Source: Erysipelotrichaceae bacterium (GTDB taxonomy: Bacteria > Bacillota_I > Bacilli_A > Erysipelotrichales > Erysipelotrichaceae). Taken from it: a DNA stretch of 64,000 nucleotides. This document shows, one piece after another, positions 1 through 64,000 of this stretch (the first letter of the stretch is position 1; each line of letters opens with the position of its first letter). Where the stretch lies: NCBI GenBank assembly GCA_017419165.1, contig JAFOLW010000073.1, positions 1-64,000 of the forward strand. The letters are read 5' to 3'. The notes under the pieces are model-generated. The model had not been told where the DNA came from. It worked only from the letters and a program-made list of their open reading frames with translations, and searched no databases. The translations under genes and the position numbers were made by a program.

Positions 1-2
1 AA

Positions 3-131
3 GATCTCGATGACAAGCCTGATGAAATGATTCGGCAGGCTTTCGATAAGATAAACAAAAGACCCCGCAAATGTCTTGGATACAGGACACCATATGAGGT
101 CTACTATTCAACAGAGTTGCGATTGACTTGA
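3..131 (+). CDS. IS30-family transposase, C-terminal end (partial)
   Basis: An open frame enters from the left edge and stops at TGA 129-131. Its last residues (KRPRKCLGYRTPYEV, ending TELRLT) match the usual C-terminus of IS30-family transposases, where the RPRKxLGxxTPxE stretch closes the DDE catalytic domain. Only about 42 residues are inside the window, so integrity cannot be judged. The element's right end should lie shortly after the stop, in the AT-rich stretch before the ABC gene at 167. Confidence 0.8.
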   Translation, partial: DLDDKPDEMIRQAFDKINKRPRKCLGYRTPYEVYYSTELRLT

Positions 132-168
132 CAATTCAAGAGTCAAAAAAGTGATACTATTTTAGTAT
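128..168 (+). promoter_or_regulatory. Possible outward promoter and palindrome at IS end
   Basis: TTGACA at 128-133 overlaps the transposase stop. TACTAT at 155-160 could be a -10 box, but the spacing (21) is too long for a good promoter. A perfect inverted repeat ATACTA-TTT-TAGTAT (154-168) runs into the ATG at 167. No Shine-Dalgarno precedes that ATG. The IS end may have replaced the original upstream region of the exporter gene; this is an inference. Confidence 0.3.
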
Positions 169-1903
169 GTTCAGGTTATTGAAAAAATTCACGAAAGACG
201 GATGGTGGGCAGCCCTTCTGGGGCCTGTTTTCACTGCTCTGGAAGTCGCGGTCGATGTCTTGATCCCGCTGGTGATGTCGGATATCATCGACAAGGGGAT
301 CTACGGCTTGAACGGAGATATGGATTACATCTGGCAAAGAGGTGTCTATATGGTCTGTCTGGCGGTCCTGGGTGCGCTGTTCGGCGCACTGTCGGGCCTT
401 TTCTCTTCGATCGCTTCGACCAGGTTCATCCGCAATATCCGTTTTGCAATGTTTTCCAAGATCCAGGAGTACAGCTTCGAGAATATCGAAAAGTATCCGG
501 TGCCGACCGTCGTCATGCGTATGACGGCCGATATGCGCATGCTCAGGATGGCTTACGTCTCCATCGTCAGGATGCTGATACGGGCGCCGTTCAACCTGGT
601 ACTTTCCGCATATTTCGTCTTCCGCATGAATCCTTCTCTGGCTTCGATCTTTGCGTTCATCCTGCCGGTCCTGGCCGCAGGCCTTGTGTTCATCTATCTG
701 AAGGCGCATCCGCGTTTCCGTCAGATGATGCTGAAGTTCGATGCCCTGGATGCCGACCTGGAAGAAAACATCGAAGGCATCCGCGTCGTCAAGACCTTCG
801 TCAGGGAAGGCTATGAGACCGACAAGTTCGACGAGTCCTCTTCGGCGGTCATGAAAGCACAGCGTTTCGCCGAGAAGATCGTCATCCTCAACCGGCCGTT
901 TTTTGAGCTGGTCATGTATACCTGTATGGTGATCATCGCCTGGGCAGGTGGAAAAGACGTCATCAGCGGCACGATGACGACCGGCAATTTCATGGCTTAT
1001 CTCTCTTATATCCGGGCGATCTTATTCTCCCTGTTGATGATCTCCAACGTCTTCTTGCAGGTGGTCATGGCACAGGCTTCGGTCGACCGCGCCAACGAGA
1101 TCCTCGATGAGGAGCCGAAAGTCACCGATAAGGACGCCGATCCCGGTCTGCAAGTGGAAGAAGGGACGATCGAATTCAGGAACGTCGCTTTCAAATACTC
1201 CGATGATGCCGCCAAGGATGTCCTGAGCGATATCGATCTGAAGATCGCTGCCGGCGAGTTCATCGGCATTTTGGGTCCGACCGGTTCATCCAAGTCGACG
1301 CTGGTCCAGCTCATCCCGCGTCTTTATGACGTCACAAGGGGCGAAGTCCTGGTGGGCGGGCACAACGTCAGGGAATACAAGCTTGAAAATCTCAGGCAGG
1401 CCGTAGCCATGGTCCTTCAGAAAAATACACTGTTCTCCGGAACGATCGAAGAAAACATGAAATGGGGCGATCCCGAAGCGACCCACGAACAGATCGTCGA
1501 AGCCTGCAAGTATGCGCAGGCCGATGAATTCATCTCGGCGATGCCGAAGAAGTATGAGACCGACCTGGGCCAGGGCGGTGTCAATGTCTCCGGCGGTCAG
1601 AAACAGAGACTGTGCATCGCCAGAGCACTGCTGAAGCATCCGAAGATCATCATCCTGGACGATTCGACCAGTGCGGTCGATACCGATACCGACCACCGCA
1701 TCCAGCTGGCACTGAAGGAAAAGCTCGGCGGGATGACGACGATCATCATCGCCCAGCGTGTCGCTTCCGTCAAGGAGGCCGACCGCATCATCATCATGAA
1801 CGACGGTAAGATCGAAGATATCGGCAGCCATGATGAACTGATGGAACGCAATGAAGTTTATCGCGATCTTTACAATACACAGATGGAAGGAGCGCTGGAA
1901 TAA
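167..1903 (+). CDS. ABC exporter half, degenerate-site subunit
   Basis: A 578-residue ABC half-exporter: six membrane helices in about the first 310 residues, then a nucleotide-binding domain. The Walker A loop near residue 369 reads GPTGSSKST, with Ser where the family usually has the Gly before Lys. The signature is VSGGQKQ (about 474). Walker B ends IILDDSTSAVD, so the catalytic Glu is Asp. This pattern marks the non-canonical partner of heterodimeric multidrug exporters (BmrCD/LmrCD type). It overlaps the canonical partner by one base (TAATG at 1901-1905). No ribosome site is visible before ATG 167, and an IS end lies directly upstream, so the start is less certain than the rest. The substrate is unknown; drugs or peptides are typical. 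Confidence 0.9.
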   Translation: MFRLLKKFTKDGWWAALLGPVFTALEVAVDVLIPLVMSDIIDKGIYGLNGDMDYIWQRGVYMVCLAVLGALFGALSGLFSSIASTRFIRNIRFAMFSKIQEYSFENIEKYPVPTVVMRMTADMRMLRMAYVSIVRMLIRAPFNLVLSAYFVFRMNPSLASIFAFILPVLAAGLVFIYLKAHPRFRQMMLKFDALDADLEENIEGIRVVKTFVREGYETDKFDESSSAVMKAQRFAEKIVILNRPFFELVMYTCMVIIAWAGGKDVISGTMTTGNFMAYLSYIRAILFSLLMISNVFLQVVMAQASVDRANEILDEEPKVTDKDADPGLQVEEGTIEFRNVAFKYSDDAAKDVLSDIDLKIAAGEFIGILGPTGSSKSTLVQLIPRLYDVTRGEVLVGGHNVREYKLENLRQAVAMVLQKNTLFSGTIEENMKWGDPEATHEQIVEACKYAQADEFISAMPKKYETDLGQGGVNVSGGQKQRLCIARALLKHPKIIILDDSTSAVDTDTDHRIQLALKEKLGGMTTIIIAQRVASVKEADRIIIMNDGKIEDIGSHDELMERNEVYRDLYNTQMEGALE

Positions 1904-3792
1904 TGGCAGAAACAGGTTACAGACAGCTTCGTACATCGAAGGCGAACGATGTCCTGGGCACGATCGGCAAGTGCTTCTCTTATATCGGCAAACGCTACCG
2001 TTTCCGTTTCGTTGCGGCGATCGTTTTCACGATCCTTGCATCACTGACCGGCGTGGTCTCGTCCTATCTGTTCACGCCGATCTTGAACAACTATGTCGTT
2101 CCTTATATCGGTCAGGAAAATCCGGACCTGCGTGGTTTTGCCGGGATGCTGGCGGTGATGATCGCCGTCTATGCCGTCGGTCTGATCTCCTCTTACAGCT
2201 TCTCCAAGCTGATATCGATCGTCTCGACCGGCGTGCTCGATGACATGCGCAAGGACTTGTTCAGGGTCATGGAAAAACTGCCGGTGCGTTTCTTCGATTC
2301 ACGGACGCATGGCGAAGTCATGAACTACTATACCAACGACATCGATACCATCCGGCCGATGCTGGCGGACGGTTTCCCGACACTGATCACGACTTTGATC
2401 ACCATCGTGGGCTGTTTCGCTTTCATGTTCGCTCTGAACTTAAGACTGTCGATGATCATGGTCGTGGTCCTGATCGTCATGTTCTTTGCAACGTACACCC
2501 TGGCCAAGGGCTCCCGAAAGACATTCTCCGGTCTGCAGAGACAGATCTCCAATATCAACGGCTATACCCAGGAGATGTTCTCGGGCCAGAAGGTCATCAA
2601 GGTCTTCAATCACGAAAAGGAAGCGATCGAAGGCTTCAAGGTCTTCAATGAGAAGCTCTATGATTATTCGCTGCGTTCCAATGCCTACGCTTCGATGCTG
2701 ATGCCGATCAACGGCAATCTGGCCTACATCGCTTATGCGATCGTCGCCGTCGTCGGCGGCCGCATGTGTATTGACGGCCAGATGCGGATCGGCGATCTGG
2801 CGTCCTTCCTGCTGTTCGTCAGGCAGTTTGCCGGACCGATCTCCAACCTTTCCCAGCAGTTCAACGGCATCATGATGTCGCTGGCCGGTGCGGAGAGGGT
2901 CTTCGATCTGATGGACAAGGAAGCCGAGCTCGACTATGGCATCATCGAACTGGTCAACGTGGAAGAGGATACGGACGAACTGATCGAGACGAAGGAAAAG
3001 ACGGACCGCTGGGCGTGGAAGATCCCGATCGATCCGCCGAAATATATCGAACTCAAGGGGGATATCCGTCTGAATAACGTGACTTTCCGCTATGAAGAAG
3101 GCAAGACGATCCTGAAGGACATCTCCTTATATGCCAATCCGGGTCAGAAGATCGCTTTCGTCGGTTCGACCGGTGCCGGCAAGACGACGATCACCAATCT
3201 GATCAACCGCTTCTATGACGTGGAAGATCAGGAGGGCATGATCACCTTTGACGGCATTCCGATCAAGGAGATCAGGAAAGACGATCTGCGAAGATCGGTA
3301 GGCGTCGTCTTACAGGATACCAATCTGTTCTCCGGGACCATCATGGACAACATCCGTTACGGCAGGCTCGAAGCGACCGATGAAGAATGCATCGCCGCGG
3401 CAAAGATCTCGAATGCGGACTCGTTCATCGAGAGACTTCCGCACGGCTATCAGACGATGCTGAGTGCCAACGGTTCCAACCTTTCGCAGGGTCAGCGGCA
3501 GTTATTGAACATCGCGAGATGTGCGGTCGCCGATCCGCCGGTCATGGTACTGGATGAAGCGACTTCCTCGATCGATACCCATACCGAGAAGCTGATCGAG
3601 AAGGGCATGGATGAACTCATGAAGGGCAGGACGACTTTCGTCATCGCCCACCGTCTCTCCACGGTCCGCAACGCCAATGCGATCATCGTCCTGGAACACG
3701 GACAGATCGTCGAGCGCGGGGATCATGAATCTCTGATCGCTCAGAAGGGCCGTTATTATCAGCTTTATACCGGTAAGGCGCAACTTGATTAA
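1903..3792 (+). CDS. ABC exporter half, catalytic-site subunit
   Basis: A 629-residue half-exporter with the same layout: transmembrane domain, a charged linker (about 345-385), then an ATPase domain. Walker A is GSTGAGKTT (about 420), the signature is LSQGQRQ (about 526) and Walker B is VMVLDEATSSID with the catalytic Glu present. Paired with the preceding protein, whose Glu is Asp, it forms the usual one-active, one-degenerate-site heterodimer. The start ATG overlaps the upstream stop and has AAGGAG about 12 bases before it, so the two are translationally coupled. Likely an efflux pump in the cytoplasmic membrane. Confidence 0.92.
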   Translation: MAETGYRQLRTSKANDVLGTIGKCFSYIGKRYRFRFVAAIVFTILASLTGVVSSYLFTPILNNYVVPYIGQENPDLRGFAGMLAVMIAVYAVGLISSYSFSKLISIVSTGVLDDMRKDLFRVMEKLPVRFFDSRTHGEVMNYYTNDIDTIRPMLADGFPTLITTLITIVGCFAFMFALNLRLSMIMVVVLIVMFFATYTLAKGSRKTFSGLQRQISNINGYTQEMFSGQKVIKVFNHEKEAIEGFKVFNEKLYDYSLRSNAYASMLMPINGNLAYIAYAIVAVVGGRMCIDGQMRIGDLASFLLFVRQFAGPISNLSQQFNGIMMSLAGAERVFDLMDKEAELDYGIIELVNVEEDTDELIETKEKTDRWAWKIPIDPPKYIELKGDIRLNNVTFRYEEGKTILKDISLYANPGQKIAFVGSTGAGKTTITNLINRFYDVEDQEGMITFDGIPIKEIRKDDLRRSVGVVLQDTNLFSGTIMDNIRYGRLEATDEECIAAAKISNADSFIERLPHGYQTMLSANGSNLSQGQRQLLNIARCAVADPPVMVLDEATSSIDTHTEKLIEKGMDELMKGRTTFVIAHRLSTVRNANAIIVLEHGQIVERGDHESLIAQKGRYYQLYTGKAQLD

Positions 3793-3799
3793 AAGTTGG

Positions 3800-3827
3800 T
3801 TGAATCTCGCTGAAAAAGATGTAAAAT
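3800..3827 (+). promoter_or_regulatory. Promoter for tRNA-Pro
   Basis: TTGAAT (3800-3805) and TAAAAT (3822-3827) are separated by 16 bases and lie 28 bases before the tRNA 5' end. Good match to a sigma-70/sigmaA promoter. Confidence 0.55.
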
Positions 3828-3855
3828 AGTATATGCACAAATAAGAATATGTCTT

Positions 3856-3932
3856 CAGGATGTAGCTCAGCTTGGTGGAGCGCTTGCTTCGGGTGTAAGA
3901 GGTCAAGGGTTCGAATCCCTTCATCCTGACCA
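3856..3932 (+). tRNA. tRNA-Pro(CGG), CCA encoded
   Basis: A complete cloverleaf of 77 nt. The acceptor stem pairs CAGGATG with CATCCTG, followed by discriminator A and an encoded CCA. The D arm closes GCTC/GAGC. The anticodon stem is CTTGC/GTAAG with loop TTCGGGT, giving anticodon CGG. The T arm contains GTTCGAATC. C1-G72 is the expected bacterial tRNA-Pro acceptor pair. A T-rich run follows (3936-3950) and probably ends transcription. Confidence 0.95.
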
Positions 3933-3980
3933 TATTCTTTTTTGTTTTGTATAATATAGACAGTAGATGGAGAAAATGAA

Positions 3981-4817
3981 ATGTCAAAAACCGGTCTGGT
4001 CTTAGAGGGCGGTGCACTTCGCGGAGTATTCACCGGCGGGGTCATCGACTGCTTTATGGATAAAAATATCAAATTCGATTATATCGTCGGCGTATCGGCG
4101 GGTTCGTGCAATCTGTTTGCCTATGTCGGCGGAAAAAGAGGTTATGCCCGTGCCTGCATGATACAGAAAGACCGCAGCAATTCGTTCTGGGGCGTTCCGC
4201 AGATGGTCGAATCTCACAAGTTCGTCGATCTCGATAAGATCTTCTATGAATATACCAAACAATACGATTTCGATTTCGACAAGTTCATCAGTAATCCCCA
4301 GGATTGGGAGATCGTCGTCTCCAATGTGGAAACGGGGCAGGCGGAATACATGCATACCGATGATATCGAACGTTCCCGTCTCATCGGCAAGGCTTCCTGT
4401 TCGATGCCGGGTCTGACCGAGCCGGTGGACATCGACGGTCATCTGTACATGGACGGCGGGATCTGCGATTCCATTCCGGTCCAGAGAGCTCTGGATCGGG
4501 GCTGTGACAAGCTGGTGATCGTCCTGACCCGGAAGAAGGGCAACTACTCCCATGTCAACGAAGCGGCACTCATGTTGTTCCGCAGGATCTACGGCAAGTA
4601 TCCCAATTTTATAAATGCTCTGGAAGCACGTACGAAACTGTATCACGATCAGGTCGACCTGGCGGAGGAACTGGAAGCACAGGGCAAGGCCATCATCATC
4701 CGGCCGAGCCTGCAGGAAGTCGGCCGTCTGGAATCCAACGAAGATGAGCTCATGATGTCCTATTATCACGGCTATACCAAGGCCAAGGAATACATCGACC
4801 GTATCAGAGAACTTTAA
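3981..4817 (+). CDS. Patatin-like phospholipase family protein
   Basis: A 278-residue serine hydrolase of the patatin/RssA group. The oxyanion-hole loop GGALRG opens the protein. The nucleophile elbow GVSAGS is near residue 38, and the catalytic Asp lies in DGG near residue 158 (MDGGICDSIPV), completing the Ser-Asp dyad. No signal peptide or membrane segment is seen, so it is probably cytosolic and acts on lipid acyl esters. A TATAAT at 3950-3955 and a GGAG site before ATG 3981 suit independent expression just after tRNA-Pro. The next gene starts 4 bases after its stop, suggesting an operon. The actual substrate cannot be told from the sequence. Confidence 0.88.
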   Translation: MSKTGLVLEGGALRGVFTGGVIDCFMDKNIKFDYIVGVSAGSCNLFAYVGGKRGYARACMIQKDRSNSFWGVPQMVESHKFVDLDKIFYEYTKQYDFDFDKFISNPQDWEIVVSNVETGQAEYMHTDDIERSRLIGKASCSMPGLTEPVDIDGHLYMDGGICDSIPVQRALDRGCDKLVIVLTRKKGNYSHVNEAALMLFRRIYGKYPNFINALEARTKLYHDQVDLAEELEAQGKAIIIRPSLQEVGRLESNEDELMMSYYHGYTKAKEYIDRIREL

Positions 4818-4821
4818 AACG

Positions 4822-5808
4822 ATGAAAAAAGAAAGAAGCACATTCCCGATCTTCCTAGAAGCGGCAGGATTCATGCTGAGCCTTCTGCTGGTCATGGGGA
4901 TCGTGGCTTCGCTGGTGAGCGGCATCTCGCTCTTCGATAAGGAGGTACTCAGTTATCTTTCCGTGATCTTCATGATTTCCTTATTCATCCTGGGCATCCT
5001 GGCCCTTTCCGTATTCATCGCCGCCCTGTCTTCCGGAAAGAAGACACCTTCCGGCAGCAGCACCTTGGTCAAAGACGGCACGCTGCGTTACGAAGGACGC
5101 GATGAAAAGGGAAGAAAGAAAAAGATCAGCATCGACCTGAAGAAGATCGATAAGTTTTTGAGTGAGTATTCCGAGCTTTATCTGATCAAAGATGCCAGGC
5201 TCTTCAAGCAGGACAAGACTGCCCGGCCCAACGCCAATACTCTGTTCGTGTCGCTTTCCGATGGAAAGAAGATGTCATTGAACGAGCTTTCCAGGACCGA
5301 TCCCGGCTTCTACAATCAGATCTGTCATCTGCTCGACCGCATCAAAGATAAGGATTCCATCGATCTTTCTTTCCGCATGCGCAAGTATGCGGCGGAAGAA
5401 GACCTGATCCTGTCCTCACGGGATTCCGCAGGGAAACTCAAGGAACTCTCCAAGAAGGTCAGGGACCGCGAGATCAAGGGGAAGATCAATGAGACCGTAG
5501 ACAAGATCGAAGAAAACGAAGAGCGAATCTACGATCATGCCGACAAGCTCAGAAAGCTTTATGACCACTACCTGCCGATGCTCCGGCAGATCGTTTCCGA
5601 CTATATCACGATGGAGGGGCACGACAAGAAGCTCGTGGACCTGAGTCCTTCCAAAGGCAGGCTCATGGATACGCTGTCCCTGATCGGTCAGATCTTCGAT
5701 TCCTTCGATACATCGGGGGATCCGCAGGGACTCGATCTTCTCGATGCCGATGTGGGGAAAGTAAACGCTTTACTTTCGGAAAATGAGGTACAAGTGATGA
5801 AAAAGTGA
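4822..5808 (+). CDS. XpaC-like two-helix membrane protein
   Basis: A 328-residue protein with two hydrophobic helices near the N-terminus (about residues 12-32 and 42-68), a basic hydrophilic middle part, and a helical C-terminal half. That C-terminal region (KELSKKVRDREIKGKI, then a YDHYLPMLRQIV segment) resembles the XpaC or '5-bromo-4-chloroindolyl phosphate hydrolysis' family. Members of that family often sit beside TelA-type proteins; none is seen here. The biochemical role of the family is unclear and the name does not establish phosphatase activity. It probably shares a transcript with the patatin-like gene, and its stop codon lies inside a terminator hairpin. Confidence 0.55.
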   Translation: MKKERSTFPIFLEAAGFMLSLLLVMGIVASLVSGISLFDKEVLSYLSVIFMISLFILGILALSVFIAALSSGKKTPSGSSTLVKDGTLRYEGRDEKGRKKKISIDLKKIDKFLSEYSELYLIKDARLFKQDKTARPNANTLFVSLSDGKKMSLNELSRTDPGFYNQICHLLDRIKDKDSIDLSFRMRKYAAEEDLILSSRDSAGKLKELSKKVRDREIKGKINETVDKIEENEERIYDHADKLRKLYDHYLPMLRQIVSDYITMEGHDKKLVDLSPSKGRLMDTLSLIGQIFDSFDTSGDPQGLDLLDADVGKVNALLSENEVQVMKK

Positions 5809-5827
5809 CGATTTCTGTCGCTTTTTT
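5800..5827 (+). terminator. Intrinsic terminator
   Basis: The stem AAAAAGTGAC/GTCGCTTTTT with loop GATTTCT is followed by T residues. It overlaps the stop codon of the XpaC-like gene and separates it from pyk. Confidence 0.8.
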
Positions 5828-5874
5828 ATTCGGGAAAGATATAATGGATTTTAGTCTTAAAAAGGAGATTTTAT

Positions 5875-7293
5875 ATGGTCGATAAACAAACAAAGATCAT
5901 CTGCACTCTCGGACCGGCTTCGGATAACTATGACACGATCCTGAAGATGGCCCAGGAGGGTATGAATATCGTCCGGCTGAATTTTTCCCATGGCACGCAT
6001 GAAGAACATCTTGCCAGGATCAATACGGTCAGGAAAGTGGAAAAGGAAAACGGGATCAATTTGGGCATCATGCTCGATACCAAGGGTCCGGAGATCCGTC
6101 TGGGCACGTTCAAGAACGATGTCGAGACTTACCAGAAGGGTGAGATCGTCACGATACAGAGAGAAGATATCGAAGGCAGCCATGATCGTTTCACGATCCA
6201 GTGCAAGGAGATCTTCGATGATGTCGTTGCCGGCAACTACATCCTGGTCAACGACGGCAAACAGAAACTGACGGTCTTGGAGAACGACGGCAATGAGATC
6301 AAGGCGCGAGTCGAAGTCAACGGCCAGCTGGCGTCCAAGAAGGGCTGCAATGTCCCGGGCGTCAAACTGTCCATGCCGTTCATCTCGATGAAAGATGACG
6401 AAGATATCCGTTTCGGATGCAATAACGATGTCGACTTCATCGCCGCTTCCTTCGTCAGAAGACCGGAAGATGTCCTGAAGATCCGCAAGATCATCACGGA
6501 AATGGGCAAACCGAAGATCCAGATCATCGCCAAGATCGAGAACCAGGAAGGTTTCGACAATCTCGACGAGATCCTTGAAGTCGCCGACGGTGTCATGGTC
6601 GCCAGAGGTGACCTGGGCGTCGAAGTGGAGACGGCATATGTGCCGATCTACCAGAAGAAGATCATCGAGCAGGCAAACAAGAAAGGCAAGGCCGTCATCA
6701 CGGCGACCCACATGCTGGATTCGATGACTTCCAATCCGCGCTGTACCAGAGCGGAAGCTTCCGATGTCTCCAATGCCGTCCTGGACGGTTCGGATGCCGT
6801 CATGCTTTCGGCGGAAACGGCAGCCGGTGAATACCCGGTGGAAGCGGTCTCGACGATGGCCAAGATCGCTGCGGCAACGGAAAAGATCATCCCTTACAGA
6901 GAGAACCTCGATCACGCCAAGGCTTCCAACAACAAGACCATCCAGGATGCGATCGGTATCGCGATCTCGGATGCGACTCTGACTTTGGATATCGCGGCGA
7001 TCGTCGTCTTCACGCAAGGCGGCACGACCGCAAGAAGGATCTCGAAGTACCGTCCGCGAGTACCTATCTTTGCCGTCACGTTCACCAAATCGACGCAGGG
7101 CAAACTGGAAGTCTACTGGGGCGTCAAGCCGATCTTCTCTTATGTGCAGAACAATATGACCAATGACGATGAGCTCGCTTCTTCCGTCGTCAAGTCATAC
7201 GGCATCAAGCCGGGTTCGCAGATCATCCTTTCCGCCGGCTATCCGACAGGCGAAGGTTCTGCCAACTTCATGAAGATCATCACAGTCAAATAA
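5875..7293 (+). CDS. pyk: Pyruvate kinase
   Basis: Converts phosphoenolpyruvate and ADP to pyruvate and ATP, the last step of glycolysis, in the cytosol. At 472 residues it has the standard A/B/C domain length and lacks the extra C-terminal PEP-utiliser-like domain found in Bacillus. Diagnostic motifs are present: LDTKGPEIRLG near residue 65, the catalytic-Lys segment IIAKIENQEG near 218, and VARGDLGVE just after. TATAAT at 5840-5845 and AAGGAG just upstream of ATG 5875 give it its own promoter. A terminator follows, so it is likely monocistronic. Confidence 0.97.
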   Translation: MVDKQTKIICTLGPASDNYDTILKMAQEGMNIVRLNFSHGTHEEHLARINTVRKVEKENGINLGIMLDTKGPEIRLGTFKNDVETYQKGEIVTIQREDIEGSHDRFTIQCKEIFDDVVAGNYILVNDGKQKLTVLENDGNEIKARVEVNGQLASKKGCNVPGVKLSMPFISMKDDEDIRFGCNNDVDFIAASFVRRPEDVLKIRKIITEMGKPKIQIIAKIENQEGFDNLDEILEVADGVMVARGDLGVEVETAYVPIYQKKIIEQANKKGKAVITATHMLDSMTSNPRCTRAEASDVSNAVLDGSDAVMLSAETAAGEYPVEAVSTMAKIAAATEKIIPYRENLDHAKASNNKTIQDAIGIAISDATLTLDIAAIVVFTQGGTTARRISKYRPRVPIFAVTFTKSTQGKLEVYWGVKPIFSYVQNNMTNDDELASSVVKSYGIKPGSQIILSAGYPTGEGSANFMKIITVK

Positions 7294-7295
7294 AG

Positions 7296-7322
7296 AGCCA
7301 TATTCCGATATGGCTTTTTTTC
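7296..7322 (+). terminator. Intrinsic terminator of pyk
   Basis: AGCCATAT and ATATGGCT pair around a TCCG loop and are followed by seven T. Confidence 0.9.
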
Positions 7323-7362
7323 TGCCGGTGATAAAATGGAATCAAGGAGAGTTTGATCAAAA

Positions 7363-8556
7363 ATGAAAATAGGAGTTTATTATGTCGTTTCTGCTACGGC
7401 AGCAGCGGAGATCGCCAATGACGGCAATTTCCCTTGGCTCAAGACACTGAGCGAGAAGACCGGTTTTGATTTTGAAGTGACCGATGTCGATCACGTCAAT
7501 GATTACGATATGGTCGTCGATTTCATCGGCGGCGGCGGAACGGAAGGCATCTTCAAGAGAGACATGGACAAGCTTCCGCAGCCTTACTTCCTTCTGACGA
7601 CCGGTGCCAACAATTCCCTGGCGGCATCGATGGAGATCCTTTCTTACCTCAGACAGAACGATCTGCCGGGTGAGATCATCCACGGCAGTGACGACTTCGT
7701 CGTTTCCCGTATCCAGCAGCTGGCCACGGTCTTCAAGGCGAAGAAAAGGCTCGACGGCTTCCGGATCGCCAGAGTCGGTGAACCATCCGACTGGCTGATC
7801 TCTTCCGGTGTCGATGCGAAGGAATCCAAGGAATACAACAACATCGAGATCGTCGATGTGACGATGGAGGAATTCTTCAGCGAGATCGCAAAGAAAGAAT
7901 ACGATGAGAACGAGTACACCAAACTCATCAAATCAAAGGGCTACGATGAACACGAGATCGAAGAAGCTTTGTACATCTACGGCGCTCTGCGCAGGATCGT
8001 TGACAAATATGAACTTGACGGCGTTACCGTCAGATGTTTCGATCTGCTCGATACCGTTCATTCCACGGGCTGTGCCGCTCTGGCGATATTGAATGCGCAA
8101 GGCATCTACGCTTCCTGCGAAGGCGATGTACCGGCACTTCTTTCGATGGCAGTCTTAGGCGAACTGTCCGGCCAGCCGGTCTTCATGGCGAATCCTTCCA
8201 GGATCGATACCGACAACAACGAGATCATCTTCGCGCACTGCACGCTTCCGATCAACATGCCGCAGAGCTTCGAGATCATGACGCATTTCGAGTCGCAGCT
8301 GGGCGTTGCCTTCCGCGGCAAGCTGAAAGAAGGTCCGGTCACGGTCTTCAAGTGTGACGGTCTGCTCAACGAATTCTTCGTTTCTTCCGGTACGCTTCTG
8401 GAGAACCTGAGTTATTTCAATCTCTGCCGTACCCAGATCCGTCTGAAACTGGAACACCCGGTCTCTTACTTTCTGACGGAGTCGATCGGCAACCACCACC
8501 TGATCGTCGAAGGCGATTACGCGAAGCTGGTCGAAGAATTCTTCAAGTGGCTGTAA
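7363..8556 (+). CDS. L-fucose/L-arabinose-isomerase-like protein
   Basis: A 397-residue protein. The C-terminal half (CEGDVPALLSM, VFMANPSRID, FAHCTLP) matches the metal-binding region of the fucose/arabinose isomerase superfamily, where a Glu, an Asp/Asn position and a His bind the metal. It is shorter than true FucI (about 590) or AraA (about 500), so it belongs to an uncharacterised subgroup. An aldose-ketose isomerase on a pentose or a pentose derivative is plausible but unproven. It ends 20 bases before cytidine deaminase and lies next to a large nucleoside-use cluster, which suggests work on a nucleoside-derived sugar. A GGAG-containing site lies about 13 bases before the ATG. Confidence 0.65.
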   Translation: MKIGVYYVVSATAAAEIANDGNFPWLKTLSEKTGFDFEVTDVDHVNDYDMVVDFIGGGGTEGIFKRDMDKLPQPYFLLTTGANNSLAASMEILSYLRQNDLPGEIIHGSDDFVVSRIQQLATVFKAKKRLDGFRIARVGEPSDWLISSGVDAKESKEYNNIEIVDVTMEEFFSEIAKKEYDENEYTKLIKSKGYDEHEIEEALYIYGALRRIVDKYELDGVTVRCFDLLDTVHSTGCAALAILNAQGIYASCEGDVPALLSMAVLGELSGQPVFMANPSRIDTDNNEIIFAHCTLPINMPQSFEIMTHFESQLGVAFRGKLKEGPVTVFKCDGLLNEFFVSSGTLLENLSYFNLCRTQIRLKLEHPVSYFLTESIGNHHLIVEGDYAKLVEEFFKWL

Positions 8557-8576
8557 GCGGATAAGGGAGAAAAAAG

Positions 8577-9014
8577 ATGTCGAATGAAGAACTGATCCGT
8601 CTGGCTTTTGAAGCCAGAGAAAAAGCCTATGCACCGTATTCCAACTGGAAAGTCGGAGCGGCCTTGTTATGCAAAGACGGTACGGTCTACAAGGGATGCA
8701 ACATCGAGAACAGCGGATTCACTTCGACGGTCTGTGCCGAGCGTACGGCGTTCTTCAAGGCGGTCTCGGAAGGAGTTTATGACTTTGAGAAGATCGCGAT
8801 CGTCGGCGGGGATGCGCAAAGAGGTTCACAAGGCTACTGCACGCCTTGCGGCGTCTGCCGGCAGGTGATGTCCGAGTTCTGCAAGCCGGATGAATTCAAG
8901 ATCCTCTGTGCCAAATCGGAAAGCGAGTACCATGAGTTCACGCTCAGGGAGATGCTTCCGGAATGCAACTTCATCGCGGAGAGCGATGACGGTTACGGGT
9001 TCAAGGCAAAATAG
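8577..9014 (+). CDS. cdd: Cytidine deaminase
   Basis: Hydrolyses cytidine or deoxycytidine to uridine or deoxyuridine plus ammonia. At 145 residues it is the short tetrameric type. The zinc site is complete: CAERTA near residue 53 (Cys plus catalytic Glu) and PCGVC near 88 (two Cys). Substrate contacts such as NIENSGF are also present. GGGAG precedes the ATG by 6-7 bases. It is probably co-transcribed with the upstream isomerase-like gene and ends at a terminator shared with the opposite-strand nucleoside hydrolase. Confidence 0.96.
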   Translation: MSNEELIRLAFEAREKAYAPYSNWKVGAALLCKDGTVYKGCNIENSGFTSTVCAERTAFFKAVSEGVYDFEKIAIVGGDAQRGSQGYCTPCGVCRQVMSEFCKPDEFKILCAKSESEYHEFTLREMLPECNFIAESDDGYGFKAK

Positions 9015-9022
9015 ACGATAAG

Positions 9023-9053
9023 AAAAGATCATGGGTCACCATGATCTTTTACT
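9023..9053. terminator. Bidirectional terminator, cdd / nucleoside hydrolase
   Basis: AAAGATCATGG pairs with CCATGATCTTT around GTCA. It lies between two convergent genes and carries T or A runs on both sides. Confidence 0.85.
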
Positions 9054-10037
9054 TCATGCGTTTTTCAATTGATCCAGCAGGATCCGCCGGATCTTTTCTT
9101 TGTCCATGTGGTAGATGATCTCGACTTTCGAGTCGTTTTTGAACATTCCCCGGCGGTCGACCACCATCTGACCGTCAGCCATGCCTGCCGAGATGTCGAT
9201 GTGGACGATCTCCCTTCTTTTTTCACTGATCACCGATCCATCGATCAAAGGGGCAACGGCGGCATAGTCATAGATGCAGCAGTCATCAAGCCCCGCCGAA
9301 AACAGCAGGTCGCATCTTCGGATATAGCCGTCAAGCTCTTCCGCCAGAAAGGAAGCGGCCGGTGTGTTCAAAGCAGCCAGTTCTTCGATGTCTTTCCTTG
9401 TATAGGTGGCGCCTTCTTCGCAGGCTTCGATCGGGCAGACCAGGCAGTGTGCGCCGCTGTTCAAGACGATCTCGGCAGCTTCCGGGTCGTCATAGAAGTT
9501 GGCTTCGGCGACCGGGGTGCGGTTGCCGATGTAGAGCCCGCCGCCCATGATATAGATCGTGCCGATATTCTCAATGATCTTCGGCTGCAGACGGATGGCC
9601 ATGGCGATGTTGGTCAAAGGGCCGACAGCACAGATATCGATCTTTTCTTCCGCATCTTTCAGTGTCTCGATCAGATAGGAACAGGCGTGTTCGTCTTCCG
9701 CTTTTCGCTGAGGAAGCGGAAGCGGGAATTCCTTTTCATGGATCAGGACTTCTTTGCCGTCGATCTCCATGCGGATGCGTTCCATCAGGGTGTTGTAGTC
9801 CCTGCCTTTGAGCAGGTCTCTGACCATCGGACCTTCGCAGCCTTTGTAGACCGGGATATCTTTGCCGCAGAGATGCGAGACTTTGAGGGCGTTATTCACG
9901 ACATCGTCCACCGGGATATTGCCTTTGACGCAGGTGATCGCGATGACTTCAAGCTCCTTGTTTGTCAGCAGGGAGACTAAGGCGACCGCATCGTCGCAGC
10001 CGATATCGCAGTCGAAAATGATCTTATTCTGTTTCAT
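9054..10037 (-). CDS. Inosine/uridine-preferring nucleoside hydrolase family
   Basis: Cleaves the N-glycosidic bond of ribonucleosides to give free base and ribose. The calcium-binding motif DCDIGCDDA is at residues 8-16, and the IYIMGGG and NFYDDPEAA motifs of the IunH/Rih family follow. The start is set at 10037 (MKQNKIIFD) because GAGGT lies 9-13 bases upstream; an open frame runs further up without a better site. Length 327 fits the family. Base preference cannot be read from the sequence. A second member of the family is at 38207-39172. Confidence 0.92.
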   Translation of the reverse strand: MKQNKIIFDCDIGCDDAVALVSLLTNKELEVIAITCVKGNIPVDDVVNNALKVSHLCGKDIPVYKGCEGPMVRDLLKGRDYNTLMERIRMEIDGKEVLIHEKEFPLPLPQRKAEDEHACSYLIETLKDAEEKIDICAVGPLTNIAMAIRLQPKIIENIGTIYIMGGGLYIGNRTPVAEANFYDDPEAAEIVLNSGAHCLVCPIEACEEGATYTRKDIEELAALNTPAASFLAEELDGYIRRCDLLFSAGLDDCCIYDYAAVAPLIDGSVISEKRREIVHIDISAGMADGQMVVDRRGMFKNDSKVEIIYHMDKEKIRRILLDQLKNA

Positions 10038-10055
10038 TGTCTTTACCTCGTTTTC

Positions 10056-10064
10056 AGTATAGCA
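10056..10064 (-). promoter_or_regulatory. Extended -10 promoter of nucleoside hydrolase
   Basis: On the minus strand TGCTATACT forms an extended -10 (TGnTATACT) about 20 bases before the ATG. No strong -35 is seen. Confidence 0.5.
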
Positions 10065-10136
10065 GATTATTGACGGAGGGTTTTGCGCGTGATAAATTGA
10101 AACTGTAAAGTTGCTTCTGTAGAAGTATAAGAGTGA

Positions 10137-10199
10137 ATGAGAATTCATATCAACGAAGTTAGTTGGCCGGCTTTCATTGCCGGCGTATTTTGTCTATAG
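10137..10199 (+). other. Leader region with 20-codon frame and hairpin
   Basis: Upstream of the nucleoside operon, a 20-codon frame (ATG 10137 to TAG 10197-10199) contains a GCCGGC-TTTCATT-GCCGGC hairpin (10166-10184), followed by GTATTTT. It could be an attenuator or chance. No known purine-riboswitch core is recognisable here. Confidence 0.25.
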
Positions 10200-10217
10200 G
10201 AACATCAAGGAGCCTGA

Positions 10218-10970
10218 ATGAAAGATCATTTTATAGTGAGCCTTTGCTGTCCGATACCCCGGAAAGGGTTCGGAAAAAGCGAAAGACGCTGCGAAGATGA
10301 GATCGCCCAAATGGAAGGATATCTTCAGAAATGCAAGGGAGACATCGCCGTTTTTCCCGAAGGCTATCTTCCTTCTTATCGGGCCGAGGAAGTGAGTGCA
10401 CTGGCAAAGAAGTACCGGTGCTACATCATCGCCGGCAGTGAAGATCAGGGAGAACATAAGAGTCTTTATACGCTGGTCTTTTCCCCGGATGAAGGGCTGA
10501 TCTATTCCCACCGCAAGACCGCTCTGACGGACGGCGACCGCAGCAACGGTGCCTTACCGGGTGAGGAGATCTCCGCTTTGGATACGCCGTTTGGCAAGAT
10601 CGGAACGGTCCTGTGCTATGAACTGCATTTCCCGGAAGTCGCCAGGATACAGTGTATCGAAGGAGCGAGGATCTTGTTCAATACGATCGGTACGGGGATG
10701 TGGCATGAACAGCAGTTCGACGAGTGGACATCCATTGCCAAAGCCAGGGCGATCGAAAACCGCTGTTTCGTCGTCGGCTGTACGCACTGTTGCGATCCGA
10801 TCCCGCTGGTCTTTGCCTATGACCCGCACGGGAGGACCTTGTTATTGAAGAAGAATGAAGAAGGGATCTTCGATGTCGCGATCGACATGTCGAAGATCGA
10901 TGAACGGGATTATTTCAAGGACAGAAATCCGAAAGCATATACCAAGATCTGTGAGGAGGGAAACTTATGA
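10218..10970 (+). CDS. Nitrilase-superfamily amidohydrolase
   Basis: A 250-residue carbon-nitrogen hydrolase. The catalytic Glu-Lys-Cys triad is visible: Glu in FPEGYLP (about 45), Lys in SHRKTAL (about 98), Cys in VLCYELHFPE (about 132). Members hydrolyse amides, ureido acids or nitriles in the cytosol, for example omega-amidase or beta-ureidopropionase. It is first in a tightly packed operon and its stop overlaps the next start (ATGA, 10967-10970). The setting suggests breakdown of a base-derived amide or ureido compound, or removal of an amide by-product. AAGGAG precedes the ATG. Confidence 0.85.
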   Translation: MKDHFIVSLCCPIPRKGFGKSERRCEDEIAQMEGYLQKCKGDIAVFPEGYLPSYRAEEVSALAKKYRCYIIAGSEDQGEHKSLYTLVFSPDEGLIYSHRKTALTDGDRSNGALPGEEISALDTPFGKIGTVLCYELHFPEVARIQCIEGARILFNTIGTGMWHEQQFDEWTSIAKARAIENRCFVVGCTHCCDPIPLVFAYDPHGRTLLLKKNEEGIFDVAIDMSKIDERDYFKDRNPKAYTKICEEGNL

Positions 10971-12304
10971 GTGATTTTCTGATCAGAAATGCCGATGTGG
11001 CGAATTTTGAGGATCTGAGTACGTCGAGAAAGGACATCCTGATCGAGGACGGGCGTTTTGAAAAGATCGCCGACAGGATCGATCCTTCACCGTATCCGCA
11101 TGCCAGCATCATCGATGCCCATGGGATGCTGGCGCTGCCGGGTTTCACGGACTGCCATTCTCACGTCTATCAGACGTTCATCAAAGGGCCGCTGGATGAC
11201 CTGGTGATCACCGATTGGCTGGTCAGGCTCTTCACTTTCGAGGACTACATGACCGACGAAGATTACTACTATGCGACTTTGCTGTCATGTCTGTCCGCTC
11301 TTCGTTTCGGGACGACGACGATCAATGAGATGGGCGGTTACGAACACCTCGATGCGAGCCTGCAGGCCTTTGAGGATGCCGGGATCAGAGTGACCTTCGG
11401 CATCTCGACGACCGATGTTCCGGAAAACGAAGTGACACCGATCATCTCGATCGATGAAGCGATCGCCAGAAGCGAAGAAGTCTATAAGAAATGCCATGGC
11501 CGCAATCACGGTCTGATGAGAGCTTCGGTCGCTCCGGCCGGTCTGCCGGCGGTGTCCGGTGCGATGGCCAGGGCGCTGAAAGCCTGGGCGGATCAGCGCG
11601 GACTCATCTATCACACCCATCTGGGCGAAGGAAAGATGGAGACGGAACGCGTGGCCAGGGAATACGGACTGGGCGGCGAGGCTGAAGCACTGGCATCGCT
11701 GGGGATCCTGGATGAGAAGACCCTGCTGGCACATTCGATCTGGCTTTCCGATCACGAGATCGACATCATCGCGCAGTCGGGGGCCATTCCGGTCCATTGT
11801 CCGAACACGAACATGAAGATCTCCGACGGCATCCCGAAGATCGCCCGGATGCTGGAGAAAGGCATCCCGGTGGCGATGGGCTGCGACGGCGAAGCGTCGA
11901 GCGGCACCAAGGATATGATCCGGGAAGGCAAGGCCGGCTCCTACTTGCAGAAAGCGGTCACCCTGGATCCGACGGTGATGGATGCGGGCACGACCTTCAA
12001 GATGATGAGTCTCAACGGCGCAAAGGCCTTGGGCTACGATGATCTCGGCGAGATCAAAGAAGGTTTCCAGGCCGATCTGGTCCTCGTCAATATGGAAGAC
12101 GACCTGTCTTTGACCGACCGCGATCACAGGATCGGCAATCTGCTTTATGCCGGGACCGGACATGCCGTGGATACGGTCTTCGTTGCCGGCAATCTGAAGG
12201 TCAGGAGCAAGAAGATACAGAATTTTGATGAGGAATCCGTTTTACGTAAATGCAACGACCTGATCCATAAACTCAATGTCAGGACAGGCTATGTAAAGGA
12301 GTAA
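10967..12304 (+). CDS. Amidohydrolase, MTA/SAH-deaminase-like
   Basis: A 445-residue metal-dependent deaminase/chlorohydrolase. The metal ligands are in order: HSH (about 64-66), His and Glu in YHTHLGE, His in LAHSIWL, then HCPNTNMK and Asp in MGCDGEASSG. The last two blocks closely follow MTA/SAH/adenosine deaminases (MtaD: HCPTSNLK, GTDGAASNN). The likely reaction is removal of an amino group from a purine nucleoside or base. With phosphorylases immediately downstream, it could convert adenosine-type nucleosides to inosine-type before cleavage. Guanine deaminase or another aminohydrolase remains possible. Confidence 0.82.
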   Translation: MSDFLIRNADVANFEDLSTSRKDILIEDGRFEKIADRIDPSPYPHASIIDAHGMLALPGFTDCHSHVYQTFIKGPLDDLVITDWLVRLFTFEDYMTDEDYYYATLLSCLSALRFGTTTINEMGGYEHLDASLQAFEDAGIRVTFGISTTDVPENEVTPIISIDEAIARSEEVYKKCHGRNHGLMRASVAPAGLPAVSGAMARALKAWADQRGLIYHTHLGEGKMETERVAREYGLGGEAEALASLGILDEKTLLAHSIWLSDHEIDIIAQSGAIPVHCPNTNMKISDGIPKIARMLEKGIPVAMGCDGEASSGTKDMIREGKAGSYLQKAVTLDPTVMDAGTTFKMMSLNGAKALGYDDLGEIKEGFQADLVLVNMEDDLSLTDRDHRIGNLLYAGTGHAVDTVFVAGNLKVRSKKIQNFDEESVLRKCNDLIHKLNVRTGYVKE

Positions 12305-12305
12305 T

Positions 12306-13139
12306 ATGCCGGTAAGAGAAAAGAAATACCTGGACAGCCAGGGAAGGCTGTACTTCACGGGCTTAAAGGAAGGAGATATTGCCGGGACCGTGCTGATGCC
12401 CGGCGATCTGGCCAGATCGAAGGTCATCGCCGACTGTTTCAAGGAAGCGCACTTCGTCAACGGTCAAAGGACCTACTATACCTATACCGGAGTGACGCAG
12501 AAGGATGTGCCGATCTCCGTCATCTCATCGGGCATGGGACCGCTGGCGGTCTCGACGGTCGCGGAAGAGTGTTCACAGATCGGCATGAAGAACCTGATCC
12601 GTGTCGGTACCGGTGCCGCTCTGCTGACGGATTATCGGCCGGGGCGCATCATCATCGCCACGGGCTGTGTCAGAGGGGACGGCAACTCTTTCGAATATGT
12701 GCCGGCGGAATACCCGGCGATCGCCGATCCGTTTGTCACCAAGGCTCTGATCCTGGCTTGCCGGGAATTCGGTGAAGATCCGATCGTCGGCCTTTACCGG
12801 GCTCACGACTCGTATTACCGCGAGACTTCGACCGCGATGATCGACACTTATGAGCGGATGAAACCGTGGGTCGATGCCGGGGTCAAGATGGTGGAAAACG
12901 AATCGGCCACGTTGTTCACGGTCGGCCCGCAGCTGGGCTTACGCTGCGGTTCGATCTGTGTCTCCCATACTTCGATGGTCGAAGATACGATCTACTATAC
13001 GGGTCCTAAGTCGCAGGAGGCGTACCCGGAAGCATTTGAGGATGATTTCATGGATAAGCGGATCAAGGTCTGCGCGAAGATCGCCGTCAGGGCGGCAGAG
13101 ATCATCGATGAGATGGAAAAGAAAGGAGTGCTCAGATAA
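12306..13139 (+). CDS. Nucleoside phosphorylase 1 (uridine phosphorylase family)
   Basis: A 277-residue member of the PNP/UDP superfamily, which uses phosphate to split nucleosides into base and (deoxy)ribose-1-phosphate. Phosphate-site residues are kept: MPGDLAR (Gly, Arg) and IRVGT (Arg, Thr). The ribose-binding EME motif of E. coli uridine phosphorylase is ENE here (VENESATLFT). The Gln-x-Arg pair that reads uracil in E. coli is absent, so substrate choice likely differs. It is the first of three adjacent paralogues and overlaps the next gene by one base. Confidence 0.85.
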   Translation: MPVREKKYLDSQGRLYFTGLKEGDIAGTVLMPGDLARSKVIADCFKEAHFVNGQRTYYTYTGVTQKDVPISVISSGMGPLAVSTVAEECSQIGMKNLIRVGTGAALLTDYRPGRIIIATGCVRGDGNSFEYVPAEYPAIADPFVTKALILACREFGEDPIVGLYRAHDSYYRETSTAMIDTYERMKPWVDAGVKMVENESATLFTVGPQLGLRCGSICVSHTSMVEDTIYYTGPKSQEAYPEAFEDDFMDKRIKVCAKIAVRAAEIIDEMEKKGVLR

Positions 13140-13942
13140 TGAAAGGCAAGATCAAAAACGGATTCGATTCTTTGCCGCAGCTGGAAAAAGACGGCAGTGT
13201 CCATCATCTGGGCATCGATCATTCCAAGATCGGTGAAGGCGTCATCCTGACTTCCAATCTCGAACGTGTCGAACTGATCAAGGATCGTTTCGATGAAGCG
13301 AAACGGCAGGCGTTTCACCGCGAATATATCACTTATACGGGAAGATACCACGGTGTGAGGATGTCGGCCATGTCGATCGGCAACGGCTGCATGCCGACGG
13401 AGATCGCCGTCGAGGAGCTGCGTCATATCGGCTGTATGCGCATGATCAAGGTGGGCTCCTGCTATGCGATCGACAAGGACATCAAGCCGGGAACGATCTT
13501 CATTCCGACCGGTGCTTGCCGCTGCGAAGGGGCGACCCTGGAATACGTCAACATCCAATATCCGGCGGTCAGTGACCTGGATGCGTTCTTCGCCTTGCTG
13601 AAGAGCGCGGAAGAAAAGGGCGTCGAGGTCAAGACCGGTATCGTCCGCACCCATGATGCGCTGTTTCTGGAATCACCGTTCGCCCATGACGGCGTCAAAG
13701 AGAGGATCGCTCCCTGGCAGAAAGTCGGCGTGAGCTGCGTGGATAACGAGTGTGCGACGATGTTCACCGTCGCTTCCATATTGCAGATGAAAGCGGGCTG
13801 CATCTATGTGGTGACCGACAATCTGGAGACCGGTGAGGCGATGGATTACGAAAAGGATTACGAAAACAAGATCATCGAGATCGTCGACATCGCGCTCTCG
13901 GCGATGGAAAAACTGATCAAAGGGGAAGAATATGAAATATAG
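13139..13942 (+). CDS. Nucleoside phosphorylase 2, divergent active site
   Basis: A 267-residue paralogue of its neighbours. The phosphate-binding loop PGDxxR is TSNLER, the Arg-x-Gly-Thr motif is IKVGS (Arg to Lys, Thr to Ser), and the ribose motif is DNE (VDNECATMF). HHLG near residue 22 keeps the His that contacts ribose. These changes at several phosphate contacts suggest altered, weak or no phosphorolysis; it could be a specialised enzyme or a partner subunit. It overlaps the genes on both sides (1 and 11 bases), so all three are translated together. Confidence 0.8.
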   Translation: MKGKIKNGFDSLPQLEKDGSVHHLGIDHSKIGEGVILTSNLERVELIKDRFDEAKRQAFHREYITYTGRYHGVRMSAMSIGNGCMPTEIAVEELRHIGCMRMIKVGSCYAIDKDIKPGTIFIPTGACRCEGATLEYVNIQYPAVSDLDAFFALLKSAEEKGVEVKTGIVRTHDALFLESPFAHDGVKERIAPWQKVGVSCVDNECATMFTVASILQMKAGCIYVVTDNLETGEAMDYEKDYENKIIEIVDIALSAMEKLIKGEEYEI

Positions 13943-14741
13943 ATCGGCAAAGCTCGTCAACGAGCAGGGGAAGATGTGGCATATCGGTCTGGATGAGAAC
14001 GACTGCGGAAGACATTTCATCCTGCCGGCCGATCCGGGGAGATGCGAGATGGTCGCCGGCCACTTCGATGAGGCAAAACTCATGGCCGTCTCCCGGGGCA
14101 ATCCGACTTATACGGGGACGTATCACGATGTCCCGGTCTCGGTCATGTGCACCGGGATGGGTGCCATGGCAGTCTCGGTCGCCGTGGAAGAACTCAAACA
14201 TTTAGGCGTCAAGACGATGATCCGGATGGGGACCTGCGGATCTTTGCAGGCGAATCTGCCGGAGAACTGTTTCGTGATCGCGACCGGTGCGGTGCGGGGA
14301 GAAGGGGCATCGAAAGAATACATCCCTCTGGACTATCCGGCCGTAGCGGATGTCGATGTGGTCTGTGCCTTGCGGAAAGCTTGCGAAGAGTATGGCGTCA
14401 AACCGTATCTGGGCATCGTCCGCAGCCACGATTCCTTCTACATCGAATCTCCGGGTGCTCATGAAGGCTATCTGGAAAGGATCAGACCGTGGTCCGATGC
14501 CGGTGTTCTGGCAGTGGAGAACGAATCTTCCGCTTTGTTCACGGTGGCATCTTTGCTCGGAGGGATCCGTGCGGGGACGATCTTATTATGCGGAGGCTAC
14601 CTCGGAGGGTCTTACGGATCGATGTCGACCTCCAATAAGGAAGGTTACCGGGAGCGGGTCGATCTTTTAAGCAAGATCACCTTGCGGGCGATCGAGATCA
14701 TCGACGGACTGCCCGATCTTGAAGATATCAGGGAAGAGTAG
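13932..14741 (+). CDS. Nucleoside phosphorylase 3 (uridine phosphorylase family)
   Basis: A 269-residue paralogue. It keeps Arg in the phosphate loop (PADPGR, with Gly to Ala), IRMGT, and the ribose motif ENE (VENESSALFT). WHIGL provides the N-terminal His. As in the two upstream paralogues, the uracil-reading Gln-x-Arg pair of E. coli Udp is not seen; instead RSHDSF and a following ESPGAH stretch occupy that region. Its start lies 11 bases inside the previous gene, and its stop abuts the next ATG, so it belongs to the same operon. Confidence 0.85.
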   Translation: MKYRSAKLVNEQGKMWHIGLDENDCGRHFILPADPGRCEMVAGHFDEAKLMAVSRGNPTYTGTYHDVPVSVMCTGMGAMAVSVAVEELKHLGVKTMIRMGTCGSLQANLPENCFVIATGAVRGEGASKEYIPLDYPAVADVDVVCALRKACEEYGVKPYLGIVRSHDSFYIESPGAHEGYLERIRPWSDAGVLAVENESSALFTVASLLGGIRAGTILLCGGYLGGSYGSMSTSNKEGYRERVDLLSKITLRAIEIIDGLPDLEDIREE

Positions 14742-15383
14742 ATGAAACATTTCGATCTGAAGTCGTTCTCGATCCGTTTCCTGATCAGTTTCCTGGCCTC
14801 GGTGATCTCAAGTTTCGGGATCGGCTGTTACTATAACTGCGGTTTCGGTACCGATCCGATCTCGGTCTTCGTCGACGGACTGCACGGCCGTTACGGACTC
14901 TCGTACGGAACGATCTCCACCATCTGCAACGTCATCCAGGCGGTCCTGATCTTTCTTTTCATACGCAAACATCTGGGACCGGGGACTTTGCTGGGAGTGG
15001 TGACCGGCGGTCCTCTGATCGATCTGTTCGAGACTTTGATGCGTCATCTTTTCCCCGTCGCTTCCACGGCTCTTGCCATCCGCATCTTGATCCTGATCCT
15101 CGGACTGGTCACGGCGGGGATCGGCTACGGCATGGGGATCGGAGCGGAAATGGGTATCGGCTGTTTTCAGTTCCTGCCGCTGTTTTTAAGTGAGAAGACG
15201 CCGCTGGAACTCAAGTACGCACAGATCATCACCGACGCGTTGTTTTTCATCATCGGCTTTTTCCTGGGCGGCGTGGTCGGCATCGGTTCGATCGTTTCGG
15301 TCCTGCTGACGGGTTTCTTCCTGGATATCGGATTGAATCGGACACTCGATATCACCAAGGATCTTCCTCCCTGGTTCAAATGA
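14742..15383 (+). CDS. YczE/YyaS/YitT-type membrane protein
   Basis: A 213-residue integral membrane protein with about five to six hydrophobic helices. The GFGTDPISVF segment after the first helix, followed by a second Gly-rich GIGYGMGIGAEMGIG stretch, is typical of the COG2364 (YczE) group. Function is not established for the group. Its place directly after three phosphorylases and before a nucleoside importer suggests a role in moving a base, nucleoside or sugar, but this is guilt by association. Confidence 0.65.
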   Translation: MKHFDLKSFSIRFLISFLASVISSFGIGCYYNCGFGTDPISVFVDGLHGRYGLSYGTISTICNVIQAVLIFLFIRKHLGPGTLLGVVTGGPLIDLFETLMRHLFPVASTALAIRILILILGLVTAGIGYGMGIGAEMGIGCFQFLPLFLSEKTPLELKYAQIITDALFFIIGFFLGGVVGIGSIVSVLLTGFFLDIGLNRTLDITKDLPPWFK

Positions 15384-15529
15384 AGGGGAAAAAGTCACTT
15401 GTAACTGTGAATTGAAGGATGTTAAAATTTAGTTAGATATGTGTATATGAAAGACAGAATATATCAGATCCGATAGTAGAACGTTTTTTGTGTATGCAGA
15501 TCATATTTTCTAGAAAGAAGGAGAAAAAA

Positions 15530-16714
15530 ATGAAGAAATTTCTTACGTTAGCTCTCGCTGTACTTCTTACGATGTGCTTATTCGGCTGCGCTAAGAAGGA
15601 TGGCGGGAATGAAGGCGGCGAACCTGCAGCAAGCGATGAACATTACGATGTCGTGTTCCTTGCCGACTTAGGTTCCATTTATGACGGCGGCTTCAACGAG
15701 CACTCATTCTACGGTATCAAGGACTACTGTGAAGAGAACGGCTTGAAGTACACGTACTTACAGCCTGCAGGTTCCGATGATGCGTCAAGAACGACGATCT
15801 TCGAACAGGCAGTCAATCAGATGAGCGCAAACGTTCTGGTCGCAGTCGGCTTCTTATGGGATGCTGCACTGTGCCAGGAGATCCCGAACTATCCGGATGT
15901 TAAAGTCATCTTCGTCGATGCCGATGACCTCTACAACATCGACTACAACTACGACGGTGTCGATGATTCCTTACCTCATCAGGACAACCTGGCGATGATC
16001 ACATTCGCTGAGCAGGACTGCGGCTACATGGCCGGTTATGCTGTCGTTAAAGACGGTTACAGAAACCTTGCCTTCTTAGGCGGTATGGCTGTTCCGGCAG
16101 TCGTCAGATTCGGTTACGGCTTTATCGAAGGCGCAGAGGATGCTGCTGAAGAACTCGGCCTGGCTGAAGGCTCCATCGATATGAAATACTTCTACACCGG
16201 CACATTCGATGCTTCACCGGATATCGTTACGAGAGCTTCCGAATGGTACACCAACGGCACAGAGATCATCTTCTCCTGCGGCGGTACGATCGTCAACTCG
16301 GTCATCCAGGCTGCAAAAGATGGTGAGAACAGAAAGATCGTCGGTGTCGATACCGATGAATACTTCACAAGAGCTGCCGACGGTGCTGAAAACGAACCTC
16401 TCTTCGTCACTTCCGCTATGAAGGATCTGGAAGTCACGATCTACAGAGCTGTCAAGGCTGCTTACGCCGGCGGTGCCGACTGGTCTTCTTACACGAGCCA
16501 GGGTCTGATCCGCTTGGGTGCGAAGGAAGACGGCGCTATCCTTGCTCCGTACAGAGCTGAAAACTGGAATACCTTCACGGAAGAAGATTACAATGCTGTC
16601 AAGCAGCAGGTCATCGCCGTTCATGACACTCTCCCGACGGAAGTCGACGGTGTCAACGGTGCTCCGGTCGAAGGTGCTTACAAGTACGTCAACGTTACTT
16701 ACTTCGAACAGTAA
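15530..16714 (+). CDS. BmpA/Med-type nucleoside-binding lipoprotein
   Basis: A 394-residue substrate-binding lipoprotein. The signal peptide MKKFLTLALAVLLTMCLFGC ends in a lipobox (LFGC), so it is lipidated and anchored outside the membrane. The mature part follows the BMP family (VVFLADLGSIYDGGFNEHSF, IFSCGGTIVNSVI). Characterised relatives (PnrA/BmpA, TmpC) bind purine nucleosides such as inosine and guanosine. ATG 15530 is chosen over an upstream TTG because it has GAAGGAG at good distance and starts the signal peptide. It is followed by a hairpin and then the ATPase and two permeases of the same transporter. Confidence 0.93.
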   Translation: MKKFLTLALAVLLTMCLFGCAKKDGGNEGGEPAASDEHYDVVFLADLGSIYDGGFNEHSFYGIKDYCEENGLKYTYLQPAGSDDASRTTIFEQAVNQMSANVLVAVGFLWDAALCQEIPNYPDVKVIFVDADDLYNIDYNYDGVDDSLPHQDNLAMITFAEQDCGYMAGYAVVKDGYRNLAFLGGMAVPAVVRFGYGFIEGAEDAAEELGLAEGSIDMKYFYTGTFDASPDIVTRASEWYTNGTEIIFSCGGTIVNSVIQAAKDGENRKIVGVDTDEYFTRAADGAENEPLFVTSAMKDLEVTIYRAVKAAYAGGADWSSYTSQGLIRLGAKEDGAILAPYRAENWNTFTEEDYNAVKQQVIAVHDTLPTEVDGVNGAPVEGAYKYVNVTYFEQ

Positions 16715-16735
16715 TATCATCTATCACTGAATTTA

Positions 16736-16768
16736 CAAGGGAGGTGCGTTCACACCTCCCTTGCGTTT
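16736..16768 (+). terminator. Strong hairpin between binding protein and ATPase genes
   Basis: An 11-bp perfect stem (16736-16746 with 16753-16763, loop CGTTCA) is followed by only a weak T stretch (CGTTTAT). It may act as a partial terminator or as a 3' stabiliser, giving more binding protein than transporter, as is common in ABC import operons. Confidence 0.65.
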
Positions 16769-16790
16769 ATCTGACGAAAGGATAAGTATC

Positions 16791-18329
16791 ATGGAAACTG
16801 CGGAAAATATCATTGAATTCCGTCATATAACGAAAAGGTTCCCGGGCATCATCGCCTGCAACGATATCAGCCTTGACATCCGCAAAGGCGAGATCCATGC
16901 GCTGTTGGGTGAGAACGGTGCAGGCAAATCCACACTGATGAGCGTTCTTTTCGGCATGTATACGCCGGAAGAGGGAACGATCGCGATCCGCGGCAAGGAG
17001 GTCAAGATCACCAATCCGCGTGTTGCGACTGAACTGGGGATCGGTATGGTCCACCAGCACTTCAAACTCGTGCAGAATTACACGGTGCTGCAGAACATCG
17101 TTCTGGGCTCCGAAACGCTCAAGGGTCCGTTCCTGGATATGGACAGCTGCCGCAAGAAAGTCATCGAACTTTCGGAAAAATACGGTCTGGCCGTCGATCC
17201 GGATGCCTTGATCGAAAACATCACAGTCGGTCAGCAACAGCGCTGCGAGATCCTGAAGATGCTCTACAGAGATGCGGAGATCCTGATCTTCGATGAACCG
17301 ACTGCCGTATTAACACCGCAAGAGATCGATGAACTCATGGAGATCATGAAGGGCCTGGCAAGAGAAGGCCACACGATCCTGTTCATCTCACATAAACTCG
17401 AAGAGATCAAACGGGTCTCCGACAGAGTCACTGTTTTAAGAAGAGGGAAACTTGTCAAGACACTGGACGCCGCCGATACGACGACGACACAGATGGGCGA
17501 GCTGATGGTCGGCAGGGAGGTCTCTTTCCATGTCGAAAAGAAACCGGCGGATCCGAAAGAAGAAGTCTTGAAGGTCGAGCACCTCACGATGATCAATGAC
17601 GAGACCAAGAAAAAGGTCGTCAATGACGTCTCCTTCTCCGTAAGGAAAGGTGAGATCCTGGCGATCGCCGGTATCGACGGCAACGGCCAGTCCGAACTGA
17701 TCTACGGCCTGACCGGCATCATGCCGATCAATGAAGGCAAGATCACGATCAACGGTGAGGACTATACCAAAAAGTCGATCCGCGAACGGAACCTGATCAT
17801 GTCGCACGTTCCGGAAGACCGTCACAAATACGGTCTGATCCTAGACTATCCGTTATCCTACAATCTGGCTTTGAAGAACTATTTCAAGCCGGACTTCGTA
17901 TCCAAACTGGGATTCTTGAAATTCAATAAGTTCGACAGCTATGCCGATGAACTGATCGAGCGTTTCGATATCCGTTCCGGTCAGGGCAGGACGACCATGG
18001 CCAGATCGATGTCCGGCGGCAACCAGCAGAAAGCGATCGTCGCCAGAGAGATCGATCAGAACGCCGATGTCCTGGTGGCGGTCCAGCCGACCAGAGGTCT
18101 TGATGTCGGTGCGATCGAATTCATCCACAAACAGCTGGTCGAACAAAGAGACAAAGGCAAGGCAGTCTTGCTGATGTCGTTCGAGCTTGATGAAGTCATG
18201 GACGTTGCCGACCGTGTGATTGTCATGTTTGAAGGCGAGATCATGGGCAACCTCGATCCGAAGAAGGTCTCGGTCGAGGAGATGGGCTTGTACATGGCCG
18301 GTGTCAAGAGAGAGGAGAAAAACGCATGA
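16791..18329 (+). CDS. Nucleoside ABC importer ATPase (two-domain)
   Basis: A 512-residue fusion of two ABC domains, as in RbsA/NupA/YufO. Domain 1 is complete in Walker A (GENGAGKST) and Walker B (ILIFDEPTAVL) but has a weak signature (VGQQQR). Domain 2 has a degenerate Walker A (GIDGNGQSE), a good signature (MSGGNQQK), and Gln in place of the catalytic Glu (VAVQPTRGLD), all usual for this class. It powers the two permeases encoded next, with which its stop overlaps (ATGA-type, 18326-18329). ATG 16791 is preferred to an upstream in-frame start because AAGGAT lies just before it. Confidence 0.92.
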   Translation: METAENIIEFRHITKRFPGIIACNDISLDIRKGEIHALLGENGAGKSTLMSVLFGMYTPEEGTIAIRGKEVKITNPRVATELGIGMVHQHFKLVQNYTVLQNIVLGSETLKGPFLDMDSCRKKVIELSEKYGLAVDPDALIENITVGQQQRCEILKMLYRDAEILIFDEPTAVLTPQEIDELMEIMKGLAREGHTILFISHKLEEIKRVSDRVTVLRRGKLVKTLDAADTTTTQMGELMVGREVSFHVEKKPADPKEEVLKVEHLTMINDETKKKVVNDVSFSVRKGEILAIAGIDGNGQSELIYGLTGIMPINEGKITINGEDYTKKSIRERNLIMSHVPEDRHKYGLILDYPLSYNLALKNYFKPDFVSKLGFLKFNKFDSYADELIERFDIRSGQGRTTMARSMSGGNQQKAIVAREIDQNADVLVAVQPTRGLDVGAIEFIHKQLVEQRDKGKAVLLMSFELDEVMDVADRVIVMFEGEIMGNLDPKKVSVEEMGLYMAGVKREEKNA

Positions 18330-19450
18330 CCGTGAAAGCGAAAAAGAGATTCGATATCTCATCTCATACTTCTCTTCTGTCTTCCCTGGTCGCGATCGTC
18401 GGCGGTCTGGTCATCGCGTTCATCGTTCTGATGCTGACCAATCCTTCCAAAGGCTTCTCGGCATTCACAACTCTGATCACCGGCGGTTTCCAGCTGGGCG
18501 GTCTTAAGAATTTAGGTACATTGTTCTATTTCGCAACGCCGATCCTTTGTACCGGTGTTGCGATGTGCGTCGCTTTCCAAGCCGGTATCTTCAATATCGG
18601 CGGTCCCGGCCAGTATTCGGTCGGTGCTCTGGCAGCGATCCTGACATCCTTGTATTTCTCCAAGGACCTGCCGGCACCGCTGACCTGGATCGTTCCTTTG
18701 ATCGTTGCGACCTTGGCCGGTGCTGCCTGGGCCTTGATCCCGGGCATCCTGAAAGCTTATTTCAATGTCAACGTCGTCATCGGTACCATCATGTTCAACT
18801 ACATTGAGATGTACTACATGATGCACTGGATCAACGAATACTGCTACGATGCGATGAAAGGCCAGACAAGGGCCATCCCGGCACAGTGCAAGCTTCCGCA
18901 GGCGTTCATGCCGGCCATCACGCAGAACAAGACGGCAGACATCGGCATCCTGATCGCGATCCTGATCGCGGTCGTTGCCTGGGTCATCCTGGAAAAAACG
19001 AAGCTGGGTTATGAACTCAAAGCCTGCGGCAAGAATGCGGAAGCATCCCGTTATGCAGGTATCAAGTCCAAGAGGAACATCATGATCTCGATCCTGCTGT
19101 CCGGTGCGCTCTGCGGCCTGGGCGGCGGTCTGACCCACCTTTCCGCATCCGGAACTTACATCACGATGAAGGAACAGCTGGCAGCCGAAGGCTTCAACGG
19201 CATCGCCGTTTGCTGTCTGGCGAACAACTCGCCGCTGGGTGCGATCTTGGGTGCGCTGTTCCTTGCTTTCCTGACGGTCGGCGGCAACTACATGCAGATC
19301 TTCGGTTTCCAAAGAGAGATCGTTTCCGTCATCACTTCCGTCATCATCTACTTTGCGGCATTCTCTTTGTTCCTGAAACAGATGCTGGAGAAGATGCTGA
19401 TGAGGCAGAAGACCGAGATCAACAAGGTCACGGGAGAGGAGCTCAAATAG
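18326..19450 (+). CDS. Nucleoside ABC importer permease 1
   Basis: A 374-residue membrane protein of the BPD_transp_2 family (YufP/NupB-like) with about nine to ten helices. The family motif region AGIFNIGGPGQYSVGALAA is present, as is the EAA-like cytosolic loop GKNAEASRYAGI that docks to the ATPase. It forms the translocation channel together with the next protein. It begins four bases inside the ATPase gene. Confidence 0.92.
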   Translation: MTVKAKKRFDISSHTSLLSSLVAIVGGLVIAFIVLMLTNPSKGFSAFTTLITGGFQLGGLKNLGTLFYFATPILCTGVAMCVAFQAGIFNIGGPGQYSVGALAAILTSLYFSKDLPAPLTWIVPLIVATLAGAAWALIPGILKAYFNVNVVIGTIMFNYIEMYYMMHWINEYCYDAMKGQTRAIPAQCKLPQAFMPAITQNKTADIGILIAILIAVVAWVILEKTKLGYELKACGKNAEASRYAGIKSKRNIMISILLSGALCGLGGGLTHLSASGTYITMKEQLAAEGFNGIAVCCLANNSPLGAILGALFLAFLTVGGNYMQIFGFQREIVSVITSVIIYFAAFSLFLKQMLEKMLMRQKTEINKVTGEELK

Positions 19451-19451
19451 T

Positions 19452-20408
19452 ATGGAAATGTTATATTTTATCGCACGCTATTTCATGTATTTCTTCATTC
19501 CGCTCCTGGTCGTTTCCATCAGCGGCATGTTCTCCGAGCGAAGCGGTGTCATCCACATGGGTCTGGATTCCGTCATGGTCTGGTCCTGCATGTGGGGCGT
19601 GCTTTGCCTGCAGTGGCTCGACGGTGTCGTCGCCGGTCAGCTGCGCCTTTTGATCGCCTTGTTGTTTGCCGGCGTCATGGGCGTCCTGCTGACGCTTTTG
19701 CTGGCGGTGGCATCCGTCAATCTGAATGCCGACCAGACGATCGTCGGCATGGCTTTGAACACGTTCGCTCCGGCGTTCTGTATCTTCTTTGCCAGAGTGT
19801 TACAGAACGGTTCGGAACACCTTTCCATCCGCAATGATTTCCTGATCGAGCGGATCCCGATCCTGGCCGATATCCCGGTCTTAGGTCCGATGTTCTTCAC
19901 CAGGACCTATATCACCAATTTCATCGGTATCGCCATCTTCGTCATTTCCGCGATCGTCCTGAACAAGACGAGGTTCGGACTTCGCATGTGCGCTTGCGGT
20001 GAGAATCCGCAGGCTGCCGAATCCTTGGGCGTCAACGTTCAGAAATACAGATATGCCGCTTTGATCATCGCCGGTTTCATCGGCGGTATGGGCGGTCTGA
20101 TGTACATCCTGCCGGTCGCGACACACTATTCACAGACCGTCGGCGGTTACGGTTATCTGGCGATGTCGGTCCTGATCTTCGGCCAGTGGCGTTCCATGCC
20201 TCTGCTCGGAGCGGCGGCTTTCTTCGCTTTCTGCAAGACGATCGCCAACGCTTATTCCGGCATCCCGCTTCTCAACAATCTGGGACTTCCGGCAGCTTTC
20301 TACAAGAGTTTACCGTTCATCGTCACTTTGATCGCACTGGCCATCACTTCGAAACACGACCATGCACCGAAGGCATCCGGCCAGCCTTACGACAAGTCGA
20401 TGCGCTGA
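19452..20408 (+). CDS. Nucleoside ABC importer permease 2
   Basis: A 318-residue partner permease (YufQ/NupC-like), same family. The conserved GVIHMGLDSVMVWS stretch and the coupling loop GENPQAAESLGV are visible. It starts one base after the upstream stop. The operon ends at a terminator directly after. Confidence 0.92.
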   Translation: MEMLYFIARYFMYFFIPLLVVSISGMFSERSGVIHMGLDSVMVWSCMWGVLCLQWLDGVVAGQLRLLIALLFAGVMGVLLTLLLAVASVNLNADQTIVGMALNTFAPAFCIFFARVLQNGSEHLSIRNDFLIERIPILADIPVLGPMFFTRTYITNFIGIAIFVISAIVLNKTRFGLRMCACGENPQAAESLGVNVQKYRYAALIIAGFIGGMGGLMYILPVATHYSQTVGGYGYLAMSVLIFGQWRSMPLLGAAAFFAFCKTIANAYSGIPLLNNLGLPAAFYKSLPFIVTLIALAITSKHDHAPKASGQPYDKSMR

Positions 20409-20430
20409 TCTTTCCGCAAGATCCATTCCG

Positions 20431-20458
20431 AAAAGCCGGATGATCCGGCTTTTCTTTG
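20431..20458 (+). terminator. Terminator of nucleoside importer operon
   Basis: AAAAGCCGG-ATGAT-CCGGCTTTT hairpin followed by CTTTG. Confidence 0.88.
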
Positions 20459-20482
20459 TTTGTTTGATCGAGGTATACGTAC

Positions 20483-21250
20483 ATGAAAAAGAAAAGATTC
20501 TCCATATGGAAACTTCTACTGGGAATACTGGTATTCCTGCTTTTGGTCTGCGCAGGTGGGATCTTCTATATCTATCAGAAAGTCAACGATATCGGCAAGT
20601 ATCAGGACAAGTTCACTTACGACTATCAGGCGAAGATGAAAGAGGACGAAGGCCGCGGGTTCAAGGACTGCATCTTCTATGACCGTGAGAAGATGGTCTT
20701 TGAATATGAAGTTCCGGCCTATTATCTCTATACGCTCATCAACGAAGAGTCGATGAAAGACATCCTTGCCTTGCCTGAAGAACTTCAGATCGGAAAGGTC
20801 GGCATCGAACCGCGCTTCGATGATAAGGAAGTCGATATCTATCTTTCGCTGAAATACCGCAATCTGATCAATACCTGTCTGAAGATCGAAACGGATCTGC
20901 AGCTTTCGCAAGACGAAAAACAAGTTCAGCTCGCCTTCAAAGATTTCTTCGTGATCGATGAGAAAGTCACGGATTACGTCAGGAAGAACATCGAACTCAA
21001 GCCGGGCACGGTATTGTTCACCCATAAGTTCCCGGTCCATGTCCCGTATTACCGGATGCCGGATTACCGTCCCGCTTATGTCTTCGATCTGGCTTTTGAC
21101 AATGAGAAGATCCTGGCGAAATACGATATCGCTTCGGCGATCAAAGAGTATCTGGCGGAGACGGAACACAACGAAGATCCGTTTGACGTCTGCATGGAGA
21201 AGATCGACCTGGAAGTGCGGATGAACGGCATAGCTCACAGCGCTTATTAG
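20483..21250 (+). CDS. Membrane-anchored protein of unknown function
   Basis: A 255-residue protein with a basic N-terminus, one hydrophobic helix (about residues 10-32) and a hydrophilic, probably extracytoplasmic, remainder rich in Tyr, Asp and Glu. No lipobox is seen. The one-helix-plus-soluble-domain layout is reminiscent of YpmS-like (DUF2140) proteins, but I do not recognise a family motif. It stands alone, after a terminator and before a TATAAT (21255-21260) that serves the next gene. GAGGT before the ATG supports translation. Confidence 0.6.
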   Translation: MKKKRFSIWKLLLGILVFLLLVCAGGIFYIYQKVNDIGKYQDKFTYDYQAKMKEDEGRGFKDCIFYDREKMVFEYEVPAYYLYTLINEESMKDILALPEELQIGKVGIEPRFDDKEVDIYLSLKYRNLINTCLKIETDLQLSQDEKQVQLAFKDFFVIDEKVTDYVRKNIELKPGTVLFTHKFPVHVPYYRMPDYRPAYVFDLAFDNEKILAKYDIASAIKEYLAETEHNEDPFDVCMEKIDLEVRMNGIAHSAY

Positions 21251-21287
21251 AATGTATAATAGGGAATGTAAACTGAGGAGATGAATT

Positions 21288-21800
21288 ATGAAAACACTGG
21301 TCGCTTATTTCTCTCATGTCGGAGAGAACCTGCAGAACAATGAGATCGTCGAACTGAAAAAAGGAAATACGGAGGTCGTTGCGGAAAAGATCGCCGCTCT
21401 GACCGGTGCGGATCTCTACAAGATCGAAGAGGATGAACCGTATCCTTTCAAATACGAAGACTGTCTGAGAAGAGCGAGAAGAGAAGATGAGAACAACGAA
21501 CATCCGGCCATGAAGGGCGGTGTCCGTCTGAACATCGATGACTACGATCAGATCTACATCGGTTTCCCGATCTGGTACCGCACTTATCCGCGCGTCGTCG
21601 CTACGTTTTTGGAGACGTACGACTTTTCCGGAAAGACCGTCTATCCGTTCTGCACCAACGATGAGGGTACTTTCGGTATCTCCTTATTGGAGATGCAAGG
21701 TGTTTTGAAAGGCGCCGAGATCACGGACGGCCTGGCGATCCGCGGAGTCGATGTCAACGATTCCGATGGCCGCATCCGCTCTTTCGTCGGACTCTTATGA
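21288..21800 (+). CDS. Flavodoxin-like protein
   Basis: A 170-residue flavodoxin-fold protein. The N-terminal strand and FMN phosphate loop read LVAYFSHVGEN, with an insertion before the following helix. The IYIGFPIWY segment provides the aromatic flavin contacts. The FLETYDFSGKTVYPFCT portion matches the NAD(P)H-quinone/flavodoxin_4 group. It is a cytosolic electron carrier or reductase. GAGGAG precedes the ATG, and it overlaps the next gene by four bases. Confidence 0.85.
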   Translation: MKTLVAYFSHVGENLQNNEIVELKKGNTEVVAEKIAALTGADLYKIEEDEPYPFKYEDCLRRARREDENNEHPAMKGGVRLNIDDYDQIYIGFPIWYRTYPRVVATFLETYDFSGKTVYPFCTNDEGTFGISLLEMQGVLKGAEITDGLAIRGVDVNDSDGRIRSFVGLL

Positions 21801-22627
21801 GAAGGAAAGACGCCGTTTTACTCAACGATCCCGATCCGTTTCACTCGATCGTTCCCTATGTCATGCCCAAGCGCACGGAAGCGGAAGTTTCCACAAATGT
21901 GAGCTTTGACATCACGGAACTGCTGAAGTTCATCAATAAGCACAACGAAGAACACGGGACGCAGTACAAACTTTTCCATTGCATCTGCATGGCGATCGCC
22001 AAAACGATCTATCACCGTCCGAGGATGAACGTCTTCGTCGCCGGGAGAAAGTTCTGGCAGAGAAACGACATCACCCTGTCGTTCGTCGCCAAACAGAAGT
22101 TCGCCGATGAGGCTCTGGAAACGCTGATGACGCTCAAAGTCACACCGGACATGGACCTCGATCAGGTCTCCAAGATCATCCTGGGAGATGTGAAAAAGGC
22201 CAGGAGTTCCGGGACCAATTCACTGGACAAGACGATGGAGATCGTCGGCAAGCTGCCCAGATTCGTCCTGGAGATCTTCTTCTACATCCTTTCGCGGATG
22301 GAGTACCACGGTATCTATCCGGAGGATCTTGCCAAGGGCGATCCCAATTATACGACCTGTCTGCTGTCCAACCTCGGTTCGATCGGTGCCGATAACTGTT
22401 ATCATCATCTGTCCAATTTCGGGACCAACTCGATGATGGGCACGATCGGCACGATGTACAAGGAAGACGGCAGAGACAAAGTGGATATGACGATCACATT
22501 GGATGAAAGGATCGCCGACGGTTTCTACTTTGCCAAGTCACTGAAACTGCTGAAATACATCCTGGAACATCCCGACATGCTTACAAGCAAGGTCGCCGAT
22601 CCCGTTCCGGAAGAGATCGCAAAATGA
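21797..22627 (+). CDS. E2-like acyltransferase, catalytic His replaced
   Basis: A 276-residue stand-alone protein with the fold of the 2-oxo acid dehydrogenase E2 core and chloramphenicol acetyltransferase. There is no lipoyl domain and no peripheral-subunit-binding domain. The normally catalytic DHRxxDG motif reads DERIADG (about residue 236), so His is Glu. Other E2 features such as SNLGSIGADNCYHH are retained. It probably does not catalyse classic acyl transfer through that His. It overlaps the flavodoxin gene (ATGA), pointing to a shared job. Substrate unknown. Confidence 0.7.
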   Translation: MRRKDAVLLNDPDPFHSIVPYVMPKRTEAEVSTNVSFDITELLKFINKHNEEHGTQYKLFHCICMAIAKTIYHRPRMNVFVAGRKFWQRNDITLSFVAKQKFADEALETLMTLKVTPDMDLDQVSKIILGDVKKARSSGTNSLDKTMEIVGKLPRFVLEIFFYILSRMEYHGIYPEDLAKGDPNYTTCLLSNLGSIGADNCYHHLSNFGTNSMMGTIGTMYKEDGRDKVDMTITLDERIADGFYFAKSLKLLKYILEHPDMLTSKVADPVPEEIAK

Positions 22628-22650
22628 AGCCGCGAAAGCGGCTTTTCTTA
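22627..22650 (+). terminator. Intrinsic terminator
   Basis: AAGCCGC-GAAA-GCGGCTT with TTCTT after it, directly behind the E2-like gene stop. Confidence 0.88.
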
Positions 22651-22727
22651 TTGAGGATTTTTGATGGTCTGTCAGGGAGAATATCCGATATAATGAAAGA
22701 GGTTACATTTAAGGAGTTTTGCATCAT

Positions 22728-24134
22728 ATGACAAAAATCGAAAAAGAAAAGCGTGAGCTGGAACGTCTGGAGAAGGCTGAAGCTTTTCACAACCACAAGC
22801 ATTATTTTGCGATCCTGATCGTCGTCCTGTCCATCGTCTACATCGTCGATGAGCTGGCTTCTTCCGTAAGGAGCGTCGTCGAAGTTCAGACGATCCGCGA
22901 TCTGTTCAATGTCGTCTATCCTTCCACGGATTACGATAAAGCGACGGCGACTTTGGGTTTCGTTACGATGGCGGGTTATCTGTCCTATCTGATCTCGCCG
23001 TTCTACAAATCTCTGGCTGACCGCTGGGGCAGAAAGCCGTTTCTGATCGTCAACACCCTGGGCATGGGCGTCGGCATGCTGCTGTGCATCATCTCGAAGT
23101 CCGTTGCCGTCTACATCATCGGTACCGTCGTTCTGACGTTCTTCACGCCGAACGATGTTCAGGTCATCTATATCATGGAATGCGCACCGAAAGAACATCG
23201 TGCGAAACTGTGCTCGATCACCAAGGGTCTGGCACTGATCTCGGTCTCTTCTTTAGGCCTGTTCGTCAAGCTTTTCGTCAATGATGCCGTTCCGAGCACC
23301 TGGCGCAATGTCTTCATCATTCCGATCATTTTGGCTTTCGTCATCGGCCTGGCGGCGATCTATTTCGTCTCCGAGACACCGGTCTATACCCAGCGCCGGC
23401 TGAAATATCTCAGAAGCAGCGAAGAGGAGAGGATCGAAGCGATCAAGGAAGAACGCGCTGCCGAGGAAAAAGAAAGAGAAAAAGCCGTTTCCGTCTGGGA
23501 TGCCTTCCGTTATATCCTGGGTCATAAACAGACAAGAGCCATCGCTCTGGTCGCGTTGCTGATGATGTTCTCGACTGGCTACACCGGCAAATATCAGCCG
23601 ATGCTGGAAGCGGGAAAATACAACGGTGTCATGACCACCGATGCGATCAACGTCGTTCTGATGTTCTATCCGGTCATCAACGGCATCTTCACGATCATCG
23701 GCGGTTTCATCACCGATGCGCTCGGCCGAAAGAAGTCGGCACTGATCCTGGGCTTATGGGCGGCTTTGGGCTTGGGCGTCTTCGCTTACGGCTGTCTGCG
23801 TCCGCTGAATCCCTGGATCATGGGCCTGGCCTATGGCGTTTCGATCGCCGGTCTGTGGTCGATCTCCGACATGATCTTCTTTGTCATCACCTCCGAGTCC
23901 ACACCGACCCAGATGCGTGCTTCCGTCGTCGGATCCATGCAGCTGATCGGTATGTTCGGTGTCGGTTTCAATATGGTCTATAACAACGTCGTCACGATGA
24001 TCGCCGGTTCCACGAACCTGCCGGTCGTTCTGACAGTCGCCTATCTTCCTTTGATGGCGATCGCCCTCATCGTCATGATGCTGCGCGTCAAAGAGACCAA
24101 AGGCGTCGATCTGGAAAACGTCCAGGTAGATTAA
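22728..24134 (+). CDS. Major facilitator superfamily transporter
   Basis: A 468-residue protein with about 12 hydrophobic helices. The loop 2-3 signature LADRWGRKPFLI, its repeat in the C-half (ITDALGRKKSAL) and a long charged central loop (about residues 220-260) mark an MFS porter. ATG 22728 is favoured because AAGGAG lies 12 bases before it. A TATAAT at 22689-22694 starts the unit. It is followed after one base by an alpha/beta hydrolase and then a GH42 beta-galactosidase, so a galactoside or related sugar is a plausible substrate. Confidence 0.88.
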   Translation: MTKIEKEKRELERLEKAEAFHNHKHYFAILIVVLSIVYIVDELASSVRSVVEVQTIRDLFNVVYPSTDYDKATATLGFVTMAGYLSYLISPFYKSLADRWGRKPFLIVNTLGMGVGMLLCIISKSVAVYIIGTVVLTFFTPNDVQVIYIMECAPKEHRAKLCSITKGLALISVSSLGLFVKLFVNDAVPSTWRNVFIIPIILAFVIGLAAIYFVSETPVYTQRRLKYLRSSEEERIEAIKEERAAEEKEREKAVSVWDAFRYILGHKQTRAIALVALLMMFSTGYTGKYQPMLEAGKYNGVMTTDAINVVLMFYPVINGIFTIIGGFITDALGRKKSALILGLWAALGLGVFAYGCLRPLNPWIMGLAYGVSIAGLWSISDMIFFVITSESTPTQMRASVVGSMQLIGMFGVGFNMVYNNVVTMIAGSTNLPVVLTVAYLPLMAIALIVMMLRVKETKGVDLENVQVD

Positions 24135-24135
24135 G

Positions 24136-25095
24136 ATGTTCTGGGTCTTACTGGTACTTGTCGTCTTGCTGCTGCTCGGGCTGGCAGCGGGATTCTACAT
24201 CTTCAATTCGGTCTTTCTTTACAACGACCAGAACAAAGGTGATACGACTTCCGCACTGGATCCCGCATCGATCGATGCGCCGAGCGACCTGATGCGTCCG
24301 ACCGCCGGGCGTTACTATGCTTTCCGGGCACCGCTCATCGAGAAGTTCAACAAGCTGGATTTCAAGGAGCTTTCGATCCTGTCATTCGACGATCTGAGGC
24401 TCTACGGCTATCTGATCGAAGGCGATCCCAAGGAAGTGGTGATCTGTGTCCACGGCTATAAGTCTTCGATGCAGGAAGACTTTGCGGACCGCATCAATAT
24501 CTATCTGAAGCGGGGATCGACGATCCTGTTACTCAATGACCGTGCACACGGCAAGTCGGAAGGCAAGTATCTGGGCTTCTCCGAACACGATAAGCGCGAT
24601 GTCGCCAAATGGGTCGATCTGATCAATGAGATGTACGATGATCCGAAGATCTACCTGCACGGCGTCTCCATGGGCGGTGCGACCGTCATCCATTGCGCAA
24701 ATTCCAAACTGAAAAATGTCGCGGGCATCATCGATGACTGCGGTTTCGATTCGATCATCAACATATCCAAATATCTGATCAAAGACGTCTATCATCTGCC
24801 GTATTTTCCTTTCGGCTATCTGGCCTGGTTCTGGTCGATGATCATCACCGGCGTGAGCTTCAACACGTCGATGGGTGAAGACTGTGTCGCTCATACCGAT
24901 GTTCCGATCCTGTTCATCCACGGCAAGGAGGATCATTTCGTGCCATGCATCATGTCACAGCGGATGTATTCGGCTTGCGTCTCGCCGAAGGAACTGCACA
25001 TCATCGAAGGCTGCGGTCATGCGGCAGCCTACATGATGGCGACCGAAGAATATGAAGAAGCCGTCAACCGTTTGATGGACGGAGGATTCAAATGA
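24136..25095 (+). CDS. Membrane-anchored alpha/beta hydrolase
   Basis: A 319-residue protein: one N-terminal hydrophobic helix (about 3-27), then an alpha/beta-hydrolase domain. The nucleophile elbow is GVSMGG, the acid probably Asp in HGKEDHFV, and the His in EGCGHAAA. The HGYKSS oxyanion region is also seen. It may be an acyl esterase acting at the membrane. It sits between the MFS gene and the beta-galactosidase gene, overlapping the latter by four bases, so it could remove acyl groups from the imported sugar. Confidence 0.82.
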   Translation: MFWVLLVLVVLLLLGLAAGFYIFNSVFLYNDQNKGDTTSALDPASIDAPSDLMRPTAGRYYAFRAPLIEKFNKLDFKELSILSFDDLRLYGYLIEGDPKEVVICVHGYKSSMQEDFADRINIYLKRGSTILLLNDRAHGKSEGKYLGFSEHDKRDVAKWVDLINEMYDDPKIYLHGVSMGGATVIHCANSKLKNVAGIIDDCGFDSIINISKYLIKDVYHLPYFPFGYLAWFWSMIITGVSFNTSMGEDCVAHTDVPILFIHGKEDHFVPCIMSQRMYSACVSPKELHIIEGCGHAAAYMMATEEYEEAVNRLMDGGFK

Positions 25096-26870
25096 GATAT
25101 CTGGGTGTCGATTACTATCCCGAACAGTGGGGAATGGAACTTGTCGATCGGGATCTGAGCGATATCGTGACTCTCGGTGCAAACCTGATCCGCATCGGTG
25201 ATTTCGCCTGGGACAGATTCGAACCTTCGGAAGGAGAATATGACTTCTCCTTCTTTGATGAGGTCATCGCCAAGGCCGAAAGACACGGACTCAAGGTCAT
25301 GATGTGCGTGCCGACCGCAACGATGCCCTCCTGGCTCTATGAAAAATATCCCGAGGTCATGAATGTCGATGAGAAAGGCTATGCGCAGCCTTACGGGGCA
25401 AGAAGAGGCTATTGTTACGGCAACGAACTTTATATAAAGAAAGCAGTCGCACTGGCGGAAAAGCTGGCGGATCATTACAAGGACTGCGAGACCATCGTCG
25501 CCTGGCAGGTCGACAATGAGATCGGTCACGAAGGTTCCGATGTCTGTTACTGCAAAAGCTGCGAAAAACGATTCGTTTCTTATCTGAAAGAAAAGTATCG
25601 GGACATCGATGAACTCAACCGGCGCTGGGGCACGGCGTTCTGGGCCCAGACCTACAGCGAGTTCAAACAGATCCCGCTTCCCCGTCCCGGATTCACACCG
25701 CACAATCCGTCCCTGCGTCTGGAATATGCCAGGTTCCGTGATCAGATCGCTGCCGGCTACATCAAAGCTTTGGTCGATGCGGTGAAGCGCTATGATCAAA
25801 AACATCCGGTCACGCACGACTTTGAAGGCGGCATCATCAACAAAACTTTCTCGCCGTTTCATGCCGCGGAAGCTCTGGACTTCGTCTCCTACAACAACTA
25901 TCCGGTCTGGGGCGGTCAGAAAGCACCGCTGAGCGAAGCGGAACTGGCCTTCAGCGTGGATTTTGCCCGGGGGTTCAAAGGCGAAAAGTTCTGGGTCACT
26001 GAGTCCATCATGGGTCAGCAGGGCCACAACGATATCGGCTATGCGCCGAAACCCGGCGAAGCGGAGAACTGGGCTCTGTCGTCTCTTGATCAGGGCGTGG
26101 AAAGTCTGATCTTCTTCCGTTACCGCGGTTTCACCAAAGGTGCCGAGCAGTTCTGTTTCGGGATCCTTGATGCCGACAACGAGAAGCGGCGCAAGTATTT
26201 TGAGACGATGGATTTCTTCAAGAAGGCAAAGCTGAAACCGGTCGTCGAACCGAAGGGTGAAGTATGCATCCTTTACGATTACGATTCCAAGTCTTCGATG
26301 TCCATACAGAGGCAGTCGGATGTCTTCTCTTACGAAAAGGAATGCGTGAAGTTCTATACGCAGTTTCATAAGCGCAAGATGGTCTGCGATATCGTCGATT
26401 CCTCCCGTGATTTTTCCGGGTACAGGATCGCCGTCCTTCCTTACATGATCATCATGTCCGACGGATTCAAGAAGAGATTGAAGGACTATGTATCAAACGG
26501 CGGTATCGTCATCCTGACGCCGCGCAGCGCCTGGAAGGATACCGACAACAACCTGGTCTTCGGCAAGCGGCTGCCGGTGGATCTTGACGATCTTTGCGGC
26601 TGTGTGATCGAAGAACACGAATCCCTTTTGGAAGGACAGAGCGCTCCTTGCGATCATCAGGGAGCAGAAGGCTGCGGTACCGTCTTTGAAGAACTGCTCA
26701 GGCTCACGGGCGGCGATGCGCTGATCTCGTGGAAGGACAATCCATACGGTGACTATGCGGCGGCTGTCGAAAATCACTACGGCAGGGGATGGTCATATTA
26801 TCTGGGAACATCCTTTGATGAAGATACTTTGACGGCACTGTTCGATCACATTCTGAAGAAGCTCGGCTGA
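25092..26870 (+). CDS. Glycoside hydrolase family 42 beta-galactosidase
   Basis: A 592-residue GH42 enzyme (retaining beta-galactosidase, also alpha-L-arabinopyranosidase in some). It opens with the typical GVDYYPEQW. The acid/base Glu lies in WQVDNEIGH (about 142) and the nucleophile Glu in WVTESIMG (about 303). A CYCKSC cluster just after the acid/base resembles the zinc site of the family. A trimerisation-like domain follows, but the C-terminal beta domain is short or missing compared with about 670-residue members. No signal peptide, so cytosolic and dependent on import by the MFS protein. Confidence 0.93.
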   Translation: MRYLGVDYYPEQWGMELVDRDLSDIVTLGANLIRIGDFAWDRFEPSEGEYDFSFFDEVIAKAERHGLKVMMCVPTATMPSWLYEKYPEVMNVDEKGYAQPYGARRGYCYGNELYIKKAVALAEKLADHYKDCETIVAWQVDNEIGHEGSDVCYCKSCEKRFVSYLKEKYRDIDELNRRWGTAFWAQTYSEFKQIPLPRPGFTPHNPSLRLEYARFRDQIAAGYIKALVDAVKRYDQKHPVTHDFEGGIINKTFSPFHAAEALDFVSYNNYPVWGGQKAPLSEAELAFSVDFARGFKGEKFWVTESIMGQQGHNDIGYAPKPGEAENWALSSLDQGVESLIFFRYRGFTKGAEQFCFGILDADNEKRRKYFETMDFFKKAKLKPVVEPKGEVCILYDYDSKSSMSIQRQSDVFSYEKECVKFYTQFHKRKMVCDIVDSSRDFSGYRIAVLPYMIIMSDGFKKRLKDYVSNGGIVILTPRSAWKDTDNNLVFGKRLPVDLDDLCGCVIEEHESLLEGQSAPCDHQGAEGCGTVFEELLRLTGGDALISWKDNPYGDYAAAVENHYGRGWSYYLGTSFDEDTLTALFDHILKKLG

Positions 26871-26882
26871 GGGCTTCTTTTC
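26856..26882 (+). terminator. Terminator after GH42 gene
   Basis: AAGAAGCTC pairs with GAGGGCTTCTT (small bulge) and is followed by T. It spans the GH42 stop codon. Confidence 0.65.
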
Positions 26883-26919
26883 AATAAAGCTTTGATTATA
26901 ATAAAGGCAGGAGAATCTT

Positions 26920-28344
26920 ATGTTTAAAAATATCACCGAAGCAAAACGATTTATCAAAGACAACGATGTCCGTTTCATCGACCTGAAACTCGTCGATCTG
27001 CGCGGACGTTTCCGTCATTTGTCCATCCCGGCTGAGCGGCTCAACGAACAGCTGATGGAAGAGGGGATCGGTTTCGACGCCTCGAACTACGGCTATGCCA
27101 GAGTGGAGAAATCCGACATGGTCTTCTATCCCGATCTGGAGAGCGCCTATCTTGAGCCTTTTGCCGGGGCAAAGACCATCTCGATGATGGCCAATGTTTA
27201 TTGCATCGGCAAGACCAATTACCGTTTTGAACAGTATCCGCGCAATGTCATCAAAGCTGCCGTCGATCTGATGAAAAAGGAAGGCGTCGCCGATGAGATG
27301 ATCATCGGGCCGGAATATGAATTCTCCGTTTTCGATGCCATGGAATACAAGATCGCTCCGGATGAGGTATCGGAAAAACTGACGAGCTTCGAGTCCGAGT
27401 GGTCTTCGGCAAAAGAAGGAAGCGACGGCTATCACACCCTGCCGAAAGGCGGCTATCACTACGATCTTCCGAGCGACATCAATTTCGATCTGCGCAATGA
27501 GATCTGTGAAAAGATGAAAGACTGCGGCATCAGGGTGAAGTATCATCACCATGAAGTGGGCGGCAGCGGACAGATGGAGATCGAAGTGGAACTGGCGGAA
27601 GTCTGCAAGCTGGCCGATCAGACGATGCTGAGCAAGTATCTGATCAGAAACACCGCCAAGGCTATGAACAAGACGGCCACCTTCATGCCCAAGCCGATCG
27701 CCGGGGAGGCGGGCAACGGCATGCATGTGCACATGATCTTAAGAAAAGACGGAAAGAATGTCTTCTATGAAAAAGGAAAGTATGCCGACTTGTCGCAGAC
27801 GGCCATGTATTTCATCGGCGGCCTGCTCAAGCACATCGCATCCTTATGCGCACTGACTGATCCGAGCACTAATTCCTACCGCCGTCTGGTCCCGGGCTTT
27901 GAAGCACCGGTCACGGTCGGCTATGCCAGTGCCAACCGCAGTGCGGTCATCCGCATCCCGTCCTATGCCAAGAGCGAAGATGTCGTCCGCTTCGAACTGC
28001 GCAACCCCGATGCCACATGCAACCCGTACTTCGCATATGCGGCGATCCTGATGGCGGGACTCGACGGCATCCGCAACAAGATCGACCCGAAGGATCACAA
28101 CTGGGGTCCGTTCGACTTCAATCTCTATTCGCTTTCCGCCGAAGAAAAAGCGAAGCTCGAACATCTGCCGGCTTCCTTAGGCGAAGCGATTGAAGCCCTC
28201 AAAAAGGATCATGACTATCTGCTTCAGGGCGGTGTCTTCAGTGAAGAACTGCTCGATAACTGGATCAAGGCGATCGAAAAGGAGCACGACGAAGTCGAAA
28301 AGGTCCCGCATCCGGCGGAATTCCGTCTTTACTACGATCTGTAA
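26920..28344 (+). CDS. glnA: Glutamine synthetase, type I
   Basis: Makes glutamine from glutamate, ammonia and ATP. The 474-residue chain shows the type I markers: FMPKPIAGEAGNGMHVHM (metal and substrate site), NSYRRLVPGFEAPV, and NRSAVIRIP. PIAGEAGNG differs slightly from the common GDNGSG. The region where enterobacterial enzymes are adenylylated reads NLYSLSAEE here, which keeps the Tyr but not the usual Pro-rich context, so control by adenylylation is doubtful. TATAAT at 26897-26902 and an AGGAG-type site before ATG 26920 give it its own promoter. Confidence 0.93.
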   Translation: MFKNITEAKRFIKDNDVRFIDLKLVDLRGRFRHLSIPAERLNEQLMEEGIGFDASNYGYARVEKSDMVFYPDLESAYLEPFAGAKTISMMANVYCIGKTNYRFEQYPRNVIKAAVDLMKKEGVADEMIIGPEYEFSVFDAMEYKIAPDEVSEKLTSFESEWSSAKEGSDGYHTLPKGGYHYDLPSDINFDLRNEICEKMKDCGIRVKYHHHEVGGSGQMEIEVELAEVCKLADQTMLSKYLIRNTAKAMNKTATFMPKPIAGEAGNGMHVHMILRKDGKNVFYEKGKYADLSQTAMYFIGGLLKHIASLCALTDPSTNSYRRLVPGFEAPVTVGYASANRSAVIRIPSYAKSEDVVRFELRNPDATCNPYFAYAAILMAGLDGIRNKIDPKDHNWGPFDFNLYSLSAEEKAKLEHLPASLGEAIEALKKDHDYLLQGGVFSEELLDNWIKAIEKEHDEVEKVPHPAEFRLYYDL

Positions 28345-28406
28345 AAATACAATCGTTTCCAGAATTGTTATAATAAATAAGTATCTATTTTTCGGAGGAA
28401 CAGATT

Positions 28407-30377
28407 ATGGAACGTGAACGTCCTGTATTTCCAAAACGAGCCGTCGTTACCGGCGGTATGCCATACGGCAATAAAACACTTCATTTCGGCCATGTCGGCG
28501 GTATGTTCGTCCATGCCGATGTCTTTGCGCGTTTTTTGAGAGACCGCATCGGCAAAGACAATGTCGTCTTCGTTTCCGGAACCGACTGTTACGGTTCACC
28601 GATCGCCGAAGGCTACCGCAAGAAGGTCGAGAGCGAAGGCTACGAGGGGAGTATCGAGGATTACGTCAACGACAACCATATAGCCCAGGAAAAGACTCTG
28701 AGAGACTACAAGATCTCTCTGGATCTTTTCGGTGCATCGGGACTCGGCGATACCAAGCTGGCTCATCAGGAAGAGACCGATGAATTCATTCGGACGCTGT
28801 ATAAGAACGGCTGGCTGGAGAAGCTGGTCACCAAGCAGTTCTATGACACCAAATATCAGTGCTTCCTCAACGGCCGACAGGTCATCGGCAAATGTCCGAT
28901 CGAACACTGCCAGTCGGAGAAGGCTTATGCGGATGAGTGCGATCTCGGCCACCAGTATATGCCGGAAGAACTCATCGATCCCAAATCCACACTGTCCGGT
29001 GAGACACCGGAGATGCGCGATGTCACCAACTGGTATTTCAAGCTGACGGAATTCAATGATCTTCTGAAAGAATACGTCGAAGATATCAAAAAGAAAAAGA
29101 ACGTGCGTAAGATCGTTTCCGAAACGATGGAAGAATCTTTAGGCGCACCGGTCATCTATATCCAGGAGAAGTTCCTTGAGCAGTATAAGGCGATCGAGGA
29201 TCAGCTGCCCGAACATGTCAACTCCGATCTTGAGAACATCAAAGGTTCTTTCGTCGTCAGCTTCGACAGACTTGAACTGCGTGAGAAGGCCTGCCCGATC
29301 CTGACGGCTGCCAATATCCACTACCGCACCGGCAAGACGCTCGTGCCGCTCAGACTGACCGGCAACATCGAATGGGGCGTCAAGGCGCCGAAACTGGAAG
29401 ATGAGGAAGACCTCACCGTTTGGGTATGGCCGGAGAGCCTTTGGGCACCGATCTCCTTTACCAAGGCCTATTTCAAGCGCACCGGCAAGCCGGATGACGA
29501 ATGGAAGAGATACTGGTGTGACAAAGAAGCCAACGTCTATCAGTTCATCGGCCAGGACAACATCTACTTCTACGGTGTCGCTCAGATGCCGCTGTGGATG
29601 GCACAGCAGGGTCCGAAGGATCTGACCATCCATCCGAAAGACGGTGATCTGCAGCTGACGACTCTGGTCGCCAACCACCACATCCTGTTCCTGGACAAGA
29701 AGGCTTCTTCTTCCGGTTCGATCAAACCGCCGATGGCTGCCGATCTGCTCGACTACTATACGGCCGATCAGCTCAGAGCGCATTTCATCTCGCTGGCTTT
29801 GGGCAACAAGTCGGTCAGCTTCATGCCGCAGCCGCTGAATCCGGAAGCCAATACCAATGAACCGGATCCGGTCCTGGCACAGGGAAATCTATACACTAAT
29901 GTCTTCAACCGTCTGGTCCGCGGCTGTTTCTACACGGCACAGAAGTACTTCGACGGCAAGCTGCCGTATGGAGAAGTCAGTGAACAGTATAAGCAGATCG
30001 CCGAGCGTACGATCCTGAATTATGAGAGCCACATGTACCGCTTCGAGCTTCATCAGGTGATGAACGATCTCGATTCTTATATCCGCAACGCTTCCAAGTT
30101 CTGGTCCAAGAATTCGACCAACGAAGAGAACATCGCTCAGACTTTGATCGATGCCTTCTATATGGTCAGAGTGGCAGCGGTCTTATCCCATCCGGTCGTG
30201 CCGGACGGCTGCGAGAAGATCTGTGATTATCTGAATGTCGATCCTGAAAAGTTCTTCAGCTGGGACCACATCTTCGAAGATCTCTATGATCTGATCGATG
30301 ACAAGGAAGATCATCAGTTGAAGACACTGAAGGAGAAAGAAGACTTCTATGTCAAACATCCAAGTCAGTTTAAATAA
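28407..30377 (+). CDS. Methionyl-tRNA-synthetase-like class I ligase, atypical
   Basis: A 656-residue class I aminoacyl-tRNA synthetase of the MetRS type. The HIGH motif reads HFGH within [10 protein letters not shown], and [12 protein letters not shown] matches the MetRS catalytic core. A Cys-rich knuckle (CPIEHC) lies in the insertion domain. The KMSKS loop reads KKASSSG, so the second Lys is Ser. The connective region is longer than in E. coli MetG (about 100 extra residues before TGNIEWGV), and no C-terminal EMAP-like domain is present. It may be the housekeeping enzyme of this lineage or a specialised paralogue. Its end overlaps mtnA by 29 bases. Confidence 0.8.
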
Positions 30378-31455
30378 GACGAAAAAGGAGATCGAATCGG
30401 TCGGGATTACCGATAATATCGCTTTGTCGGACGACGAAGAGAGCATCGTGATCATCGATCAGGTGAAGATCCCCAATTCTCTGGAATATAAGAAGATCAC
30501 CGATCTGCAGTCGGCCTATCAGGCGATCAAAAAACTGGAAGTCCGCGGGGCTCCGGCGATCGGCATCTTTGCCGGCTACACGATGTATATGCTGGCGAGA
30601 AGGAACAAGGATCTTTCTTATGAAGATTTCCTCGCCCGTTTCAAGGCAGACAAGGAATATCTCAATTCTTCCCGTCCGACCGCCGTCAATCTTTCCTGGG
30701 CACTGAACAGGATGGAGAAAGTCGTTACGGAAAATCGGGAAGAGGGCGTTTCCGCCATCGTGGAAAAACTGAAGGAAGAGGCGTTTGCCATCCACAATGA
30801 AGACATCGAGATGTGTCTGAAGATCTGCGAATACGGTCTTTCCCTGCTGAAAGACGGCGACGGTGTACTGACGCATTGCAATGCCGGTCCGCTGGCGACT
30901 TCCTACGGTACGGCACAGGGTCCTTTCCTGCTGGCAAAGGCAAGAGGCATGAACATCCGCGTCTTTGCGGATGAGACCAGGCCGCTGCTGCAGGGGGCGA
31001 GGCTGACATCCTTCGAATTGTCGAGGGCCGGTGTCGATGTGACGCTGATCTGCGACAACATGGCTTCGATCGTCATGAAAAACGGCTGGATCAATGCGTG
31101 TTTCGTCGGCTGCGACCGCATTGCGGCGAACGGCGATGTCGCCAACAAGATCGGCACTTCCGGTGTAGCGATCCTGGCGAAGCACTACGGCATCCCGGTC
31201 TATTCCTTAGGTCCGACTTCGACGGTCGACATGAACTGTCCGGACGGCGATCACATCAAGATCGAACTCCGGGATCCCGACGAGATCAGGACCATGTGGT
31301 ATGAAAAGCCGATGGCTCCGGCCGGTGTGAAATGTTACAATCCGTCGTTCGATGTGACGGACCATTCTCTGCTCAGCGGCATCGTGACGGAAAAAGGCAT
31401 CATCTATCCGCCTTTCGATGTGAATCTGAAAAAACTGTTCAATGAGGATCATTAG
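30349..31455 (+). CDS. mtnA: S-methyl-5-thioribose-1-phosphate isomerase
   Basis: Converts 5-methylthioribose-1-phosphate to methylthioribulose-1-phosphate in methionine salvage. The same enzyme class also isomerises 5-deoxyribose-1-phosphate. At 368 residues it has [16 protein letters not shown], the catalytic Cys in HCNAGPLAT and the Asp in [16 protein letters not shown], all diagnostic. It overlaps the MetRS-like gene upstream by 29 bases and a small membrane-protein gene downstream by 14. No other dedicated salvage gene (mtnB, mtnK, ald2) is in the window, so its partners must be elsewhere, or it works with the phosphorylases at 12-15 kb. Confidence 0.94.
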
Positions 31456-31870
31456 ATTAGCGATCTTTTATACACTGCAGATGACCTGGGGCATCATTCA
31501 GAATGTCCTGGGTTTTTTGGTTTGGCTCTATGTCCTTCTGACCGGTCCGAAAGAGGAACGCCGTTTCTTCTACGGCGCCCTGGTCACCCGATGGAACCTG
31601 CCCTCATCGATGTCCTTAGGCATGTTTCTGTTTCTGGGAACGGATGATGAGCGGGTGATCGTCCACGAATACGGTCATTCCATCCAGTCTCTGATCCTGG
31701 GACCGTTCTATCTGCCGATCATCGGCATCCCTTCGTTGGTCTGGGCGAATACGCCGCACTTCGTCCGAAGCAGAAAAAAAGGAAGATATCGCTATACTTC
31801 CTTTTATCCGGAAAAATGGGCGAACCATCTGGGAAGAAGGTTCACCGGCAAGAAGCCGATCAATTATTGA
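31442..31870 (+). CDS. Small membrane protein with HEYGH motif
   Basis: A 142-residue protein with hydrophobic segments at about 8-33 and 80-100, and a basic C-terminus. It contains [15 protein letters not shown], an HExxH sequence as in zinc metallopeptidases, lying at the edge of the second membrane segment as in site-2-protease-like enzymes. A third metal ligand cannot be assigned. It begins inside mtnA and ends convergently with the esterase gene (11-base overlap). A membrane peptidase is possible; I know no named family. Confidence 0.55.
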
Positions 31871-32543
31871 GGATGTGAGCGATCCCTTTGGCCAGGCGCC
31901 GTTCGGGATCTTTGAAGTGATTGCCTTCGTTCATCTCATAAAAGACATTGAGATCTTTTCCAAGCTCATCGCTGATCGTCCGAGTCATCTCTCCGACGGA
32001 AGCCATGAGCTTGTTTTTGGTATGGCTTTCCTGATCGCCCAGAGAGAAGTAGATCTGTTTCACGTTTGAAGAAATCGTGTGTTCCCTTGTGTAGGCGAGA
32101 AGACCGGGATACCAGAGCGAAGCGGAGGCACAGACGGCTTTATCGAAACGGTCGGTCCGATAGAGGGCATATAAGGCAAAAAGACCGGCCAGGGAATAAC
32201 CGGCGATCGCATGACAGGAGGCCTGTATCCCTTTCCTATTCAATTCTTCTTCTATCAAAGGCAGGATGCCGTTGAGGATCTTCGAAAGATGAGCGTCCGC
32301 CTTGCCGGCAAAGGCTTTGCCGCCTTTGAAGACCGGCTCGCAGGTCCAGGGGCTCAGATCGCCGTTCCAGTCATCAACGGGAACGCAGATCAAAACGAAG
32401 TCCCGATCACAGACCGAGCATAAAACATCGAATAATTCCTGCGCCTCTTTTCCTTCGGTGCTGACCAGCACGAAGGGGACGTTCTTTCCTTCGTTCGCGG
32501 ATATGAAGATCTGTGCATCTTCGGTCTGCATCGTCTGTTTCAT
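31860..32543 (-). CDS. Esterase, alpha/beta-hydrolase fold
   Basis: A 227-residue esterase of the putative-esterase (IroE/enterochelin-esterase-like) type. The nucleophile is in AGYSLAG, with an Asp in SLGDQES and a His in NEGNHFKDP near the C-terminus. No signal peptide. GGAG lies before the start, which overlaps the upstream peptidase stop by four bases, so both come from one transcript. Substrate unknown. Confidence 0.8.
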   Translation of the reverse strand: MKQTMQTEDAQIFISANEGKNVPFVLVSTEGKEAQELFDVLCSVCDRDFVLICVPVDDWNGDLSPWTCEPVFKGGKAFAGKADAHLSKILNGILPLIEEELNRKGIQASCHAIAGYSLAGLFALYALYRTDRFDKAVCASASLWYPGLLAYTREHTISSNVKQIYFSLGDQESHTKNKLMASVGEMTRTISDELGKDLNVFYEMNEGNHFKDPERRLAKGIAHILNN

Positions 32544-33979
32544 CGGCTCTCCTGCATGAAGATGATCTGTTTGTAGTAATCGACGGCAAGCGGGAGCGTG
32601 TCGATGTTGAGGTTCTCGTCGATGGCGTGCATTTTGGACAGCTGGTCTTTGGAGACGTTGACCGGTTCAAAACGGACACAGGCATCGACATATTTGTCCC
32701 AGAATCTGGAATCCGTTCCGCCGGTTACGACATAAGGCAGGACGCAGACGCCCGGGAAGATTGTTTCGATGGCTTTCTTTGCCATCCGGAACTGCGGACC
32801 TTCGAGGTCTAAGGAACCGGACGGATCGGAACAGTTGATCTCTTCGACTTCCAGATCGTATTTCTTTGCGATCTGCCGTACTTTGGCGATGGATGCTTCC
32901 CTCCCTTCGAACGGGATGAAACGCAGGTTGGCACAGACCCAGGCTTCCTGGGGGATGACGTTGCAGGCATCGGAGCCTTTCTGCATGGTGAAGCACATCG
33001 TCGTCTGCAGCATGGCGGCACCCTGCGGCGAGATGGCCGGCATGACCTTCTTCAGGATCGGTTTGAACAGCCACAGATTGTGAAAGACCATCTTCAAAGG
33101 GAAGCTGTCGCAATACGGTGCCAGGTTCTCCAGCATGCCTTCAACGGCCGGAGTGAAGCGGACTTCGAAAGGTGACTTGCGTTCGATCTCGGCTTCGAAT
33201 CTTGCCGGCCGGGCGATCGGCGTGTTCTTTCCCGGAGAGGAGGAGTGACCGCCGCTTCCTTTGGCGGTGATCTTGATGTCGCCGTATCCTTTTTCAAAGA
33301 TGCCCACGACGGCGAAATTTCCTTTGACGCCGGAGATCGGATCTTCCGTGATCGTCCCGCCTTCATCGCAGACCATGAACGGCCGGATCTTGCGGTCGGT
33401 GAACCATTTCACGAGTTTGGCAGCACCGTCGCCGCCGATCTCTTCGGTACAGCTGGAGCCCAGGTAGATGTCGCATTCCGGTTCATAGCCTTCTTTGATC
33501 AGTTCTTCGACCGCCTGATAAAAGGAGAAGACGCCGCATTTGACATCAAAGCTGCCGCGGCCGTGGATCTTGCCGTCGACGATCCTTCCTTCAAATGGCG
33601 GATAGGTCCATTCGCCTTCCGCCGGCACGACATCGAGATGCGAGATCAGGACGATCGGCTGCTTCTCGGGATGTTTTCCCTGATAGCGGACCAGAAGATT
33701 GCCGTCGATGTCGTACTTTTCGCAATGTTCAAAGACATTGGGAAAGAGACCTTCCATGACTTTATGAAGCTGACGGAACAGATCGGGATCGGGCTTACCG
33801 CGGTAGGAGACGGTCTTCACCTGTATCATTTTCTGCAGTTTTTGTGCGTAATCGTTGGAACGTTTCTCATCGTTTGACCCGTGATAGACCGACGTCTTCT
33901 TTTCCAAAGTCAGGGTACGGAAAAGCACAACAGCCAGAACGATCAGTAAGATGATGATCAATGCCAGGATGAACTTCAT
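32540..33979 (-). CDS. Membrane-anchored M20 family metallopeptidase
   Basis: A 479-residue zinc peptidase. The start is placed at 33979 (MKFILALIII), where GAGGTG precedes it and an N-terminal helix (about 3-22) begins; an open frame extends upstream into the tRNA gene but has no support. M20 metal and catalytic motifs are present: ISHLDVVP, GSFDVKCG, SCTEEIGG, and a late GGTDSRFW. The catalytic domain likely faces outside the membrane and cleaves peptides or acyl-amino acids. It is followed by the esterase gene. A TATAAT on the minus strand (34007-34002) precedes it. Confidence 0.88.
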   Translation of the reverse strand: MKFILALIIILLIVLAVVLFRTLTLEKKTSVYHGSNDEKRSNDYAQKLQKMIQVKTVSYRGKPDPDLFRQLHKVMEGLFPNVFEHCEKYDIDGNLLVRYQGKHPEKQPIVLISHLDVVPAEGEWTYPPFEGRIVDGKIHGRGSFDVKCGVFSFYQAVEELIKEGYEPECDIYLGSSCTEEIGGDGAAKLVKWFTDRKIRPFMVCDEGGTITEDPISGVKGNFAVVGIFEKGYGDIKITAKGSGGHSSSPGKNTPIARPARFEAEIERKSPFEVRFTPAVEGMLENLAPYCDSFPLKMVFHNLWLFKPILKKVMPAISPQGAAMLQTTMCFTMQKGSDACNVIPQEAWVCANLRFIPFEGREASIAKVRQIAKKYDLEVEEINCSDPSGSLDLEGPQFRMAKKAIETIFPGVCVLPYVVTGGTDSRFWDKYVDACVRFEPVNVSKDQLSKMHAIDENLNIDTLPLAVDYYKQIIFMQESR

Positions 33980-34001
33980 AGGAACACCTCTCTTTGATTC
34001 C

Positions 34002-34007
34002 ATTATA
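34002..34007 (-). promoter_or_regulatory. -10 box of M20 peptidase/esterase unit
   Basis: TATAAT on the minus strand, 22 bases upstream of the ATG, with TTTCAA about 18 bases further upstream. Confidence 0.45.
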
Positions 34008-34025
34008 AAGTCTGTTCGGATCGAT

Positions 34026-34054
34026 TTGAAATTGAGGAATAAAAATGATAATAT
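34026..34054 (+). promoter_or_regulatory. Promoter for tRNA-Arg
   Basis: TTGAAA (34026-34031) and TAATAT (34049-34054) with a 17-base spacer; the tRNA begins 10 bases later. Confidence 0.7.
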
Positions 34055-34063
34055 ACTTATGCT

Positions 34064-34140
34064 GTCCATGTAGCTCAGTTGGATAGAGCATCCGCCTTCT
34101 AAGCGGACGGTCGGGAGTTCGAGTCTCTCCATGGACGCCA
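34064..34140 (+). tRNA. tRNA-Arg(TCT), CCA encoded
   Basis: A full cloverleaf of 77 nt. Acceptor stem GTCCATG/CATGGAC, discriminator G, encoded CCA. Anticodon stem TCCGC/GCGGA with loop CTTCTAA gives anticodon TCT. The T loop is GTTCGAGTC. Its last 17 bases are repeated at 34840-34856, marking an integration site. Confidence 0.96.
34124..34140 (+). repeat. Left copy of 17-bp direct repeat (tRNA 3' end)
   Basis: TCTCTCCATGGACGCCA, the T-stem end, acceptor strand and CCA of tRNA-Arg. An identical copy is at 34840-34856. Such duplications mark integrase attachment sites. Confidence 0.9.
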
Positions 34141-34151
34141 CTGAATGTCAG

Positions 34152-34180
34152 AAACGCCTTAAATAAGGGCGTTTTTCTTT
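34152..34180 (+). terminator. Terminator behind tRNA-Arg
   Basis: AAACGCCTT/AAGGGCGTTT hairpin followed by T-rich sequence, starting 12 bases after the tRNA. Confidence 0.85.
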
Positions 34181-34301
34181 ATTTTTATGAGGGAAGAAGA
34201 AAAAGAAAAAAGAAATCAGGAAGATTAAATATCAAAAATATTTCGTTTTTTTCATGTCACCTACATTTTTATTCAAAATGATATAATGATTAATAATTAA
34301 A

Positions 34302-34817
34302 ATGAAAACAGTTGTATTACTATATGAGACATGCTGCATTTACGAGATTGTGATTGATTGTTATTTTCTCCAACTATGTAGTCATGAATTGGTCTTTGCT
34401 ACTATAAATGGAAATCCGGTTACGGCTCAGGAAAAGTTTTCTTTGAATGCGACTTGTGCGTTGAAAGATATTGACCCGAAAGATGTAGAATTACTTCTGG
34501 TGCCTGGCGGAAACATTTCGTCAATCGATAATGAAGAAGTATATTCTTTTATTCGTGCAGTTGTGGAAAATAAGCGTCTGGTAGCAGGAATTTGCAATGG
34601 CGTGGATGAACTGGACAATGCCGGTATATTGGAAGGAATAGAGTCCACCCATTCTGTTAAGGAACCTCTGGTCGTTGGAGAATACGTGATAACTGCAAGA
34701 GCCAACATGTATGTTGATATGGCTATTGCTATCGGAAAGAAGATGAACCTTTTCAAGAATGAAGAGGATTTACAGGAGACTATAGATTTTTGGAAATTAC
34801 ACAAGTCTTTTTTATAA
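34302..34817 (+). CDS. DJ-1/PfpI family protein
   Basis: A 171-residue DJ-1/PfpI-superfamily protein. The nucleophile-elbow Cys is Cys98 in AGICNG, and LLLVPGG supplies the acid region. Relatives act as glyoxalases, deglycases, chaperone-like proteins or parts of regulators; the specific role is open. Its codons are visibly AT-rich (many AAA, AAT, TTT, ATA) unlike its neighbours, which fits recent arrival with the island. TATAAT lies at 34282-34287, and there is no Shine-Dalgarno before ATG 34302, so translation may begin from a very short leader. Confidence 0.82.
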   Translation: MKTVVLLYETCCIYEIVIDCYFLQLCSHELVFATINGNPVTAQEKFSLNATCALKDIDPKDVELLLVPGGNISSIDNEEVYSFIRAVVENKRLVAGICNGVDELDNAGILEGIESTHSVKEPLVVGEYVITARANMYVDMAIAIGKKMNLFKNEEDLQETIDFWKLHKSFL

Positions 34818-34839
34818 ACCATTCTAAAGATAAATATTT

Positions 34840-34856
34840 TCTCTCCATGGACGCCA
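34840..34856 (+). repeat. Right copy of 17-bp direct repeat
   Basis: Exact repeat of the tRNA-Arg 3' end at 34124-34140. The base on either side differs between copies, so the repeat ends exactly at the CCA. Confidence 0.9.
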
Positions 34857-34865
34857 TTTGTAAGC

Positions 34866-34888
34866 AACACCTGTAAAGGTGTTTTTTT
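34866..34888 (+). terminator. Terminator right of the island
   Basis: AACACCT-GTAA-AGGTGTT plus seven T. It lies 10 bases after the right repeat, about the same spacing as the terminator behind the tRNA, and may be the tRNA's original terminator displaced by the insertion. Confidence 0.85.
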
Positions 34889-34928
34889 ATGTCCGGGTCA
34901 TATCTGCATATAAAGTCATAAAAGGGTG

Positions 34929-34974
34929 TTGACAAAAACTGTATTAATGTATTATTGTATTAATGTATTAATAC
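34929..34974 (+). promoter_or_regulatory. GntR promoter with 8-bp tandem repeats
   Basis: TTGACA (34929-34934) is followed by four 8-bp units (GTATTAAT, GTATTATT, GTATTAAT, GTATTAAT) and AC, covering 34941-34974 and any -10 box (TATTAT 34950-34955). The end forms the palindrome GTATTAATAC. This is a likely operator for the GntR protein encoded directly after it. Confidence 0.65.
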
Positions 34975-34991
34975 AACAGGAAGGAAGAATT

Positions 34992-35372
34992 ATGAAATGG
35001 AAATTTTCTGATGATGTTCCGATCTACCTTCAGATCATCGAACTGATGAAAGTCGACATCGCTTCCGGGAAATACAAAAGCGGAGATAAGCTTCCGGCCG
35101 TCAGGGATCTGGCGATGGAAGCGGGTGTCAATCCCAATACCGTGCAAAGAGCGTATACGGAATTGGAGAGAGAAGGACTGGTCCAAAGCGAAAGGACCAG
35201 TGGCAGATTCGTCAGTATCGATGCGTCGAAGATGAACGAGGTCAGAGAAGACCTGTCAAGAACGTATATCGAAGAACTGTTTGTGCATTTGAGAAGCTTA
35301 GGCATGGATGATCGTTCGATCAAGGATGCCGTAGCGAAATGGGAGGATGAAGATGGAAACATTGGTATGTGA
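34992..35372 (+). CDS. GntR regulator, YtrA subfamily
   Basis: A 126-residue repressor-type protein. The winged helix (about residues 8-75: IYLQIIELMKVDIASG, LPAVRDLA, NPNTVQRAY, LEREGLV) is followed by a short helical tail, as in YtrA. The short tail suggests DNA release is not by a large ligand domain. ATG 34992 has GGAAGGAAG just before it, and an open frame upstream has no such site. It overlaps the ABC ATPase gene, and it most likely represses this operon through the repeats in its promoter; related systems respond to cell-envelope stress. Confidence 0.88.
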   Translation: MKWKFSDDVPIYLQIIELMKVDIASGKYKSGDKLPAVRDLAMEAGVNPNTVQRAYTELEREGLVQSERTSGRFVSIDASKMNEVREDLSRTYIEELFVHLRSLGMDDRSIKDAVAKWEDEDGNIGM

Positions 35373-36048
35373 CGGTCTTTGCAAATACTACGGAAACGTG
35401 AAGGCTTTGGACCGTGTGGATCTGACTTTGGAAGAAGGAAAGATCGTCGGCTTATTGGGGCCTAACGGCTCGGGCAAGACGACTTTGATCAAGCTCGCCT
35501 CAAGGCTTCTGGTCCCCAGCGGGGGAAGCGTGAGGATCTGCGGTGAGACGCCGAGCGAGATCACGAAAGCGATGGTCTCGTATCTGCCGGACAGGAACTA
35601 TCTGCCGGAATATATGAACAGTGAGGAACTGGTCGGCATGTATAAGGATTTCTTTGCCGATTTTGATGAACAAAGGGCTTATCAGATGCTGGATTCGCTG
35701 AGCATCGATCTGAAGATGCCGCTGCGCAAGATGTCCAAGGGAACCAAGGAAAAGGTGCAGCTGATCCTGACGATGTCGAGAAGAGCGAAGCTTTATCTGC
35801 TCGATGAGCCGATCGCCGGTGTCGATCCGGCAGCAAGAGACTATATCTTACGCACGATCATCTCCAATTACGATGAGACGGCGACTGTACTGATCTCGAC
35901 GCATCTGATCGCAGATGTCGAGAACGTTCTGGACGAAGCGGTCTTCCTGAAGGAAGGAAAGATCGTCCTGCACCAGAGCGTCGACGAGATCAAGGAGAAT
36001 ACCGGAAAAAGTGTCGATGAATATTTCAGGGAGGTCTTCAGATGTTAG
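35353..36048 (+). CDS. ABC transporter ATPase, YtrB-like
   Basis: A 231-residue ATPase. Walker A is GPNGSGKTT, the signature is the unusual MSKGTKEK, typical of YtrB-type proteins, and Walker B is LYLLDEPIAG. The start METLVCDG has GGGAGGATGAAG before it; an in-frame ATG two codons earlier is an alternative. It overlaps both neighbours. It pairs with the membrane protein encoded next. Confidence 0.9.
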   Translation: METLVCDGLCKYYGNVKALDRVDLTLEEGKIVGLLGPNGSGKTTLIKLASRLLVPSGGSVRICGETPSEITKAMVSYLPDRNYLPEYMNSEELVGMYKDFFADFDEQRAYQMLDSLSIDLKMPLRKMSKGTKEKVQLILTMSRRAKLYLLDEPIAGVDPAARDYILRTIISNYDETATVLISTHLIADVENVLDEAVFLKEGKIVLHQSVDEIKENTGKSVDEYFREVFRC

Positions 36049-36773
36049 GAAAACTGATCAAATATGATTTCAGGGCGTTGGCCAGGAATATGTTCCCGCT
36101 CTACGGACTGATGATCGCACTGACTTTGATCTGTTCGCTCATGATCCGTTTCAATCTCGACAGAGGTTTCGTTTTCGGGATCTCCGTGTTTGCCTGGATC
36201 GTTTCGATGAGTTCATCTTTTGCGGTCACGGTCATCCTGGTCGTTTTGCGTTTCTACAACGGCTTGCTGAAGAATGAAGGATATCTGTCTTTTGCCTTAC
36301 CGGTCAAGACGGAAACGCATATCCTGGCAAAGGTCATCAATGCCCTGATCTGGGCCGTCATGGAAGCTCTCGCCCTGGGTATCTGCGTACTGATCTACGC
36401 CTTCACCGTGGCCAATCTTCTGGATGTCATGGAAGCCTTCCGCTATCTCTTCACTCTGGACGCCGATTTCTATCTGTCACTGTTTCAGATGATGCTGCTG
36501 GGTACACTGGAACTGGTCTGTTCGATCTGTCTGTTCTTTGCGGCATTGTCCGCCGGTCATCTCTTCGACCGGCATCAGAAGCTCGCTGCCGGGATCTTCG
36601 TCGTTGCGATGTATATCTTAAGAGTCTTTCTGTTCCCGAGCAGCTTCGTCTTTGAATACGATGGACACATGTCGTTCTTACATCCGCTACTGTTCGTCAT
36701 TCCGCTGCTGCTTTCCGGGATCTATTCCCTGGTGACCTGGTTCATCCTTGACCGCCATCTGAATCTGCAATGA
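36042..36773 (+). CDS. ABC transporter membrane subunit
   Basis: A 243-residue protein with about six hydrophobic helices and no clear sequence signature, as is common for ABC-2 type permeases of GntR-linked operons. It overlaps the ATPase gene by 7 bases and the next gene by four (ATGA). Confidence 0.75.
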   Translation: MLGKLIKYDFRALARNMFPLYGLMIALTLICSLMIRFNLDRGFVFGISVFAWIVSMSSSFAVTVILVVLRFYNGLLKNEGYLSFALPVKTETHILAKVINALIWAVMEALALGICVLIYAFTVANLLDVMEAFRYLFTLDADFYLSLFQMMLLGTLELVCSICLFFAALSAGHLFDRHQKLAAGIFVVAMYILRVFLFPSSFVFEYDGHMSFLHPLLFVIPLLLSGIYSLVTWFILDRHLNLQ

Positions 36774-37504
36774 AAAGAAAGCTGCTGTCGGTCGTCTTCG
36801 TCCTGCTGGCGATGATCCTTTCCTGCCTGGGCTTCCTGGCATATCAGGGTCATGTCCGCTATCAAAGGGAGATCGAAAGACTGTCAGTCAAGGAAGCGGT
36901 CGGGGCATACACTTCAAGGGAAGATTACGTGCCGTTCGATCAGATCGACGAAGATTTCGTCAATGCGGTCATCTCGGTGGAGGACAAGCGCTTCTTCAGC
37001 AGGAAAGGCTATGACCTGATCGCTCTGATCCGGGCAGTGCTGCACAACGCCCGCTACGGAAGTATGGTGGAAGGCGGCTCGACGATCTCGGAACAGATCG
37101 CCAAGAATCTTTACCTGGACGGTTATGTGGACGGCTTGGAGGAAAAGACGGCGGAGATCTTCCTGATGTTCGATCTGGAGGATGCGTTCTCCAAGGAAGA
37201 GCTCTTTGCCCTCTATGCCAATATGAACTACTACGGTGACGGCTTCTGGGGGATCAAAGAAGCAGCCGAAGGCTATTACGGCAAAAGAAGCGATGACCTC
37301 AGCCTGGCACAGGCCGCCATCCTTGCCGGGATCCCCAATGCACCGGCAGTCTATCAGCTTTCCGACGGCTTTGAAGATGCCAAAGGAAGGCAGACCTGGG
37401 TCCTGCAGACGATGGAGAACAACGGATTCATATCAAAAGAAGAACTGGATGAAGCTTTGAAAGAAGACGTCCATCCGATCATAAAAAACGAGTCACGGCA
37501 TTAG
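36770..37504 (+). CDS. Monofunctional peptidoglycan glycosyltransferase (GT51)
   Basis: A 244-residue GT51 enzyme without a transpeptidase domain, anchored by an N-terminal helix (about 5-25). Motif 1 is ISVEDKRFFSRKGYD, with the catalytic Glu of ED present near residue 70, but the usual His of HxG is Lys. Motif 2 is GGSTISEQIAKNLYL, with Glu-Gln in place of Gln-Gln. It polymerises lipid II into glycan strands if active. It is the last gene of the GntR-ABC operon, a notable pairing of wall synthesis with an envelope-stress-type transporter. Its stop lies in a bidirectional terminator. Confidence 0.85.
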   Translation: MKRKLLSVVFVLLAMILSCLGFLAYQGHVRYQREIERLSVKEAVGAYTSREDYVPFDQIDEDFVNAVISVEDKRFFSRKGYDLIALIRAVLHNARYGSMVEGGSTISEQIAKNLYLDGYVDGLEEKTAEIFLMFDLEDAFSKEELFALYANMNYYGDGFWGIKEAAEGYYGKRSDDLSLAQAAILAGIPNAPAVYQLSDGFEDAKGRQTWVLQTMENNGFISKEELDEALKEDVHPIIKNESRH

Positions 37505-37519
37505 CGCTGTGACTCTTTT
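37490..37519. terminator. Bidirectional terminator over both stop codons
   Basis: GAGTCAC (37490-37496) pairs with GTGACTC (37509-37515), flanked by A and T runs. The loop contains the stop codons of the convergent GT51 and deoC genes, which overlap by four bases. Confidence 0.85.
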
Positions 37520-38202
37520 TCTTCCAGGAAACCTTGTAATATGGCGATGGATGCGGAGGTGCCGATCCGTTCCGCACCGGCCAGGATCATCTGCCTGCAG
37601 GTCGGCCAGTCCCGGATCCCGCCGGCCGCTTTGACTTTGACGGAATCGCCGACCGTCTCTTTCATCAGCCGGACATCTTCGGCCGTCGCTCCACTGGTCC
37701 CGAAGCCCGTCGAGGTCTTGATGAAGTCCGGCCGGATCTTTCCGGCGATCTTTGCGGCGGCGATGATCTCTTCTTTATCGAGGTAACAGTTTTCAAAGAT
37801 GACTTTGACCAAGACGCCGTGCTCCCGGCAGATGGAGACGATCCGTGACATCTCTTCTTCGATATAGGCGAAGTCATGATCTCTGAGTTTCCCGATGTTC
37901 AGGACATAGTCGATCTCATCGGCACCGTTCTCAATGGCATTTCGTGTTTCGAAACACTTGGTCTCGATGTCCGTCTGTCCCAAAGGGAAACCGATGGCGG
38001 CACCGACATGGACGTCCGTGCCCTGCAGGAGTTTTTTGCACAGAGAGACCGGATAAGAATTGATCGCGACCATCCGGAAATGATGGTCTTTGGCCTCCCG
38101 GCAAAGTTTTTCAAAATCTTCTTTTTTTGCGTAGGCTTTTAAAAAGGTGTGGTCGAACAGCTGACATAAGCCGTCGCGGTCCAAAGTATTCAAGTCGATC
38201 AT
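37501..38202 (-). CDS. deoC: Deoxyribose-phosphate aldolase
   Basis: Splits 2-deoxyribose-5-phosphate into acetaldehyde and glyceraldehyde-3-phosphate, linking DNA-nucleoside breakdown to glycolysis. The 233-residue chain has the Schiff-base Lys162 in FIKTSTGF, Asp98 in EIDYVLNIG and KAAGGIRD near the C-terminus. It starts 4 bases after the stop of a nucleoside hydrolase gene on the same strand, so both belong to one unit. Confidence 0.95.
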   Translation of the reverse strand: MIDLNTLDRDGLCQLFDHTFLKAYAKKEDFEKLCREAKDHHFRMVAINSYPVSLCKKLLQGTDVHVGAAIGFPLGQTDIETKCFETRNAIENGADEIDYVLNIGKLRDHDFAYIEEEMSRIVSICREHGVLVKVIFENCYLDKEEIIAAAKIAGKIRPDFIKTSTGFGTSGATAEDVRLMKETVGDSVKVKAAGGIRDWPTCRQMILAGAERIGTSASIAILQGFLEEKESQR

Positions 38203-38206
38203 AGGT

Positions 38207-39172
38207 CTAACGGAACGCCTCGATCAGGATCTTTGCGAAACGCTTCGGATCCCCGCCGAAGGCAAAATGCACATTGCGGCCTTCCTGTATCGCTCTTTGA
38301 TCGACACAGGTCTGTCCTTCCGTCAGGCCGGAAAGGGAAACTTCGACATTGCACAGTTTCACGTCTTTCAAAACGTCCGGATCGATCAGATAGGCGATGC
38401 ACAGAGGATCGTGCAGGGCACAGCTGTGCTTCACTTCCAGAGGCTGGGCATAGTCATGGACCCGGATGCGCCGCTCGATCAGATCGGCGGCAAACAGGGA
38501 AGCGGGACTTCCGATCGCTTTCAGAGCTTCGGCATCCTTCCTGCTGATATAGGCGCTGTGGGTGGCATCGAGAGGGACCATGGTGATCTTCGCCCCGCAA
38601 TGCAGGACACGCTGGGCCGCTTCCGGATCGTCGTAGATGTTGAATTCGGCTGCCAGGGTCGCATTGGTGATGTTCCAGCCGCCGCCCATGATCACGATCT
38701 CTTCGATGTTTTTCACGATCTGCGGTTCCATGATCAGCGCGACAGCCAGGTTGGTCAAAGGGCCGACGGCGACGATTGTCACAGGCTGTTTCGCGTTTTT
38801 CAGATAGTCGACGTAGAAGTTCGGGGCATTGAGCGGCTCGATCTTTCCGTCGGATGCGGGGAGATCGAAGAGTTCCTGGTGGATGTGGATCTTGTTTCCT
38901 TGTTCATCGTAAGCGTCCGCATTGGCGGTCGGCGGGATGCGGGGATAGACGACGTTTTTGACCAAGGATCCCGAACAGCCTTTATAGACCGGGAAATCCG
39001 CATGCAGAAGATCGCGGATCCTTAAGGTGTTCTCTGTCGTGTATTCGATGGGCTGATTGCCTTTGACGGTGCAGACGGCGATCAGATCGATCTCCGGCCG
39101 CAGCTGTGCCAGCATGATGGCGCAGGCATCATCGGAGCCGGTATCGACATCGAGAATGATCTTTCTGGGCAT
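38207..39172 (-). CDS. Nucleoside hydrolase 2 (IunH family)
   Basis: A 321-residue ribonucleoside hydrolase. The metal motif DVDTGSDDA is at residues 8-16, with EIVIMGGG and FNIYDDPEAA following. It differs from the homologue at 9054-10037 across much of its length, so the two likely prefer different nucleosides. AAGGAGG precedes the ATG. It is co-transcribed with deoC. Confidence 0.92.
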   Translation of the reverse strand: MPRKIILDVDTGSDDACAIMLAQLRPEIDLIAVCTVKGNQPIEYTTENTLRIRDLLHADFPVYKGCSGSLVKNVVYPRIPPTANADAYDEQGNKIHIHQELFDLPASDGKIEPLNAPNFYVDYLKNAKQPVTIVAVGPLTNLAVALIMEPQIVKNIEEIVIMGGGWNITNATLAAEFNIYDDPEAAQRVLHCGAKITMVPLDATHSAYISRKDAEALKAIGSPASLFAADLIERRIRVHDYAQPLEVKHSCALHDPLCIAYLIDPDVLKDVKLCNVEVSLSGLTEGQTCVDQRAIQEGRNVHFAFGGDPKRFAKILIEAFR

Positions 39173-39193
39173 TTTTATCCTCCTTTTTTAAAG

Positions 39194-39216
39194 AAGGAGG
39201 AACATCGTTCCTCCTT
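39194..39216 (-). terminator. Hairpin behind rubrerythrin gene
   Basis: AAGGAGGAAC and GTTCCTCCTT pair with a 3-base loop, then CTTTAAAA on the minus strand. A weak terminator between rubrerythrin and the nucleoside hydrolase. Confidence 0.55.
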
Positions 39217-39241
39217 GGATGATTTGGATTGTTTGCGATGC

Positions 39242-39832
39242 TTATTCGCCGAACAGTCTCTTTAGCAGGCCTTCGAGTGCCTTGCCGTGTCTTGCTTCAT
39301 CTCTTGCCATCTCGTGAACGGTGTCATGGATCGCATCGAGATTGTATTTCTTAGCTAAGGTCGCAAGTTCGGTCTTGCCGGCAGTTGCACCATATTCGCA
39401 GTCGACCCTCCACTTCAGGTTGGCTTTTGTGGAAGCGGTCATGTTCTTTTCCAGATCCGTTCCCAGGAGCTCCGCAAATTTTGCCGCATGTTCCGCTTCT
39501 TCGAAAGCAGCCTTTTCCCAATACAGTCCGGCTTCCGGATAACCTTCCCGGTAAGCGACTCTTGACATTGCCAGATACATGCCGACTTCGCTGCACTCAC
39601 CGTTGAAGTTGGAGACCAGCTGATCATAGATATACTTCTTGTCGACATCAGGGATGCCCGGGTTGTTTCTGACGGTCTCACCATAGATACCGAACTTGTG
39701 TTCGGCTGCCAGTTTCATCTCGCCTTTGACTTCTTCAAAGTTCTCGGAACCGGTATGGCAGACAGGGCATTCTGCAGGTGCAGCATCGCCTTCGTAGACA
39801 TAACCGCATACTTTACAAACAAATTTAGCCAT
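39242..39832 (-). CDS. Reverse rubrerythrin
   Basis: A 196-residue peroxide- and oxygen-detoxifying protein of anaerobes. The rubredoxin-like iron site is N-terminal (Cys6, Cys9, Cys22, Cys25) and the ferritin-like diiron four-helix domain follows ([27 protein letters not shown]). This is the reverse order of classic rubrerythrin, as in clostridial revRbr, which uses NADH-derived electrons to reduce H2O2 and O2. AAGGAG lies about 13 bases before the ATG. Marks an oxygen-sensitive lifestyle. Confidence 0.93.
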
Positions 39833-39933
39833 TGAGTATTTTTTTCTCCTTCTTTTGTTAAAATAATTATCTCACATTTTCCGTTCTTTTTCTTTCTCTG
39901 TGATACAATAAACATGTGCTTATATAACTAAAT

Positions 39934-41040
39934 ATGATGACGAATAAAGAAAGAGAAATACTGGAGATCATCAAGGAGAATCCGTCCATCGAACAGGCAC
40001 AGATCGCCGAACTGCTCGGAGTCACGAGAAGTACCGTCGCTGTCCATATCTCATCGCTGATGAAGCAGGGATATCTTTTGGGCAAGGGCTACATCGTCTC
40101 GGAAGAAGACGATTATATCGTGGGCATCGGCGCTTCCAATGTCGACGTGTACGGTAAATCGAAGATCCCGTTGCGCAAGCACTACGATCATCCGGCCGAC
40201 ATCACTTCTTCCGTGGGCGGCGTGATGCACAACATCATCACCAATTTCACCCTGTTCGGAGGAAAGGCGAAGATGATCACGGCGTACGGCGACGACAGCT
40301 ACGGAAAGATGATCGAAGAAGACTACAAGAACAACGGTATCGATCTTTCCCATTCATTGAAGGTCAAAGGGGCTTCTTCCGGCGTCTTCATACAGCTGCA
40401 GGACGAAGACAACGACATGTATATGGCGGTCTGCGACATGTCGGTCCTTGAAGCCATCACGCCGGATCTCATCTATGCCAAACAGGGGCTTCTGGCCGGG
40501 GCGAAACTCGTGGTGATCGATCCTTCGCTGGCCGATCAGACCATCGAAGCGGTCATCGATGTCTGCAAAGGGAAGACGCCGATCTACATCGATCCGATCT
40601 CGGACAACTTCGCCAAAAAGGTCGCTCCGTATGTCAAAGATTTTGAATTCATCAAGCCCAACCGCAGCGAACTCAGCTGCCTGGCAGGAGAGAAAGCACA
40701 GACAGCCGGGGAGATCGAAAAGGCCTGCGCGAAACTTCTTCGTCAGGGTTTGAAAAAGATCCTCATCTCGATGTCAAAAGATGGTATCTTTTATATGGAT
40801 GAAAAGACCAAAAAGTTTGCTTCGTTCAAGGAAGAGAAGCACATGGTCAATGCTTCCGGCGCGGGCGATGCCCTGATGGCAGCCTTCTTGTATGGAGAAG
40901 TCATGGGACTGCCGATCACGGAGACCATCGATCTGGGAATGGCAGCCGGCATTGCTGCGATCCGCTGTCCCAGCGCGATCAATGAAAATATGTCCATCGG
41001 ACTTTTACAGCAGATCATAAAGGAGAACAAAGAAATATGA
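39934..41040 (+). CDS. psuK: Pseudouridine kinase with N-terminal HTH domain
   Basis: A 368-residue fusion. Residues 1-60 form a winged helix (QAQIAELLGVTRSTVAVHISSL), and residues 62-368 a PfkB-family sugar kinase with GGVMHNIITN and the anion-hole motif NASGAGDA. It phosphorylates pseudouridine for PsuG, encoded next with a 4-base overlap. The added DNA-binding part suggests it may also control its own operon, which is known in form for related PfkB proteins but not shown here. No Shine-Dalgarno is visible before ATG 39934; TATAAC (39923-39928) is 5 bases away, so the mRNA may be leaderless. Confidence 0.88.
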   Translation: MMTNKEREILEIIKENPSIEQAQIAELLGVTRSTVAVHISSLMKQGYLLGKGYIVSEEDDYIVGIGASNVDVYGKSKIPLRKHYDHPADITSSVGGVMHNIITNFTLFGGKAKMITAYGDDSYGKMIEEDYKNNGIDLSHSLKVKGASSGVFIQLQDEDNDMYMAVCDMSVLEAITPDLIYAKQGLLAGAKLVVIDPSLADQTIEAVIDVCKGKTPIYIDPISDNFAKKVAPYVKDFEFIKPNRSELSCLAGEKAQTAGEIEKACAKLLRQGLKKILISMSKDGIFYMDEKTKKFASFKEEKHMVNASGAGDALMAAFLYGEVMGLPITETIDLGMAAGIAAIRCPSAINENMSIGLLQQIIKENKEI

Positions 41041-41954
41041 ATTATCAGAAGTATCTGTCTATCACACCGGAGATCGAAGAAGCTCTGAAGGAAGGAAGAC
41101 CGGTCGTCGCATTGGAATCGACCATCCTTTCCCATGGCATGCCGTATCCCGAGAATATCGAATTCGCCCATAAAGTCGAAGAGATCGTCCGGGGCGAAGG
41201 CGCCATTCCGGCAACGACGGCCATCATCGACGGCAAACTGAAGGTCGGCCTCAATACCGATGAGCTCGAGCTCATGTGCAAGGGCAAGGATATCGCCAAG
41301 GCTTCCAGAAGAGACGTTGCGGTCTATCTTTCCAACAAGCAGACGGCAGCCACGACCGTTGCCACGACGATGCTGATCGCCGACATGGCAGGCATCCGCA
41401 TTTTTGCGACCGGCGGCATCGGCGGCGTTCACCGCGGTGCGCAGGAGACGATGGACATCTCCGCCGACTTGCAGGAATTCGCCCATACCAATGTCTGTGT
41501 CGTTTCCGCAGGATGCAAATCGATCCTGGACATCGGTCTGACGTTGGAATATCTTGAGACGTTCGGCGTTCCGGTCCTGGGTTTCCAGACGCAGGACTTC
41601 CCGGCGTTCTATTGTGAAAAGTCCGGTTTCGGTGTCGACTATAAGGTCAAGGATGCTGCCGAAGCCGCACAGATCCTCAAGACCAAGTGGGAACTCGGTC
41701 TCAACGGCGGTGTCTTAGTCGCCAATCCGATCCCGCACGAATATTCGATGGATCACGAAGTCATCGACAAGGTCATCGATCAGGCTCTTGCCATGTGCAA
41801 GGAGAAGGGGATCCACGGCAAGGCAACGACGCCGTTCCTGCTGGCAACGATCAAGGATCTCACCGGCGGTGATTCTCTGGCTTCCAACCTGCAGCTGGCT
41901 TACAACAACGCCCGCGTTGCATCCCGGATCGCCGTGGAATTCTGTAAAAAATAA
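41037..41954 (+). CDS. psuG: Pseudouridine-5'-phosphate glycosidase
   Basis: Breaks the C-C glycosidic bond of pseudouridine-5'-phosphate to uracil and ribose-5-phosphate, allowing reuse of RNA-derived pseudouridine. The 305-residue chain carries VALESTILSHGMPYP, TGGIGGVHRGA, and SAGCKSILDI, typical of the family. Start overlaps psuK by four bases. A terminator follows. Confidence 0.96.
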   Translation: MNYQKYLSITPEIEEALKEGRPVVALESTILSHGMPYPENIEFAHKVEEIVRGEGAIPATTAIIDGKLKVGLNTDELELMCKGKDIAKASRRDVAVYLSNKQTAATTVATTMLIADMAGIRIFATGGIGGVHRGAQETMDISADLQEFAHTNVCVVSAGCKSILDIGLTLEYLETFGVPVLGFQTQDFPAFYCEKSGFGVDYKVKDAAEAAQILKTKWELGLNGGVLVANPIPHEYSMDHEVIDKVIDQALAMCKEKGIHGKATTPFLLATIKDLTGGDSLASNLQLAYNNARVASRIAVEFCKK

Positions 41955-41961
41955 TGCTTTC

Positions 41962-41992
41962 GGTACAGGGAAGACCTGTACCTTTTTCTTTT
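41962..41992 (+). terminator. Terminator of psuKG
   Basis: GGTACAGG-GAAGA-CCTGTACC followed by a T-rich run. Confidence 0.88.
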
Positions 41993-42025
41993 TTTGAGGG
42001 ATACGTAAGATATAATGGTATTGCT

Positions 42026-42700
42026 ATGACAAAACTGATTATTTTTGATATGGACGGACTGCTTCTGGATTCCGAGAGGCAGATGTATTCCAAACTGGGC
42101 ATGGAAGTTTCATCGAAACTGGGCATGCCGGTCAGTCTGGATTTTTTGGCTTCCCTGATGGGCAACGGCTGGGATATCTACGAACGAAGACTGGCCGAGC
42201 ATATGGGCAAAGATTTTCCGATCGATGAATACATGCGCCTTATGCATGAGAGGATCACCTATACGATCGAAAACGTACCGATCCCGATGCGTCCCGGGGC
42301 AAGAGAAGTCCTTGATTACTGCAAGAAGAGCGGATATCTGATGGCGATCGCCACCTCGACGCACAAGAAACAGGCTTACCGGTGTCTGGAAAATGCCGGT
42401 ATCTTCGATTACTTCGATCACATCATCACCGGCGATCAGGTCAGCAAAGGCAAGCCGGATCCGGAGATCTATCTGAAGACGCTGGAACATTTCGGCATCG
42501 ATGCGGATGAAGCACTGGTCCTGGAAGACGGCCACAACGGCTCTCTGGCGGCATTTTCAGCCGGCATCCGGCTGGTGATCGTCGAAGACCTCGCCTACAT
42601 CAGCGAAGAAGACCGTCAGAAAGCTTATCTTCATACTTACGATATCCGGGATGTGATCCCGCTTCTCAGGAGCGAGAATGAGGCAGCCGCTGGCGCATAG
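42026..42700 (+). CDS. HAD-family phosphatase (beta-PGM/HDHD1-like)
   Basis: A 224-residue haloacid-dehalogenase phosphatase, subfamily IA. The nucleophile motif is FDMDGLLLDSE (residues 6-16); a Thr/Ser motif (ATSTHKK), a Lys and an EDGHNGSLAA motif 4 follow. Beta-phosphoglucomutase, sugar phosphatase or pseudouridine-5'-phosphatase are possible. The place behind psuKG makes a nucleotide or sugar-phosphate substrate attractive. TATAAT (42011-42016) ends 10 bases before the ATG and there is no Shine-Dalgarno, so initiation appears leaderless or nearly so. It overlaps rarA by 23 bases. Confidence 0.85.
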   Translation: MTKLIIFDMDGLLLDSERQMYSKLGMEVSSKLGMPVSLDFLASLMGNGWDIYERRLAEHMGKDFPIDEYMRLMHERITYTIENVPIPMRPGAREVLDYCKKSGYLMAIATSTHKKQAYRCLENAGIFDYFDHIITGDQVSKGKPDPEIYLKTLEHFGIDADEALVLEDGHNGSLAAFSAGIRLVIVEDLAYISEEDRQKAYLHTYDIRDVIPLLRSENEAAAGA

Positions 42701-43934
42701 ACTGCGTCCCGAGCACCTCGATGACATCCTCGGCCAGAAGAAGCTGGTCGGGGAGAACGGGATCTTGCGAAAATGCGTGGAACAGGGGCAGATGTTTTCT
42801 GCGATCTTTTTCGGTCCGCCGGGTACCGGCAAGACGACGACGGCCAGGGTCATCGCGAGTGAACTGAAGCGTCCTTACCGGCGTTTCAATGCGGTGACCG
42901 GCAACAAGAAAGACCTCGATCAGATCTTCATCGAAGCCGGGATGTCCGGTCAGCTGATCCTGATCTGCGATGAGGTCCACCGGCTCAACAAAGACAAACA
43001 GGACCTCCTTCTTCCGCACGTGGAAGACGGTTCGATCCTGCTGATCGGTGCCACGACAGCCAACCCTTATCATTCGATCAATCCGGCCATCCGTTCGCGC
43101 TGTCATCTGTTTGAATTCGAAAAGCTGAGCGATGAGGACATCAAGGAAGGTCTCCTGCATGCCCTGAAGGCAGAAGAGGGACTTAATGGCGGGTACGAGA
43201 TCGATGAAGATGCGCTGCAGCTGATCTGCGACTGCGTCAACGGCGACATCCGTTTCGCCTTGAACATCCTGGAGATCTCGGCGATCTTGTGCAGGGATCA
43301 TCACATCGACAGGGATACCGTTGCGCTCAACTGCAAAAACGTCAACAACCGTTCCTTCGGTTCGCAAGACGGCTACTACGATCTGCTTTCGGGTTTTCAG
43401 AAATCCATCCGCGGTTCCGATGCCAATGCCGCCTTGTACTATCTGGCGCTGCTGGCCCAGACCGGAGATGTGACTTCGATCTGCCGGCGTCTTCTGGTCA
43501 TCGCCTACGAGGACATCGGCCTGGCCAATCCGCAGCTGGCTTCGCGGACTTACGCGGCATGTCAGGCGGCGGAATATACGGGTTTTCCGGAAGCCATCAT
43601 CCCTTTGGGGATCCATGTCATCGATCTGTGCCTGTCACCGAAATCGCGGACGGGCATGGATGCCATACATAAGGCGGAAGACATCGTAAACGCCAAAGCC
43701 TATGAGATGCCCAAATATCTGAAGCTGACACCGGTCGGTCTGTCTGCCGATGAAAGATATTCTTATGAACGTTATGACTGTTTCCACAAGATACAGTATC
43801 TGCCGGAAGAGCTCAAGGATCTCGACCTGTTCCCGGACTTCAATGCCAACCGCTATGAGCAGCAGCTGAAAGCGGTCTATGAGGAACTCAAGAAAAACAA
43901 AAGGACTTCAGACCTGAAAGGACTTTACAGATGA
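42678..43934 (+). CDS. rarA: Replication-associated recombination protein A
   Basis: A 418-residue AAA+ ATPase of the clamp-loader-related RarA/MgsA/WRNIP1 family, acting at stalled replication forks. Walker A is GPPGTGKTT near residue 48, Walker B ICDEVHRL, and sensor 1 ATTANPYHSINPAIRSRC. The C-terminal oligomerisation region contains YLPEELKD. It overlaps the HAD gene upstream and acpS downstream. Confidence 0.94.
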   Translation: MRQPLAHRLRPEHLDDILGQKKLVGENGILRKCVEQGQMFSAIFFGPPGTGKTTTARVIASELKRPYRRFNAVTGNKKDLDQIFIEAGMSGQLILICDEVHRLNKDKQDLLLPHVEDGSILLIGATTANPYHSINPAIRSRCHLFEFEKLSDEDIKEGLLHALKAEEGLNGGYEIDEDALQLICDCVNGDIRFALNILEISAILCRDHHIDRDTVALNCKNVNNRSFGSQDGYYDLLSGFQKSIRGSDANAALYYLALLAQTGDVTSICRRLLVIAYEDIGLANPQLASRTYAACQAAEYTGFPEAIIPLGIHVIDLCLSPKSRTGMDAIHKAEDIVNAKAYEMPKYLKLTPVGLSADERYSYERYDCFHKIQYLPEELKDLDLFPDFNANRYEQQLKAVYEELKKNKRTSDLKGLYR

Positions 43935-44266
43935 TCTTAGGAATCGGAACCGACATCGTCGACATCTCCCGGGTGCGGAAAGCGATCTCGAACGCGTTTT
44001 TAGCCAAAGTGCTCTCCGGGGAAGAACTGGAAAAGGCGGCGTCGATGAGCGAAGAACGAAAGATACAGTTCACCGCCGGTCGTTTTGCCGCCAAGGAAGC
44101 GATCATCAAAGCGCTCAGCGGTCATGAAGTACCGGATCTGCGCGATCTGAACATCACCAACAACGAAAAAGGAAAACCGGAGATCGTCTACAAGGACTAC
44201 AAGCTTGAGATCTCGATCTCCCATGAGAAAGATTATGCGATCGCTTTTGCGGTCCTGCAGGACTGA
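43931..44266 (+). CDS. acpS: Holo-ACP synthase
   Basis: Transfers 4'-phosphopantetheine from CoA to acyl carrier protein, needed for fatty-acid synthesis. The 111-residue chain is at the short end of the family but has GIGTDIVDISR and RFAAKEAIIKAL, which hold the magnesium and substrate residues, and the closing SISHEKDYAIA. It overlaps rarA by four bases (ATGA). Confidence 0.94.
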   Translation: MILGIGTDIVDISRVRKAISNAFLAKVLSGEELEKAASMSEERKIQFTAGRFAAKEAIIKALSGHEVPDLRDLNITNNEKGKPEIVYKDYKLEISISHEKDYAIAFAVLQD

Positions 44267-44277
44267 GAGGGGGAGAT

Positions 44278-45444
44278 ATGAAATTCGTCAGAAAAAAAGA
44301 GAATACGGAACGATATGTCGACACGATCTTTTCGGTCGTGAATGCCGCCAAGGCCGATCCGCTGGCCATCAATGCGACGGCCGGCTGTCTTTATGATGAG
44401 GAAGGAAAGCTTCTGACGTTCAAATGCGTCTATGACGCCGAAAAAACGATACAGCCGGCGAAGCGGGCGGCTTACGCGTCTTCGCCTTCCGGCAATGCCG
44501 ATTATATCGATACGATCTCGAAATTCGTCCTGGACGGCCGGGTCAAAAACCATCATCGGGCGATCGCCACGCCCGGCGGGACCGGTGCCATTGCGACAGC
44601 GGTCACGTCCTGTCTTGATGAAGGCGATACGATCCTGTATCCGCAGATCGCCTGGGGCAACTACAAGGTCATCGCGGCGGAGCACAATCTGAGATCTCTG
44701 ACTTACGATGTCTATGATCTCGGGGACCTGTTTGAGAAGATCGATTCGATCGACGGCAAAGTCTTCCTGATCATCAACTCGCCTTGCCAGAATCCTTTGG
44801 GCCAGGCTTACAGCTATGAGGAATGGAAAAAGATCATCGGCAAGCTCGATTCCCTGGATAAGGAAGTCGTCCTATTGTGCGACATCGCCTATATCGATTA
44901 TGCGGACGGCGATCCGAAAGCCTACTTCCCGCTCTTCGATTCGATCGGCGATCACATCCTGGTGCTTCTTTGCGCTTCCTGTTCCAAAGCGTTCTCCTAT
45001 TACGGACAGAGGCTCGGTGCTCTGATCGCGGTCAACAACGACGAAGAGTTCCTGGATCATTACATCAATCTCTGTTCAAGACTGGCCAGAGCGACCTGGT
45101 CCAACCTCAACAATGCCGCCATGATCAACATCGCCCAGGTGCTCAGCGAGCATCGGAAAGAATACGATGAGGAGCTTCTCGCGGCGAAGAAGATGCTGAA
45201 AGAGAGGACCGACCTGTTCATTGGACAAGCAAAAGAATGTGCGTTAGAATTGTATACGTCTTGCGGCGGTTTCTTCGTGACCATAGCGTATGATGACAAC
45301 AAGAAACGCGATGAGGATCATCAAAAGCTCATCGATCATCATATCTACACGATCAAGGTCAACAAGGGCATCCGGGTCGGACTGTGTTCCGTTCCGCTGA
45401 AGACCGTCGACGGGCTCGCGTATAAAATAAAGGAACTTATCTGA
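44278..45444 (+). CDS. Class I/II aminotransferase (aspartate/aromatic type)
   Basis: A 388-residue PLP enzyme. The PLP Lys lies in SCSKAFSYYGQRLG, with DIAYIDY and NSPCQNPLG for cofactor and substrate contacts. Sequence style is closer to the aspartate/tyrosine aminotransferase group than to the second aminotransferase at 46518. GGGGGAG precedes the ATG. Amino donor and acceptor not determined. It overlaps the GtrA gene by one base. Confidence 0.85.
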   Translation: MKFVRKKENTERYVDTIFSVVNAAKADPLAINATAGCLYDEEGKLLTFKCVYDAEKTIQPAKRAAYASSPSGNADYIDTISKFVLDGRVKNHHRAIATPGGTGAIATAVTSCLDEGDTILYPQIAWGNYKVIAAEHNLRSLTYDVYDLGDLFEKIDSIDGKVFLIINSPCQNPLGQAYSYEEWKKIIGKLDSLDKEVVLLCDIAYIDYADGDPKAYFPLFDSIGDHILVLLCASCSKAFSYYGQRLGALIAVNNDEEFLDHYINLCSRLARATWSNLNNAAMINIAQVLSEHRKEYDEELLAAKKMLKERTDLFIGQAKECALELYTSCGGFFVTIAYDDNKKRDEDHQKLIDHHIYTIKVNKGIRVGLCSVPLKTVDGLAYKIKELI

Positions 45445-45944
45445 TGGAAGAAAACAAAAACATACAGGACGTTCAGGACGTCAACAACAAACCGCAGTTT
45501 GCGATCTTTGACTGGATCGTCTCATTACCTGTCATCCGCATCGTCAAACCGCTTTACGAATGGAAGAAAGCTTTCTGGATCTATTGCTTCCTAGGCTTTG
45601 TATCCACGGTCTCCAACTACGTCTTCACGATCGTCTTATCGAGGACGTTCAATCTCTACGGCTCGGTCGCCAACATCATCGCCTGGATGATGTCGACGCT
45701 GATCTCGTTCGTGCTGTTCAGGTATTTCTACTTTGACCGGACCAACAATTCGTTTTTCAATGAACTGGTGAAGTTCGCTTCCGCGCGTATCTTCACACTG
45801 GGTGTCGAGGAACTTTCGATCCTGGTCTTCGTCGATATCCTGAAATTCGATATCCGTATCATCAAACTGATCCTGATCCCGGTCACGGCGATCTTGAATT
45901 ATTTCATCTCGAAGATCTTCGTCTTCAAGAACAAGGAAGAATAA
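45444..45944 (+). CDS. GtrA family membrane protein
   Basis: A 166-residue protein with four hydrophobic helices after a polar N-terminus of about 45 residues. FLGFVSTVSNYVFTIVL and the closing NYFISKIFVFKN are typical of GtrA proteins, which help move lipid-linked sugars across the membrane for glycosylation of surface polymers. A glycosyltransferase partner is not adjacent. Terminator follows. Confidence 0.85.
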   Translation: MEENKNIQDVQDVNNKPQFAIFDWIVSLPVIRIVKPLYEWKKAFWIYCFLGFVSTVSNYVFTIVLSRTFNLYGSVANIIAWMMSTLISFVLFRYFYFDRTNNSFFNELVKFASARIFTLGVEELSILVFVDILKFDIRIIKLILIPVTAILNYFISKIFVFKNKEE

Positions 45945-45952
45945 TAAACAGG

Positions 45953-45983
45953 CAGCCCGTAAGTTCATCTTGCGGGCTGTTTT
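45953..45983 (+). terminator. Intrinsic terminator
   Basis: An 11-bp stem (45953-45963 with 45969-45979) with a TTCAT loop and T run. Confidence 0.88.
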
Positions 45984-46010
45984 GTAAAAGTGAAACTATG
46001 GTGATAAAAT
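45982..46010 (+). promoter_or_regulatory. Promoter of Lrp/aminotransferase pair
   Basis: TTGTAA (45982-45987) and TAAAAT (46005-46010) with a 17-base spacer. The -35 overlaps the T run of the upstream terminator. Confidence 0.6.
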
Positions 46011-46038
46011 TGATTCAAAATACAGTGAGGTACTGTCT

Positions 46039-46521
46039 ATGAACGAATTACTGAAACTGATCGAAAACAATGCACGGTTTGAAGCGAAAGATCTGGCGGC
46101 TTGTCTGGGGGAAGAGGAAGACAAGACACTGGAGACGCTGGAGCGCTACCGCAAAGAAGGCATCATCGCCGGTTATCATACCATCATCAACTGGGAGAAG
46201 GCCGATGTCGAGATCTCCAAGGCGATCATCTTCGTCAGCTGCGTTCCGGAACGTGTCGCCGGTTATGACAAGATCGCCGAGCGGATCTCCCGTTATCCGG
46301 AAGTCGAATCTCTGTATCTGATCTCCGGAAAAGCGGAGTTCTTGCTGCAGGTCAACGGCAAGAACATGCGTGAAGTCTCCAATTTCGTGGCACATAAACT
46401 CGCGCCGACGGAAGGGGTCAACGGCACGGAGACGATGTTCGTGCTCAAGGAATACAAGAAATACGGCGTCTCTTTCTTTGAAGAGACGGGCGAAGGTGAA
46501 AGGCTTCTGGTGACGCCATGA
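46039..46521 (+). CDS. Lrp/AsnC-family regulator
   Basis: A 160-residue regulator: an N-terminal helix-turn-helix (about 1-50) that is rather divergent and a C-terminal RAM ligand domain (SKAIIFVSCVPERVAGYDKI, VESLYLISGKAEFLLQV). Lrp proteins sense amino acids. It overlaps the aminotransferase start by four bases, so it likely tunes that gene. GAGGT before the ATG. Confidence 0.85.
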   Translation: MNELLKLIENNARFEAKDLAACLGEEEDKTLETLERYRKEGIIAGYHTIINWEKADVEISKAIIFVSCVPERVAGYDKIAERISRYPEVESLYLISGKAEFLLQVNGKNMREVSNFVAHKLAPTEGVNGTETMFVLKEYKKYGVSFFEETGEGERLLVTP

Positions 46522-47684
46522 TTTTCGACGAAGAGATCAATCAGACCATCCGTTTCATGAAGCCGAGCGGCATCCGCAAGTTTTTTGATATTGCCGCAAC
46601 GAAAAAAGGCGTCGTCTCTTTAGGCGTCGGCGAACCGGATTTCATCACGCCATGGCACATCCGGGAGGCGGCTATCCATGCGATCGAAAAAGGGCGGACG
46701 TTCTATACCGGAAACAAAGGCCTTCCTGTTTTGCAGGAGGCGATCTGCGATTATTACAGGCGTAAATTCAATGTCACCTACGATCCCAGAGAGAACGTCA
46801 TGGTCACGGTCGGCGGATCCGAGGGCATCGACGTCGTTTTGAGAGCTTTGTGTCAGCCGGGTGATGAAGTCATCCTGCCGACACCGGCTTATGTGGCTTA
46901 TGCGGCGATCATCGAGATGGCCGGAGCCAAGGTCGTCGAAGTGGAGCTCAAGGAAGAAGAACGCTTCAAGCTGACGCCGGAGGCACTGAAGGCTGCGATA
47001 ACGGAAAAGACCAAGGCCGTCATCCTCAACTTCCCGGGCAATCCGACCGGCGGCGTCATGAGCAGGGAAGACTACGCCGGGATCGTTCCGATCTTAAAAG
47101 AAAGCGGGATCTTTGCGATCACCGATGAGATCTATGCGGAACTCACATATGAGGGAAAACACGTCTCTCTGGCGGAATATGACGAAGTCAAAGACCGGAC
47201 GGTCGTCATCAACGGCTTTTCCAAGGCATATTCGATGACCGGCTACCGTATCGGCTATATCCTTGCCCACAAGGATCTGATCGAAATGTTCAACAAGGTC
47301 CATCAGTATACGATCATGTGTGCCAGCACACCGTCGCAATACGCGGCGATCGAAGCGGCATACAACGGCGACGACGACATCGAGGAGATGTTCATGAGTT
47401 TCCGCCACCGGCGCAACTACATCGTCAAGGAACTCAACCGCATCGGTCTCAAGACCCATATGCCGGAGGGAGCCTTCTATGTCTTCCCGTCCGTCAAGTG
47501 CAGCGGCATGAGTTCGCAGGAATTCTGTGAGAAACTGCTGGACGAGGAGAACCTGGCGCTGGTCCCGGGCGATGCCTTCGGCCAGGCGGGAGAAGGCTAT
47601 GTGCGTATCTCCTATGCCTATTCGCTCGAGGAGATCAAGACCGCGATCGAAAAGCTGGAACACTTTTTGGCCGTCCATTCCTAA
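46518..47684 (+). CDS. PatA-type aminotransferase
   Basis: A 388-residue class I PLP aminotransferase of the fold-type I gamma group. VSLGVGEPDF, NFPGNPTG and the PLP Lys in GFSKAYSMTGYRIG are present. Relatives act on aspartate, N-acetyl-diaminopimelate or aromatic amino acids. The pairing with an Lrp-type regulator is common for this group. Confidence 0.88.
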   Translation: MIFDEEINQTIRFMKPSGIRKFFDIAATKKGVVSLGVGEPDFITPWHIREAAIHAIEKGRTFYTGNKGLPVLQEAICDYYRRKFNVTYDPRENVMVTVGGSEGIDVVLRALCQPGDEVILPTPAYVAYAAIIEMAGAKVVEVELKEEERFKLTPEALKAAITEKTKAVILNFPGNPTGGVMSREDYAGIVPILKESGIFAITDEIYAELTYEGKHVSLAEYDEVKDRTVVINGFSKAYSMTGYRIGYILAHKDLIEMFNKVHQYTIMCASTPSQYAAIEAAYNGDDDIEEMFMSFRHRRNYIVKELNRIGLKTHMPEGAFYVFPSVKCSGMSSQEFCEKLLDEENLALVPGDAFGQAGEGYVRISYAYSLEEIKTAIEKLEHFLAVHS

Positions 47685-47703
47685 GGAACGAAAGTTCCTT
47701 TTT
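47683..47703 (+). terminator. Intrinsic terminator
   Basis: AAGGAAC-GAAA-GTTCCTT plus TTT, overlapping the stop codon of the aminotransferase. Confidence 0.75.
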
Positions 47704-47739
47704 AAATGGCATATAATGATGATAAGGAAGGTGAAACAT

Positions 47740-48747
47740 ATGAAGATAGGCGTACTTGGAGCCGGGACCTGGGGCATGGCTTTGGCCAGGATGCTGGCGA
47801 ACGATGAATATGAAGTGACCGTATGGTCGGCGATCGAAAGCGAGATCGATGAGCTCTCTTCTTCAAGAGTCCATAAAAACCTGCCGGGCATGGTGATCCC
47901 TGACAGCATCGTCTTCACCAAAGAGATCCGGGAAGTCTGCAAGGACAAGGACATCCTTTTGTCTGCCGTTCCTTCGGTCTTTGTCAGAGGAACGATGGAA
48001 AAAGCGGCACCGTTCATTCCGGATGGGCAGATCATCGTCGATGTGGCCAAGGGCATCGAAGCCAGTACGCTGTTCACGATGTCACAGGTCATCGAAGATG
48101 TGCTTTCCGACGGGAAACACGGCAATGTGAAAGTCGTCGCCTTATCGGGACCGACGCATGCCGAGGAAGTGGCGAAAGACCTGCCGACGACGATCGTTTC
48201 CGCCTGTAAGGACATGACGGCGGCGGAAAAGGTCCAGGACATCTTCATGAACACCTGCATGCGCGTCTACACCAACAAGGACGTACTGGGCATCGAGCTG
48301 TGCGGTGCTCTGAAGAACATCATCGCTCTGGCTTCCGGTATCTCTGCCGGCTTAGGCTACGGCGACAATGCCAAAGCGGCGATCATCACCCGCGGCATGG
48401 TCGAGATGACCAGGCTCGGTCTGGCGATGGGTGCCGACAAGCAGACCTTTGCCGGACTGGCCGGTATCGGTGACCTGATCGTCACGGCGACCTCCATGCA
48501 TTCGCGCAACAACCGCTGCGGCATCCTGATCGGCCAAGGGGTTCCGCCCAAAGAGGCAGTCAAACAGGTCGGCATGGTCGTCGAAGGCGTCAATGCGCTG
48601 CCGGCAGCGATGCGGCTGATCGAAAAATACGGGATCGAAATGCCGATCACTTCGATGGTCAATGCGATCGTAAATGAAAAAGTCTCTCCGGCAAGTGCCG
48701 TCAATGCATTGATGCAGAGAGACAAGAAGAACGAAATGGATCTGTGA
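47740..48747 (+). CDS. gpsA: Glycerol-3-phosphate dehydrogenase (NAD(P)+)
   Basis: Reduces dihydroxyacetone phosphate to sn-glycerol-3-phosphate, the backbone for phospholipids. The 335-residue chain begins MKIGVLGAGTWGMALA (Rossmann GxGxxG) and contains ALSGPTHAEEVAK, LCGALKNIIALASG (catalytic Lys) and AGIGDLIVTATS. ATG 47740 is chosen because AAGGAAGGTG precedes it; the frame is open far upstream without support. TATAAT at 47712-47717. It overlaps the GNAT gene by one base. Confidence 0.96.
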   Translation: MKIGVLGAGTWGMALARMLANDEYEVTVWSAIESEIDELSSSRVHKNLPGMVIPDSIVFTKEIREVCKDKDILLSAVPSVFVRGTMEKAAPFIPDGQIIVDVAKGIEASTLFTMSQVIEDVLSDGKHGNVKVVALSGPTHAEEVAKDLPTTIVSACKDMTAAEKVQDIFMNTCMRVYTNKDVLGIELCGALKNIIALASGISAGLGYGDNAKAAIITRGMVEMTRLGLAMGADKQTFAGLAGIGDLIVTATSMHSRNNRCGILIGQGVPPKEAVKQVGMVVEGVNALPAAMRLIEKYGIEMPITSMVNAIVNEKVSPASAVNALMQRDKKNEMDL

Positions 48748-49256
48748 TGATCGAAACGAAAGATCTCCTGCTGGATAAGGCGAAGCTCGCCGATCACAAA
48801 AAGATGTATGAAAACGTCTGGCGGCACAAAGAAGCTGCCCGTTACATGTTCTGGAGGATCAGCGAAGAGGAGAGCGACGCTCTGCCCCGTATGGAAAGGA
48901 CGATCGCTTTTCAGAAAGATCACGATACTTATCTGATCTATGAAAAGAAAAGCGGCGAACCGATCGGTTTTGCCGGCATGGAGCGGGTCGATGAGACGAC
49001 CGTCCGGGAAGAAGGGATCTGTCTGGGGCCGGATTTCATTTCTAGAGGCTACGGGAAACAGGTCTTACAGGCATTGATCGAGCGGGGAAGACAAGTCTAT
49101 CAGGCGGAAAACTTCCTGTATTCCTGCCGGAAAGAAAACACGGCTTCGCGGAAGCTGGCGGAAAGCTTCGGCTTCACAAAGACCGGAGAAGAAGAAAAAG
49201 AAGATCCCCGGGACGGATCTTCCTATACGATGTATCATTTCAAAAAGAAGATCTGA
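48747..49256 (+). CDS. GNAT acetyltransferase (RimJ/RimL-like)
   Basis: A 169-residue GNAT. The acetyl-CoA loop is GPDFISRGYGKQVLQALI (RGxGxx pattern) and the closing NTASRKLAESFGF is typical. Its target amine is unknown; ribosomal-protein or small-molecule substrates occur in this group. TGATG overlap with gpsA; a GTG one codon earlier is also possible. Confidence 0.85.
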   Translation: MIETKDLLLDKAKLADHKKMYENVWRHKEAARYMFWRISEEESDALPRMERTIAFQKDHDTYLIYEKKSGEPIGFAGMERVDETTVREEGICLGPDFISRGYGKQVLQALIERGRQVYQAENFLYSCRKENTASRKLAESFGFTKTGEEEKEDPRDGSSYTMYHFKKKI

Positions 49257-49271
49257 CGGTCTTCTTTTTTT
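49242..49271. terminator. Bidirectional terminator
   Basis: AAAAAGAAGA and TCTTCTTTTT pair around the GNAT stop region. A and T runs on both sides serve the GNAT gene and the opposing dehydrogenase gene. Confidence 0.85.
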
Positions 49272-49281
49272 CATTGCGGGA

Positions 49282-50763
49282 TCAGTCTCTGCGGTAAAGA
49301 TCCCGGGTGTAGACTTTTTCTTTCACGTCATCCAGACAGCTGTCGTAGCGGTTGGCAATGATCGCCTTGGACTTCTTTTTGAATCTGTTCAGATTGTTGA
49401 CGACTTTGGAACCGAAGAAGGTGTCTCCGTCTTTGAGTGTCGGCTCATAGATGATGACTTTCGCACCTTTTGCCTTGATGCGTTTCATGACGCCCTGTAT
49501 CGAGGATTGGCGGAAATTGTCGGAATTGGCTTTCATCGTCAGGCGGTAGACACCGATGATGACTTCCTTTTCCTTATCGGCATCGTACTGTGCGGAATTG
49601 CCATAGGTCCCGGCCAGATCCAGGACCCGGTCGGCAATGAAGTCCTTGCGGGTGCGGTTGGATTCCACGATGGCTTCGATGAGGTTTTCCGGCACATCTT
49701 CGAAATTGGCCAGAAGCTGTTTGGTGTCTTTCGGCAGGCAATAGCCGCCATAACCGAAGGACGGGTTGTTGTAGTGGGTACCGATGCGCGGATCCAGACA
49801 GACGCCGTCGATGATCGAACGGGTGTCGAGCCCCTTGGTCTCGGCATAGGTGTCCAGTTCGTTGAAATACGAGACGCGAAGTGCCAGATAGGTATTGGCG
49901 AACAGTTTCACCGCTTCGGCTTCCGTGATGCCCATGATGCGGGTCTCGATGTCGCTCTTGAGCGCTCCCTGCGATAAGAGCGTTATGAATTCTTCCGCCG
50001 CTTTCCTGTTTTCTTCGTTTTCAAGATCGGCACCGACGATGATGCGGGAAGGATAGAGGTTGTCATACAGGGCTTTGGATTCTCTAAGGAATTCCGGGGA
50101 GAACAAGATCCTGTCGCAGTTTTTGCGTTTCCTGAGTTTTCGGGTGTAGCCGACCGGAACGGTGGACTTGATGATGATGAAAGCGTCAGGATTGCAGTCC
50201 AGGATCAGATCGACGACCGTCTCTACGGCGGAAGTATCGAAGTGGTTCTTCTGTGGATCGTAATTGGTCGGTGCGGCAACGATCACGTAATCGGCATCCT
50301 TGTAGGCCGACCGCGCATCGAGCGTTGCGGTCAGATGCAGATCTTTGTTTTTCAGGTAGTCTTCAAGATAATCGTCCTGGATCGGCGATCTTCTTTGATT
50401 GATCAGATCGACTTTTTCTTTGACGATGTCGACGGCTTTGACTTGATTGTGCTGGGCGAGCAGTACGGCGACCGAAAGGCCGACATAGCCTGTGCCGGCG
50501 ACGGCGATCTTCTTGCATAGCACCGTTTCTTCCGCGGGGACTTCTTCCTGCGGTTTTTCCAGGATCTCATCGAGGCCGATCTTCAAGGTGTCCATCAGAT
50601 CTTCCAGCTGCCCGATCGAAGGCATGTAAGTCCCGTTTTCGATCTTGGAGATCATGGCGCGGTTGATATGCGTGATCTCAGAAAGATCGCTCTGGGACAG
50701 CGATAGCTTTTCTCTTTTCGTTCTTATGGTTTTGGACAGTAGGTCCTGTTTGATTCTTCGCAT
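49282..50763 (-). CDS. Xre-type HTH fused to UDP-glucose 6-dehydrogenase
   Basis: A 493-residue fusion. Residues about 8-65 are a Cro/C1-type helix-turn-helix ([20 protein letters not shown], then [13 protein letters not shown]). After a short acidic linker (PQEEVPAEE), residues 84-493 form a nucleotide-sugar dehydrogenase with Rossmann GTGYVG (90-95), [23 protein letters not shown], and catalytic Cys342 in [10 protein letters not shown]. The enzyme part would oxidise UDP-glucose (or a close UDP-sugar) to the uronate with two NAD+. ATG 50763 has AAGGAGG just upstream, so the fusion is genuine and in frame. Together with two palindromes upstream, it looks like an enzyme that regulates its own gene and the divergent epimerase. 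Confidence 0.92.
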
Positions 50764-50782
50764 GAGGTGTTCCTCCTTCATT

Positions 50783-50801
50783 ATGTTATTAAAAATAACA
50801 T
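50783..50801. promoter_or_regulatory. Palindromic operator 1
   Basis: ATGTTA-N7-TAACAT, a perfect 6+6 dyad, 20 bases upstream of the dehydrogenase ATG and next to its ribosome site. Same half-sites and spacing as operator 2. Probably bound by the HTH domain of the fusion protein. Confidence 0.75.
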
Positions 50802-50825
50802 TTTTATTCAATATGAAAAATTATA

Positions 50826-50844
50826 ATGTTATCAATTGTAACAT
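50826..50844. promoter_or_regulatory. Palindromic operator 2
   Basis: Second ATGTTA-N7-TAACAT. Its centre is 43 bases from the first, close to four helical turns, so both face the same side of DNA. It covers the -35 box of the epimerase promoter. Confidence 0.75.
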
Positions 50845-50864
50845 CAGCTTTTCTGTTGTATGAT
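50836..50864 (+). promoter_or_regulatory. Epimerase promoter giving a leaderless mRNA
   Basis: TTGTAA (50836-50841), 17-base spacer, TATGAT (50859-50864). Transcription would start at about 50871, exactly at the ATG of the epimerase, which has no Shine-Dalgarno. Confidence 0.7.
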
Positions 50865-50870
50865 AAAGCT

Positions 50871-51881
50871 ATGCTGAATCAGAAAACGATACTCATTACC
50901 GGAAGCTGCGGCTTCATCGGTTCCAACTTATGTAAGAGACTGTTGAACGATGTGAAGGATCTGCGCATCATCGGTGTCGACAACATGAACGACTATTACG
51001 AAGTCTCATTGAAGGAATACCGCCTGAAACAGATCGAAGCTCTCGGAAGGGACTTCATCTTCATCAAGGGCGACATTTCCGACCGGGACTTTGTCGAAGG
51101 TCTGTTTGAGGAACACAAGATCGACCTCGTCGTCAATCTGGCGGCACAGGCCGGCGTGCGTTATTCGATCGATCATCCGGATACCTATATCGGATCCAAC
51201 ATCATCGGTTTCTACAATATCCTGGAGACTTTGCGGAAGCACCCGGTCGAACATCTGGTCTATGCTTCCAGTTCTTCGGTCTACGGCGGCAATACGAAAG
51301 TCCCGTTCTCGACCGATGACAAGGTCGATCACCCGGTGTCTTTGTATGCGGCCACCAAGAAGACCAATGAGCTGATGGCTTATACCTATACCCATCTTTA
51401 CGGCATCAAGTCGACGGGTCTGCGCTTCTTCACGGTCTACGGTCCGGCGGGACGTCCGGATATGGCTTACTTCTCGTTCACGCGGAAACTGCTGAACGGC
51501 GAGAAGATCAGGATCTTCAACTATGGCAAGTGCGAGCGTGACTTCACTTATGTCGACGATATCGTTGAGGGCATCGTCCGGATCCTGGATAAGGGTCCCA
51601 AGGACGATTACAATCTTTACAATATCGGCAACCATCATCCGGAGAATCTCATGGATTTCGTCTATACGCTGGGCGCTTGTCTGAAAGAGAACGGTCTGCT
51701 GGATAAAGATTTCGATCTGGATGCCCATATGGAGCTCACGGAGATGCAGCCCGGGGATGTGCCGGTGACGTATGCCGATACGGCGCCGCTGAGGGAGGAT
51801 TACGGTTTTCAGCCTTCCACTTCCTTAAAACAGGGGCTGTCAAGATTCGCTGAATGGTACAAGGGATACTACAAAAAATAG
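50871..51881 (+). CDS. NAD-dependent epimerase, UDP-glucuronate 4-epimerase type
   Basis: A 336-residue short-chain dehydrogenase/epimerase. The NAD loop is TGSCGFIGSNL. The catalytic triad region has ASSSSVYGGNTKVPF and SLYAATKKTNE (YxxxK). RFFTVYGPAGRPDMAYFSFT and KCERDFTYVDDIVEG are characteristic of UDP-glucuronate 4-epimerases, which make UDP-galacturonate for surface polymers. The divergent gene makes its likely substrate, UDP-glucuronate. Translation probably starts from a leaderless mRNA. Its stop lies in a terminator stem. Confidence 0.9.
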   Translation: MLNQKTILITGSCGFIGSNLCKRLLNDVKDLRIIGVDNMNDYYEVSLKEYRLKQIEALGRDFIFIKGDISDRDFVEGLFEEHKIDLVVNLAAQAGVRYSIDHPDTYIGSNIIGFYNILETLRKHPVEHLVYASSSSVYGGNTKVPFSTDDKVDHPVSLYAATKKTNELMAYTYTHLYGIKSTGLRFFTVYGPAGRPDMAYFSFTRKLLNGEKIRIFNYGKCERDFTYVDDIVEGIVRILDKGPKDDYNLYNIGNHHPENLMDFVYTLGACLKENGLLDKDFDLDAHMELTEMQPGDVPVTYADTAPLREDYGFQPSTSLKQGLSRFAEWYKGYYKK

Positions 51882-51895
51882 TATCCCTTTTTTGT
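51863..51895 (+). terminator. Intrinsic terminator
   Basis: GGGATACTA and TAGTATCCC pair around CAAAAAA, then six T. Confidence 0.9.
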
Positions 51896-51907
51896 ATAAT
51901 GTTGATG

Positions 51908-54900
51908 ATGAAAAAGATACAGCCATGGCAGAACAGATTCTATTCCCGGATCCTGGAACGCGGCCGGGATTATTACCGGGAAGGAAGGGTCTCAGATCTG
52001 AAAGAGGCGGACGGGACCGTTTCGGCAAAGGTGGCGGGCTTTTATACCGTGCAGATCCGCATCGATGAAGACGGAAGGATCGCGCATATGTCCTGCGACT
52101 GTCCTTATGCCGCAGAAGGAAGGAACTGCAAACATGAAGCAGCCGTCCTTTTTGCCTGTGAAGAACGATCCGGAAAAAAAGAAGAGAAGAAGTTCTCTGT
52201 GATCAAAAGAGTCCGTCCTTTTGAGGATGCCTACAAAGAGAAGAAGTACTTCTACGATCTAAGTAAGCTTACGGCACCTTATGAGATCTCGGCCGAGAAC
52301 TATGAGCGGGCGATGGAGCTCATCGAAGAAGGAAAAGCACAGCTGATCGATATGGGCACAGGTTATTTGGATACGGGAAGCGATCAGATCCTTTACGCTG
52401 TCGTACATATCAAAGAAAGATTCAGGGATATTGAGGCCTATGCCTATCTGTCCCATGACGAACTGGTCAGGATCGCCTGCGATTCGCCTTCCTGCAGCCG
52501 GTCTGCCGGAACTGTCTGGTATCAAGCGTTCAGAAACAAGACCGGGATGAAGCTTTGCGAACACGAGACCGCCGTTTTGATCTTTCTGGATGAATATATC
52601 CGAAAGTTCGATCCGGGCGATCATACCGACCGCAATGCGATGGCTTTTCTGGAGAATTTCACTTCCGATCCGCTTCGGGAAGGTAATGAGGAAAACAAGC
52701 GCAGCGAAAGCGTCAGCCTCGTCCCGAAGCTGGAATATGACGGCGGCGGCATCCTGAAGCTCGGTTTCCGTCTGGGCAATGAGAAGCTTTATATCGCCAA
52801 GGATCTGGAAGCACTGGTCGACGCTTTCCGCAGAAAGAAGGTCTATGAGCTTTCTGCCAAGGCGAGACTGGATTTCGGCCGTTTCGATTTCCGGGAAGAA
52901 GACAAGAGATATTACGATTTCATCGAGAAGGCGGTCTTCGATGAGAAGACCAGGGAAGAGATCCGCGGCCTGGATTACAATGCCGGAAAAGATGCGAAGT
53001 TCTTCCCGGTGGGGAAGGATATCCTTTTGTACGGTCAAAGGCTCGATGAGTTTTATGAACTCTGCAAGGACCAGAGGATCGAGTTCAATGACAAGTCGGC
53101 CTCCGGAAAAGGGAAGAGCGAGATCGTCCTGGCACAGGGGATCCCGAAGGCTTCCCTCACCGTTTCCGAAAGGAATTCCGCGGACGGTTTCATCGGCGTG
53201 AACCTCAGCGGACGGCTGCCGGAACTGATCGCCGGATCGTCTTACGGATATTTCCTGAAAGACGGTGTCCTTTACCGGGCAGACAGCGAGTATATGAGTC
53301 TGATGCGTTCCCTGCAGCGGAGCCTTCGTTCCGATACGGTCGATCTGACCATCGGAAAGAAGCAGCTGGGACGTTTCTATCACCACATCCTGCCCCGGCT
53401 GAAGCAGCAGTTCGAAGTTTTTGAAAACAATAAAGAATTGTATGAACGGTATATCCCGCCCAGACCGTCCTTCGATTTTTATTTCGATGTGAGCGAAGGT
53501 CTCATCTTGTGCACGGCGAAAGTCTCTTATGCAGACAAGGAATACGATCTGTTTGCCGATGACCACGATGCGCAGGCGGATATGATCATGGAAAAAGAGA
53601 CGATGAAGATCCTGCATCAGGTCTTTCATGACCGCAACGAGAAGATGGAGTTCTTCGTGGAAGGCGGTGACGACATCATCTTTGCGATCTTAGAGGATCT
53701 CATACCGCAGTTATTGAAGATCGGCGATGTCCATACGACCTCTTCGTTCGACCGTCTGAAAGTGAAACGGCGTACGAACCTGAGCGTCGGTGTCCGGGTG
53801 GACAACGGACTACTGGATCTGGATATCGGTTCCGAGGACATCTCTCTGGAAGAACTGGCAGCGGTCGTGAACAGCTACCGGCTCAGGAAGAAATACCACA
53901 AACTGAAAAACGGCGACCTGGTCAGGACCGATGATGAAAACATCGGGACTCTCTCGGAACTTCTTTCTTCGATGAACATCTCCCTGAAGGATTTCGTCAA
54001 AGGGAAGATGCATCTGCCGGCTTACCGGGCTTTGTATCTGGATAAGATCCTGGAGGCCAACGAAGGTGTTTTTGATGACCGCGATGCGTATTTCCGCAAG
54101 CTGATCAAGGATTTCAAGACGATCAAGGAATCCGACCATCAGGTGCCGGAGCATCTGGAAGCGATCATGCGCGGCTACCAGAAGGCGGGCTACCGCTGGC
54201 TGAAGACGCTGTCGCATTTCGGCTTCGGCGGCATCCTGGCCGATGAGATGGGCCTGGGGAAGACTTTGCAGGTGCTGGCCTTGCTGGCAGACAGTAAGAA
54301 AAACGGCGGAAAGACTTCCCTGGTCGTCTGTCCGGCGTCTTTGGTCTACAACTGGCTCGCGGAGATCAAACGCTTCACACCGGAACTGAAAGCCGCTGCC
54401 GTTGCCGGATCCCAGGCGGAGCGGGCGAAGATCCTTGCGGACCATGAAGATTACGATATCCTGGTCACTTCTTACGATCTGCTGAAGCGGGATATCGCTT
54501 CCTACGAAGACCTGGTCTTTGAGTACGAGATCCTGGATGAAGCGCAATACATCAAGACCTATACGACGGCCAATGCCAAGTCGTGCAAGGCGGTGCAGGC
54601 AAAGGGGCATTTCGCTCTGACGGGAACGCCGATCGAAAACAATCTTGCGGAGCTTTGGTCGATCTTCGATTTTCTGATGCCGGGCTTTCTGTACGGCTAC
54701 GAAGCGTTCCGGGACCGTTTTGAGACGAAGATCGCCAGGGAAGGCGACGAGGAAGCTTCAAAGCGTCTGAAGGATATGATCGCGCCGTTCATCCTGCGCA
54801 GAAAGAAGGCGGACGTCCTGGCCGATCTGCCGGATAAGATCGAGGAGGTCATCCGGGTGCGTTTCGATGAGAAGCAGAGGAAGCTCTACGATTCGCAAGT

Positions 54901-55546
54901 CCTCAAAGTCTCCAAGATCGTCGGCAGCGATGAGGCCGCTTATGAACATAACAAGATCGCCGTCCTGGCGGAGCTGATGAAACTCAGACAGGTCTGCTGC
55001 GAACCGAGCCTGATCTTTGAAGATTTCGACGGAGAAAGCGCCAAGCGGCAGGTCTGCCTGGAACTGATCAAGTCCGCGATCCTGGAAGGACACAAGATCC
55101 TGCTGTTCTCCCAGTTCACTTCGATGCTGGAGATCATCGAAAAACAATTGGAAAAGGAAGAGATCCCTTACTATACGATCACCGGCGCGACGAAGAAAGA
55201 AGAACGGCTGAAGCTCGTGGAAGCATTCAACGAAGATGACGTGCCGCTGTTTCTGATCTCGCTGAAAGCGGGCGGGACCGGTCTCAATCTGACGGGAGCG
55301 GACATCGTCATCCATTACGATCCGTGGTGGAACCTGGCGGCGCAGAACCAGGCGACCGACCGGGCACACCGCATCGGTCAGAAGCGGGTCGTCACGGTCT
55401 ACAAGATCATCGCGGAGGATTCGATCGAAGAGAAGATCATCGATATGCAGGAAAGGAAAGCCAGACTTGCGGATGACATCCTGGACAATGAGACCGTATC
55501 GCTGTTCACCTTGAGCAAGGAAGAGCTTCTGCAGTTACTGAAGTAA
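51908..55546 (+). CDS. SNF2-family helicase with SWIM zinc finger
   Basis: About 1212 residues. A SWIM finger (CDCPYAAEGRNCKHEAAVL) lies near residues 60-80, then a long bacterial SNF2-associated region. The SNF2 ATPase core has Walker A DEMGLGKT near 780 and DEAQ near 877. The helicase C part ends with GGTGLNLTG and DRAHRIGQ. It is a dsDNA translocase of the RapA/SNF2 group; the function of the SWIM-containing class in bacteria is little known. No Shine-Dalgarno precedes the start. TATAAT (51895-51900) ends 4-7 bases before ATG 51905/51908, another apparent leaderless start. Confidence 0.9.
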   Translation: MKKIQPWQNRFYSRILERGRDYYREGRVSDLKEADGTVSAKVAGFYTVQIRIDEDGRIAHMSCDCPYAAEGRNCKHEAAVLFACEERSGKKEEKKFSVIKRVRPFEDAYKEKKYFYDLSKLTAPYEISAENYERAMELIEEGKAQLIDMGTGYLDTGSDQILYAVVHIKERFRDIEAYAYLSHDELVRIACDSPSCSRSAGTVWYQAFRNKTGMKLCEHETAVLIFLDEYIRKFDPGDHTDRNAMAFLENFTSDPLREGNEENKRSESVSLVPKLEYDGGGILKLGFRLGNEKLYIAKDLEALVDAFRRKKVYELSAKARLDFGRFDFREEDKRYYDFIEKAVFDEKTREEIRGLDYNAGKDAKFFPVGKDILLYGQRLDEFYELCKDQRIEFNDKSASGKGKSEIVLAQGIPKASLTVSERNSADGFIGVNLSGRLPELIAGSSYGYFLKDGVLYRADSEYMSLMRSLQRSLRSDTVDLTIGKKQLGRFYHHILPRLKQQFEVFENNKELYERYIPPRPSFDFYFDVSEGLILCTAKVSYADKEYDLFADDHDAQADMIMEKETMKILHQVFHDRNEKMEFFVEGGDDIIFAILEDLIPQLLKIGDVHTTSSFDRLKVKRRTNLSVGVRVDNGLLDLDIGSEDISLEELAAVVNSYRLRKKYHKLKNGDLVRTDDENIGTLSELLSSMNISLKDFVKGKMHLPAYRALYLDKILEANEGVFDDRDAYFRKLIKDFKTIKESDHQVPEHLEAIMRGYQKAGYRWLKTLSHFGFGGILADEMGLGKTLQVLALLADSKKNGGKTSLVVCPASLVYNWLAEIKRFTPELKAAAVAGSQAERAKILADHEDYDILVTSYDLLKRDIASYEDLVFEYEILDEAQYIKTYTTANAKSCKAVQAKGHFALTGTPIENNLAELWSIFDFLMPGFLYGYEAFRDRFETKIAREGDEEASKRLKDMIAPFILRRKKADVLADLPDKIEEVIRVRFDEKQRKLYDSQVLKVSKIVGSDEAAYEHNKIAVLAELMKLRQVCCEPSLIFEDFDGESAKRQVCLELIKSAILEGHKILLFSQFTSMLEIIEKQLEKEEIPYYTITGATKKEERLKLVEAFNEDDVPLFLISLKAGGTGLNLTGADIVIHYDPWWNLAAQNQATDRAHRIGQKRVVTVYKIIAEDSIEEKIIDMQERKARLADDILDNETVSLFTLSKEELLQLLK

Positions 55547-55572
55547 GAGAAAAAAATGATACTTTTACTGGA

Positions 55573-55602
55573 TTGAGATCAAAAGAGAAGTTATCATATA
55601 GA
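55573..55602 (+). promoter_or_regulatory. Promoter of gpmI
   Basis: TTGAGA (55573-55578) and TATAGA (55597-55602) with an 18-base spacer. Confidence 0.5.
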
Positions 55603-55639
55603 TGGCCCTTGAGGACAAAAGAATAGGAGAATAATCATT

Positions 55640-57226
55640 ATGAACAAACCGGTGGTATTAGTGGTGATGGACGGTGTCGGCTGGACCAGCAAGGACAACG
55701 GGAATGCCGTTCTTCATGCTTACAAGCCTCAGCTCGATGAGCTGATGGGCAAATGGCCTCATACGACGATCAAGGCAAGCGGTACGGCAGTCGGACTTCC
55801 TTCCGATTCCGATATGGGCAACTCGGAAGTCGGTCATAACGCTTTAGGCTGCGGCCAGATCTACTCACAAGGCGCAAAACTGGTCAACGAATCGATCGAG
55901 AGCGGCAAGATCTATGAATCCGATGCCTGGAAAGATGCGAGCAGTTTCGCGAAAGAACATAACGGGAAGATGCATTTCATCGGCTTACTGTCCGACGGCA
56001 ATGTCCATTCCAACATCTCGCATCTGATCGCGATGCTGAGACAGTGCAAGAAACAGGGGACCAAGGAGGTCCGTGTCCACATCCTTCTTGACGGAAGAGA
56101 TGTTCCGGAGACTTCCGGTCTGCAGTATGTCGATCAGCTCGAAGATGTGCTCAAAGAACTGAATGACGCCGATTTCCATGCCTGCATCGCCTCCGGCGGC
56201 GGCAGGATGTCGATCACGATGGACCGCTATGAAGCAGACTGGTCCATGGTCGAAAGAGGCTGGCACATCCATGTCATGGGTGACGGAAGATGTTTCGCAA
56301 GCGCCAGAGAGGCGATCGAGACGCTGCGTAACGAAGGCGGCTATACCGACCAGTATCTGCCGGGCTTCGTCGTTGCCAAAGACGGTCAGCCGGTCGGTAC
56401 GATCGACGACGGTGATGCGGTGATCCTTTACAACTTCCGCGGTGACCGTGCCGTTGAACTTTCCAAGGCATTCGACTATATGAACAAGGGCTTCAACAGC
56501 TTCGAGATGCCCAAAAAGCCGAACGTCTACTATGCCGGCATGTTACAGTATGACGGCGACCTGAAACTGCCCGATCACTTCCTGGTCGAACCGCCGCACA
56601 TCGAACATACGATGTCCGAATTCCTGGTCGAAAAAGGCGTCCGTTCTTATGCATGTTCCGAAACACAGAAGTTCGGCCATGTGACTTATTTCTGGAACGG
56701 CAACCGTTCCGAGAAGTTCTCCGATGAACTCGAGACCTGGGAAGAGATCCCGTCCGATGTCATCGCTTTCGATCTCAAGCCTTGGATGAAGGCGACCGAG
56801 ATCACCGACCATATGGTCGAAGCGATCGAATCCGGAAAATACCAGTTCTTGAGATGCAACTACCCGAACGGCGACATGGTCGGCCATACCGGCAACTATG
56901 AGGCGACGCTGATCGGTGTCGAATCCGTCGACCTGATGCTGAAGAGGATCATGGATGCCTGCAAGAAGATGGATTATACCCTGATCGTCACGGCAGACCA
57001 CGGCAACTCCGATGAGATGTATGACAAGGGCACCAATCCGGACGGCACGCCGAAGGCCAAGACATCGCACTCCCTGGCTGTCGTTCCGTTTGCGGTCTAC
57101 AACGGTCCGGAAGGAACGGAAGTCAAGGAAGAAGGCGACTTCGGTCTGGCCAATGTTGCGGCGACCGTCGTCAAACTCTTAGGTTTCGAAGCGCCTGAAC
57201 AGTGGCTCGAAAGCATCATCAAGTAA
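55640..57226 (+). CDS. gpmI: 2,3-bisphosphoglycerate-independent phosphoglycerate mutase
   Basis: Interconverts 3- and 2-phosphoglycerate in glycolysis with two manganese ions. The 528-residue chain has the phospho-Ser loop DMGNSEVGHN, the LLSDGNVHS and ILLDGRDVPE stretches, and the C-terminal metal site VTADHGNSDEMYD. AGGAG before the ATG. A terminator follows. A glycolytic partner of pyk at 5.9 kb. Confidence 0.96.
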   Translation: MNKPVVLVVMDGVGWTSKDNGNAVLHAYKPQLDELMGKWPHTTIKASGTAVGLPSDSDMGNSEVGHNALGCGQIYSQGAKLVNESIESGKIYESDAWKDASSFAKEHNGKMHFIGLLSDGNVHSNISHLIAMLRQCKKQGTKEVRVHILLDGRDVPETSGLQYVDQLEDVLKELNDADFHACIASGGGRMSITMDRYEADWSMVERGWHIHVMGDGRCFASAREAIETLRNEGGYTDQYLPGFVVAKDGQPVGTIDDGDAVILYNFRGDRAVELSKAFDYMNKGFNSFEMPKKPNVYYAGMLQYDGDLKLPDHFLVEPPHIEHTMSEFLVEKGVRSYACSETQKFGHVTYFWNGNRSEKFSDELETWEEIPSDVIAFDLKPWMKATEITDHMVEAIESGKYQFLRCNYPNGDMVGHTGNYEATLIGVESVDLMLKRIMDACKKMDYTLIVTADHGNSDEMYDKGTNPDGTPKAKTSHSLAVVPFAVYNGPEGTEVKEEGDFGLANVAATVVKLLGFEAPEQWLESIIK

Positions 57227-57238
57227 ATGAAAGGAAAC

Positions 57239-57262
57239 AAGCAGGGTGACCTGCTTTTTCTG
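57239..57262 (+). terminator. Terminator of gpmI
   Basis: AAGCAGG-GTGA-CCTGCTT followed by T. Confidence 0.85.
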
Positions 57263-57326
57263 TGCTTCAAGAAAGATACGGCGATGTTGTAGAATAAGAA
57301 TGAAAGAAAACACGGAGGTACAGGAA

Positions 57327-57671
57327 GTGCTTAGCATTGAAAAACTGAAAGAATACGGCGCCGATGTCAAGACCGGTCTCAACCTGTGCATGAATATGGA
57401 AGATTTTTATCTGCGCATGGTGTCGATGGTCGTCAAGGAACAGTCTTTCGCCGACCTGGAGAGAGCCATCGGAGAAAACGATCTGGAAGCCGCTTTCCGG
57501 GCTGCCCATGCCTTGAAGGGCGTGACGGGAAATCTCTCCCTGACCCCTTTATATGATAAAGTGGCACAGATCACCGAACTGCTCAGGGCTCACACGCCGA
57601 TGGATTACAGTGGGATGCTGGAGGGCATCCTGAACGAGAAGAAGACGCTGGAGTCGATGATCAATGATTAA
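57327..57671 (+). CDS. Orphan Hpt (histidine phosphotransfer) protein
   Basis: A 114-residue four-helix Hpt domain. The phospho-accepting His61 lies in AAHALKGVTGNL. GTG 57327 is preferred as start because GGAGG sits 8 bases upstream; an ATG at 57300 has no such site. It relays phosphate between a sensor kinase and a response regulator, but neither is nearby. Confidence 0.8.
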   Translation: MLSIEKLKEYGADVKTGLNLCMNMEDFYLRMVSMVVKEQSFADLERAIGENDLEAAFRAAHALKGVTGNLSLTPLYDKVAQITELLRAHTPMDYSGMLEGILNEKKTLESMIND

Positions 57672-57705
57672 AAAACGAAGAGTGATGATTCACTCTTCGT
57701 TTTAT
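57671..57705. terminator. Bidirectional terminator
   Basis: AAAACGAAGAGTGA and TCACTCTTCGTTTT pair around TGAT between the convergent Hpt and barstar genes. Confidence 0.92.
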
Positions 57706-58229
57706 TCTTCCTCTTCTTCGTATTCGTAGCGGATCTTGATGTTGCCGTATTCGTCAGCGACTTCATCGAAGACATCGAGGATCTTCAGCGAGAACTTCTT
57801 CAAGTCGTCGGAGTTCATCACGATGATCTCGGTATCCTCCAGATCGCACAGACAGTCGTATAAGGCGTCGAGGTTCTCACCGTAATAGTCGGGGAAATCG
57901 AACAGTTCCTTCAGATATTCGTGTCCCCGGCGGTTGAGCTCGCTGATGTCCATGACGATCTTTTTTCTTTTGTCTTCTTCACAGAAGCCTAAGGACAGAT
58001 TGCCGTAGTCTTCATTGACATCGTTGAACAGGCGGATGACGGAGGCGGAAAGATCTCCCATCTCTCCGTAATTCTTCAAGAGGATCTCACTGTCATCGAG
58101 ATATGACAGATAGGCATAGAAAGAATCGTAGTCATCTCCTTCGTATGCGGGATCTCTGAAGATCTCGCGCAGATACTGAAATCCTTCTTCGTTGAGCTTT
58201 TGAATGTCCAGAATGATCTTCATTTTCAA
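57702..58229 (-). CDS. Two-domain barstar-like inhibitor
   Basis: A 175-residue protein made of two barstar (RNase inhibitor) domains, about 1-82 and 88-170, followed by an acidic tail. Domain 2 keeps the barnase-binding residues in DYYGENLDALYDC: Asp121 and Asp125 correspond to barstar Asp35 and Asp39, Tyr124 replaces Trp38, and Glu156 matches Glu76. Domain 1 keeps Asp35 but has Ala at position 39 and Asp in place of Glu76, so it is probably weak. It overlaps the RNase gene by four bases and would neutralise that enzyme in the cytosol. Confidence 0.92.
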   Translation of the reverse strand: MKMKIILDIQKLNEEGFQYLREIFRDPAYEGDDYDSFYAYLSYLDDSEILLKNYGEMGDLSASVIRLFNDVNEDYGNLSLGFCEEDKRKKIVMDISELNRRGHEYLKELFDFPDYYGENLDALYDCLCDLEDTEIIVMNSDDLKKFSLKILDVFDEVADEYGNIKIRYEYEEEEE

Positions 58230-58735
58230 GGTTCTCCATATAATAGCGTAAAGCTCGTGTAGTGATCGTCGGTATAATAGATCAGACCGTCGTTGGAAAA
58301 GACGATCCGTTTCGCTCCTCTGTCTTTGCCGTCGAAATCGATGTCACACTCGTAGTATTTCCTGCCGCTTTTATTCGGAAGTATCCCTTCCCGGTTGCCG
58401 AAGCGGTCACCGCCGATGCAGCAGCCTTCACAGACTTTCCACAGATTTTCTTTGGAGGCAGAGTAACCCAGGTCTTTCGCTTCCGATTTGGTGATGAAGT
58501 TGTCGGGCAGCTTGCCGTATGTCTCGATATACAAGGCGACGTCTTCCTTGGAATAGTAATAGCCGTCTTCGTCGATCTTTTCATCAGCCGTCGGCTGAGG
58601 CTGTGAAGGTGTTTCGACAGGTGTCGGGACAGGATCGGCGGTCGGGCTGTTTTTTCCTAATGAGAAGCCTAAAAAGAAACACAGCGCAGCAGCCAGGATC
58701 ACGATAAGAAACAATGATCTGAAATTTCTTTTCAT
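58226..58735 (-). CDS. Barnase-like secreted or anchored ribonuclease
   Basis: A 169-residue protein. The N-terminal hydrophobic segment (7-26) without a lipobox is a signal peptide or anchor. A Pro/Thr-rich linker (31-50) and a barnase domain (about 56-169) follow. Motifs YIETYGKLPDNFITKSEA, SKENL, GNREGILPNKSGR and TDDHYTSFT align with barnase. The catalytic residues are kept: Glu129 (barnase Glu73), Arg143 (Arg87), His158 (His102). It cleaves RNA outside the cell, while the partner barstar protects the cytosol. TATAAT (58747-58742, minus strand) ends 6 bases before the ATG with no Shine-Dalgarno, so the mRNA may be leaderless. Confidence 0.92.
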   Translation of the reverse strand: MKRNFRSLFLIVILAAALCFFLGFSLGKNSPTADPVPTPVETPSQPQPTADEKIDEDGYYYSKEDVALYIETYGKLPDNFITKSEAKDLGYSASKENLWKVCEGCCIGGDRFGNREGILPNKSGRKYYECDIDFDGKDRGAKRIVFSNDGLIYYTDDHYTSFTLLYGEP

Positions 58736-58866
58736 AAATCCATTATAACAGTTCCCGGCTGATGAAGGAGGACGGATCCGAAAAGATCTTGAGCAGTCCC
58801 GAAACAGGATCTTCCTTCCGGCTTTGGACCTGTGCATATCCCGAATTCATCCTGAAGAGGATTCCT

Positions 58867-58872
58867 GTATAA
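58867..58872 (+). promoter_or_regulatory. -10 box of the small-protein/glyA operon
   Basis: TATAAT, with TTCATC 16 bases upstream; it lies 35 bases before the 50-residue gene. Confidence 0.5.
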
Positions 58873-58906
58873 TAGGAATTGAACTACGACAGGGAGAAAA
58901 AGAAAA

Positions 58907-59059
58907 ATGAATCGGATGATCGGACTTATTTTTGTGATCGGTCTGTTTTCTGCAGTCAGAACATTCTTTTTGACGGATGACAATATGATCGGCAATTACG
59001 TTTTGTTTATTCTGGCTTTCCTGGTCGGTGTCGGTTATGTAGTGAAATTAAAGAAATAG
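58907..59059 (+). CDS. 50-residue membrane protein upstream of glyA
   Basis: ATG 58907 to TAG 59057-59059 encodes 50 residues with two hydrophobic stretches (about 4-22 and 30-46) separated by the polar loop TDDNMIGN, ending KLKK. AGGGAG lies 11 bases before the ATG and a TATAAT is at 58867. It ends 7 bases before glyA, so both are co-transcribed. I do not recognise a family; the strong start signals and membrane-helix composition argue it is real. Confidence 0.7.
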
Positions 59060-59066
59060 GTGGGAT

Positions 59067-60281
59067 ATGAAAGACGAGAAGATCAGACAGATCATTGAGG
59101 CGGAATTTGAACGGCAGCGGCACAACATCGAACTGATCGCTTCGGAGAACTACTGTTCGGCCGATGTGATGGAAGCGGTGGGCAGCTGCCTCACCAATAA
59201 ATATGCGGAAGGCTATCCGGGCAGGCGCTATTACGGCGGCTGCGTCAATGTCGACGCATCGGAATCTTTGGCGATCCAAAGAGCCTGCGAGCTCTTCGGG
59301 GCTGAGCATGCCAACGTGCAGCCGCACTGCGGTTCGGCGGCCAACATGGCAGTCTACCGTGCAGTCCTGAAACCGGGCGACCGGCTTTTGGGCATGGCAC
59401 TGGATGCCGGAGGGCATCTGACCCATGGCTACAAGCTGAGTTTTTCCGGAACGGACTACGAGACTTTCTCTTACGGCGTGGACAGGGAAAGCGAGCGGAT
59501 CGATTACGACGAAGTGAGGTCTCTGGCAAAGGAGCTGAGACCGAAGCTGATCGTCGCCGGGGCAAGTGCTTATGCCCGTTTCATCGATTACGAACGTTTC
59601 AAAGCGATCGCCGATGAAGCCGGTGCCTTACTGATGGTCGACATGGCACACGTGGCGGGCCTCGTTGCCGCCGGCGTGCATCCTTCCCCGGTCCCTTATG
59701 CGGATTTCGTCACATCGACGACCCATAAGACTTTGAGGGGTCCCCGCGGCGGACTCATCCTCTGCAAGAAAGAATATGCCAAGGCACTGGATAAGGCGGT
59801 CTTCCCGGGCATCCAGGGCGGTCCTTTGTGCCATGTGATCGCCGGCAAAGCCGTCTGTTTCCATGAAGCGATGAAAGAAGATTTCATCGACTATCAAAAG
59901 CAGGTCGTCAAGAACGCAAAGGTCCTGATGGAGACGCTGAAAGAAGAGGGCTTCCGCATCGTTTCCGGCGGCACCGACAATCATATGGTCCTAGTCGATG
60001 TCAAACATCCTTTGGGCATCACCGGCAAGCAGCTGGAGACCAGACTCGATGAGGTCAACATCACCGTCAACAAGAACGCGATCCCGTTCGATGAAGAAAA
60101 ACCGGCGCATACCTCCGGCATCCGCGTCGGGACACCGGCCATGACGACGAGAGGCTTCAAGGAAGAAGAATTCAAAGAGGTGGGAAGGATCATCTCGCTG
60201 GTCGGTCACAATATCGACGACGAAGGATGCATCAAAGAGGCGAAGGACAGAGTGGAGAAACTCATGGAGAAATTTGTATGA
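59067..60281 (+). CDS. glyA: Serine hydroxymethyltransferase
   Basis: Converts serine and tetrahydrofolate to glycine and 5,10-methylene-THF, the main source of one-carbon units. The 404-residue PLP enzyme has [30 protein letters not shown] and the PLP Lys in [20 protein letters not shown] precedes the ATG. It overlaps the nitroreductase gene by four bases. Confidence 0.96.
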
Positions 60282-60802
60282 ACGAAGTATTGAAAGCGAT
60301 GAAGGAGCGCCGCAGCATCCGTCATTTCAAGAAGGAGATGCCGGCTCAGGAAGAGATCGATCAGATCGTGGAGGCCGGTCTTTATGCGGCCAACGGCAAA
60401 GGCCTGCAGGCGACGGTCAGCATCGTCGTGAAAAACAAGGAGCTCCGCGAAAAGCTCGTGAAGGCCAATGCCGAGATCGGCGGCTATGGCGATACCGATC
60501 CGTTTTACGGGGCACCGCTCATCATCATCGTCCTGGGGAAGAAGGACAATCCCAACTGCCGCTATGACGGCGCCCTGGTGATGGGCAACATGATGCTGGC
60601 GGCACATGCGCTGGGCTTGGGCAGCATCTGGATCAACCGGGCCAGACAGGAATTCGAAACGGAGGAATTCAAGCAGATCCTGAGAGATCTGAAGATCGAA
60701 GGAGAATGGGAAGGCGTCGGTCACTGTGCGATCGGCTATATCGACGGTCCTGTCCCGGAAGCGGCAGCGCGGAAAGAAGGACGCGTCTATTACATAGACT
60801 AA
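60278..60802 (+). CDS. Nitroreductase family protein
   Basis: A 174-residue FMN-binding oxidoreductase. [14 protein letters not shown] gives the FMN phosphate contacts, and [22 protein letters not shown] is the family core. ATG 60278 overlaps the glyA stop (ATGA) and has GGAG before it. NAD(P)H-dependent reduction of nitro or quinone compounds is typical. Confidence 0.9.
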
Positions 60803-60812
60803 GGAGAACAAC

Positions 60813-61997
60813 ATGGGCATCAGATTTGCGAAATCGATCAAGATCGGTAATTATCTGCGCATCAATTTTACGAAGAACGGCGTCTCGGCGACCATCGGCA
60901 AGCGCGGAGCTTCCGTCAATGTCGGCACCAAAGGCGCATATCTCAATCTTTCCCCGGCGGCGGTCGGGGTCAACGGTACAGGACTGTCCTACCGTCAGAA
61001 GATCCTTTCTTTAGGTTCTTCCAAAAAGAAAAAGAAGACGACTTCGGCTGCCAAAAAGAAGACTTATGTGGCGGCTTCCGAAGCCAAGAAGACTTCTTCT
61101 TTGAAGAAAGAGGAGATCGAAGCCAGGGAAGAACAGCTTCTTGAAACGGTGAACGAAGAAGTCTCTGAAGAAACGGTCGATCCGGTGCAGGATTATGAAA
61201 ACAATCATGAGGCGATCGTCAATCTTCACAAGTATGCCGCTCCGGTCATGAACAAGGAAGAATTCGAGAAGTATGCCGCTTCTTTGGAATCCGAAGCGAA
61301 GAAGGAACTGTTCAAGTACGCCCTGGAAGGTGACGAGGACATCATCGAAAACATGGTCTCTTCGTTCATGAGTTCCCTGGAGCTCGCCTACGATGTCAGA
61401 GTCAACTACGAACTGGAAGACGATATCTTGTATGTCGACCTGGATCTGCCGGAGATCGAAGAGCTTTCCAGAGACTATCCTGCCTACAACAACGGCAAGC
61501 TCGTCAGAAAGCGCAAGACCTCTTCACAGATGAAGGAGGAATACGCCAGGCTGGTCCTGTCTTTGGGCATCTTTTTATCCGCTTCGTATTTCAACATCTC
61601 TTCCTACATCACCCGTGTCGTGATGTCCGGCTTCACTTCGCTCCGTGACAGGAACGGCGATCTGATCGACCAGTATCTGTATTCGATCCGCTTCGTCAGG
61701 GAGGTCTTTGAGAAGACCGATCTGAGTCAGGTGGAGGATCCTTACAGGTTCATCCTGCAGTTTGAGAACCGCATCAATATGTCGGATGCCTATAATTTCA
61801 AGGCGGTCAAGCCTTATGAGATGGAGTCGGCGCTTCAGAGCAACGAGCTGATCGAAGATGCGATCGCCGCATTGAAGGAGCTCGGATACAAGGCGGCCGA
61901 ACTCGCGCCGGTGAAAAAGAGACTGGCCGAATACCGTTACGAGAATCCTTCCGATTATCTCAAAGAAGGTCTGCGTATCCTGAAAGAAGAAAAATAG
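60813..61997 (+). CDS. DUF4236-containing protein
   Basis: A 394-residue protein. The first 60 residues (GIRFAKSIKIG, GVSATIGKRGASVNVGTKGAY, GTGLSYR) match DUF4236, a Gly-rich beta domain of unknown role. A Lys-rich linker (about 68-95), an acidic coiled-coil-like stretch, and a 250-residue helical C-terminal domain follow. No membrane segment. AAGGAG precedes the ATG, 10 bases after the nitroreductase stop. Confidence 0.8.
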   Translation: MGIRFAKSIKIGNYLRINFTKNGVSATIGKRGASVNVGTKGAYLNLSPAAVGVNGTGLSYRQKILSLGSSKKKKKTTSAAKKKTYVAASEAKKTSSLKKEEIEAREEQLLETVNEEVSEETVDPVQDYENNHEAIVNLHKYAAPVMNKEEFEKYAASLESEAKKELFKYALEGDEDIIENMVSSFMSSLELAYDVRVNYELEDDILYVDLDLPEIEELSRDYPAYNNGKLVRKRKTSSQMKEEYARLVLSLGIFLSASYFNISSYITRVVMSGFTSLRDRNGDLIDQYLYSIRFVREVFEKTDLSQVEDPYRFILQFENRINMSDAYNFKAVKPYEMESALQSNELIEDAIAALKELGYKAAELAPVKKRLAEYRYENPSDYLKEGLRILKEEK

Positions 61998-62090
61998 TTT
62001 TTGCGGATGATAGAATAAGTGTAAGAAGAGCTTTCGTTTTCCATGATCAGAAGATCCGATGTCGTCAGAAAAACAGATGATCATTCAAGT

Positions 62091-62113
62091 GCCGGTATCC
62101 ACACCGGCCTTTT
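62091..62113 (+). terminator. Intrinsic terminator
   Basis: GCCGG and CCGGC pair around TATCCACA, then CTTTT. Confidence 0.6.
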
Positions 62114-62142
62114 GAAAAGGGCGGCAGGATCGGGAGATGTCC

Positions 62143-63063
62143 ATGAATAAGGCAGCCGGGCTCATCAAAGTGCTCCTGCTGCTTTTTCTGACCGTCGGCT
62201 GTTCGGCGGAAGCCGGAGCGGAAGAAACGGAAAAGCCCGAAGCAGCGGCACCGGAAGAACGCTATGAAGTTCCGGAATTCGCCGTTTCGGAATTTCACGA
62301 AGAGGCGGCCGAATACAAGAACGGTGCCTATATCGATATCTCCAATGCCGCCAAGGGCTATGTGGCCGTTTCGGCCGTTTCCGATAAGCGTCTGAAATTT
62401 CAGGTGCTGACGGAAGAGACTTACAACTACAACATCTCTTCGGACGGCGAAGTGTCGATCTTCCCGCTGCAGTCGGGGGATACGGAATATACTTTCCGGG
62501 TCATGGAGAACATTTCCGAAAACAAGTATGCGGTGCTGTTTCAGACGTCGGCCGATGTGAAGCTCGAAGATGAGTTTCAGCCGTTCCTGCGCAGCAGTGA
62601 TTATGCCTTTTATACCAGGGAATCGGAATGCGTGAAGCTGGCGGATTCGTTCTCGGCTTCTTCGTCTACCGCACTTGATGTCGTGGCGAAGGTCTATGCC
62701 TATGTCTGCGATCATATCAAGTACGATCGGCCGAAGGCGGAAAACATCAAGTCGGGTTATCTGCCCGATCCCGATGAGACGCTTGATACCGGCAAGGGGA
62801 TCTGTTTCGACTATGCCTCTTTGACGGCGGCGATGCTGCGCTCACAGGGGATACCGACCAAAGTGATCTTCGGCTATGTCTCACCCAACGACGTTTATCA
62901 TGCCTGGAACATGTTCTATACCAAAGAGTCCGGCTGGGTGAGCGTGAAATTTGAAGTGAATGAAAAAGAATGGACCCGCATGGACCTGACGTTCTCGGCC
63001 AACGGCTCGGATCAGAAGTTCATCGGTGACGGAAGCAATTATGCGGATGTATATGAGTACTAG
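62143..63063 (+). CDS. Lipoprotein with transglutaminase-like domain
   Basis: A 306-residue exported protein. The signal peptide ends in the lipobox LTVGC, followed by a Glu/Ala-rich stretch. The C-terminal half is a transglutaminase/cysteine-protease-like fold with Cys in GKGICFDYASL and His in DVYHAWNMFY; a late Asp would complete the triad. It may cleave or crosslink wall proteins. ATG 62143 has GGGAG at a better distance than the ATG two codons earlier. A secretion-type gene follows. Confidence 0.82.
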   Translation: MNKAAGLIKVLLLLFLTVGCSAEAGAEETEKPEAAAPEERYEVPEFAVSEFHEEAAEYKNGAYIDISNAAKGYVAVSAVSDKRLKFQVLTEETYNYNISSDGEVSIFPLQSGDTEYTFRVMENISENKYAVLFQTSADVKLEDEFQPFLRSSDYAFYTRESECVKLADSFSASSSTALDVVAKVYAYVCDHIKYDRPKAENIKSGYLPDPDETLDTGKGICFDYASLTAAMLRSQGIPTKVIFGYVSPNDVYHAWNMFYTKESGWVSVKFEVNEKEWTRMDLTFSANGSDQKFIGDGSNYADVYEY

Positions 63064-63075
63064 GAGGAATGTCTT

Positions 63076-64000
63076 ATGGCAAGCAATAAACTGTCATTAT
63101 TAGGAGTTTCCGCTTTCTGCGAAAGCATGGCGTCGATGCTCGATGCCGGGATCGAGATCTCGGAAGCCGCTTCTCTGATGAAGCAGAAGAACAATGCCGG
63201 TCAGCTCAACGAGGGACTTCAGGTCATCGAGAGCTGTCTGCAGGAAGGTTCGACGCTGAAGGATGCCATGGAAAAAAGCGGGATGTTCCCCGACTATTGT
63301 CTGCAGATGGTGGAGGCGGGAGAAGCGACCGGCAAGACCGAGGAGTCTTTGCTGCGCCTTTCTTCCTACTATGCTTCCCAGCATTCCCTGAAAGAAAAGA
63401 TCACTTCGACCATCATCTATCCGCTGGCGATGATCGTTCTGATCATCATCGTCCTGTTCCTGATGCTGAAGCTGGTCTTGCCGGCATTCGGCAATGTTTA
63501 TGAGACGTTGACGGGTTCCCTGTCGCAGTCGAGCTATGCATATATCACTTATGCTTTCCTGTTCTGCCGGATCGCCCTGATCCTGATGGTCATCCTGGTC
63601 TTGGGCGTCCTCATCGCCTGGCTCATGTACGGTCACGGATTCAAGAAACAGATCTCGGCTCTTCTGTCCAAGGTCCCGGCGGCAGGAAAGATCCTGAGGG
63701 ATCTCGCCTTATACCGTTTCACTTCCGCTTTTGAAGTCTATCTTTCCAGCGGTTTTCTGCAGGATGATGCGATCCTCAAGGCCAGAGAGATGTCCGATCA
63801 TCCGGAAGTGAACAAAAAGATCGATGAGACCAAATCGTTTATGGACGAAGGCAACGGTTTCGGAAAGAGCGCCAATGAAGCGGAGCTTTACGAACCGATC
63901 TACGGACGTATGTTGATACCGGCGGAGAGGAGCGGCAACATGGAAGGCGCTTTGAAGCGGCTTTCCGATCTTCTTTCGGAAAGTGTCATGACTTCTTCCG
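63076..64000 (+). CDS. Type II secretion/competence F protein (partial)
   Basis: The first 308 residues of an inner-membrane T2SS F-domain protein (GspF/PilC/ComGB family). Two F domains are visible, each opening like FCESMASMLDAGIEISEAA and FTSAFEVYLSSGFLQDDA, with two to three membrane helices between (about residues 115-195). It builds the platform for a type IV pilus-like or competence pseudopilus. AGGAGG precedes ATG 63076. The reading frame runs off the window. Confidence 0.88.
   Translation, partial: MASNKLSLLGVSAFCESMASMLDAGIEISEAASLMKQKNNAGQLNEGLQVIESCLQEGSTLKDAMEKSGMFPDYCLQMVEAGEATGKTEESLLRLSSYYASQHSLKEKITSTIIYPLAMIVLIIIVLFLMLKLVLPAFGNVYETLTGSLSQSSYAYITYAFLFCRIALILMVILVLGVLIAWLMYGHGFKKQISALLSKVPAAGKILRDLALYRFTSAFEVYLSSGFLQDDAILKAREMSDHPEVNKKIDETKSFMDEGNGFGKSANEAELYEPIYGRMLIPAERSGNMEGALKRLSDLLSESVMTSS

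Follow-up and report, generated by a model that had tools for sequence, protein, structure and literature searches.

Two identical inverted repeats upstream of a gene for a UDP-glucose 6-dehydrogenase (UGD) fused to a helix-turn-helix (HTH) domain in an Erysipelotrichaceae bacterium are, very likely, the operators of the fused enzyme itself, an explanation that, judging from comparative sequence analysis, accounts best for the observations overall. The window, that is, the entire stretch of 64,000 nucleotides that we analyzed, contains the fusion gene and a divergently transcribed epimerase gene, and the repeats (hereafter, dyads) lie between the two.

The fusion protein and its enzymatic part

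The fusion gene (49282..50763, minus strand) encodes a protein of 493 amino acids in which an XRE-family HTH domain (aa 13-67; Pfam HTH_3, 9.3e-12) is followed by a short linker and an entire UDP-glucose 6-dehydrogenase (aa 84-493; UDPG_MGDP_dh_N, 8.8e-32). The HTH domain maps to positions 50563..50727 of the minus strand; the recognition helix (aa 35-42) and its putative specificity residue, Ala36, were delineated by combining the Pfam match, a structure model and the covariation described below. The AlphaFold model is of moderate overall quality (pLDDT 77.7, pTM 0.56) and does not fix the arrangement of the HTH domains in the dimer; within it, the HTH is well formed (approximately residues 6-67, with pLDDT ~94 for helix 35-42) and the linker has low confidence. 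The enzymatic part is an ordinary member of the UGD family, with highly significant similarity to the enzymes of Klebsiella (3phl, E ~1e-151) and S. pyogenes (1dli, E ~1e-142), from which the fusion differs by its N-terminal HTH. The solved UGD relatives align with the fusion only from about residue 83-86 on, and none of them covers the HTH.

All three UGD domains and the catalytic residues that define a UDP-glucose 6-dehydrogenase are present in the fusion. Because C342, K286, N290 and D346, to which we assign the catalytic Cys, Lys, Asn and Asp roles by reference to the S. pyogenes enzyme, are invariant among 36 aligned fusions, the fusion enzyme is probably active. We found no description of the fusion in the open-access papers that we searched, and it is easily overlooked because the annotated plasmid copies are named merely "nucleotide sugar dehydrogenase". 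Such plasmid-borne fusions were detected in Butyrivibrio (L272), E. faecalis (L273) and E. hirae (L274), with transposase genes near the enterococcal copies. Five genomes (G176, G568, G698, G712 and G868) hold both an HTH-fused and an HTH-less UDP-glucose dehydrogenase, possibly, a regulated and unregulated pair. One further dehydrogenase copy, L153 (G058:C33:9464-10750), contains five in-frame stops and is apparently a pseudogene.

Twin dyads in the divergent intergenic region

The region between the fusion ATG (50763, minus strand) and the epimerase ATG (50871, plus strand) is 107 nt long, with a GC content of 24%. As proposed in the initial annotation of this DNA, it contains two perfect ATGTTA-N7-TAACAT dyads separated by 43 bp from centre to centre: the proximal one, ATGTTATTAAAAATAACAT (50783-50801, no strand), and the distal one, ATGTTATCAATTGTAACAT (50826-50844, no strand), both of which match the pattern exactly, with 0 mismatches. 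In Markov shuffles of the intergenic region (n=20,000), at least one exact copy appeared in 0.01% of the sequences, and two copies appeared in none. No other perfect match exists in the available genome, which comprises 1.79 Mb and is 72.6% complete. When up to 2 mismatches are allowed, this genome contains 33 sites, and the control, the reversed pattern, yields 32; accordingly, the looser matches do not rise above background.

The initial annotation had raised the concern that a genome search for the 19-bp motif might turn up many unrelated copies. The perfect copies found elsewhere are few and not conserved and, across 25 genomes, the majority of the perfect dyads are located at fusion promoters. 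Candidate additional targets were considered and rejected. Perfect sites in a typA-like gene, a flagellar hook-like gene and another long ORF all lie within coding sequence, and the site found where an NlpC/P60-like gene begins (1 mismatch in G000:C77, perfect in G203:C64) is not intact in the other relatives examined.

The dyad tracks the fusion, and the half-site tracks the recognition helix

From genome collections, we drew 91 non-redundant fusions and, for comparison, 90 HTH-less dehydrogenases, and scored the dyad as ATGTTA-N7-TAACAT with no more than 2 mismatches within 130 nt upstream of the gene. The dyad was detected upstream of 51 of the 91 fusions versus only 1 of the 90 HTH-less UGD genes (Fisher p ~1.5e-18), so the conservation among fusion-keeping relatives that had been suggested as a check of the dyads is borne out. 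When both groups were limited to sequences with less than 34% GC, the corresponding numbers were 46/75 and 1/34, with a mean of 3.3% under the Markov null. Among the hosts of dyad-bearing fusions are Erysipelotrichaceae, Lachnospiraceae and Enterococcus. Usually, the proximal site is located 29-41 nt before the fusion ATG, and both arms of the dyad are conserved, including the halves that do not correspond to any promoter element. In the remaining 40 fusions, no TGTTA dyad could be recognised; TGTCA or GAYGCT-type dyads are present in some of these, and no dyad of any kind was identified in the others. An independent check came from the plasmid fusions of Butyrivibrio, E. faecalis and E. hirae, found afterwards: each of the three has, at -32 to -39, a dyad of the TGTTA type, with 3 mismatches in the case of E. 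faecalis. Their helices are of the INRT or INRA type, and the two enterococcal proteins do not differ within the part shown.

The main reason to consider the fusion itself the likely binder is that the half-site covaries with its recognition helix. We sorted the fusions by the residue that follows N/H-R in this helix, which is Ala36 in the window. Fusions with NR-Ala have TGTTA half-sites in a ratio of 37:1, and those with NR-Gly have TGTCA in a ratio of 4:1 (p = 2e-4). The Gly-type sample is small (n=13, with TGTCA at no more than one mismatch in 5 cases), and the tree rows are not independent. In the tree of the dehydrogenase part, the Gly-type fusions with TGTCA dyads occupy at least three separate places (L029/L191, L045 and L103), and L184, an Ala-type fusion nested within a Gly clade, again has a TGTTA-type site. 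The exceptions to the covariation are L040, an NRG fusion with a TGTTA-like site, and one NRA fusion for which the best site is of the TCA type. Some Ser-type fusions have different dyads, for example, GACGCTGACAGCGTC and GATGCTATCAGCATC. A GAYGCT-NNN-AGCRTC dyad or half-dyad was identified in L207, L210 and L205, which have NRS[IV][LI]SR helices; this is perhaps a third operator specificity. The covariation points to the HTH-fused enzyme as the binder of the dyads, the role that the initial annotation had attributed to it.

Overlap with predicted promoters and the probable role of the second site

The fusion gene is preceded by a ribosome-binding site, AAGGAGG, evident from direct reading (50772..50778, minus strand). 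Its proposed -10 element, TAACAT (50783..50788, minus strand), is the downstream half of the proximal dyad, and the proposed -35 element, TTGAAT (50806..50811, minus strand), is separated from it by 17 bp. Given that TTG is found 17 bp from TAACAT in 19 of the 21 genus relatives, and at any other single spacer length at most once, the proximal dyad most likely contains the fusion -10. The earlier description of this dyad as lying beside the dehydrogenase ribosome site is accurate as to adjacency but incomplete, in that the half-site TAACAT doubles as the putative -10.

On the other side, the divergent gene (50871..51881, plus strand) encodes an NAD-dependent epimerase of 336 aa (PF01370, 4.5e-57), the best solved relatives of which are 5u4q and WbgU; it is probably a UDP-glucuronate 4-epimerase. 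The proposed -35 of this gene, TTGTAA (50836..50841, plus strand), sits inside the distal dyad, in agreement with the initial annotation, and the proposed -10, TATGAT (50859..50864, plus strand), follows after 17 bp. By hand count on printed sequences, TTGTAA-17-TATGAT is present in 8 of the 14 relatives with a divergent epimerase, and TTGCGA is present 18 bp from TATGAT in two further epimerase-bearing relatives. The epimerase mRNA is probably leaderless because the ATG is located only about 6 nt past TATGAT, and there is no ribosome site in this segment (50859-50873 of the window). The same layout is kept across most of the genus (L092, L093, L121, L126-L128, L133 and L140). In L130, a pair of genes resembling, by eye, HicA-HicB toxin-antitoxin (633-1318) is divergent to the fusion and replaces the epimerase.

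In 19 members of the genus, the second site lies at a distance of precisely 42 or 43 bp. The pair is kept in genus members that lack the divergent epimerase (L125, L130, L095 and L098), with a weakened distal site in L129. A second site was also found in 14 fusions from outside the genus, at 52-139 bp and in mixed helical phase; most of these fusions have no divergent gene close by. Therefore, strict helical phasing holds within the genus but fails as a general law, and the divergent gene is ruled out as the cause of the paired sites. Because the pairs persist without the epimerase and recur outside the genus, the two operators appear to be part of the control of the fusion itself, with the epimerase as an additional target in the genus. 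The joint control of both divergent genes posited in the initial annotation is probable, given that the dyads overlap both predicted promoters, but it is not the reason why there are two sites.

A model of autoregulation and its alternatives

The model that we favor combines steps with support at the sequence level, namely, the identity of the operators, their association with the fusion, the helix-operator covariation, the promoter overlap and the fixed spacing, with steps that we infer, namely, binding, its negative sign, cooperativity between the sites and release upon ligand binding by the enzymatic domain. Each TGTTA-N7-TAACA dyad would accommodate the pair of HTH domains of one fusion dimer, and the base at the fourth position of TGT(T/C)A would be read by residue 36 of the recognition helix. 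Occupancy of the proximal site would block the -10 of the fusion gene, and occupancy of the distal site would block the epimerase -35, so that both promoters would be repressed, and synthesis of UDP-glucuronate and its epimerisation would be kept in step. The separation of 42-43 bp corresponds to four helical turns and could allow contact between two bound dimers. A ligand of the enzymatic domain, UDP-glucose, NAD(H) or UDP-glucuronate, might release the fusion from the operators. It is only the promoter overlap and the spacing that suggest joint repression and cooperativity.

Sites placed in this way could also serve a switch similar to that of CI: with both dyads occupied by the fusion, the distal one would mainly activate one of the promoters, and the outcome would be something other than joint repression. 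We consider this arrangement unlikely, although it is the strongest of the alternatives: the distal site stays at the same 42-43 bp in genus members without a divergent epimerase, and the two-site layouts of variable spacing in the 14 fusions from outside the genus mostly have no divergent gene nearby, but in most genus members, this dyad and the epimerase -35 overlap, and its position upstream of the fusion -35 fits either role.

The identity of the binder is less in doubt. A separate, unfused XRE regulator might occupy the dyads, the fused HTH having another function or none; XRE proteins are common, and weak HTH matches (30-40% identity) exist in the genomes of the family. Nevertheless, in Erysipelotrichaceae, Lachnospiraceae and Enterococcus alike, the dyad accompanies the fusion, and HTH-less UGD genes do not have it, apart from the single case noted above. 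Furthermore, the half-site shifts follow the helix of the fusion, and few perfect sites occur away from fusion promoters. All this makes such a regulator improbable. Least credible of all is the possibility that no regulator is involved and the dyads are mere promoter-element sequences, such as TAACAT, or RNA or terminator structures. One half-site indeed coincides with a -10 and another one with a -35, but the conservation extends to the arms outside the promoter elements, the distal offset is kept where there is no divergent gene, and the covariation with the helix would be left unexplained. Moreover, the proximal dyad cannot be an RNA hairpin of the fusion mRNA because it lies upstream of the expected transcription start.

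Comparison with known systems

Among known systems, PutA is the nearest functional parallel: this enzyme, too, is fused to a DNA-binding domain, and its operators lie in the region that separates putA from the divergently oriented putP (PMC5879082). In both systems, the DNA-binding domain is at the N-terminus of an oxidoreductase, and the operators, predicted in the case of the fusion, are flanked by the gene for this protein on one side and by a divergent pathway gene on the other. As in a PutA-like enzyme-repressor, or trigger enzyme, an intact enzyme and a DNA-binding domain are united in one chain and, to judge by the sequence, the operators overlap the promoter of the fusion gene and that of the divergent pathway gene. 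However, PutA (proline dehydrogenase / P5C dehydrogenase) contains a ribbon-helix-helix (RHH) domain, whereas the fusion contains an XRE helix-turn-helix, and PutA is a catabolic flavoenzyme, whereas the fusion is a biosynthetic nucleotide-sugar dehydrogenase with two dyads in fixed phase and no known membrane switch. With a UDP-glucose dehydrogenase and HTH_3 in place of proline dehydrogenase and RHH, the fusion system is outside the PutA family proper; it shares the logic of PutA, not its domains.

The fusion also resembles dimeric repressors of the XRE/Cro-CI type, such as lambda CI and CylR2, in the HTH_3 fold and in a dyad operator that covers core promoter elements. The HTH sequences of known structure that are closest to that of the fusion include CylR2 (1utx). 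The combination of HTH_3 with a predicted dyad operator over its own promoter is that of an XRE-family autorepressor, but the dimerisation and effector part of the fusion is a complete UDP-glucose dehydrogenase.

Implications

Uronic-acid precursors feed the capsules and exopolysaccharides of gut bacteria, and control in this pathway is usually ascribed to separate regulators or kinases. If the model is correct, a dehydrogenase with a built-in repressor would provide a direct link from metabolite to promoter. The natural variants of the helix and the operator constitute a ready test set for the evolution of XRE specificity. With about even chances, in our estimate, the fusions form a class of nucleotide-sugar dehydrogenases that regulate themselves, widespread in Bacillota and not described so far. 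In such a class, the catalytic state would set the occupancy of paired operators, no separate regulator would be needed to control the supply of precursors for uronic-acid polysaccharides, and the HTH-operator pair would evolve by recognisable steps of one residue and one base.
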